Assembly: GCA_026417295.1 (NCBI GenBank) | Contig: JAOADN010000023.1 | Span: 1-34,245, forward strand | Direction of reading: 5' to 3' | Length of the DNA: 34,245 nucleotides | From: Paracoccaceae bacterium | GTDB taxonomy: Bacteria > Pseudomonadota > Alphaproteobacteria > Rhodobacterales > Rhodobacteraceae | The notes under the pieces: model-generated | The model's input: the letters and a program-made list of their open reading frames with translations, nothing else | Told to the model about the DNA's origin: nothing | The model's database searches: none | Part shown: in pieces, positions 1 through 34,245 of the stretch | How positions within the stretch are numbered: position 1 is the stretch's first letter | Layout of the letters: the number at the start of each line of letters is the position of its first letter | Made by a program: the position numbers and the translations under genes

Positions 1-2429
1 ACGCAGGGCGGCACGATGGCGAGCCCGAGCCCGCGGCGCACCTCGTCGGCATAGACGGCGAGCTTGTCGGTGAGGTGGATGTCGCAGTTCATGACGGCCG
101 CCATGAACTCGACGGGGTGATTGGCCTTGAGCCAGGCGGTCTGGTAGCTGACGACGGCATAGGCCGCGGCGTGGCTCTTGTTGAAGCCGTAGTTGGCGAA
201 CTTCTCCAGAAGGTCGAAGACCTCGCCGGCCTTCTTCGCGTCGATGCCGTGGGTGGCGCGGGCGCCCTCGATGAACTTCGGGCGTTCCTTGGCCATTTCC
301 TCGGGGATCTTCTTGCCCATCGCCCGGCGCAGGAGGTCGGCGCCACCGAGGGAATAGCCGGCCATGACCTGGGCGATCTGCATCACCTGTTCCTGGTAGA
401 CGATGATGCCCTGCGTCTCCTCGAGGATCGGGTCGATGGTCGGGTGTATGGATTCGCGCGGGCGCAGGCCGTTCTTGACCTCGCAATAGGCGGGGATGTT
501 CTCCATCGGGCCGGGCCGGTAGAGGGCGACGAGGGCCACGATGTCCTCGATCGAGGTGGGCTTCATGCGCCGCAGCGCATCCATCATGCCGGCGCTTTCC
601 ACCTGGAACACGGCGACGGTGCGGGCGCTGGCATAGAGATCGAAGGTGGCAGGATCGTCGAGGGGGATGCGGCTGATGTCGATCTCGATCCCGCGCCGCC
701 TGAGAAGGTCGAGCGCGTTGCGGATCACCGTCAGCGTCTTGAGACCGAGGAAGTCGAACTTCACCAGGCCCGCCGCCTCGACCCATTTCATGTTGAACTG
801 GGTGGCGGGCATGTCGGACCTGGGGTCGCGGTAGAGCGGCACGAGCTCGTCGAGGGGGCGGTCGCCGATGACGACGCCCGCGGCATGGGTCGAGGCGTTC
901 CTGAGCAGGCCCTCGATCTTGCGGGCGATGTCGAGCAGGCGGCGGACGACCTCTTCGCGGCGCGCCTCCTCGCGCAGGCGGGGTTCGTCGGCGAGCGCCT
1001 TCTCGATCGAGACGGGCTTGACACCCTCGACCGGGATGAGCTTGGCGAGGCGGTCGACCTGTCCGTAGGGCATCTGGAGGACGCGGCCCACGTCGCGGAT
1101 CGCCGCCTTGGAGAGCAGCGCGCCGAAGGTGATGATCTGGCCCACCCGGTCGCGGCCGTAGCGATCCTGGACGTAGCGGATCACCTCTTCGCGGCGGTCC
1201 ATGCAGAAGTCGATGTCGAAGTCGGGCATCGACACCCGCTCGGGATTGAGGAAGCGCTCGAAGAGCAGCGAATAGCGCAGGGGATCGAGATCGGTGATCG
1301 TCAGCGCATAGGCGACGAGCGAGCCCGCCCCCGAGCCGCGCCCCGGCCCGACGGGGATGTCGCGGGCCTTCGCCCACTTGATGAAATCGGCGACGATCAG
1401 GAAGTAGCCCGGGAAGCCCATCTGCTCGATCACGCCGAGCTCGAATTCCAGGCGGCGTTCGTATTCGGCGACGGGCGCGGCATGGGGGATCACGGCAAGG
1501 CGCGCGGCCAGCCCCTCGCGCGCCTGGCGGCGGAGTTCCTCGACCTCGTTCTCGGCGAAGCGGGGCAGGATCGGCTTGCGCTTTTCCACCATGAAGGCGC
1601 AGCGGCGCGCGATCTCGACCGTGTTCTCGATGGCCTCGGGCAGGTCGGCGAAGAGGATGCCCATCTCCGCCTCGGACTTGAACCGGTGTTCGGGGGTCAG
1701 CCGGCGGCGCGGTTCCTGCTGGTCGACATAGGCGCCGTCGGCGATGCAGAGCAGCGCGTCGGACGCCTCGAACATCCCGGCATCGGCGAAGTGCACGTCG
1801 TTGGTAGCGACGAGCGGCAGATCCATCGCATAGGCCATCTCGACGAAGCCGCGCTCGGTGGCGCGTTCGGCAGGCGTCGTGCGCCCGCCTTCGTCGGGAT
1901 GGCGCTGGAGTTCGACATAGAGGCGGCCGGGAAAGAGGCGCGCGAGGCCCGCGAGCTGGGCCTCGGCGGCGCTGCGCTGCCCGGCCTGGAGAAGCCGGCC
2001 CACCGGGCCGTCCGGGCCGCCCGAGAGGCAGATCAGCCCCTCGGCATGGGCGGAAAGGTCGGCCGCCGTCACATGGGGATGATCCTGCGTCTCGTGAAGA
2101 TATAGGGCCGAGTTCAGCTTGAGCAGGTTGAGATAGCCGCGCTCGGACTGGGCGAGCAGCACGACATGGGCGGGCGGCGCGGGCCGGTCGGCGGGAGCCG
2201 GATCGCCGAGCCGCACCGGCATCAGGCAGCCGATCACGGGCTGGATCCCGGCCGCCCTTGCCGCAACCGAGAATTCCAGCGCGGCGAACATGTTGCCGGT
2301 ATCGGTGACGGCGACCGCCGGCATGTGATGGGACCGGCAGAGCTCGATCAGCCGGTCGAGCGGCAGGGCGCCCTCGAGCAGCGAGTATTCGGTATGCGTG
2401 CGCAGGTGGATGAATCGCGGGGCCGACAT
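1..2429 (-). CDS. dnaE: DNA polymerase III alpha subunit (partial, 3' end outside window)
   Basis: This is the catalytic subunit of the replicative DNA polymerase. About 809 N-terminal residues are visible of the roughly 1,150 usual for the family, and the reading frame is open to the window edge. The start ATG gives [20 protein letters not shown], the PHP domain opening. Family blocks follow in order: VVATND-type text (here [11 protein letters not shown]), [31 protein letters not shown], then [13 protein letters not shown] at about residues 401-411, which carries the catalytic aspartates. Later come the [29 protein letters not shown] and [12 protein letters not shown] blocks. All match E. 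coli DnaE closely. The gene is divergent from xdhA with a 159-base gap. Nothing suggests the error-prone DnaE2 paralogue, since no imuA/imuB lies beside it. The call is very secure; only the C-terminus is unseen. Confidence 0.97.
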
Positions 2430-2530
2430 GGGGCAAGCCTATCGCGGCCGCGCCGGGCCGGCCAGACGCGGGGCGGCCATTGTCTTGCGAATCGCTAAGG
2501 TCTTTCGGAGGCGGCCGCAGAAGGCGCGAG

Positions 2531-2559
2531 TTGAAACGGGGGGCCAAACAGGCTTTGCT
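2531..2559 (+). promoter_or_regulatory. Weak candidate promoter for the xdh operon
   Basis: In the 159-base divergent gap between dnaE and xdhA, TTGAAA at 2531-2536 is followed after 17 bases by TTTGCT at 2554-2559. The -35 box is good and the -10 box poor. A GGGAGG-type Shine-Dalgarno candidate lies at about 2570-2576, rather far from the ATG at 2589, and AGGGAG directly abuts the ATG. No riboswitch fold or operator palindrome could be recognised here. This is a suggestion only. Confidence 0.25.
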
Positions 2560-2588
2560 TTCCCTGTCCGGGGAGGCGCGACAGGGAG

Positions 2589-3983
2589 ATGGACGAGATC
2601 AGGTTCCTGCTGAACGGCGCGGAGGTGCGCCTGCGCGGGGCGGACCCGCTGCGCAGCCTGCTTGACTGGCTGCGCGAGGAGCGCGGCCTGACGGGCACCA
2701 AGGAAGGCTGCAACGAGGGCGACTGCGGTGCCTGCAGCGTGATGGTGACCGACGGTGAGGGCAGCCGGGCGCTGAATGCCTGCCTGCTCTACCTGCCGCA
2801 GCTCGACGGCAAGGCGGTGCGCACCGTCGAGGGCATCGCCGGGCCGGACGGAAGCCTGCATCCGGTGCAGCGGGCGATGGTGGAGATGCATGGCAGCCAG
2901 TGCGGATTCTGCACGCCGGGATTCGTGGTGACGATGGCGGTCGCGCACCTGAACGGCGCGCGCGACCACGACGACCAGCTGGCGGGGAACCTCTGCCGCT
3001 GCACGGGCTATGCGCCCATCGTGCGGGCGGCGGAGATGGCCGAGTCTGCGCCGGTGCCGGAGTGGATGAAGGCGGACCGCGAGGCAGTCGGCCGCCTGTC
3101 GGCCGGCGGCAGCGGGCGGGGCGACGGCCGCGCCTTCCGGCCGGCGACGGCCGACGCGCTGGCGGCCTGGTACCTGGACAACCCCGATGCGACGCTGATC
3201 GCGGGGGCGACCGACGTGGGCCTGTGGGTCAACAAGGAGCTGCGCGATCTGCCGAAGGTCGCCTTCCTGGCCGGGCTGCGCGAGCTGCAGGGCATCGAGG
3301 AAAGGGACGGGATCCTGCGGGTCGGCGCAGGGGTGACGATCGCGCGGCTGCGCGCGGCGGTGGCGGACAGGCTGCCGGCGCTTGCCGGCCTGCTGCGCCG
3401 CTATGCATCCGAACAGGTCCGCAATGCGGCGACGATCGGGGGCAACATCGCCAACGGATCGCCCATCGGCGACGGCCCGCCCGCGCTGATCGCGCTGGGC
3501 GCGACGCTGCATCTGCGGCGCGGCGACGAGCGGCGGCAGATGCCGCTGGAGGCCTTCTTCCTGGATTATCGCCGGCAGGACCGCCGGCCGGGAGAGTTCG
3601 TCGAGGCGGTGAGCTTTCCGGCGGCCTGTGCGGCGCTGCGCTGCTACAAGCTGTCGAAGCGGTTCGACCAGGACATCTCGGCCGTCTGCGGCTGCTTCAA
3701 CGTGACGGTCGAGGCGGGCCGCGTGCGCGCGGCGCGCATCGCCTTCGGTGGCATGGCGGGCATCCCGAAGCGGGCGGCCCATGTCGAGGCGGCGCTTGCG
3801 GGGCGGGCCTGGACCGCGGCGACGGTGGCGGAGGCGATCCCCGCCTTCGCGCAGGACTTCACGCCCCTGACCGACATGCGGGCCAGCGCCTCCTATCGCC
3901 TGACGGCGGCGGGGAACATGCTGTGGCGCTATTTCCACGAGGGCGCGGGCGTGGCCACGGACGTGCTGGAGGTGGCCCCGTGA
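2589..3983 (+). CDS. xdhA: Xanthine dehydrogenase small subunit (2Fe-2S / FAD)
   Basis: This is the iron-sulfur and FAD subunit of molybdenum xanthine dehydrogenase, which passes electrons from the XdhB molybdenum site to NAD+. It has 464 residues, normal for bacterial XdhA. The N-terminal plant-type 2Fe-2S cluster uses C41, C46, C49 and C65 (block [13 protein letters not shown]). The second 2Fe-2S domain uses C105, C108, C136 and C138 (QCGFC and [10 protein letters not shown]). The FAD-binding domain follows, with [12 protein letters not shown] and [19 protein letters not shown]. The C-terminal part includes [13 protein letters not shown]. The text agrees well with R. capsulatus XdhA as I remember it. 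The stop codon overlaps the xdhB start by 4 bases (GTGA), so translation is likely coupled. The substrate is most likely hypoxanthine/xanthine; the associated purine-type importer supports this. Confidence 0.96.
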
Positions 3984-6316
3984 GCGTCGCCCTGCCCCTG
4001 CCCCACGACTCGGCGCTGCTGCATGTCACCGGCGAGGCCCGCTATGTCGACGACGTGCCGGCGCCGGCCGGAACGCTGCATCTGGCCTTCGGCACCTCGC
4101 CCGTGGCCCACGGCGTGATCCGGGCGCTCGACCTGTCGGCGGTGCGCGCCGCGCCCGGCGTGGTGGCGGTGATGACGGCGCAGGACCTGCCCTTCGCCAA
4201 TGACGTCTCGCCCTCGGTCCACGACGAGCCGCTTCTGGCGACGGGGACGGTGCATTACGCGGGCCAGCCGGTCTTCGCGGTGGCCGCGACCTCGCATCTT
4301 CTGGCGCGCCGGGCGGCGCGTCTGGCACGGATGGAGATCGAGGAGCGCCCGGCCATCCTGACGGTGGACGAGGCGCTGGCCGCGGGATCGCGTTTCGAGG
4401 GCGGACCGGTCGTCTGGAGCCGCGGCGACGCGGCTGCGGCAATCGCCGCGGCGGCCCATGTCGTCGAGGGCCGCATCGAGATGGGCGGACAGGAGCACTT
4501 CTACCTCGAGGGCCAGGCGGCGATGGCGCTGCCGCAGGAGGGCGGCGGAGTCCATGTCCTGGCCTCGACGCAGCACCCGACCGAGATCCAGCACAAGGTG
4601 GCCGAGGCGCTGGGCGTGGCGATGAGCGCCGTCCGCGTCGAGATGCGCCGCATGGGCGGCGGATTCGGCGGCAAGGAGAGCCAGGGCAATGCGCTGGCGG
4701 TGGCCTGCGCGGTGATGGCGCGGGCGACGGGCCGGGCCTGCCGGATGCGCTATGACCGCGACGACGACATGACGATCACCGGCAAGCGGCACGACTTCCG
4801 CATCGAATACCGTGCCGGGTTCGACGCCGGCGGGCGCATCCTGGGGGTCGAGTTCCGGCACCTGGCCCGCTGCGGCTGGAGCCAGGACCTTTCGCTGCCG
4901 GTCTGCGACCGGGCGATGCTGCATGCCGACAATGCCTATGCCATTCCGGCGATGCGGATCGAGAGCCACAGGCTGCGCACCAACACGCAGAGCGCCACCG
5001 CCTTCCGCGGCTTCGGCGGGCCGCAGGGGATGCTGGGCATCGAGCGGGTGATGGACCATGCGGCGCATGTGCTGGGGATGGACCCGCTGGCGGTGCGGAA
5101 GGCCAACTACTACGCCGACGCGCCGGGGGGCCGCCTGCCCCCCGGACCCCCCGGGAGTATTTCGGCCAGGATGAAGGTGCAGGCGACGCATTACGGGATG
5201 CCCGTCGAGGACTTCATCCTGAACGCGCTGACGGCGCGGCTGGAGGAGACGAGCGGGATCGCAGAGCGGCGGGCGGAGATCCGGGCCTGGAACGCGGCCA
5301 GCCCGGTCCTGAAGCGGGGCATCGCGCTGACCCCGGTGAAGTTCGGCATCAGCTTCACCCTGACCCATCTGAACCAGGCCGGGTCGCTGGTCCATGTCTA
5401 CCAGGACGGGTCGGTGCAGCTCAATCACGGCGGGACGGAGATGGGCCAGGGCCTGCACCGCAAGGTCGGGCAGGTTGCGGCGGCGGTCTTCGGCATCGCC
5501 GCCGAAGACGTGCGCATCACGGCGACGGACACGGCGAAGGTGCCCAACACCTCGGCCACGGCGGCCTCGTCGGGGGCGGACCTGAACGGGATGGCGGTGC
5601 GGGCGGCCTGCGAGGCGGTGCGCGCGCGGATGGCCGAGCATCTGGCGCGGCTGCACCAGGCCGAGGCCGGGGCGGTCGTCTTTGCCGACGGCCGGGTGCG
5701 GGTGGGCGGCGCCGAGATGAGCTTCGCCGAGGCGGCGGCCGCCTGCTACCGCGGGCGCGTGAGCCTGTCGGCGACGGGCTTCTATGCGACGCCGAAGCTG
5801 GAATGGGACCGCATGGCGGGCCGCGGGCGGCCCTTCTACTACTTCGCCTATGGTGCGGCGGTGAGCGAGGTGGTGATCGACACGCTGACGGGCGAGAACC
5901 GGATCCTGCGCGCCGACATCCTGCACGACTGCGGGGCGAGCCTGAACCCGGCGATCGACCGCGGGCAGATCGAGGGCGCCTATGTGCAGGGCGCAGGCTG
6001 GCTGACGACCGAGGAACTGGTCTGGGACGAGCGCGGGCGCCTGCGGACGCATGCGCCTTCGACCTACAAGATCCCCGCCTGTTCGGACCGGCCGCGCGTC
6101 TTCGAGGTCGCGCTCTGGGACGGGCAGAACCGGGAGGAGACGATCTACCGGTCGAAGGCGGTGGGCGAGCCGCCCTTCATGCTGGGGATCTCGGCCTTCA
6201 TGGCGCTGTCGGATGCCTGCGCCGCCTGCGGGCCGCATTATCCCGACCTGCGCGCGCCGGCGACGGCGGAGGCCGTGCTGGCGGCGGTGGCCCGGGCGCG
6301 GGGAGAGGCGCCGTGA
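3980..6316 (+). CDS. xdhB: Xanthine dehydrogenase large (molybdenum) subunit
   Basis: This subunit binds the molybdopterin cofactor and oxidises hypoxanthine and xanthine. It has 778 residues from a GTG start that overlaps the xdhA stop. The active-site set known from bovine XOR and R. capsulatus XDH is present: Gln in STQHPTE, E233 in [10 protein letters not shown]311 in [16 protein letters not shown], and E730 in KAVGEPP. The first residues ([21 protein letters not shown]) are typical, so the GTG start is credible. The odd part is residues 382-399, where the coding sequence is a copy of the palindromic repeat found elsewhere in the window. It encodes [12 protein letters not shown] followed by SISARMK. 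Mammalian XDH has about 19 fewer residues at this point. R. capsulatus XdhB, as I recall it, has a Pro-rich loop of similar length here. The frame is intact and all catalytic residues are kept, so the enzyme is probably functional. Confidence 0.96.
5125..5176 (+). repeat. Palindromic repeat copy A, inside xdhB
   Basis: The hairpin arms are GGGGGGC (5125-5131) and GCCCCCC (5137-5143) with a 5-base loop. They are followed by GGACCCCCCGGGAGTATTTC and then GGCCAGGATGAAG, ending at 5176. The same organisation recurs at 14502, 27006 and 27071. This copy is translated in frame as xdhB codons 382-399 with no stop. Its tail is identical or nearly identical to the intergenic copies, so it has not drifted as an old coding segment would be expected to. 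Confidence 0.85.
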
Positions 6317-7278
6317 GCCTGGACCGCGAGGCGCTGGCGCGCGACATCGCCGCCGCCGGGCAGGTGGTGCGCGTCGTCCTGGCCGGGCACGAGGGATCGG
6401 CGCCGCGCGAGGCGGGGGCCGCGATGCATGTCTGGGCGGGGGGCCAGTCGGGCACGATCGGCGGCGGGGCGCTGGAATGGGAGGCGGCGGCCCGGGCGCG
6501 GGCCATGCTGGCCGCTGGCCGGGATGCCGAGGTGATCCGTCTGGCGCTGGGCCCGGCGCTGGGCCAGTGCTGCGGCGGGGCGGTCACCCTGGTCGCCGAG
6601 CGCTGGGATGCGGGACGGCTGGCCGGGCTTCGGGGCGAGGTGGTGGCGCGGCCCCTGCCGGGGGCGCCGGAGGCGATGCCCCTGCCGGTGGCGCGGCTGC
6701 TGGCGCGGGCGCGCGACCGCGGCGAACGGCCGGCGACGCGGATCGTGGCGGGCTGGCTGGTGGAGCCGGTGGCACGGCCCGCGCGGATGGTCTGGGTCTG
6801 GGGGGCGGGACATGTCGGCCGCGCCATCGTTGCGGTCCTGGCGCCGCTGCCCGACCTGAAGGTGACCTGGATCGACACCGATCCGGCGCGCTTTCCCGCG
6901 GGGATCCCGGCTGGCGTCGAGCAGCGCATCGCGCCGGATCCTGCGGCGCTGGCCGCGGCTGCGCCGGCCGGGGCGGAGCATCTTGTGCTGACCTTCAGCC
7001 ATGCGCTGGACCTGGCGATCTGCCATGCCCTTCTGTCGCGGGACTTCGCATCGCTTGGCCTGATCGGGTCGGCCACCAAGCGGGCCCGGTTCCGGTCGCG
7101 TCTGGCGGCGCTGGGACATGAGCCGGAACGGATCGCGCGGATCGTCTGTCCGATCGGCATGCCGGCGCTGGGCAAGCATCCGCAGGCGATCGCCGTGGGT
7201 GTGGCGGCGGCGCTGCTGGCGGGACAGGCCGTCGCGGTGGCATCGGGGGACGAGGGGGCGGAGGAGCGCGCATCATGA
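6313..7278 (+). CDS. xdhC: Xanthine dehydrogenase accessory protein XdhC (Moco sulfuration/insertion)
   Basis: XdhC binds molybdenum cofactor, protects its sulfurated form and delivers it to XdhB; it is not part of the mature enzyme. The protein has 321 residues from a GTG start that overlaps the xdhB stop by 4 bases. The N-terminal XdhC/CoxI domain contains HEGSAPREAGAAM, GTIGGGALEWEA and GPALGQCCGGAVTL, with the family cysteines at about residues 86-87. The C-terminal Rossmann-type domain has VWVWGAGHVGRAIV, then the IDTDPARFP and LTFSHALDLAICHALL blocks, and ends with GLIGSATKRARFR and CPIGMPALGKHPQAIAVGVAA. These are standard for XdhC. Its 3' end overlaps the ABC ATPase by 4 bases (ATGA), tying the transporter to the enzyme genes. 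Confidence 0.95.
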   Translation: MSLDREALARDIAAAGQVVRVVLAGHEGSAPREAGAAMHVWAGGQSGTIGGGALEWEAAARARAMLAAGRDAEVIRLALGPALGQCCGGAVTLVAERWDAGRLAGLRGEVVARPLPGAPEAMPLPVARLLARARDRGERPATRIVAGWLVEPVARPARMVWVWGAGHVGRAIVAVLAPLPDLKVTWIDTDPARFPAGIPAGVEQRIAPDPAALAAAAPAGAEHLVLTFSHALDLAICHALLSRDFASLGLIGSATKRARFRSRLAALGHEPERIARIVCPIGMPALGKHPQAIAVGVAAALLAGQAVAVASGDEGAEERAS

Positions 7279-8852
7279 GCGGAGAGGGCAGCGACGTCCT
7301 TCTGTCGGTCGAGGGCATCTCGAAGACCTATCCCGGCGTGAAGGCGAACGAGGACGTGTCCTTCGCCATCGGCGCGGGCCGGGTACATGCCCTTCTGGGC
7401 GAGAACGGCGCGGGCAAGTCGACGCTGGTCAAGATGATCTACGGACTGGTGCGCCCCGATGCCGGGCGGATGCGGATGCGCGGGCAGGACTTTGCGCCGC
7501 AGGCCCCGCGCGAGGCCCGGGCGGCGGGCGTGGCCATGGTGTTCCAGCATTTCAGCCTGTTCGAGGCGCTGAACGTGGCCGAGAACGTGGCGCTGGGCAT
7601 GGACGACCCGCCGCCGATGCGCGAACTCGCGGCCCGGATCCGGGCGGTGAGCGAGGGATACGGCCTGCCGCTCGACCCCGGGCGACTGGTGGGCGACCTG
7701 TCGGCGGGCGAGCGCCAGCGGGTGGAGATCATCCGCTGCCTCCTGCAGGACCCGAAGCTTCTGATCATGGACGAGCCGACGAGCGTGCTGACCCCGCAGG
7801 AGGTGCAGATCCTGTTCGGCACGCTGCGCCAGCTTGCCGGAGAGGGAACCTCGATCCTCTACATCAGCCACAAGCTGGAAGAGATCCGCAGCCTGTGCGA
7901 CGGCGCGACCATCCTGCGCCGGGGCCGGGTGGTGGCCAGCTGCACCCCGCGCGAGAAGACGGCGCGCGAGCTGGCCGAGATGATGGTGGGCGCGACGCTG
8001 AATGCGCCCGCCCGCAAGGCGAAGGCCCCGGGGCCGCTGCGACTGGCGGTCAGGGGGCTTGACGCGGCCTCGCCCTCGGCCTTCGGCACGGCGCTGAAGG
8101 ACGTGTCCTTCGAGGTCCGTCAGGGCGAGATCCTGGGGATCGGCGGCGTGGCGGGGAACGGTCAGGACGAGCTGATGCTGGCCCTGTCGGGCGAATTGAG
8201 GGGGCGGCCGGATTCGGTGATGCTGAACGGTGCGCCGGTTGGGGACCTGGGCCCGGATGCCCGGCGCCGCGCCGGCCTGGTGACCGGGCCCGAGGAGCGG
8301 CTGGGCCATGCGGCCTGCCCGGACATGAGCCTGACCGAGAACGCGCTTCTGACCGGGGCCACGCGGAAGGGGCTGACACGGCGGGGCTTCGTGGACTGGC
8401 GGGCGGCCGAGAGCTTTGCGCAGGAGATCATCCGGACCTTCGACGTGAGGACCCCGGGCACGCGCACGGCGGCGCGCGCCCTGTCGGGCGGCAACCTCCA
8501 GAAGTTCGTCATCGGGCGCGAGATCCTGCAGGCGCCGGACGTCATCGTCGTCAACCAGCCGACCTGGGGGGTCGATGCGGCAGCGGCGGCCTTCATCCGG
8601 CAGGCGCTGCTGGACCGGGCCGCGGCGGGGGCGGCGGTCGTCGTCATCAGCCAGGACATCGACGAACTGCTGGAGGTGGCCGACCGTTTCGCGGCGCTGA
8701 ACGAGGGGCGGCTCACTGCGCCCGTGCCGACCGAGGGGCTGACGCTGGACCGCATCGGCATGATGCTGGGCGGCGCCCACGGGATGCACAGCGCCGACGT
8801 CCACCACACCCACGAGATCGTCCAGTCGGAGGCGGGCCATGCTGGCACTTGA
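7275..8852 (+). CDS. ABC transporter ATP-binding protein, BMP/nucleoside (sugar-type duplicated) family
   Basis: This is the ATPase of an importer, built as two fused nucleotide-binding domains (525 residues). In the first domain, GENGAGKST (residues 42-50) is the Walker A, LSAGERQRVEII is the signature, LLIMDEPTSVLTPQE is the Walker B and ISHKLEEI is the H-loop. The second domain is degenerate: the P-loop region reads GGVAGNGQDELM, the signature is LSGGNLQKFVIGREI and the Walker B position is VIVVNQPTWGVD. This asymmetry is normal for the YufO/NupA-type subfamily that works with BMP-type binding proteins. It overlaps xdhC at its start and the first permease by 14 bases at its end. The likely cargo is a purine base or nucleoside, inferred from the xdh genes in the same operon. 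Confidence 0.93.
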   Translation: MSGEGSDVLLSVEGISKTYPGVKANEDVSFAIGAGRVHALLGENGAGKSTLVKMIYGLVRPDAGRMRMRGQDFAPQAPREARAAGVAMVFQHFSLFEALNVAENVALGMDDPPPMRELAARIRAVSEGYGLPLDPGRLVGDLSAGERQRVEIIRCLLQDPKLLIMDEPTSVLTPQEVQILFGTLRQLAGEGTSILYISHKLEEIRSLCDGATILRRGRVVASCTPREKTARELAEMMVGATLNAPARKAKAPGPLRLAVRGLDAASPSAFGTALKDVSFEVRQGEILGIGGVAGNGQDELMLALSGELRGRPDSVMLNGAPVGDLGPDARRRAGLVTGPEERLGHAACPDMSLTENALLTGATRKGLTRRGFVDWRAAESFAQEIIRTFDVRTPGTRTAARALSGGNLQKFVIGREILQAPDVIVVNQPTWGVDAAAAAFIRQALLDRAAAGAAVVVISQDIDELLEVADRFAALNEGRLTAPVPTEGLTLDRIGMMLGGAHGMHSADVHHTHEIVQSEAGHAGT

Positions 8853-9921
8853 GAAGCGGCCGAACCCTTCGCGGTTCTGGCTTTACGCCACGCCCGTCGT
8901 CGCCGTCGCCCTGACGATGGTCGCCGGCGGGGTCATGTTCGCGATCCTCGGCAAGAATCCGTTCGAGGTGGTGCGCACGATCTTCTGGGTCCCGCTCTTC
9001 GGCGAATTCGCCTGGTACCTGCGGGGCCAGCTTCTGGTGAAGGCGGGACCGCTGATCCTGATCGCGGTGGGCCTGTCGCTGGGCTTCCGCGCCGGAATCT
9101 GGAACATCGGCGCTGAGGGCCAGTACATCATGGGCGCGATCTTCGGCGCGGCGGTCGGGCTGGCCGTCTTTCCCACCGAGAACCGGCTGATCTTTCCGGT
9201 GATGATCCTGGCGGGCCTGTTCGGCGGGTGGATCTGGGCGATGATACCGGCGATCCTGAAGACGCGGTTCAACACCAACGAGATCCTCGTCTCGCTGATG
9301 CTCGTCTATGTCGCCCAGACGATCCTGGCGATGGCCTCGACCAACTTCCTGCGCAACCCGGAAGGGTCCGGCTTCCCGGGCAGCCGCAACTTCTCGAGCT
9401 ATCCGGCGGCGTCGAACCCGGAACTGATCGCCGGAACCGGCATCCACTGGGGCGTGGTGACGGCGGTCTTCGTGGTGGTCGCGGCGCATGTCCTGCTGCA
9501 GCGGCACCTGCTGGGCTTCCAGATCAAGCTGGCCGGCCAGGCACCGCGCGCCGCGCGCTTCCACGGGGTGAGCCCGAACCGGCTGGTCGTGCTGTGCATG
9601 GGTGTCTCGGGGGCGCTGGCCGGCGTCGCGGGGCTGTTCGAGGTGACGGGGCCTGCGGGGCAGATCTCGATCGACTTCAACGTGGGCTACGGGTTCACGG
9701 CGATCATCGTGGCCTTCCTGGGGCGGCTCAACCCGGTGGGCATCCTGTTCGCGGGCCTGCTCATGGCGCTGACCTACATCGGCGGCGAGATGGCGGCGAC
9801 GAACCTGGGCCTGCCCTCGGCGGCCATACAGGCCTTCCAGGGCATGCTGCTGTTCTTCCTGCTGGCCGTCGACGTCATGACGAACTATCGCATCCGCTTT
9901 GCAGCCATGGGGGCAAGGTGA
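8839..9921 (+). CDS. ABC transporter permease (YufP-like, nucleoside/BMP family)
   Basis: This is an inner-membrane channel subunit of 360 residues with many hydrophobic segments. A cytoplasmic N-terminus (MLALEKRPNPSRFW) leads into the first membrane span. The family hallmark is FRAGIWNIGAEGQYIMGAI, seen in BranchedChain/BMP-type permeases (BPD_transp_2). Further blocks are FNTNEILVSLMLVYVA, GQAPRAARFHGVSPNR and YGFTAIIVAFLGRLNPVGI. It starts 14 bases inside the ATPase gene and its stop shares one base with the next start (TGATG), so the two permeases should be made in equal amounts. It pairs with the product of the following gene as the heterodimeric membrane part of the importer. Confidence 0.93.
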   Translation: MLALEKRPNPSRFWLYATPVVAVALTMVAGGVMFAILGKNPFEVVRTIFWVPLFGEFAWYLRGQLLVKAGPLILIAVGLSLGFRAGIWNIGAEGQYIMGAIFGAAVGLAVFPTENRLIFPVMILAGLFGGWIWAMIPAILKTRFNTNEILVSLMLVYVAQTILAMASTNFLRNPEGSGFPGSRNFSSYPAASNPELIAGTGIHWGVVTAVFVVVAAHVLLQRHLLGFQIKLAGQAPRAARFHGVSPNRLVVLCMGVSGALAGVAGLFEVTGPAGQISIDFNVGYGFTAIIVAFLGRLNPVGILFAGLLMALTYIGGEMAATNLGLPSAAIQAFQGMLLFFLLAVDVMTNYRIRFAAMGAR

Positions 9922-10853
9922 TGGATTTCGGCGCGATCAACCCGGTCGTCCTTGTCGCCTCGCTGATGGTGGCGGCGGTGCCGATCATGCTGGCAGCGAT
10001 CGGCGAGCTGGTCGTCGAGAAGGCGGGGGTGCTGAACCTCGGCGTCGAGGGGATGATGATCATGGGCGCGATCTGCGGCTTCATCGTCGCGGTCAGGACA
10101 GGCAGCCCGCTGGCGGGCTTTGCGGGGGGCGCGCTGGGAGGCGCGGTCCTGAGCGCGATCTTCGCCTTCCTGACGCAGTTCCTGCTGGCCAACCAGGTGG
10201 CGACGGGGCTGGCGCTGACCCTGTTCGGGCTTGGCCTCTCGGCCCTGATGGGGCAGGGCTACAACGGCATCAAGCCGCCGGTGACGGGGCCGGTGCCCTT
10301 CGGCCCGCTGGCCGACATCCCGGTCCTCGGCCGCATCCTGTTCAGCCACGACTGGATGGTCTACGGCTCGGTGCTTGTCGTCGCCGCGGTCTGGTGGGTG
10401 CTGACCCGCACGCGGACGGGCCTGATCATCCGGGCCGTCGGCGAAAGCCACGATGCGGCCCATGCGCTGGGCTACAAGGTCAACCGGATCCGGCTTGGCT
10501 GCATCCTGTTCGGCGGCGCGATGGCAGGCCTCGGCGGCGCCTATATCAGCCTTGTGCGGGTGCCGCAGTGGGTGGACGGGATCACGGCCGGCGCCGGCTG
10601 GATCGCGCTGGCGATCGTCGTCTTCGCCAGCTGGAAGCCCTGGCGCGTGCTGGTCGGTGCCTACCTGTTCGGCGGGATCACGGTGCTGCAACTGAACCTG
10701 CAGGCGGCGGGCAGCACGATCCCGGTCGAATACTTGTCGATGTCGCCGTATCTTGTCACCATCCTGGTGCTGGTCCTCATGTCCTCCGGCCGCGGCCGGG
10801 CAGGGCTGAACGCACCGGCCGCGCTGGGCCAGAACTTCCATGCCGCGCGCTGA
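9921..10853 (+). CDS. ABC transporter permease (YufQ-like, nucleoside/BMP family)
   Basis: This is the second membrane subunit of the importer, 310 residues. It carries the partner hallmark VEKAGVLNLGVEGMMIMGAI, then LLANQVATGLALTLFGLGLS, GLIIRAVGESHDAAHALGY and GITAGAGWIALAIVVFASW. The distribution of hydrophobic segments suits 8-10 membrane spans. The ATG lies in TGATG shared with the upstream stop. Downstream, 55 bases with a small hairpin separate it from the binding-protein gene. BPD_transp_2 membership is clear. The exact substrate cannot be read from the permease alone. Confidence 0.93.
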   Translation: MDFGAINPVVLVASLMVAAVPIMLAAIGELVVEKAGVLNLGVEGMMIMGAICGFIVAVRTGSPLAGFAGGALGGAVLSAIFAFLTQFLLANQVATGLALTLFGLGLSALMGQGYNGIKPPVTGPVPFGPLADIPVLGRILFSHDWMVYGSVLVVAAVWWVLTRTRTGLIIRAVGESHDAAHALGYKVNRIRLGCILFGGAMAGLGGAYISLVRVPQWVDGITAGAGWIALAIVVFASWKPWRVLVGAYLFGGITVLQLNLQAAGSTIPVEYLSMSPYLVTILVLVLMSSGRGRAGLNAPAALGQNFHAAR

Positions 10854-10872
10854 ACGCGGCCAACAACCAACC

Positions 10873-10889
10873 GGGGCGGCTGCCGCCCC
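10873..10889 (+). other. Intercistronic hairpin before the binding-protein gene
   Basis: The arms GGGGCGG (10873-10879) and CCGCCCC (10883-10889) form a perfect 7-bp stem with a 3-base loop. It lies between the second permease and the BMP gene and has no following T-run, so it is unlikely to terminate transcription. It could protect or separate the downstream binding-protein message. Confidence 0.5.
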
Positions 10890-10908
10890 CACCAACGGGA
10901 GAACGTGA

Positions 10909-12000
10909 ATGCTGAGAAGAACGCTGCTTGCGACGGCCGCCGCGGGGCTGGGCCTGATGGCGACGGCCGCCGCCTCTGCCGCGGCCGGAATGGACCACGT
11001 CAAGGCCTGCTTCGTCTATGTGGGCCCGATCGGAGACGGTGGCTGGACGTTCCAGCACCACCAGGGCGCGCTGGCGGTCAAGGAAGCCTACGGCGACAAG
11101 GTCGAGGTGCAGTGGCAGGAAAGCGTGCCGGAGGGTGCAGATGCCGAGCGCGTGCTGACCCAGATGGCGCTGGGCGGCTGCAACATCATCTTCACGACCT
11201 CGTTCGGCTACATGGATGCGACGAACGCCGTCGCCGCCAAGTTCCCCAACGTGATGTTCGAGCACGCGACGGGCTACAAGCGCGAGCATCCCAACGTGTC
11301 CACCTACAATGCGCGGTTCTACGAGGGACGTGCCGTCGTGGGGACGATCGCCGGACGGATGACCAAGACGAACAAGATCGGCTACATCGCCTCGTTCCCG
11401 ATCCCCGAGGTCATCATGGGGATCAACAGCTACTACCTTCATGCGAAGAAGGTGAACCCCGATGTCCAGCTTTCGGTCGTCTGGGCCTTCACCTGGTTCG
11501 ATCCGGCGAAGGAGGCGGACGCCGCCAAGGCGCTGATCGATCAGGGCGTCGACGTGATCACCGCGCATACCGACTCGACGGCGCCGCTTGCGGAACTGGC
11601 CAAGACGCCGGGGCTGGTCGGCTTCGGCCAGGCCTCTGACATGGAGGCCTACAAGCCGCTGCCACGCGTCTCGTCCATCATCGACAACTGGGCGCCCTAC
11701 TACGTGAAGCGCGTCGGTGAACTGCTTGACGGGACCTATGCGCAGACCGATGCCTGGGAGGGGATCGCCGGCGGCGAGGTCAAGATCGGCGAGATCACCG
11801 ATGCGGTCCCGCCCGAGGTCAAGGCCGAGGCCGAGGCCCTTCGCGACGCGATCGCGGCTGGGACCTATCATCCCTTCACGGGGCCCATCAACAAGCAGGA
11901 CGGCACGCCCTGGCTTGCCGAAGGGCAGGTCGCGCCGGACGGCGACCTTCTGGGGATGAACTTCTTCGTCGAGGGCATCACGGGCGCGATCCCGAACTGA
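10909..12000 (+). CDS. BMP-family periplasmic substrate-binding protein
   Basis: This is the extracytoplasmic binding protein of the importer, 363 residues. The N-terminus MLRRTLLATAAAGLGLMATA is a twin-Arg-like/Sec signal followed by an Ala-rich cleavage region near residue 26. The PBP1-BMP fold is indicated by VKACFVYVGPIGDGGWTFQH, TTSFGYMDATNAVAAKFPNV, TYNARFYEGRAVVGTIAGRM, IGYIASFPIPEVIMGIN, VVWAFTWFDPAKEADAAKAL and GQASDMEAYKP. GGGAG lies 7 bases before the ATG. It is the last gene of the operon and ends 21 bases before a strong terminator. BMP-family proteins bind purine nucleosides or related compounds; coupling to xdhABC makes a purine or nucleoside ligand the best guess here. Confidence 0.93.
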   Translation: MLRRTLLATAAAGLGLMATAAASAAAGMDHVKACFVYVGPIGDGGWTFQHHQGALAVKEAYGDKVEVQWQESVPEGADAERVLTQMALGGCNIIFTTSFGYMDATNAVAAKFPNVMFEHATGYKREHPNVSTYNARFYEGRAVVGTIAGRMTKTNKIGYIASFPIPEVIMGINSYYLHAKKVNPDVQLSVVWAFTWFDPAKEADAAKALIDQGVDVITAHTDSTAPLAELAKTPGLVGFGQASDMEAYKPLPRVSSIIDNWAPYYVKRVGELLDGTYAQTDAWEGIAGGEVKIGEITDAVPPEVKAEAEALRDAIAAGTYHPFTGPINKQDGTPWLAEGQVAPDGDLLGMNFFVEGITGAIPN

Positions 12001-12021
12001 GCGGCCGGCGGAGACGGCGGC

Positions 12022-12054
12022 GGGGCCCCGCAGGCGCGCGGGGCCCCCTTCGTT
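12022..12054 (+). terminator. Terminator of the xdh-ABC operon
   Basis: The arms GGGGCCCCGC (12022-12031) and GCGGGGCCCC (12038-12047) are perfectly complementary over 10 bp with the 6-base loop AGGCGC. CTTCGTT follows. The T content of the tail is modest, but the stem is very stable and lies 21 bases after the BMP stop codon. Confidence 0.8.
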
Positions 12055-12099
12055 CCTGCCCCCCTTTTCCCGGCGCACGGGATGTGGTGAGAGGGCCCC

Positions 12100-13170
12100 A
12101 TGGACTGCGATTTCCTCATCATCGGCGGCGGGATCGCCGGGGTCTCGGCGGCGGCGCGGCTTTCCGAGCTCGGACAGGTGATCCTGCTGGAGGCCGAGGA
12201 CCACCTTGCCCACCATGCCTCGGGCCGGTCCGCCGCGCTGTACGAGCCGCGCTACGGCAATGCCGCGGTGGTGGCGCTGTCCCTGGCTTCGGAGGAGGAC
12301 CTGCGCCGGCGCGATGTCCTGTCGCCGCGCGGGCTGCTGATGGTGGCCGGGCCGGACGACCCGCATTTCGAGGCCGAGGCGAAGGCCATGGAGATGACGC
12401 CGGTCAGCGCCGCGGAGGCCTGCGCCATGGTCCCGATCCTGCGTGCCGGAGCGATCGCGCGGGCGGCCCATGCCGACCATGCCTGGGACATCGACACGGA
12501 CCGACTGGTGCAGGGCTTCGCACGCGAGGCGCGGGGGCGGGGCGCACGCATCCTTACCGGCGCAAGGGTGAAGGCGCTGACACGGGGCGCGGAAGGCTGG
12601 CTGGCCGAGACGGGGCGCGAGGCCCTTACCGGCAGGATCGTCGTCAATGCGGCGGGCGCCTGGGTCGACGAGGTGGCCCGGATGGCCGGCGCCCGCCCGC
12701 TGGGATTCACGCCGATGCGGCGGTCGATGGCCCGCATCCCGGCGCCTGCCGGCCATGCGGTCGGCGGCTGGCCCATGGTCTTCGGCGCGGGCGAGACCTG
12801 GTACATGAAGCCCGATGCCGGCGCCCTGATCGTGTCGCCGGCCGAGGAGCACCCGATGGAGCCGCACGACGCCTGGGCCGACGACATGGTGCTGGCCGAG
12901 GGGCTGGCGCGTTACGAGGACTTCGTGACCGAGCCGGTGACGCGGCTTCTGGCAAGCTGGGCGGGCCTGAGGACCTTTGCGCCGGACCGCGCGCCGGTGA
13001 TCGGCCCTGACCCGCAGGTGCCGGGCTTCTTCTGGCTGGCCGGGCAGGGCGGCTACGGATTCCAGAGCTGCGGGGCGGCGAGCCGGCTGGCCGCGGACCT
13101 GATCGGGGGGCGGTCCGGGGGGACCGACGCGGACCTTGTGGCGGCGCTGTCGCCGGCACGGTTCGGCTGA
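12100..13170 (+). CDS. FAD-dependent oxidoreductase of the DAO (glycine/D-amino-acid oxidase) family
   Basis: This is a 356-residue soluble flavoprotein that probably oxidises an amino or N-methylamino acid. The FAD-binding dinucleotide fold is at the N-terminus (DFLIIGGGIAGVSAAARL, then VILLEAEDHLAHHASGRSAA). The second half has VVNAAGAWVDEVARMAG and GETWYMKPDAG, and near the end the DAO C-terminal signature (APVIGPDPQVPGFFWLAGQG and GGYGFQSCGAAS). The ATG has GAGAGG 5-6 bases upstream. It begins 46 bases after the terminator of the xdh operon, so it is probably a separate unit. DadA-like, glycine oxidase-like or sarcosine oxidase-like substrates are all possible; the substrate cannot be fixed from sequence. 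Confidence 0.85.
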   Translation: MDCDFLIIGGGIAGVSAAARLSELGQVILLEAEDHLAHHASGRSAALYEPRYGNAAVVALSLASEEDLRRRDVLSPRGLLMVAGPDDPHFEAEAKAMEMTPVSAAEACAMVPILRAGAIARAAHADHAWDIDTDRLVQGFAREARGRGARILTGARVKALTRGAEGWLAETGREALTGRIVVNAAGAWVDEVARMAGARPLGFTPMRRSMARIPAPAGHAVGGWPMVFGAGETWYMKPDAGALIVSPAEEHPMEPHDAWADDMVLAEGLARYEDFVTEPVTRLLASWAGLRTFAPDRAPVIGPDPQVPGFFWLAGQGGYGFQSCGAASRLAADLIGGRSGGTDADLVAALSPARFG

Positions 13171-13265
13171 CGCGGCCCAAGTGGCCGCGCCGGGTTGACA
13201 GAAATCATTCCCCGGGGCCGGCTGGCCGCGCTATCCTTATGCGGGAACGACAGCCGGAGGACGAA

Positions 13266-13610
13266 GTGAGCTATCGCGAGAAGAGCATGGGCATGCGCAA
13301 CGAGCTGCGCGCCCTGAACCGTCTGGTGCCGGAGACGTCGAGGGCCTTCGCCGCACTGTCGGCCGCAGCTACCGAGGGCGGCGCCATCGGCCGCAAGGAA
13401 AGCGAGTTCGTCGCCCTGGGCATCGCCGTGGCGCAATGCTGCGAGCCCTGCATCACCTATCACGTCGAGGCGCTGATGAAGGCGGGGGCGACGCGCGAAG
13501 AACTGGCGGGCGTTCTGGCGATGTGCGTCCAGATGGGGGGCGGGCCGGCGCTGATGTATGCCGCGCATGCGCTGGCCGCCTGGGACGAGTTCGCGGCCGT
13601 GGCGGACTGA
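13266..13610 (+). CDS. Carboxymuconolactone decarboxylase / AhpD-like protein
   Basis: A small 114-residue helical protein. The AhpD-type redox motif is present: E47 upstream of C59-x2-C62-x3-H66 (block QCCEPCITYHVEALMKAGAT). This pattern marks CMD-family peroxidase or thiol-reductase-like proteins rather than the lactone decarboxylases. The GTG start at 13266 is preferred because GGAGG lies 5 bases upstream; an in-frame ATG at 13239 would place the ribosome site inside the gene. The role is likely an alkylhydroperoxidase-like or thiol redox function. It lies 95 bases after the FAD oxidase, which would produce H2O2 if it is a true oxidase, so a detoxification role is an attractive but unproven idea. 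Confidence 0.85.
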   Translation: MSYREKSMGMRNELRALNRLVPETSRAFAALSAAATEGGAIGRKESEFVALGIAVAQCCEPCITYHVEALMKAGATREELAGVLAMCVQMGGGPALMYAAHALAAWDEFAAVAD

Positions 13611-13683
13611 GCGGAGCGGGGCCGGCGACATACGTGAGACCGGGGGGGGTGACGCGCGCGCGAAAGCGCGGCAGGATCGGCGC

Positions 13684-14484
13684 ATGCGACTGCGTCCCTC
13701 CCTTGCGCTTGTCCTGCTGCTTGCCGCCTGCGGAGGCGGCAGGCAGGAAGCGGTCGTCAGCGGGTCGGGGCCGGTGACCGGCGCGGAGGTGCGGCGCGCC
13801 AACTTCGGCGACGACAGGCCGCACGAATGGGAAGGGCGCCATCCGGGTCAGTATGCCGTGCACGGCATCGACGTCTCGCGCTGGCAGGGGATGATCGACT
13901 GGCGGACGGCGCGGGCGAACGGCGTGAACTTCGCCTTCCTCAAGGCCACCGAGGGCGGCGACATCGTCGACCCGGCCTTCGCGACGAACTGGAGCGCGGC
14001 GCGGGCGGCCGGGGTGCCGACGGGGGCCTACCATTTCTGGTATCATTGCCGGTCGGGCGCGGAGCAGGCGCGCTGGTACATCCGGCACGTCCCGCGGGCG
14101 GCGGGCGCGCTGCCGCCTGTCCTGGACATGGAATGGACGCCCTTCTCGCCGACCTGCGCCGAGCGCAGGCCGGCCTCGGAGATCCGGCGCGAGGCAGCGG
14201 CGTTCCTGCGCATCGTCGAGGCCCATTTCGGGCGCGCGGCGATCATCTACACGACGCCCGACTTCTGGGAGGAGGCGGAGCTGTCGAAGCTGCCGGGCCG
14301 GCACGAGTTCTGGCTAAGGGCCGTGACCGCGCATCCCTCGGATCGCTACGAGGGCCAGCACTGGACCTTCTGGCAGTATACGGGGACCGGGCTGGTCCCC
14401 GGGATCGCCGGCAGGACGGACATCAACGTGTTCCGCGGTTCGCCCGAGGCCTGGGCGGCGTGGCTGGCGGCACGCGCGGGCTGA
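13684..14484 (+). CDS. GH25 lysozyme-like lipoprotein
   Basis: A 266-residue exported muramidase-type protein. The N-terminus MRLRPSLALVLLLAACGGG is a lipoprotein signal with the lipobox cysteine at residue 16. The glycoside hydrolase 25 barrel follows: HGIDVSRWQGMIDW (D63), FAFLKATEGGDIVDPAF, GAYHFWYH, and PPVLDMEWTP with the D148/E150 catalytic pair. The C-terminal region is HWTFWQYTGTGLVPGIAG then TDINVFRGSPEAW. The domain is normal in length. It likely cleaves peptidoglycan between N-acetylmuramic acid and N-acetylglucosamine from the periplasmic side of a membrane. No phage genes surround it, so a chromosomal cell-wall role is more likely than a prophage lysin. Confidence 0.92.
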   Translation: MRLRPSLALVLLLAACGGGRQEAVVSGSGPVTGAEVRRANFGDDRPHEWEGRHPGQYAVHGIDVSRWQGMIDWRTARANGVNFAFLKATEGGDIVDPAFATNWSAARAAGVPTGAYHFWYHCRSGAEQARWYIRHVPRAAGALPPVLDMEWTPFSPTCAERRPASEIRREAAAFLRIVEAHFGRAAIIYTTPDFWEEAELSKLPGRHEFWLRAVTAHPSDRYEGQHWTFWQYTGTGLVPGIAGRTDINVFRGSPEAWAAWLAARAG

Positions 14485-14501
14485 GACGCGGGGCCCGGCA
14501 T

Positions 14502-14551
14502 GCGGGGGGCCTGCCCCCCGCACCCCCCGGAGTATTTGGGCCAGGATGAAG
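14502..14551 (+). repeat. Palindromic repeat copy B, between convergent genes
   Basis: The arms GCGGGGGGC (14502-14510) and GCCCCCCGC (14513-14521) are followed by ACCCCCCGGAGTATTTG and GGCCAGGATGAAG, ending at 14551. It starts 17 bases after the GH25 stop and lies before the end of the convergent minus-strand dehydrogenase. A 12-base palindrome (GCGGGGCCCCGC, 14555-14566) follows directly. The block may also act as a two-way terminator. Confidence 0.85.
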
Positions 14552-14578
14552 GGGGCGGGGCCCCGCGGGCCCGTCCCT

Positions 14579-17077
14579 TCAGCCGTCGGCGCGGATGCGT
14601 TCGTTCGCGGGGTCGTAGGGGCTGTCCTCGGTGACGACGGCATCCCAGAGCTGGCGGTTCATGCGGACCTGGAGCCGCGTGCCGGGGGCGGCGAGGTCGG
14701 GGCGCACGTAGCCCATGCCGATCTGCTTGCCGAAGGCGACGGAGTAGCCGCCCGAGGTGAGGCGCCCGATCTTCTCGCCGTTCAGGACCAGCGCCTCCCT
14801 GCCCCAGGGATCGCTGTCGGGCGGGCCGTCGATCAGCAGCGTCACGCACAGGGCGCGGATTCCGGTGCGCTCCATCGCCGCCTTGCCGGTGAAATCCTTC
14901 GACATGTCGACGAAACGGGGAAGCGCGGCCTCGAGCGGGGTCGCGTCGCGGCCGAGTTCGCTGCCGAAGGCGCGGTAGGATTTCTCCTGCCTGAGCCAGT
15001 TCTGCGCGCGGGCGCCGACGAGCCGGCCGCCATGGCGTTCCAGCGCGGGCAGAAGCAGGTCCCACAGGTGGCGCTGCATCTCGATCGGGTGATGGAGTTC
15101 CCAGCCGAGTTCGCCCGTGTAGGCGACACGGATCGCGCGGACGGGGACCATGCCGAGTTCGATGCGGCGCATGCTGAGCCAGGGGAAGCGCCTGTTGGAC
15201 AGGACGGTCGCGGGATCGGCGTCCCTGACGACCTCCTTCAGGATGTCGCGGCTTCGCGGGCCGGCCAGCGCGAAGACGCCCCACTGGGTCGTGACGTCGT
15301 GGATGTCCACCCAGCCGCCGCCCTGCGCCATGAAGTCCTGGGCCGACCTGACGAGGAAGTCGCCGTCATAGGCGGTCCACGCCCCGGCGGAGACGAGGTA
15401 GTATTCGTTCTCGGAGAGGCGGACGATCGTGTATTCGGTCCGCGTCGTGCCGGCCTCGGTGAGGGCATAGGTCAGGTTGATGCGACCGACATTCGGCAGC
15501 CGGTTGCAGGTGAAGCGGTCGAGGAAGGCCGTCGCCCCCGGCCCGCGCACGAGGTGCTTGGTGAAGGCGGTGGCGTCGATCAGGCCGGCAGTCTCGCGCA
15601 CGGCCCTGGCCTCGGCGACCGCGTAGTCCCACCAGCCGCCGCGGCGGAAGCTGCGGGTGCCGTGATCGAAGTCCTCGGGCGCGTCCTTCGGCCCGTAGTA
15701 GTTCGGCCGCTCCCAGCCGTTCACCTGACCGAACTGCGCGCCGAGCGCCTTCTGCCGGTCGTAGACCGGGGCGGTGCGCAGGGGCCGGCAGGCCTCGCGC
15801 TCTTCGTCGGGGTGATGCAGGATGAAGACGTGGGCGTAGCATTCCTCGTTCTTGCGTGCGGCATATTCCGTCGTCATCCAGGACCCGTAGCGCCGGGGAT
15901 CGAGGCTGGCCATGTCGATCTCGGCCTCGCCGGCGGTCATCATCTGGGCGAGGTAGTGGCCGGTGCCGCCCGCCGCCGTGATGCCGAAGGAGAAGCCTTC
16001 GGCCAGCCACATGTTCCTGAGCCCGGGCGCCGGGCCGACGAGGGGATTGCCGTCGGGCGTGTAGCAGATCGGTCCGTTGAAGTCGTCCTTGAGGCCGACG
16101 CTTTCCGAGGAGGGAATGCGGTGGATGAAGGAGAGATATTCCTTCTCGATCCGCTCGAGGTCGAGCGGGAAGAGGTCGGCGCGGAAGCTGTCGGGCACCT
16201 CGTAGGGGAAGCGCGCAGGCGCCCCCTTCTCGTAGGGGCCGAGGATCCAGCCGCCGCGTTCCTCGCGGACATACCAGTGCGCGTCGGCATCGCGCAGCAC
16301 CGGGTGCTGCGGGTTCGACCTGCGCCATTCGACGAGCGCGGGGTCCGGCTCGGTGACGATGTACTGGTGTTCGACCGGGATCGCGGGGATCCTGATGCCC
16401 AGAAGCCGGGCGGTGCGCTGGGCGTGGTTGCCGGTGGCGGTGACGACATGTTCGGCCCTGACCTCGAAGGTCTCGTCGCCGGGAACGAGGTTGCCCCCCT
16501 TCTCGACCATCATGCGCCCCGAGACGATCCATTCGCTGCCGGTCCAGCGGTAGGCGTCGACCTGGGCCTTCTGGACGATCTCGACCCCGCGCTGGCGGGC
16601 GCCCTTGGCCATCGCCTGGGTCACGTCGGCGGGGTTGATGTAGCCGTCCTGGGGATGGAAGAGGGCGCCGACGAGGTCATCGGTGCGAACCAGCGGCCAG
16701 CGGTCGCGGATCTCCTTCGGGGTCAGGAATTCGTGGTAGACGCCGCAGGTCTCGGCCGTGGTGGAGTAGAGCATGTATTCGTCCATGCGCTCCTGCGTCT
16801 GGGCCATGCGCAGGTTGCCCACGACGTAGAAGCCGGCGTCGAGCCCGGTCTCGGCCTGGAGCGTCTTGTAGAAGTCCACCGAATACTTGTGGATGTGGGT
16901 CGTCGCGTAGGACATGTTGAAGAGCGGCAGGAGCCCTGCGGCATGCCAGGTGGACCCCGATGTCAGGCTGTCGCGTTCGAGAAGCATCGTGTCCCAGCCT
17001 GCCTTGGCGAGATGGTAGGCGATGCCGGTCCCGACGGCCCCGCCACCGACCACAAGCGCGCGCACATGGCTTTTCAT
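14579..17077 (-). CDS. Dimethylglycine/sarcosine dehydrogenase-type flavoprotein (DAO + GcvT)
   Basis: An 832-residue FAD- and folate-binding enzyme that likely removes N-methyl groups from dimethylglycine, sarcosine or a related compound. The N-terminal FAD site is VGGGAVGTGIAYHLAKAG. GSTWHAAGL holds His45, matching the histidine that carries covalent FAD in mitochondrial DMGDH. A central FAO_M region includes YYGPKDAPEDFDHGTRSF. The C-terminal half is a GcvT-type aminomethyltransferase domain: RTEYTIVRLSENEYYLVSAG, FALAGPRSRDILKEV, RVAYTGELGWELHHP and KSYRAFGSELGRDATPLEA. The ATG has GAGGAG 8 bases upstream. It stands alone, divergent from the small gene at 17260 and convergent with the GH25 gene. 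No soxBDAG genes are nearby. The exact methylamine substrate is open. Confidence 0.9.
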   Translation of the reverse strand: MKSHVRALVVGGGAVGTGIAYHLAKAGWDTMLLERDSLTSGSTWHAAGLLPLFNMSYATTHIHKYSVDFYKTLQAETGLDAGFYVVGNLRMAQTQERMDEYMLYSTTAETCGVYHEFLTPKEIRDRWPLVRTDDLVGALFHPQDGYINPADVTQAMAKGARQRGVEIVQKAQVDAYRWTGSEWIVSGRMMVEKGGNLVPGDETFEVRAEHVVTATGNHAQRTARLLGIRIPAIPVEHQYIVTEPDPALVEWRRSNPQHPVLRDADAHWYVREERGGWILGPYEKGAPARFPYEVPDSFRADLFPLDLERIEKEYLSFIHRIPSSESVGLKDDFNGPICYTPDGNPLVGPAPGLRNMWLAEGFSFGITAAGGTGHYLAQMMTAGEAEIDMASLDPRRYGSWMTTEYAARKNEECYAHVFILHHPDEEREACRPLRTAPVYDRQKALGAQFGQVNGWERPNYYGPKDAPEDFDHGTRSFRRGGWWDYAVAEARAVRETAGLIDATAFTKHLVRGPGATAFLDRFTCNRLPNVGRINLTYALTEAGTTRTEYTIVRLSENEYYLVSAGAWTAYDGDFLVRSAQDFMAQGGGWVDIHDVTTQWGVFALAGPRSRDILKEVVRDADPATVLSNRRFPWLSMRRIELGMVPVRAIRVAYTGELGWELHHPIEMQRHLWDLLLPALERHGGRLVGARAQNWLRQEKSYRAFGSELGRDATPLEAALPRFVDMSKDFTGKAAMERTGIRALCVTLLIDGPPDSDPWGREALVLNGEKIGRLTSGGYSVAFGKQIGMGYVRPDLAAPGTRLQVRMNRQLWDAVVTEDSPYDPANERIRADG

Positions 17078-17259
17078 GGCCCCGACTCCTCAAGCGATGT
17101 CCGGGGCCCGTTGTGCCAGAGGGGGCAGAAGCGGGGAAGGCCGGGCCGACCTGTCAGGGGGGAAAAGCGACATCGGGGGCCCGTCGCGGCATTGACGGAC
17201 CGGCGGCGCATCCGGCAGCCTCGGGCGATCGGGGTGACGACAGTCCAGGGAGGTGGGTC

Positions 17260-17694
17260 ATGCCGCTGTCGGGGTGGGAAAGGACCGGTCCCGAGGACCC
17301 GGTCTACAAGGCCTGTCTTGCCGGAGTCACGGCGTTTGGCGCGGGGGCGGGGATCATCGTCGGGGGCTTCGGTTCGGTGCAGACCCTGGGCCTGTCCTTC
17401 GCGGCGGTGCCCGCCGGCATCGCGCTGGGCTTTGCCGCGGGGGTTCAGCTGTGCCCGTACTTCGCGCCCGTCATCCGCCGGAAGCTTGAGACCGGAGAAG
17501 GGCTTCTGGACCGTGAGGTCCGCGCCGCGGCCGAGGCGATGGGGGCCTATGCGGGCGTGTCGCGGGCGGACGATGCCCTGCAGCTTCTGGCGCTGACCGT
17601 CGCCCTTGCCCCCAGGACGTCGGGGGCGCCGCGCTGCACGAACCCGCCGGCAGCGGCACGCCAGCTTCTCGCGGTGGGGCGGCGGACCGCCTGA
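17260..17694 (+). CDS. Small membrane protein of unknown function
   Basis: A 144-residue protein that I do not recognise. An AGGGAGG ribosome site lies 6 bases before the ATG. The N-terminal third is strongly hydrophobic and Gly/Ala-rich: CLAGVTAFGAGAGIIVGGFG (about residues 19-38) and LSFAAVPAGIALGFAAGVQL (about 45-64) look like two membrane helices joined by a short turn. The rest is a soluble, charged and Ala-rich tail containing KLETGEGLLDREVRAAAEAM and ending in a Pro/Cys segment (APRCTNPPAAARQLL). It is divergent from the dimethylglycine dehydrogenase gene, with 182 bases between the starts. It is convergent with the next small gene, with only 13 bases between the stops. No function is assigned. 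Confidence 0.65.
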   Translation: MPLSGWERTGPEDPVYKACLAGVTAFGAGAGIIVGGFGSVQTLGLSFAAVPAGIALGFAAGVQLCPYFAPVIRRKLETGEGLLDREVRAAAEAMGAYAGVSRADDALQLLALTVALAPRTSGAPRCTNPPAAARQLLAVGRRTA

Positions 17695-17707
17695 CCCCCT
17701 GGCGGGC

Positions 17708-17968
17708 TCAGTTGCCGGCGCCGCAGAACTTGGTCCCTGCCTTCGTGTCGCAGGCCCGGTCGCTGAGCCGGCCCACTGTCCCGCGATCGGCGATCTCGGC
17801 CACCGCAGAAGGGTCGGCCGGGGCGGGACGGGGCGCGCCGAAGGGTGCGGCAAGGCGCGAGACCAGCGAGGGGCGGCCGTCGGGCGACCGTGCCGCAAGG
17901 AAGTGATCGACTGCGAGGAACGTTCCGCCGAGGACGAGGGCGAACGCGAAGAGGAAGATCCTGCCCAT
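17708..17968 (-). CDS. Small single-span or secreted protein, unknown
   Basis: An 86-residue protein, not recognised. The ATG at 17968 is chosen because GGGAG lies 6 bases upstream; a TTG two codons earlier is less likely. The N-terminus MGRIFLFAFALVLGGTFLAV is a signal anchor or a single membrane span. The remainder is Pro/Ala-rich and ends with two cysteines (RACDTKAGTKFCGAG) that could form a disulfide in the periplasm. It lies 98 bases downstream of the secreted phosphodiesterase-like gene on the same strand, so it may be co-transcribed with it. Confidence 0.6.
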   Translation of the reverse strand: MGRIFLFAFALVLGGTFLAVDHFLAARSPDGRPSLVSRLAAPFGAPRPAPADPSAVAEIADRGTVGRLSDRACDTKAGTKFCGAGN

Positions 17969-18066
17969 GCACAACTCCCGTGAGCCGGATCATGCCCCTA
18001 GGACACCAGTTTGGCCGAAACGGGACGGAGGTCGGGCGAGGCTGTGGAATCCGCGCCGGCCGGCAC

Positions 18067-19587
18067 TCAGGGCGGCAGCACCGTGAAGGGTGCGGTCGCA
18101 AGCACCTCGTAGTGGTCGTCCGCCATGAGGCGCACCTCGTATTCGCCGGGCTCGAGCACCTGGTAGTAGAGGTCGGGGCCGAGCGTCATCTCGCCTTCGA
18201 GCACGGCGCCGGTATAGGCGAAGGCGAGGTAGTTGTAGAGGTTCCAGTCGCCCCTGGCGTAGACGCCGATCCAGTCGAACCGGAAGCCGGGCGCCCCCGC
18301 CCAGCGCACGGTCATCGGCGCGCCGGACCTGACTGCGGGGGTCAGGACCTCGATCGAGGCGCGCCCGCCCTCGGGAACGACCGAGAACCGGGTGCGGGCG
18401 GCCTCGGCCCCGCCGACAAGCAGGACCGCGTCGTAGGGCCCCGGGTCGAGCCCATGGGTCGAGAAGGCGAAGGCGGACTGCCAGTAGGCAGCGATGCCGT
18501 CGACGCCGGTGAGGGCCTGCTCGACGCTTCCACCGCGCGGCACGATCACCGCGCCCCAGTCGGCGCGGCCGGGGCTGCTGGCGCGGACGAGGAAGGATCG
18601 ACCTGCCTCGACCAGACGCGGTTCGACGGCGATCAGGGCCGGGGCGTCGGCCGGAACGACGGCGAAGGTCGAGACGACGGCGCGATGATCCGACGGCCAG
18701 GGCGTGACGGCGATGTCGATGTCGGGATTGCCCGCCTCGCCCACCACCTGCGATCCGGTGGGCGTGGCATTGGCGGACCAGACGTAGTCGATGCGGTCCA
18801 TGACCTCGCCCTCCTGCGGGACCGGGTGCGGGAAACCGGGCGAGTAGGTCAGGCCCGGCCGGGCGACCGGATCGGGATGCACGGCGCGGAAGCTGTCGGT
18901 GAAGCCCGCCGCCTCCATCCGGGCCGGAACCGGCCAGTCCAGGGGGAACTTCACCGCGGGCCGGAGGGCGGCGACGGCCGCGGTCCAGTCCCGGCCCGAG
19001 GGCGAGTTGAAGTCGCCGGTGACGAAGACCGGCGCGCCCGTGGCCACCACGGGTTCGAGCGCGGCGGCAAGTGCCTCGACCTCGGGGATCCGGGCTTCTG
19101 CCTCGACGGCCAGAACCTCGTCAGGGCCGGCCGCCTGCTGCGCCGCGTTCGGGCCGTAGGGATCGGAGGTCAGGTGGACATTTGCCACCGCCACGACCTT
19201 GCCCGGGGCGACGAGTGCCCAGGCGTGGGCCGCATCGCTGTCGAGGCCGGCGAGGGAATAGACGGACTGTCCGGTCCCGGTGCGTTCGCCGAGCTTGGAG
19301 TCGAAGAGCGGGACACGGCTGATGATGTGGCGGCGCAGGTCCACATAGGGATAGCCCGCACGCGCCGCGATGACGGCCGTCATTCCGTCGGGCTCCTGCA
19401 GGCCGACGATGTCGGCATCGGCCGCGCGGATCGCCGCGACCGTGCGCTCCAGGCTGACCTGCGCGCCGCCATACCAGATGTTGTAGGTCATGATGCGAAG
19501 CGCGATCGCGTCCTCGGCCCTGGGCGCGCCCGTCAGGGCGATGGACAGGGCCAGCGCGACGGCCGGCGCCACGAAAGCGGGATTCAT
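18067..19587 (-). CDS. Secreted endonuclease/exonuclease/phosphatase-fold enzyme with C-terminal beta domains
   Basis: A 506-residue exported hydrolase. The signal peptide is MNPAFVAPAVALALSIALTG, with cleavage near APRAED. The EEP domain occupies about residues 28-295: IMTYNIWYGG, IVGLQEPDG, VANVHLTSDPYG, VFVTGDFNSPSGRDW, MDRIDYVW and WPSDHRAVV give the metal and phosphate ligands (Asn, Glu, His, Asp-x-Asn, Asp, and the final Asp-His). About 200 residues follow that look like two related beta-sandwich units. The last contains FRFDWIGVYARGD and EPGEYEVRLMADDHYEVL, a pattern that recalls SKICH-like domains. Substrates might be phospholipid, sugar-phosphate or nucleic acid; sequence alone does not say. 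It is divergent from the amino-acid-type binding protein. Confidence 0.87.
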   Translation of the reverse strand: MNPAFVAPAVALALSIALTGAPRAEDAIALRIMTYNIWYGGAQVSLERTVAAIRAADADIVGLQEPDGMTAVIAARAGYPYVDLRRHIISRVPLFDSKLGERTGTGQSVYSLAGLDSDAAHAWALVAPGKVVAVANVHLTSDPYGPNAAQQAAGPDEVLAVEAEARIPEVEALAAALEPVVATGAPVFVTGDFNSPSGRDWTAAVAALRPAVKFPLDWPVPARMEAAGFTDSFRAVHPDPVARPGLTYSPGFPHPVPQEGEVMDRIDYVWSANATPTGSQVVGEAGNPDIDIAVTPWPSDHRAVVSTFAVVPADAPALIAVEPRLVEAGRSFLVRASSPGRADWGAVIVPRGGSVEQALTGVDGIAAYWQSAFAFSTHGLDPGPYDAVLLVGGAEAARTRFSVVPEGGRASIEVLTPAVRSGAPMTVRWAGAPGFRFDWIGVYARGDWNLYNYLAFAYTGAVLEGEMTLGPDLYYQVLEPGEYEVRLMADDHYEVLATAPFTVLPP

Positions 19588-19757
19588 GCGGGGGACCCTT
19601 CCACATCAGCCAAGACGCGGACCAGTCTGCCACGATTCGGTCGCAGCACCGATGACAGGCCCGGCCCCGCGCCGCCGCGCAGCTGCGGCGCCCCGGCTGG
19701 ACAAACCCGGCCCGCCCCCCCTAACCTTCGCCGAGCGATTATCCGTGGGAGCTGCCA

Positions 19758-20543
19758 ATGAAACTGAGCCTTGCCCTTGCCGGCCTTGCCGCGCTGTTCG
19801 CGACCGGGGCCGCCGCACAGGACCTGCCCGATCTGGGCGGGCGCGAGATCACGGTCGTCACCGAGAATGCCTATCCGCCGCTGCAGTTCCTGGACAAGGA
19901 CGGCAAGGCGATCGGCTGGGAATACGACGCGATGGCAGAGATCGCCAGGCGGCTGAACGCCAAGGTGAAATACGAGAACACGAGCTGGGATGCGATGATC
20001 CCGGCGGTCAGCGAGGGCCAGTACGACATCGGCATGACCGGCATCACGATCAAGGACGACCGCAAGGAGAAGGTCGACTTCTCGGATCCCTACATGCGCT
20101 CGGAGATGCTGATGATGGTCAGGGGGGACGAGACGCGGTTCACCGACGCGGCGTCCTTCGCGGCCAATCCCGACCTGCTGATCGCCGCGCAGGCCGGCAC
20201 CTCGCCCTTCTACGTTGCCGTCTACAACGTGCTGGACGGGGACGAGGCCAACCCGCGCATCAAGCTGTTCGAGACCTTCGGCGCGGGGCTGGAAGCGCTG
20301 AAGGCGGGCGACGTGGACCTGATCCTTTCGGATTCGACGGCCGCGAACGGCTATGTCGAAGCCTCGGGCGGGGCCCTGAAGATCATCGGCGAGCCCCTGG
20401 GGACCGAGGACTTCGGCTTCATCTTTCCCAAGGGATCGGACCTTGTGGCGCCGGTCAATGCGGCCATCGCCAGCCTGAAGGCGGACGGGACGCTGGATGC
20501 GCTGAACAAGAAGTGGTTCCTCGACTACAAGATGGGCGAATGA
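19758..20543 (+). CDS. Amino-acid-type ABC transporter substrate-binding protein
   Basis: A 261-residue periplasmic binding protein of the SBP_bac_3 (polar amino acid) family. The signal peptide is [20 protein letters not shown], with cleavage before QDLP. Fold markers are [67 protein letters not shown], the D-L-I-L-S-D block in [14 protein letters not shown], and [12 protein letters not shown] with the final [19 protein letters not shown] lies 6 bases before the ATG. It is followed by a permease, with an intervening hairpin that overlaps the beginning of the intergenic space. The ligand is unknown; basic or polar amino acids are the usual cargo of the family. Confidence 0.92.
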
Positions 20544-20552
20544 CCGGACCAG

Positions 20553-20578
20553 CGCCCCGGCCTTGAATGGCCGGGGCG
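20553..20578 (+). other. Intercistronic hairpin between binding protein and permease
   Basis: The arms CGCCCCGGCC (20553-20562) and GGCCGGGGCG (20569-20578) pair over 10 bp with loop TTGAAT. The hairpin begins 10 bases after the binding-protein stop and has no T-run. It buries the ATG at 20567. It probably stabilises the upstream message or lowers read-through to the permease. Confidence 0.55.
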
Positions 20579-20584
20579 GCGCCG

Positions 20585-21391
20585 ATGCAGCCCGCACCCG
20601 GACAGGACAATGACTTTCCCTGGTGGCTGGTCGCGCTGGGCGCGATCGGGGCCTGGCTGTTCTGGGAAGTGCTGTCGGACGGGCTTTACCGCGACGTCCT
20701 GGCGAAGCTCATGCTCGGCGTGCAGATCACGCTTCTGGTGACGCTGGTCGCCTATGTCTCGGCCTGCGCGATCGGGCTGGCCCTGGCGCTGGCCAGCCGG
20801 TCACGGTACCTGGCCGTGCGGCAGGCGGCGCGGTTCTACATCGAGGTCGTGCGCGGGATCCCGATCCTGGTCCTGCTGCTCTACATCGCGTTCGTCTTCG
20901 CGCCCGTCGCCGTCGAGGGCTGGAACCTGGCGGCCGAGGCGCTGGGCCTTGACCCGATCCGGGCCCGCGATTTCCCGCTTCTGTGGCGGGCGGTCATCGC
21001 GCTGACCGTCGCCTATTCGGCATTCCTTGCCGAGATCTTCCGCGCCGGCCTGCAGGCGGTGGACAAGGGTCAGATCGAGGCCGCGCAGTCGCTGGGCCTG
21101 TCGCGCTGGATGACCTTTCGCCACGTCGTCTTTCCGCAGGCCTTCCGCGTCATCCTGCCGCCGCTGGGCAACGACCTGGTGGCGATGGTCAAGGACAGTT
21201 CGCTGGTCTCGGTCCTGGGGGTGAGCGACATCACGCAGCTGGGCAAGGTGATCGCGGCGGGCAACTTCCGCTATTTCGAGACCTACAACGTGGTCGCGCT
21301 TCTCTACCTGACCATGACGATCTCGCTGTCGCTGCTGGTGCGCCAGCTCGAGCGGCACCTCAGACGGCGCACCGGCGGCCGGGACGGCTGA
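20585..21391 (+). CDS. Amino-acid-type ABC transporter permease
   Basis: An inner-membrane permease of the HisM/GltK type, 268 residues from the ATG at 20585. An ATG at 20567 would add six residues, but it lies in a strong hairpin; neither has a good ribosome site. Family blocks are LMLGVQITLLVTLVAYVSA, FYIEVVRGIPILVLLLYIAF, AYSAFLAEIFRAGLQAVDKG with QIEAAQSLGLSRWMTFRHVV (the EAA loop), and NDLVAMVKDSSLVSVLGVSD. About five membrane spans are visible. It pairs with the binding protein upstream. No ATPase gene follows; the next gene is on the other strand, so the ATPase must come from elsewhere or be shared. Confidence 0.9.
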   Translation: MQPAPGQDNDFPWWLVALGAIGAWLFWEVLSDGLYRDVLAKLMLGVQITLLVTLVAYVSACAIGLALALASRSRYLAVRQAARFYIEVVRGIPILVLLLYIAFVFAPVAVEGWNLAAEALGLDPIRARDFPLLWRAVIALTVAYSAFLAEIFRAGLQAVDKGQIEAAQSLGLSRWMTFRHVVFPQAFRVILPPLGNDLVAMVKDSSLVSVLGVSDITQLGKVIAAGNFRYFETYNVVALLYLTMTISLSLLVRQLERHLRRRTGGRDG

Positions 21392-21394
21392 CGC

Positions 21395-22441
21395 TCAGGG
21401 AACCGGCGACCACATGACGGCCTCGACGGACGGGGCGCCCGTCGCCAGCATGACAAGCCGGTCGAAGCCGAGGGCGATGCCGCTGGCGGGCGGCATGGCG
21501 GAAAGGGCACGGAGGAAATCCTCGTCGAGCGGGTAGCGCTCTCCATGCACGCGCTGCTTCTCGTCCATCTCGGCCTCGAAGCGGCGGCGCTGCTCGGCGG
21601 CATCCGTGAGCTCGCCGAAGCCGTTGGCGAGTTCCACCCCGCAGGCGTAGAGCTCGAAGCGCTCGCTGACGCGCGGATCGTCGGCGGCACGGCGGGCGAG
21701 CGCCGCCTCGGCGGCGGGGTAGCGGTCGAGGATGGTGGCGCGGCCGGTGCCGAGGGCGGGCTCGATCCTTTCGCCGAGAAGGCGCGAGAACATGTCGGAC
21801 CAGGTGTCGCCCGGCGCCGTGCGGACCCCGGCGCGGGCAAGGGCGGCGCGCAGGGCGGCAGGATCGGGCGAGCCGTCGGGGCGGAGGGTGGCGAGAAGGT
21901 CGAAGCCGGCGGCACGGGCCACGGCATCGGCGACCGCGAGGCGTTCGGGCGGCGCCGCGGGATCGCAGGCGCGGTCGCGGAAGCGCAGCAAAGCGGCGCC
22001 GGCCTCGCGCGCGGCGATGGACATGAGGGCGCGGCAGTCCTCCATCAGCACCTCGTAGGGCTCATGCGCACGATACCATTCGAGCATGGTGAATTCGGGG
22101 GCGTGCAGGGCCCCGCGCTCGCGGTTCCGCCAGACATGGGCGAAGGCGAAGATGCGCGTCTCGCCGGCGGCCAGAAGCTTCTTCATGGCGAATTCGGGCG
22201 AGGTGTGCAGGTAGCGGCGGTGGGGCAGCCCGTCGTTCCCGACGGCCTGGGTGGCGAAGGCGTGCAGGTGCGCCTCGTTCCCGGGGCTGACGGCCAGCGC
22301 GGCGGGATCGACCTCGGTGAAGCCCCGGGCGGCGAACCAGTCCGCGATCGCATGCCGGATGCGGTTGCGGGCGAGCAGCAGCCCGCGCCTGTCGGCGTGG
22401 CGGGCGGGCGACCACCAGGGGGTGTCGGGCGTGCGTGTCAT
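21395..22441 (-). CDS. epmA: Elongation factor P lysine (beta-lysyl) ligase EpmA
   Basis: A 348-residue class II LysRS-like enzyme (GenX/PoxA/YjeA) that attaches (R)-beta-lysine to a lysine of EF-P. The anticodon-binding domain of true LysRS is absent, as expected. Visible blocks are SPARHADRRGLLLARNRIR, FTEVDPAALAVSPGNEAHLH, RRYLHTSPEFAMKKLLAAG, motif 2 FAHVWRNRERGALHAPEFTM with LEWYRAHEPYE, then LYACGVELANGFGELTDA, and motif 3 PPASGIALGFDRLVMLATG. The ATG at 22441 is chosen because upstream in-frame codons run into the promoter region of the divergent efp gene. It is convergent with the permease, with 3 bases between the stops. The pairing with efp confirms the call. Confidence 0.95.
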   Translation of the reverse strand: MTRTPDTPWWSPARHADRRGLLLARNRIRHAIADWFAARGFTEVDPAALAVSPGNEAHLHAFATQAVGNDGLPHRRYLHTSPEFAMKKLLAAGETRIFAFAHVWRNRERGALHAPEFTMLEWYRAHEPYEVLMEDCRALMSIAAREAGAALLRFRDRACDPAAPPERLAVADAVARAAGFDLLATLRPDGSPDPAALRAALARAGVRTAPGDTWSDMFSRLLGERIEPALGTGRATILDRYPAAEAALARRAADDPRVSERFELYACGVELANGFGELTDAAEQRRRFEAEMDEKQRVHGERYPLDEDFLRALSAMPPASGIALGFDRLVMLATGAPSVEAVMWSPVP

Positions 22442-22541
22442 GGCTATGGACTGGCGGTCGGGGGAATAATCGGCTAGGTGCGGCGGCGATCCGGGGCCGA
22501 GCCATAGGCCGCCCGCACACGAACCGCAAGGAAGCCAAGCC

Positions 22542-23108
22542 GTGAAAGTCATCGCCTCTTCGCTGCGCAAGGGCAACGTCGTCGAGATGGACGGCAAGCT
22601 CTATGTCGTCCTGTCCGCCACCAACTTCCATCCCGGCAAGGGCACGCCCACGACCAGCGTCGACATGCGCCGGATCGCCGACGGCGTGAAGGTCAGCGAG
22701 AGGTGGAAGACCACCGACCAGGTCGAGAAGGCGACGGTGGACGAGCGGGAATACGACTTTCTCTACGAGGACAGCGAGGGGTTCCACTTCATGAACCCCG
22801 AGACCTACGACCAGGTTACGGTGAGCCCCGATGTCGTGGGCGAGGGCAAGGTCTACCTGCAGGACGGGATGCGGGTCTTCCTGCAGACCTTCGAGGGCGC
22901 GGCGATCGCGATCACCTACCCGCAGAAGATCACCGTCGAGGTGACCGAGACCGAGCCGGTGGTCAAGGGGCAGACGGCCTCGTCGAGCTACAAGCCGGCG
23001 ATGACCTCGAACGGCCTGCGGGTGATGGTGCCGCCCCATATCGGCGCGGGCACCCGGATCGTCATCAACACCGACGACAATTCCTACGTCGAGCGCGCCA
23101 AGGACTGA
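22542..23108 (+). CDS. efp: Translation elongation factor P
   Basis: EF-P binds the ribosome between the P and E sites and relieves stalling at polyproline stretches. It is 188 residues, the normal length. The GTG start has AAGGA about 9 bases upstream. The KOW-like N-terminal domain contains [15 protein letters not shown], where K33 is the residue modified by EpmA. The middle domain has [18 protein letters not shown], and the C-terminal OB domain ends with [18 protein letters not shown]. It is divergent from epmA with 100 bases between the starts, and a hairpin terminator follows. The gene encoding the beta-lysine-forming aminomutase EpmB is not in this window. Confidence 0.97.
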
Positions 23109-23142
23109 GCCGCCCGGCCCCGGAGGGCCACCCGCGGGGGGA

Positions 23143-23166
23143 GTGTCCCACGATGGGACACCCCTT
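23143..23166 (+). terminator. Terminator downstream of efp
   Basis: The arms GTGTCCCA (23143-23150) and TGGGACAC (23154-23161) form a perfect 8-bp stem with loop CGA, followed by CCCCTT. It lies 34 bases after the efp stop. Confidence 0.75.
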
Positions 23167-23174
23167 CGGGCCAA

Positions 23175-23198
23175 GCGATTTCAATGGGTTGGAATCGC
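23175..23198. other. Second hairpin in the efp downstream region
   Basis: The arms GCGATTTCAA (23175-23184) and TTGGAATCGC (23189-23198) pair over 10 bp with one wobble and a TGGG loop. It is less GC-rich than everything around it. It may be the terminator of the minus-strand operon ending at 23277, or part of a small structured transcript. Confidence 0.5.
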
Positions 23199-23221
23199 TC
23201 TTAGGACTCCGTAAAGGATTC

Positions 23222-23236
23222 GTTCCCTTTATGTTC
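23222..23236. promoter_or_regulatory. Possible orphan LexA (SOS) box
   Basis: GTTC at 23222-23225 and GTTC at 23233-23236 are separated by exactly 7 bases, the direct-repeat form known for alphaproteobacterial and Rhodobacter LexA boxes. Three GANTC methylation sites precede it at 23192, 23205 and 23217. The site lies between convergent gene ends, so it has no obvious target gene. By my rough base-composition estimate about one such match per window is expected by chance, so confidence is low. Confidence 0.25.
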
Positions 23237-23276
23237 ACGTCCGTGCCGTCGCCGGCCGCGCCGTGCCGGCCTTGGG

Positions 23277-25349
23277 CTAGAGCAGTTCGGCGATCTCGCG
23301 CCGGAAGGGCAGCGCGTCGCCCGCGGGTCCGGCATCCATCTCCTCGGCGTAGCGCCGCCCCGCATAGGTCGCCCAGGCGATGGGGCCCGGCGCCTCGGCA
23401 TCGCCGATCGCCCTGACGGCGGCGATCCCGACCGCAGCCCATTCCGCCCGCCGCGCCCGCAGTTCGTCCCACAGCGGCGAGGCCGGCAGGCGCGAGGTGA
23501 CCATGACGACGGCCTCGCCCGACAGGTCGCGTTCACGCCCGGTATAGGTGCAGGCGAGCCGCGCGCCGCCCGGCCCGAAGGCGACCGGCGCGTGGGAGAG
23601 GTGCAGCGTGACGCCCCTTTCCAGCAGACGGGCCTGGATCAGGCCCTGTTCCAGCGTGTTGTCGGACCATTCCGCGACCATCGCCGAGGGCGTGACGAAA
23701 TCCACCCGGCAGCCCCGCGCGACGAGCAGCTCGGCCAGGACCGAGCCCATGTAGAAGTGATCGTCGTCATAGAGGATGACGGAGCCCCCCTCCGGCCCCT
23801 GCCCCGCCATCAGGTCGTCGGGGGTGAAGACGGGGATCCCCTCCTGCGGGACGGGCGACAGGTGGAAGCGGGCCACCGTGTCGGCCCGCCAGCGCGCGCC
23901 TGTCGCCACCGCGACCTGGGGAAAGCCCATGGCGAGCACGTCCTCGGCGGAAAGGCGGCTTTCGCGGTAGACCTCGACATTGGGCATCGGGGCGATCTGC
24001 CCGGTGCGGTAGTCGGCCACCCTGCCCCAGGCCGCGAGGCCCGGCAGGGTGCGTTCCGCCGCGACGCGGCCGCCGAGGACCCTTCCCGCCTCGGCCAGGG
24101 TCACCTGATAGCCGCGCCGCCCGAGCTGGAGCGCGGCCTCGAGGCCGGCCGGGCCGGCACCGACGACGAGCACGCGCCCGGTCGGGCCCTTCGGCCGGGC
24201 GCGTTCGGGATGCCAGCCCTTGCGCCATTCCTCCATGAAGGCGGTGTTCTGCGTGCAGCGGCTGAGCGCCCCCGTCTTGTCGCCCGAGACGCAGATGTTG
24301 CAGCCGATGCATTCGCGGATGTCCTCGATCCGGCCCTCCTCGATCTTGCGCGGCAGGAAGGGATCGGCGATCGAGGGGCGCGCCGCGCCGACAAGATCGA
24401 GGATGCCCTCGCGGATCTGGCGGACCATCGCGTCGGGGCTGGTGAAGCGCCCCACACCGACGACGGGCCGGGGCGTCAGCGCCTTCATCCCGCGCACGAG
24501 ATCCTCCTGCGCGCCCTCGTCGCTGAAACGCGAGGTGCCCGAGCAGGCGTGCCAGGAACCCTGGGCGAAGTCCCACAGGTCGGGGAGGTCCGCATGCATG
24601 GCCACGAAATCGCGCAGTTCGGCATTCGACAGGCCCTCGGGGCCGGGCTCGTGCAGCGACAGGCGCAGCGAGATGGCCAGTTCGCCCTTCACCGCCTCGC
24701 GGCAGTCCTCGACGAGTTCGCGGATGAAGCGGCCGCGGTTCGCGAGGCTGCCGCCGTATTCGTCCGTCCGGCGGTTGGTGGCCCGGCTGAGGAAGTGCTG
24801 GAGGATGCCGAAGCCGTGCGCGCCGTAGAGGCAGACGATGTCGAAGCCCGCGGCCCGGGCCCGGCGGAAGGCATTGGCGAACCAGCGGCGCAGGTCGCGG
24901 ATGTCCTCGCGGTCCATCGCGCGGGCCTGGACCGGATCGGGCGTGAAGGTCAGGATCGGGCCGGGCGAGACGGCGAGCGGCACCTCGCGGGTGTAGAAGT
25001 TCGGCCCGTTGATGCCGGAATAGGCCATCTGGATGCCGGCAAGCGCCCCGTGCGACTTCATCGCATCGGCCATGCGGGCGAGCGCGGGGATGTCGCGGTC
25101 GTCCCACAGGCGCTGTTCGATGAAGGGGGTGATCTCGGAGGAATGGTGGATCTCGGTCTGTTCGGTGAAGATCACGCCCCAGCCGCCCTCGGCCTTGGTC
25201 CGCCGCATCTCGGCCACGGCGGACGGGTCGCGGTAGCCGCCGCCGTTGCAGTGGGGCACCTGGAAGAAGCGGTTCTTCGCCACCTTGGGGCCGATGCGGA
25301 CGGGTTCGAAGAGGATGTCGTAGCGGGGATCGCGGCGGGTGTCTGGCAT
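23277..25349 (-). CDS. TMADH-family flavoprotein (FMN, 4Fe-4S; likely N-demethylase)
   Basis: A 690-residue enzyme of the trimethylamine dehydrogenase / old yellow enzyme family. The FMN barrel opens with YDILFEPVRIGPKVAKNRFF and holds C34 in VPHCNGGG, matching the cysteine that binds FMN covalently in TMADH. LYGAHGFGILQHFL keeps Tyr175 and His178 of the catalytic set. The cluster motif CIGCNICVSGDKTGALSRC gives C347, C350, C353 and C365. The C-terminal half has a dinucleotide fold (VLVVGAGPAGLEAALQLGRR), then IGDAEAPGPIAWATYAGRR. At the TMADH Tyr60 substrate position the residue is Q64, so trimethylamine itself is unlikely to be the exact substrate. Relatives include dimethylamine dehydrogenase and N-methylproline or dimethylglycine demethylases. 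The start lies 1 base after the LysR stop, so the two are translationally coupled. Confidence 0.88.
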   Translation of the reverse strand: MPDTRRDPRYDILFEPVRIGPKVAKNRFFQVPHCNGGGYRDPSAVAEMRRTKAEGGWGVIFTEQTEIHHSSEITPFIEQRLWDDRDIPALARMADAMKSHGALAGIQMAYSGINGPNFYTREVPLAVSPGPILTFTPDPVQARAMDREDIRDLRRWFANAFRRARAAGFDIVCLYGAHGFGILQHFLSRATNRRTDEYGGSLANRGRFIRELVEDCREAVKGELAISLRLSLHEPGPEGLSNAELRDFVAMHADLPDLWDFAQGSWHACSGTSRFSDEGAQEDLVRGMKALTPRPVVGVGRFTSPDAMVRQIREGILDLVGAARPSIADPFLPRKIEEGRIEDIRECIGCNICVSGDKTGALSRCTQNTAFMEEWRKGWHPERARPKGPTGRVLVVGAGPAGLEAALQLGRRGYQVTLAEAGRVLGGRVAAERTLPGLAAWGRVADYRTGQIAPMPNVEVYRESRLSAEDVLAMGFPQVAVATGARWRADTVARFHLSPVPQEGIPVFTPDDLMAGQGPEGGSVILYDDDHFYMGSVLAELLVARGCRVDFVTPSAMVAEWSDNTLEQGLIQARLLERGVTLHLSHAPVAFGPGGARLACTYTGRERDLSGEAVVMVTSRLPASPLWDELRARRAEWAAVGIAAVRAIGDAEAPGPIAWATYAGRRYAEEMDAGPAGDALPFRREIAELL

Positions 25350-25350
25350 C

Positions 25351-26295
25351 TCAGTCCGGTCCTCGGGCAGGGGCGCGGAGACCGGGGATCGAGCCCGGCG
25401 TGATCTCGGCGCGGCAATGGTCGGCGAAGGCGCGGACGTTGTGCGACGACAGCGCGCCGGGGCCGGGAAGCAGGCCCATCCGCATCGGGCGGATCGGTCC
25501 CGCGAGCGGGACGAAGGCAAGGCCGCGCCCGTCCGGCGCGCGGTCCGACACCGGGCGGAAATTGGCGATCGACCAGCCGAAGCCGTTGGCGACGAGGCCG
25601 CGCGCGACATCGAGGTCGCGCGTGCGCTCGGCGATCCGGGGCGTGAGGCCGGACCCGGCGAAGAAGGTCAGGAAATAGTCCGCGCTCATCGGCAGGTCGA
25701 GCAGGACGAGGGGCTCGGGGGCGAGGTCCGCCGGCCCGAGCGCGGCCCGCGCGGCCAGGGGATGGCCCTCGGGCAGGACCGCATGGGCGGGCAGCGTGAC
25801 GAGGGGGATGAAGTCGAGATCCGCCGGAAGCCCGAGGTCGTAGGTGAGCGCGATGTCGATCGCGGCGTCGCGCAGGCCCTCGAGGAGGCCGGCCTGGTCG
25901 TGCTCGACCTGGCTGAACTCGACGGCGGGATGGCGGTCCACGAAGCTGCGCCGGACCGCCGGCAGGACGGTCCTGGCGAAGGTGACGAGGCAGCCCACGG
26001 CCAGCCGGCCCTGGACGCTGCCGCGGATCTCGCCGGCATGATCGACGATGCGCGATGCCGCGGCGAGGACGGCGCGTGCATCGGCAAGGATGGCGCGGCC
26101 GGCGGGCGTGAGCGTCAGGCCCCTTGCATGGCGGCGCACGAAGAGCGGCAGGCCGAGATCGGCCTCGAGCTGGGCGATGGCGGCGGAGACGGAGGGCGGG
26201 GAGACGCGGGCGCGCGCCGCCGCCCCCGCGACCGTGCCGGTCTCGGCCACGGCCACGAGGTATTCGAGCTGGCGGAGGCTGAAGCGCAGGGGCAT
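25351..26295 (-). CDS. LysR-family transcriptional regulator
   Basis: A 314-residue regulator. The N-terminal winged helix-turn-helix is FSLRQLEYLVAVAETGTVAG, then AAARARVSPPSVSAAIAQLE and GLPLFVRRHARGLTLTPAGR, all typical for LysR proteins. The remainder is a two-lobed inducer-binding domain (GRLAVGCLVTFARTVLP, then LRDAAIDIALTYD and PLVLLDLPMSADYFLTFF). Unlike most LysR genes it is not divergent from its target. It sits inside a co-directional operon, 5 bases after DUF1028 and 1 base before the TMADH-like gene, so it may be autoregulated together with the whole operon. Its inducer is probably the substrate or an intermediate of that pathway. Confidence 0.93.
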   Translation of the reverse strand: MPLRFSLRQLEYLVAVAETGTVAGAAARARVSPPSVSAAIAQLEADLGLPLFVRRHARGLTLTPAGRAILADARAVLAAASRIVDHAGEIRGSVQGRLAVGCLVTFARTVLPAVRRSFVDRHPAVEFSQVEHDQAGLLEGLRDAAIDIALTYDLGLPADLDFIPLVTLPAHAVLPEGHPLAARAALGPADLAPEPLVLLDLPMSADYFLTFFAGSGLTPRIAERTRDLDVARGLVANGFGWSIANFRPVSDRAPDGRGLAFVPLAGPIRPMRMGLLPGPGALSSHNVRAFADHCRAEITPGSIPGLRAPARGPD

Positions 26296-26300
26296 GGCGG

Positions 26301-26978
26301 CTATTCGTCGCCGGGCACGCCGTAGGACGGCGCCGCGGCCGGGTCGAGCGCGCGGCGGACATAGTCCTCGGCCTGGGGCGCATAGACGGCCCAGGCGCGG
26401 GCCACCGCCTCGATCGGGCAGCCCTCGTCCAGCCAGTCGCAGCGCAGGTCGGCCCAGGGCCAGTCGAGCCGGTGGGCGATCCTGAGGCCGGCCGAATGGA
26501 CGGGCCCCGCCTCGCCGCCGGCGTCGCGCCCGGCGCGCAGGGCGGCGATCAGCCTGTCGCCGAAGGGGCCCCCGGCGGCGGCGAAGGCCGCGACCATGGC
26601 GGCCGGCACTCCGGGATCGGCAAGGAGGTTGCCGCCGGCCGCGCAGTCGCGCCCCTCGGCCTGCCCCCAGAGGCCGAGCACGCCGGCGCCGGTATGGATC
26701 GCCGTGCCGCCCCTCGCATCCACCGCGAGGATCTGGCGGAACCGGGCATGGGCGCGGCCGTCGATGACCGCCGCGACGGCGCGGGCGGCGCCCTCGCCCG
26801 CCGCCATGCGGTCGAGCACGAGGGGCCCGAGGGCAGGGTCGGTGACGTTCTGGCTGGCCACGGCCCCGACGCCGGCGCGCACATGCGCGCAGCGCGCCGC
26901 GACGGCAGGCGAGGAGGAGGAGATGACGATGCCGGTCATGCCGGTCGTGGCGCAGCGGGCGACGAGGGAGAAGGTCAT
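26301..26978 (-). CDS. DUF1028 family protein (Ntn-hydrolase-like)
   Basis: A 225-residue protein of the DUF1028 family, whose members are related in fold to Ntn hydrolases and often sit in amine or peptide catabolic operons; no reaction is established to my knowledge. Family text is clear: MTFSLVARCATTGMTGIVIS, VRAGVGAVASQNVTDPALG, FRQILAVDARGGTAIHTGAG, GRDCAAGGNLLADPGVPAAM and GGEAGPVHSAGLRI. An AAGGAG site lies 11 bases before the ATG. The 149-base space upstream, towards the Rid gene, is filled by an inverted pair of palindromic repeats. LysR follows 5 bases downstream. It could be an amidase or other hydrolase acting on a nitrogen-containing intermediate. Confidence 0.85.
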   Translation of the reverse strand: MTFSLVARCATTGMTGIVISSSSPAVAARCAHVRAGVGAVASQNVTDPALGPLVLDRMAAGEGAARAVAAVIDGRAHARFRQILAVDARGGTAIHTGAGVLGLWGQAEGRDCAAGGNLLADPGVPAAMVAAFAAAGGPFGDRLIAALRAGRDAGGEAGPVHSAGLRIAHRLDWPWADLRCDWLDEGCPIEAVARAWAVYAPQAEDYVRRALDPAAAPSYGVPGDE

Positions 26979-27005
26979 GGTGAGGATGGCTCCTTGCGGC
27001 GGGCC

Positions 27006-27057
27006 GGGGAGGCGCTGCCTCCCCGGACCCCTCCGGAGTACTTTTGCCAGGATGAAG
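27006..27057 (+). repeat. Palindromic repeat copy C
   Basis: The arms GGGGAGGC (27006-27013) and GCCTCCCC (27017-27024) differ from the other copies but remain perfectly complementary. The tail is GGACCCCTCCGGAGTACTTT followed by TGCCAGGATGAAG, ending at 27057. It faces copy D head to head across 13 bases. Confidence 0.85.
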
Positions 27058-27070
27058 GGGAAGGGCGGGT

Positions 27071-27122
27071 CTTCATCCTGGCCGAAATACTCTGCGGGGG
27101 TCCGGGGGTGCAAAACCCCCGG
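27071..27122 (-). repeat. Palindromic repeat copy D, inverted partner of copy C
   Basis: Read on the minus strand, CCGGGGG and CCCCCGG form the hairpin (27102-27122), followed by the tail ending CGGCCAGGATGAAG at 27071. It starts 6 bases after the Rid stop codon. With copy C it makes a 22-base inverted repeat (27036-27057 with 27071-27092) with three mismatches, so the operon transcript can form a long hairpin here. Confidence 0.85.
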
Positions 27123-27127
27123 CGCCT

Positions 27128-27541
27128 TCAGTCCGGGATGACGGCCGTCGCATCGATCTCGACCAGCCAGCCGGGGCGGGCGAGCGCGGTGACGACGACG
27201 CCCGTCGAGACGGGGTGCACGCCGCGGATGTACTCGCCCATCGTGCGGTAGACCGCCTCGCGGTGGCGCACGTCGGTGAGGTAGACGACGAGCTTGCACA
27301 GGTGCTCCATACGGCCGCCGCATTCCTCGATCAGCTGGCGGATGTTCTGCATCACCTTGTGGGTCTGTTCGACCGGATCGTGGCTGGCGATGTCGCGCGC
27401 GGTGTCGAGATCCTGCGGGCACTGGCCGCGCAGGAAGATCGTCGTGCCGCGGGCGACGACGGCCTGGGCGAGGTCGTTGTCGAGGCGCTGCTCGGGATAG
27501 GTGTCGCGGGTGTTGAACTTGCGGTGGCGGAGATGGGCCAT
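27128..27541 (-). CDS. Rid (YjgF/YER057c/UK114) family protein
   Basis: A 137-residue protein of the Rid family, trimeric enamine/imine deaminases that clear reactive intermediates made by PLP or flavin enzymes. The family's key arginine is present (R122 in ALARPGWLVEIDATAV, with E129 following), which favours an active deaminase rather than an inactive paralogue. Other family text is TIFLRGQCPQDLDT, DPVEQTHKVMQNIRQLIEEC and LCKLVVYLTDVRHREAVYRT. It begins 15 bases after the flavin monooxygenase gene, so both are in one operon. Its likely job is hydrolysis of an imine or enamine produced by the flavin enzymes of the operon. The ribosome site is weak. Confidence 0.9.
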   Translation of the reverse strand: MAHLRHRKFNTRDTYPEQRLDNDLAQAVVARGTTIFLRGQCPQDLDTARDIASHDPVEQTHKVMQNIRQLIEECGGRMEHLCKLVVYLTDVRHREAVYRTMGEYIRGVHPVSTGVVVTALARPGWLVEIDATAVIPD

Positions 27542-27556
27542 GGCTGGGGATCCCGT

Positions 27557-28831
27557 TCAGGCGGAGGCGGGGGAGGATTCGCGGCGGGGCGCGGGGGAAT
27601 AGGCGAGGTAGGCACGGCACTTGCCGATCTGGTCGGCGATGAACTTCGCGTCGTGCCAGACGCCCCAGAGGAAGGACGAGCCGCGGCGCGTCTGCCAGGG
27701 CAGGCCGAGGAAGTAGACGCCGGGTTCGGAGGAGATGCCGCGCTGGTGGCGGGGCGTGCCGTCGGGGTGGAAGGCGTCGACCTGGAGCCAGCCGAAGTCG
27801 AGTGCGAAGCCGGTCGCCCAGAGGATCGACGTGACCCCGGCGGCCGCGAGGTCGAGGGCGAGGACGGGGCGGGTCACGCAGTCGGGATCGGGCGGGATGA
27901 CGCGCGCCGCGGGCTCGGGCGGCAGGTCCATGCCGTTGCGGGCGGCCCAGGCATCGGCCTCGTCGAGAAGGGCGAGATAGTCCGCGTCGCCCCGGGCGAG
28001 GTTCGCCGCGAGGTCGGGGGCGAAGTGCATGATGCCGTCGCGGAACGCCGCCGTGCGCCCCACGAGCACCATGCCGCGCCGGGCGAAGCGGCGGAAGTCG
28101 ACGGTCTGGCCGCCATAGGCGCCGCTGACGGCGATGGTGACATGTTCGGTCGTCGGCGGCGCCTCGATGTCCCACTTGCCGAGGACGCCGAGCCACCAGA
28201 CGAAGTCGCGCCCGCGATAGGCGCGGGGCGGCCGGCCGTGCGGGCCGACGGAGAGGTAGACGCGGCGCCCGGCACGCAGGAGCTCGTCGGCGATCTGCGC
28301 GCCCGACGAGCCGCAGCCGACGACCAGCACCGCGCCGGGGGGAAGCTGGGCGGGATTGCGGTAGGCCGCTGAATGGATCTGCACGAGGCCCGCCCCGTCG
28401 GGGACGATGGGCGGGATCAGCGGCTTCTGGAACGGGCCGGTCGCTGCCACGACATGCTGCGCCTCGATCGGGCCGGCGGTGGTTTCGGCGCGGAAGCCGG
28501 GCCGGCCCTCGAGCCGGCGGAGGGATTTCACCTCGACCCCCGTGCGGATCGGCGCGCCGATGCGGCGGGCATAGTCGACGAGGTAGTCGGCGACGGCCTC
28601 CTTCGGGGCGAAGGCGTCGGGGTCGCCGGCGAATTCGAGGCCGGGGAAGCGGTCATGCCAGGCCGGGCCGTTGGCGACGAGGGAATCCCAGCGCTCGGAC
28701 CGCCAGCGTTCGGCGATGCGGCCGCGTTCGAGGACGAGATGGGCGATCGAGCGCTGCCCGAGATGTTCGCTGATCGCGATGCCGGCCTGCCCCCCGCCGA
28801 CGACTAGAACCTCGGTCTGCTCGACGGCCAT
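27557..28831 (-). CDS. Flavin-containing monooxygenase (CzcO/FMO-like)
   Basis: A 424-residue FAD/NAD(P)H flavoprotein and the first gene of the five-gene operon. The FAD site is VLVVGGGQAGIAISEHLGQR and the NADPH site is AVLVVGCGSSGAQIADELLR. Between them is WDSLVANGPAWHDRFPG, typical of CzcO-like monooxygenases. The C-terminal ATGF-type block is SILWATGFALDFGWLQVD. GGGAGG lies 7 bases before the ATG. The enzyme should add oxygen to a nitrogen, sulfur or carbonyl group of a small molecule. The pairing with a Rid protein and a TMADH-like enzyme suggests N-oxidation of an amine. About 207 bases upstream separate it from iolG and should hold the operon promoter, but no clear -35/-10 pair was found. 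Confidence 0.88.
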   Translation of the reverse strand: MAVEQTEVLVVGGGQAGIAISEHLGQRSIAHLVLERGRIAERWRSERWDSLVANGPAWHDRFPGLEFAGDPDAFAPKEAVADYLVDYARRIGAPIRTGVEVKSLRRLEGRPGFRAETTAGPIEAQHVVAATGPFQKPLIPPIVPDGAGLVQIHSAAYRNPAQLPPGAVLVVGCGSSGAQIADELLRAGRRVYLSVGPHGRPPRAYRGRDFVWWLGVLGKWDIEAPPTTEHVTIAVSGAYGGQTVDFRRFARRGMVLVGRTAAFRDGIMHFAPDLAANLARGDADYLALLDEADAWAARNGMDLPPEPAARVIPPDPDCVTRPVLALDLAAAGVTSILWATGFALDFGWLQVDAFHPDGTPRHQRGISSEPGVYFLGLPWQTRRGSSFLWGVWHDAKFIADQIGKCRAYLAYSPAPRRESSPASA

Positions 28832-28975
28832 GGCCCGCCCTCCCTTCGCCCCCGGCGGCAGCGAGCGGGCGGGCTGCGGCCCCGACGGGCCGTCCCTCCG
28901 CGGGAATCGCCCCGCGGCCGTCGCGCGCGGCAGGACTGTGGCCGATGGGCTGCTTCGATGAAAGCATGTTCTGCC

Positions 28976-29010
28976 GCAGCGGCGATAAGGAAGAACCTCA
29001 TCACCGCTGC
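28976..29010 (-). terminator. Probable terminator of the inositol operon
   Basis: On the plus strand the arms are GCAGCGGCGAT (28976-28986) and ATCACCGCTGC (29000-29010), an 11-bp stem with one wobble or mismatch depending on the strand and a 13-base loop. It lies 28 bases after the iolG stop on the minus strand. No T-run follows, so efficiency is uncertain. The rest of the 28832-29038 gap holds no recognisable gene. Confidence 0.5.
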
Positions 29011-29038
29011 GCGCGACGGCGGCGTCACAGGGGCGGCG

Positions 29039-30040
29039 TCAGGCCAGTTCGGAGACCCTGACGGTGCGGCCCTCGGCCACCGACTTCACGGCGCAGTCGG
29101 CCAGCAGCAGCGCGGCGAGGCCGTCCTCGCCCGAGGGCGAGGCCGGGCCCCCGCCCGAGAGCGTGGCGATGAAGGCCGCGATCTCGGCGGCATAGGCCTC
29201 GGTGTAGCGGGTCATGAAGAAGTCGTGCAGCGGCGGGCGGGTATAGCCCGCGGAAGTCGCCACCTCGATCGACACGGGGCGCTGGTTCTCGGCCGAGACC
29301 GCACCCCTGGACCCGTGCACCTCGATCCGCTGGTCGTAGCCGTAGGTGGCGCGGCGCGAATTGGTGATGACGCACTGGCGGCCCGAAGCGGTGGTCAGGA
29401 TGACGTTGACGCTGTCGAAGTCGCCCGCCTTGCCGATGGCCGGATCGACGAGGACCGAGGCCGTGGCGGTGACGGTCGCCACATCCTCGCCGAGCAGGAA
29501 GCGCGCCATGTCGAAGTCGTGGATCGTCATGTCGCGGAAGATCCCGCCCGAGCGCGCGATGTAGTCCATCGGCGGGGGGCCGGGGTCGCGCGAGGTGATC
29601 GTGACCATCTCGACGGCGCCGATCGTGCCCTTGTCGATCTCGGCCCGGACGGCGCGGAAATGGGGGTCGAACCGGCGGTTGAACCCCACCATGAGGGTGG
29701 CCCGCGTCTCGCGGACGACCTTGAGGCAGGCCTTCACGCGGTCGAGCGAGAGGTCGATCGGCTTCTCGCAGAAGACCGCCTTGCCGGCCCGCGCGAAGCG
29801 TTCGATGAGGTCGGCATGGGTATCGGTGGGCGTGCAGATCACCACCGCGTCGATGTCGCCGGCGGCGAGGATCGCCTCGACCGTGCGCACGGCGCAGCCA
29901 TACTGGTCGGCGATGGCCTGCGCCGCGGCCGGGACCGCGTCGGCGACGGCGACGAGGCTTGCGCCCGGGTCGCCCGTGACCGCCCTGGCATGAACCTTGC
30001 CGATGCGTCCCGCGCCCAGCAATCCGAATCGGACACTCAT
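29039..30040 (-). CDS. iolG: Inositol 2-dehydrogenase
   Basis: IolG oxidises myo-inositol to scyllo-inosose with NAD+, the first step of inositol catabolism. It has 333 residues (Gfo/Idh/MocA family). The Rossmann site is FGLLGAGRIGKVHARAV. Catalytic residues match B. subtilis IolG: K93 in CEKPIDL, D170 and H174 in FRDMTIHDFDMARFLLGEDV. AGGA lies about 5 bases before the ATG. It is the last gene of a five-gene operon, 32 bases after the ABC ATPase, and is followed by a hairpin. The iolI and IolR-like operator at the other end strengthen the call over other GFO/IDH sugar dehydrogenases. Confidence 0.92.
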   Translation of the reverse strand: MSVRFGLLGAGRIGKVHARAVTGDPGASLVAVADAVPAAAQAIADQYGCAVRTVEAILAAGDIDAVVICTPTDTHADLIERFARAGKAVFCEKPIDLSLDRVKACLKVVRETRATLMVGFNRRFDPHFRAVRAEIDKGTIGAVEMVTITSRDPGPPPMDYIARSGGIFRDMTIHDFDMARFLLGEDVATVTATASVLVDPAIGKAGDFDSVNVILTTASGRQCVITNSRRATYGYDQRIEVHGSRGAVSAENQRPVSIEVATSAGYTRPPLHDFFMTRYTEAYAAEIAAFIATLSGGGPASPSGEDGLAALLLADCAVKSVAEGRTVRVSELA

Positions 30041-30072
30041 CTTCTTCCTGCCCCTTTCAAACGGTCCGGCCG

Positions 30073-30843
30073 TCAGGCCGCACCCTCGTATTCCGGCGCC
30101 GTCTTGGCGCCCGTGATGTAGGAAACGACGTCCTCGCCCGAGGTCTCGGCCTTGTTGAGGTTGGCGACGATGCGCCCGCGGCGGAAGACGACGATGCGGT
30201 CGACGAGATCGAAGACCTGGCGCATGTTGTGGCTGATCAGGATCAGCGGCTCGCCGTTCGCCTTGAGCTGGCGGATGATGTTCTCGACCTGTGCGGTCTC
30301 CTGCACGCCGAGGGCGGCGGTGGGTTCGTCCATGATGATGAGCTTGGAGGCGAAGGTCGCCGTGCGGGCGATGGCCACGCACTGGCGCTGGCCGCCCGAC
30401 ATGTTGCGGATCGTGTTCGACAGGTTCGGGATCTTGACCGCCGTCCGCTTGAGGGCGGCCTCGGTCGCCGCACGCATCGCCTTGCGGTCGAGGATGGAGA
30501 AGGGGCCGAGGCGGAGCCAGAATTTCTCGCGCCCGAGGAAGAGGTTCGAGGGCACGTCGAGATCGTCGGCCAGAGCGAGGTTCTGGAACACCGTCTCGAT
30601 CCCGGCCTCGCGCGCCTCGAGCGGGCCGGCGAAATCGACCTCGCGCCCGTCGAACCAGATGCGGCCGGAGGTGCGCTGCTCGACCCCGGTGATCTGGCGC
30701 ACGAAGGTGGACTTGCCGGCGCCGTTGTCGCCCATGATGGCGACGTGCTCGCCCCGGCGGAGCTCGAAGTTGGCGTCCTGGAGCGCATGGACCCCGCCAT
30801 AGTGCTTGGTCAGGCCTTCGGTCCTGAGAATGACGTCGGACAT
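30073..30843 (-). CDS. ABC transporter ATP-binding protein, inositol/sugar importer
   Basis: A 256-residue single-domain ATPase. The Walker A is GDNGAGKST, the signature MSGGQRQCVAIARTATFASK, the Walker B LIIMDEPTAALGVQE, and the H-loop ISHNMRQV. Many sugar importers of the ribose class use a fused double ATPase. The single-domain form with a GDNGAGKS P-loop is the FrcA type of alphaproteobacteria and also occurs in inositol importers (IatA in Caulobacter is the functional counterpart, although some are double length). It lies 14 bases after the permease and 32 before iolG. Inositol is inferred from the operon context. Confidence 0.9.
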   Translation of the reverse strand: MSDVILRTEGLTKHYGGVHALQDANFELRRGEHVAIMGDNGAGKSTFVRQITGVEQRTSGRIWFDGREVDFAGPLEAREAGIETVFQNLALADDLDVPSNLFLGREKFWLRLGPFSILDRKAMRAATEAALKRTAVKIPNLSNTIRNMSGGQRQCVAIARTATFASKLIIMDEPTAALGVQETAQVENIIRQLKANGEPLILISHNMRQVFDLVDRIVVFRRGRIVANLNKAETSGEDVVSYITGAKTAPEYEGAA

Positions 30844-30857
30844 GGTTTCCCCCCCCC

Positions 30858-31973
30858 TCAGGCGCGGGCCGCGCGGCGGCGCTGGCGATACTGGTCGAGA
30901 ACGACGGCGCCGACGATGATCGCGCCCTTCACCATCTCCTGGTAGTAGGCGTCGAGCTGGATCGAGGTGAAGCCCGAGATGATGACCGAGAAGATCATCG
31001 CCCCGAGGACGGTCCCGACGATCGAGCCGCGCCCGCCGGAGAGCGAGACGCCGCCGATCACGGCCATGGCGATGGCGTCGAGTTCGTACATCACGCCCAT
31101 GCCGGCCTGGGCCGTGAGGTTCTTCGAGGTGAGCAGGATCGCGGCGACGGCGGCCAGCATCCCGGCGATGGTGTAGACCAGCACCTTGTGGCTGGCGACG
31201 TTGATGCCCGACATGCGCGCGGCATCCTCGTTCGAGCCGATGGCATAGCAGCGCTTGCCGTAGACGGTGTAGATCATGATGAGCTGGAACAGGATGGCCA
31301 GGGCGAAGAACACCACGGCGGGGTTCTGGCCGGGCCAGGAGACCAGCCCGAAGGTGAGCCGGCCGAGGAGATCGCCGTTGGCGAGGTTGGCATAGGCCTC
31401 GGTCGGGAAGGAGATCGGGTTGCCGTTCGACCACCATTTCGACACCCCGCGGGCCGAGACCATCATGCCGAGCGTGGCGATGAAGGGCGGGATCCGCGTA
31501 TAGGCGATGAGCATGCCGTTGATCAGGCCGGCGACGAGGCCGCAGGCAAGGCCGACCGCGATGGGCACGATGACGGGCAGGTCCATCGCCCAGTCGCCGA
31601 AGATCGCCTTGGGATTGGGGTTGCCGTTGACCATCGCTGTCTGGGCGAAGCTCATCGTGATCATCGCGGTGGCGCCGACGACCGAGCCCGAGGACAGGTC
31701 GATGCCGCCGAGGATGATGACCTGCGTCACGCCGATCGAGATGATGCCGACGATGGCGATCTGCAGCAGCATGATGTCGAGCCGCTGACGGTTGAATATG
31801 GCATCGACATTGTCGCGCATGTTGAACAGGAAGCTGCCGCCGTTCAGGCGGTTCAGCACCTCGAACACGACGATCAGCACGACGAGGGCGATGAACACGT
31901 TCACCTCGTTCGGCCAGGATCGCCTGGATGCGTCAAAGCTCAGCCCGCCGACGCCATGCGCACTTTCTGCCAC
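30858..31973 (-). CDS. ABC transporter permease, inositol/sugar importer
   Basis: A 371-residue inner-membrane subunit of the ribose/inositol class (BPD_transp_2). It starts with GTG at 31973, supported by GGGGAGGA 6 bases upstream. After a cytoplasmic N-terminus of about 22 residues come hydrophobic spans beginning EVNVFIALVVLIVVFEVLN. Family blocks are IGVTQVIILGGIDLSSGSVV, TRIPPFIATLGMMVSARGV, KRCYAIGSNEDAARMSGINV and YELDAIAMAVIGGVSLSGGR with GSIVGTVLGA. About nine to ten spans are visible. It corresponds in role to Caulobacter IatP. A strong hairpin lies in the 111-base gap to the binding-protein gene upstream in the operon. Confidence 0.92.
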   Translation of the reverse strand: MAESAHGVGGLSFDASRRSWPNEVNVFIALVVLIVVFEVLNRLNGGSFLFNMRDNVDAIFNRQRLDIMLLQIAIVGIISIGVTQVIILGGIDLSSGSVVGATAMITMSFAQTAMVNGNPNPKAIFGDWAMDLPVIVPIAVGLACGLVAGLINGMLIAYTRIPPFIATLGMMVSARGVSKWWSNGNPISFPTEAYANLANGDLLGRLTFGLVSWPGQNPAVVFFALAILFQLIMIYTVYGKRCYAIGSNEDAARMSGINVASHKVLVYTIAGMLAAVAAILLTSKNLTAQAGMGVMYELDAIAMAVIGGVSLSGGRGSIVGTVLGAMIFSVIISGFTSIQLDAYYQEMVKGAIIVGAVVLDQYRQRRRAARA

Positions 31974-32036
31974 GCCCGATCCTCCCCGTAGCTGCAGAGT
32001 CGTCCCCTTCCGATGGTGCCAGAAGCGGGACAGGAA

Positions 32037-32062
32037 GGGGAGGCGGCGGTGGCCGCCTCCCC
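32037..32062 (-). other. Intercistronic hairpin between binding protein and permease
   Basis: The arms GGGGAGGCGGC (32037-32047) and GCCGCCTCCCC (32052-32062) are perfectly complementary over 11 bp with a 4-base loop. It lies 22 bases after the binding-protein stop on the minus strand. With no T-run, it is better read as an mRNA-stabilising or attenuating element that lets the binding protein exceed the permease. Confidence 0.65.
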
Positions 32063-32084
32063 CGATGTCGGGAACAGGCCCCGA

Positions 32085-33026
32085 TCAGTTCTTCTGCATG
32101 TAGTTGGCCATGTTCTCGGGCGTCACGAGCTCGAAGGGGATGTAGACCTTCTGGTCCACCGCCTCGCCCTTGGCGAGCTTGACCGCCGCATCCAGCGCGC
32201 CGCCGCCCTGGGCCGCGGCGTTCTGGAACACGGTCACGTCGAGATCACCCGCCTGCATCGCGGCCAGCGCGTCCTGCGTGGCATCGACACCGCCGACCTG
32301 CACCGACTTCATGTCGATGCCGGCGGCCTTCATCGCCTGGATCGCGCCGATCGCCATCTCGTCGTTGTTGGCGATCACGCCGTCGAAGGGCTTGCCGGTC
32401 GAGAGCCAGTTGGTCATCAGGTTCTGCGCCTGGTCGCGCGACCAGTTCGCGGTCTGCTGGTCGATGACGTTGATCTTGACCTTGCACTTGCCGGCATTGA
32501 TCACGTCGTAGATGTCCTGCGTGCGCTGCACGGCGGCCTGGTTCGACAGTTCGCCCTGCATGACGTAGACGTTGACCTCGGTCTTGCCCTCGGCCGCCCA
32601 GTTGTCGCACATCTGGATGGTTTCGAGCGTGCCGGACTCGGCCTCGTTCGAGGCGACGAAGGCCTGGTTGTCGGGCAGCGTGTCGACGTTGATCGGCTGG
32701 CGGTTGACGTAGACGAGCGGAACGCCGGCAGCGGCGGCCGCGTCGGTCATCGCCTGGGTGGCCGAGGTGTCGACCGGGTTGACGATGATCGCGTCGACGC
32801 CCGAGGCGATGAAGTTGTTGATCTGGTCGAGCTGCTTGGCGACGTCGTTCTGGGCGTCCTCGATCTGCACCTTGAGCCCGGCCGCATCGGCCTGGGCCTG
32901 GATGCCGTTCCTGAGGACGGTCAGGAAGTTGTCGTCGAACAGCGCCATCGAGACGCCGATCCCGTCGGCCATCGCGGTGGTTCCCATCAGTCCGGCGAAG
33001 CCGGCGATCAGAAGGGTCTTTTTCAT
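32085..33026 (-). CDS. Periplasmic sugar/inositol-binding protein
   Basis: A 313-residue periplasmic protein of the ribose-binding (Peripla_BP_4) class. The signal peptide is MKKTLLIAGFAGLMGTTAMA, with cleavage before DGIGVSM. Fold markers are FDDNFLTVLRNGIQAQADAA, VEIDAQN-type text (IEDAQNDVAKQLDQINNFIA), GVDAIIVNPVDTSATQAM, VPLVYVNRQPI, and FDGVIANNDEMAIGAIQAMK followed by VQVGGVDATQDALAAM. GGAGGA lies 9 bases before the ATG. It is flanked on both sides by strong GC hairpins. Caulobacter IbpA (myo-inositol) is the likely functional counterpart; the ligand is inferred from iolG, iolI and the operator, not from binding residues. Confidence 0.91.
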   Translation of the reverse strand: MKKTLLIAGFAGLMGTTAMADGIGVSMALFDDNFLTVLRNGIQAQADAAGLKVQIEDAQNDVAKQLDQINNFIASGVDAIIVNPVDTSATQAMTDAAAAAGVPLVYVNRQPINVDTLPDNQAFVASNEAESGTLETIQMCDNWAAEGKTEVNVYVMQGELSNQAAVQRTQDIYDVINAGKCKVKINVIDQQTANWSRDQAQNLMTNWLSTGKPFDGVIANNDEMAIGAIQAMKAAGIDMKSVQVGGVDATQDALAAMQAGDLDVTVFQNAAAQGGGALDAAVKLAKGEAVDQKVYIPFELVTPENMANYMQKN

Positions 33027-33079
33027 TGTCGGTCTTCCTCCACTACCGGTGTCCGGCGGCACCGTTTCTCCCTGCCGGA

Positions 33080-33097
33080 GCGCCCCGGCCGGGGCGC
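33080..33097 (-). other. Intercistronic hairpin/palindrome between iolI and binding protein
   Basis: An 18-base perfect palindrome made of GCGCCCCGG and CCGGGGCGC lies 14 bases after the iolI stop. Because it has no loop, it may form a shorter stem in RNA or a DNA site. It belongs to the same pattern of GC hairpins flanking the binding-protein gene. Confidence 0.55.
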
Positions 33098-33111
33098 CTT
33101 TCCCTCCGCCT

Positions 33112-33930
33112 TCAGGCCGCCTCTGCGGCAAGCCCTGCGCGGATGAATTCCATCGATGCCTCGAGCGCGGCGGCGGGATCGGCCAGCGCGTGCACGCTTT
33201 CGGCGAAGGGCTCGAACGAGACCGGCCCGCGATAGCCCGCTGCGCGCAGCGCCGCGATCTGCGCGAGGTTGCCCAGGCGGTCATCGGCATCGACGAGGAC
33301 GCGGTGGCCGTCGCGCATGTCGGCGACCGCAAGGGTGGGGTCGGTGACGCCCGAGACATGGACGATGCCGGTATGGGCGGCGAAGATCGGCCCGCCGCCG
33401 GCCAGGTGATGGTGGAAGGTGTCGTGCACCAGGCGGAAACGGCCGGTGCCGCCCACCGCCTCGATCGCCTCGACCGCCTCGGCCTTGTGGCGCAGGGCGC
33501 AGATCTCGAAGCCGAGGGGTTCGACCATGCCGACGAGGCCGTGATCCTCGAGCATGGGCTTCAGGTCGGCCAGCGCCCGGCGCAGGACCGCCCGGCGGAA
33601 GCCTTCCTCCATCCCCCGGTTGTCGTTGCGGGGGATCAGGCTGACGGCCTCGGCCCCGCAGGCGACGGCGATCTTCATGAGCGCCAGGGCCTCGTCGGCC
33701 TTCGCCGGGGACCAGTCGTTGAACATCTTGACCTCGGCGAGCGCGAGGATGCGCAGGCCGCGCGCGGCCGCCGCATCGCGGATGGCCTCGGGCGGGCGGC
33801 CGTCGAAGAGCGGGCGGCCGAGATCGTTGCGGAACTCGACGCCGATGCAGCCGAGGCGCTGCGCAAGATCGAGAAAGGCGACCGCGTCGAGGCGCGGCGC
33901 CGCCATGTGGTTCAGTGCGAATACGGTCAT
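33112..33930 (-). CDS. iolI: 2-keto-myo-inositol isomerase-like TIM-barrel protein
   Basis: A 272-residue xylose-isomerase-like TIM barrel. Text similar to B. subtilis IolI runs through the protein: FLDLAQRLGCIGVEFRN, ILALAEVKMFND, MVEPLGFEICALRHKAEAVE, RFRLVHDTFHHHLAGG and GPVSFEPFAES. The four metal ligands known from IolI correspond to E137, D170, H191 and E240. IolI interconverts scyllo-inosose and 1-keto-D-chiro-inositol. Related IolE/MocC dehydratases share the fold, so the exact reaction is less certain than the family. The ATG at 33930 is preferred over one at 33993, because the latter lies in the operator. It is the first gene of the inositol operon. Confidence 0.8.
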   Translation of the reverse strand: MTVFALNHMAAPRLDAVAFLDLAQRLGCIGVEFRNDLGRPLFDGRPPEAIRDAAAARGLRILALAEVKMFNDWSPAKADEALALMKIAVACGAEAVSLIPRNDNRGMEEGFRRAVLRRALADLKPMLEDHGLVGMVEPLGFEICALRHKAEAVEAIEAVGGTGRFRLVHDTFHHHLAGGGPIFAAHTGIVHVSGVTDPTLAVADMRDGHRVLVDADDRLGNLAQIAALRAAGYRGPVSFEPFAESVHALADPAAALEASMEFIRAGLAAEAA

Positions 33931-33975
33931 TGGCCCCCCGGGGACGGCGCGCAGCGCCTGCGCCGCGCCGTCAGA

Positions 33976-33993
33976 ATGGAATTGATATTCCAT
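33976..33993. promoter_or_regulatory. IolR-like operator (GGAA-N6-TTCC)
   Basis: A perfect inverted repeat, ATGGAAT (33976-33982) and ATTCCAT (33987-33993), contains GGAA-N6-TTCC. This is the motif described for the inositol repressor IolR in Sinorhizobium. A second half site, ATTCCAT, lies at 34017-34023, 30 bases from the first and so about three helical turns away. It sits 46 bases before the iolI start and overlaps the candidate -10 box. Confidence 0.75.
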
Positions 33994-34009
33994 TTACGGA
34001 AAAGGGCAA
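33982..34009 (-). promoter_or_regulatory. Candidate promoter of the inositol operon
   Basis: On the minus strand, TTGCCC (34009-34004) and TATCAA (33987-33982) are separated by 16 bases, in the only AT-rich part of the region. The -10 box lies inside the operator palindrome, which is a simple repression layout. Box matches are moderate. Confidence 0.5.
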
Positions 34010-34023
34010 TTGAAAAATTCCAT

Positions 34024-34168
34024 CTCGGGCGCGGGGCGCGGCCGGCATGAAGAAAGACGCCATTTCAAGATGTTGGCGACATGGCCCGTGGCCAGGCCCT
34101 TGCGGACGGCATGGGCAGGCCTGCCCGGCGCAGGCCGGAAGGGCCCCGAATCGGCCGTCATGAGGGCC
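34024..34168. other. Non-coding stretch between inositol operator and transposase end
   Basis: No convincing gene is seen. A 14-base perfect palindrome (GGGCAGGCCTGCCC) lies at 34113-34126. The left boundary of the insertion element must fall somewhere near 34140-34168, but its terminal repeat cannot be defined because the other end is outside the window. Confidence 0.4.
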
Positions 34169-34245
34169 CTAGGTGTGGTTTCTCACGAGGTCATTCACCC
34201 TTTCGAGGGGGGACAGGCCGTTGAGTGCGGAATGTGGTCTGGAGC
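34169..34245 (-). CDS. Transposase C-terminal fragment (integrase-core type), cut by window edge
   Basis: The last 25 codons of a reading frame that enters from the right edge. The residues SRPHSALNGLSPLERVNDLV then RNHT match the C-terminal end of DDE transposases of the IS3/IS481 type, where the block RPHSALNG/P-x-E is highly conserved. The stop is TAG at 34169-34171. Whether the element is intact cannot be seen. Its position places an insertion sequence about 150-200 bases upstream of the inositol operator. Confidence 0.75.
   Translation of the reverse strand, partial: SRPHSALNGLSPLERVNDLVRNHT

Follow-up and report, generated by a model that had tools for sequence, protein, structure and literature searches.

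The five genes at 23277-28831 of the window (the whole 34,245-nucleotide stretch of Rhodobacteraceae DNA that was analysed) very probably form a hin-type histamine catabolic operon, in which hinF, hinL and hinH are combined with a LysR-type regulator and a histamine dehydrogenase (HDH) replaces HinC. This reading draws on the gene set and its order, the protein families, active-site residues, co-occurrence across genomes and gene replacements established here. As shown in Table 1, all five ORFs are intact and lie on the minus strand, and the intergenic gaps of 15, 149, 5 and 1 nt given in the first-pass annotation were exact on re-check. The encoded proteins belong, in the order of transcription, to the Pfam families Pyr_redox_3/FMO-like, Ribonuc_L-PSP (Rid), DUF1028, LysR, and Oxidored_FMN with pyridine-nucleotide domains. 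Note that the dehydrogenase starts at 25349; a 777-aa ORF at this place is an upstream extension overlapping the LysR gene. The gap between the Rid and DUF1028 genes consists of one long hairpin, whose core was found 4 times in the organism's own genome, and it is the sole real break in the unit and the sole feature against a uniform transcript. The flanks are unrelated: upstream lie IolG and an ABC transporter of the inositol/sugar type, and downstream lie EF-P and EpmA, its lysine aminoacylase.

Table 1. Features of the putative histamine catabolic operon, listed in the direction of transcription.
Feature	Position	Strand	Basis
FAD/NAD(P)H monooxygenase (FMO), probable imidazole-4-acetate monooxygenase (HinF-type), 424 aa	27557-28831	-	Pfam, homology, fold neighbours
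Rid-family protein, probable HinL, 137 aa	27128-27541	-	Pfam, alignment
Long hairpin, 149-nt intergenic	26979-27127	-	Folding, -93 kcal/mol, z -7.2
DUF1028 Ntn-fold hydrolase, probable HinH, 225 aa	26301-26978	-	Pfam, predicted model, invariant Thr2
LysR-type regulator, probable operon regulator, 314 aa	25351-26295	-	Pfam, locus context
Histamine-dehydrogenase-type flavoprotein (6-S-Cys-FMN, 4Fe-4S), probable entry enzyme, 690 aa	23277-25349	-	Homology, tree, residues

P. putida U converts histamine to aspartate in six steps, with imidazole-4-acetate as an intermediate, and needs hinABCD, hinFLHG, hinIJ and hinK to do so (PMC8231116). In P. aeruginosa, hinF-L-H-G (PA5393-5390) and other catabolic genes are induced 240- to 2200-fold by histamine, and the hin genes are controlled by the LysR protein HinK, a sensor of imidazole-4-acetate (PMC8231116). 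HinF was described as an FAD-monooxygenase (EC 1.14.13.5) and HinL as an enamine deaminase (PMC6467879), and both HinH and HinG as amidases, the latter (EC 3.5.1.8) also under the alias 'peptidic bond hydrolase' (PMC6467879, PMC8231116). The order FMO-Rid-DUF1028, with a HinF-type FAD monooxygenase, a HinL-type Rid protein and HinH, is that of the published description. Published identities are 60-63% for HinF, 61-65% for HinL and 48-50% for HinH (PMC6467879), and those between Pseudomonas and actinobacterial proteins in our comparison agree with them across phyla, being 66-71% for FMO, 59-66% for Rid and mostly 48-50% for DUF1028 (40% in one comparison). Since make-up and order are the same as in hinFLHG and the identities match, FMO, Rid and DUF1028 are probably HinF, HinL and HinH, and the M20 hydrolase of related loci would be HinG, an assignment that relies on the gene order, designations and identities given in the literature. 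The set had been thought to belong to no known pathway, whereas FMO-Rid-DUF1028(-M20) corresponds to hinFLHG of the histamine-to-aspartate route. The suggestion that it is catabolic and acts on an N-containing compound agrees with the hin-type assignment, but the substrates then proposed (stachydrine, N-methylproline, creatine and others) miss histamine, where the evidence points. Comparing the flanking genes of P. citronellolis-like loci with those of PAO1 gave nothing useful for anchoring.

The grouping of FMO, Rid and DUF1028 genes is more than chance. The FMO gene was accompanied by Rid and DUF1028 genes in all of the best 80 named loci and by an M20 hydrolase gene in 79, and the exact one-strand order FMO-Rid-DUF1028 was seen in 66; these loci, from Pseudomonas, Enterobacterales, Burkholderiales and a few others, were found in a search with a Klebsiella FMO as first sequence and are the top of a sorted match list, not random genomes. 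Among 60 Rhodobacteraceae loci, Rid was located within 9 kb of FMO in 50 and DUF1028 in 49, and a LysR gene adjoined the set in 39. The conserved functional set claimed earlier was borne out. Close homologues of the HDH occur in 68 of 397 Rhodobacteraceae genomes, 64 of which also have the FMO (Fisher p 8e-37, ignoring kinship), and the two genes were at most 15 kb apart in 49 of the 62 mapped pairs. No second genome of the window's genus was found in a genus search.

The window FMO is 62-72% identical to FMOs of Pseudomonas and other genera whose genes come first in FMO-Rid-DUF1028(-M20) operons. Its predicted model is of lower confidence (pLDDT 74), but the solved structures nearest to it are one-component flavin-containing monooxygenases. 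Its best NCBIfam match was TIGR04046 (MSMEG_0569-family flavoprotein) with 353 bits against a cut-off of 498. Membership of this MSMEG_0569/nitrilase family was rejected because of the score and a clear separation by identity, and the gene context also differs from that of the nitrilase-cluster flavoproteins. Specifically, the Rhodobacteraceae genomes also hold a paralogue group of about 36-42% identity, clearly separated from the hin-type orthologues (58-74%), and the orthologues were found in 115 of the 397 genomes (about 29%).

The flavoprotein at the end of the operon had been taken for a cysteinyl-FMN demethylase. When compared with solved structures, it matched the HDH of Rhizobium sp. 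best (6DE6, 1030 bits), followed by the Nocardioides HDH (3K30, 863 bits), 6L6J (651) and trimethylamine dehydrogenase (TMADH, 484), so the demethylase reading was rejected in favour of a predicted histamine deamination. Its identity is 65% to the Rhizobium HDH (over 686 aa) and 58% to the Nocardioides HDH, and both Cys34 (codon 25248-25250) and the 4Fe-4S motif CIGCNIC...C are present. Using the active-site and tunnel residues of PMC10180351, mapped on 42 homologues, we found 13 of the 14 compared residues kept in the window protein, position 265 being the sole exception. Cys30, Gln60, Glu74, Asn110, Phe131, Tyr171, His174, Phe176, Arg225, Trp263 and Asp354 are invariant among the 42 homologues, and Ile69 and Phe72 are nearly so. 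Asp265 of the Rhizobium enzyme was reported to be a catalytic-triad residue intolerant to substitution (PMC10180351). The window protein has Ala at this position, which varies among the 42 homologues (25 Asp, 9 Ala, 5 Glu, 2 Gln and 1 Asn). The variation in linked homologues weakens the objection to an HDH function, which nevertheless still stands, and because position 265 is variable even in core-linked enzymes, Ala265 as proof of another substrate was dropped. In the tree, the clade of the window enzyme (support 98/100) is sister to the Rhizobium HDH clade, and the Nocardioides HDH, a long branch, falls outside both. Histamine oxidation is thus the bracketed state for the window enzyme, with some doubt left by residue 265.

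For the DUF1028 protein, a Foldseek search with the predicted model (pLDDT 87) returned first SPO2555 (2IMH), which has the same fold and Pfam family, with about 28% identity in the structural alignment. Much weaker matches followed to proteasome subunits, HslV, MTH1020/PurO and, weakly, the asparaginase EcAIII, all of which are Ntn-hydrolases. A Thr directly follows the initiator Met and was present in 133 of 133 homologues. Given this invariance and the Ntn fold, Thr2 is predicted to be the nucleophile after Met removal, as judged from the model and the alignment. A literature search found no paper mentioning DUF1028. In the Rid protein, the catalytic Arg of RidA ('PaR' motif), whose position was set by alignment to 3R0P/3K0T, is replaced by Ser or Cys, which also holds for the motifs common among 137 homologues. 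The chemistry of the Rid protein is therefore not to be equated with that of RidA, and the imine hydrolysis ascribed to it earlier cannot be taken for granted, as the canonical arginine of the imine deaminase is missing.

The genes beside the core differ among genomes. Klebsiella and several Pseudomonas loci have an aminotransferase and an aldehyde dehydrogenase (ALDH), an Arthrobacter plasmid has a copper amine oxidase and an ALDH before the core and an aspartate ammonia-lyase after it, and Rhodobacteraceae loci have the HDH, variously with ALDH, M20 hydrolase and a spermidine/putrescine-type (PotABCD-type) ABC transporter, the full cluster being present, for example, in Leisingera methylohalidivorans. 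Such swaps of the entry module beside one core support the histamine reading. In addition, in three of the four HDH genomes without the FMO, the HDH-Rid-DUF1028 cluster includes a two-component flavin monooxygenase of the HpaB type together with a flavin reductase, and the order HpaB-Rieske-reductase-Rid-DUF1028 of one locus (L203) parallels FMO-Rieske-reductase-Rid-DUF1028 of another (L066). A non-orthologous replacement of FMO by HpaB fits a ring-hydroxylating role of the FMO. We tentatively consider, while regarding it as doubtful, that in Rhodobacteraceae a modular network for imidazole amines, including methylated ones, is centred on the hin core, with swappable entry modules and ring hydroxylases. 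With similar doubt, the entry modules might comprise two HDH clades, a Rieske oxygenase with an ABC transporter, and a C-N hydrolase, and the hydroxylases might be of FMO or HpaB type. If true, histamine would be handled together with other imidazole amines that have no known pathway. The C-N hydrolase was also considered as AguB, and this was rejected, as no AguB match was obtained. In some Rhodobacteraceae loci the ring hydroxylase is accompanied by a flavin reductase that carries the ligand-binding domain of a LysR protein as a fusion.

From these assignments we infer every reaction in the window organism, as well as the sequence in which HinL and HinH act. Histamine would be taken up into the cell and deaminated by the flavin/Fe-S dehydrogenase (23277-25349) to imidazole-4-acetaldehyde, which an ALDH encoded elsewhere would oxidise to imidazole-4-acetate. 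The FMO (HinF) would then oxygenate the imidazole ring of imidazole-4-acetate, and ring opening and the hydrolysis that yields N-formyl-aspartate would be the work of the Rid protein (HinL) and the DUF1028 Ntn-hydrolase (HinH). Formate and aspartate would be set free by an M20 hydrolase (HinG), whose gene was absent from the incomplete assembly. The set would be under the control of the LysR protein, which, like HinK, may respond to imidazole-4-acetate.

No linked ALDH, M20 hydrolase or transporter gene was found beside the operon. In the organism's own assembly (2.73 Mb, 201 contigs, 77% complete), the best match to a HinG-like M20 hydrolase (EC 3.5.1.8) had 33% identity, and the best ALDH match had 50% identity and another gene context. 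A partly decayed or incomplete system, in which histamine would supply nitrogen but not carbon or would simply be detoxified, would account for these absences and is compatible with the hin reading. We nevertheless think it rather unlikely, as the assembly is fragmented and incomplete, all five genes are intact, and a Rieske oxygenase (73% identical) and a C-N hydrolase (59%), types found in related Rhodobacteraceae clusters, lie together 0.8 kb apart on another contig (C120) of the same genome.

The identity of the amine has also to be weighed. The Rhizobium HDH also accepts agmatine and 1,3-diaminopropane, with rates of 10% and 13%, respectively, relative to histamine (PMC10180351), and the window enzyme, with its Ala265, belongs to a separate clade whose genes are often located away from FMO and often encoded as a polyamine-type ABC transporter, C-N hydrolase and HDH. 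The core could thus serve imidazole-4-acetate while the dehydrogenase acts mainly on agmatine, 1,3-diaminopropane, N-methylhistamine or related amines, the operon channelling mixed amines; the unchanged histamine-specificity residues Phe72 and Asn110 and aromatic bowl, and the position of the gene inside the hin core operon, make this improbable. Far less credible is an undescribed pathway, for example for N-methylated or betaine-type compounds, in which a demethylase resembling TMADH would act together with an FMO and an imine-hydrolysing Rid protein. The flavoprotein does belong to the TMADH superfamily, and a Rieske oxygenase distantly related to the glycine betaine (GbcA) and carnitine monooxygenases occurs in many related loci, as on contig C120. 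However, the HDH identity and pocket, the hin-type core order and the swap of the entry enzyme for a copper amine oxidase or an aminotransferase elsewhere all indicate that a primary amine such as histamine is deaminated, and the Rid protein is without the RidA arginine.

Histamine dehydrogenase is known mainly from food biosensors, and the operon would give it a natural pathway context; our literature search found no description of HDH with hin genes. The presence of the FMO in more than a quarter of the sampled Rhodobacteraceae genomes suggests that histamine use is common there, and DUF1028 becomes a testable candidate for an N-terminal-Thr amidohydrolase of the imidazole-acetate route. Compared with known enzymes, the window HDH shares the Cys-FMN, the 4Fe-4S motif, the Tyr/His pair and the aromatic bowl with those of Rhizobium sp. 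4-9 (6DE6) and Nocardioides simplex (3K30), and it differs from the former in its sister clade and in residue 265. With the Pseudomonas hin pathway, the operon has in common the FMO-Rid-DUF1028 order, a LysR regulator, the predicted intermediate imidazole-4-acetate and the predicted end product aspartate. On the other hand, the window operon has no HinC aminotransferase and a TMADH-type histamine dehydrogenase stands there instead, hence it would represent a variant of the hin pathway and not the Pseudomonas pathway itself. It is also without linked hinG or hinD and has its LysR gene inside the operon, and other Rhodobacteraceae add the Rieske oxygenase, the C-N hydrolase and the PotABCD-type transporter to the Pseudomonas scheme.

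The histamine-dehydrogenase-type flavoprotein (HDH) of the window belongs to a second HDH clade (loci L188-L199), in which the gene set is mostly a PotABCD-type transporter, a C-N hydrolase and HDH, usually without FMO nearby, and yet it is located within the hin operon. The same genome encodes a second TMADH-family protein, which was 46-47% identical to the window HDH, lacked the FMN-linking Cys and differed from it in pocket residues. Within the operon, the rid/DUF1028 intergenic region is occupied by a very stable hairpin, which is an interspersed repeat with four core copies in the genome; this hairpin could affect mRNA stability or divide the operon in two. The EF-P/EpmA pair adjoins an amino-acid-type ABC transporter.

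Coordinates of the features (L, locus with its own numbering; others, window)
Feature	Location	Strand	Remark
Hairpin, rid/DUF1028 intergenic	26979-27127		149 nt
EF-P gene and divergent adjacent EpmA (EF-P lysine aminoacylase)	21395-23108
Second TMADH-family protein	L204:6504-8516		G000 contig C110
LysR-Rieske-PotA-type module	L134, L140, L141, L147, L156, L166-L168, L173, L174, L176		about 6.3-9 kb in each
HpaB-type monooxygenase replacing FMO	L202:1749-3287
	L203:1220-2734
	L201:15662-17179	-
PF01613-PF03466 fusion ORF	L203:3882-5048	+
	L202:4414-5577	+
	L066:11409-12569	+
	L043, L063, L080, L084, L201

In Burkholderiaceae, the FMO-Rid-DUF1028-M20 operon is adjoined by a divergent LysR-Rieske-PotA-type transporter module, and no HDH match was found within the loci bearing it; the module is possibly an alternative entry route to imidazole-acetate. 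Hin-type clusters of three genomes carry an HpaB-type monooxygenase where FMO would stand, and both enzymes are present in L062 and L069.

Furthermore, eight hin-type clusters contain a single ORF in which PF01613 (flavin reductase) is joined to PF03466 (LysR substrate-binding domain) and no DNA-binding domain is present, the proteins sharing 61-64% full-length identity. By analogy, this fusion may be a ligand-gated reductase, for which the C1 reductase of p-hydroxyphenylacetate hydroxylase is the model.
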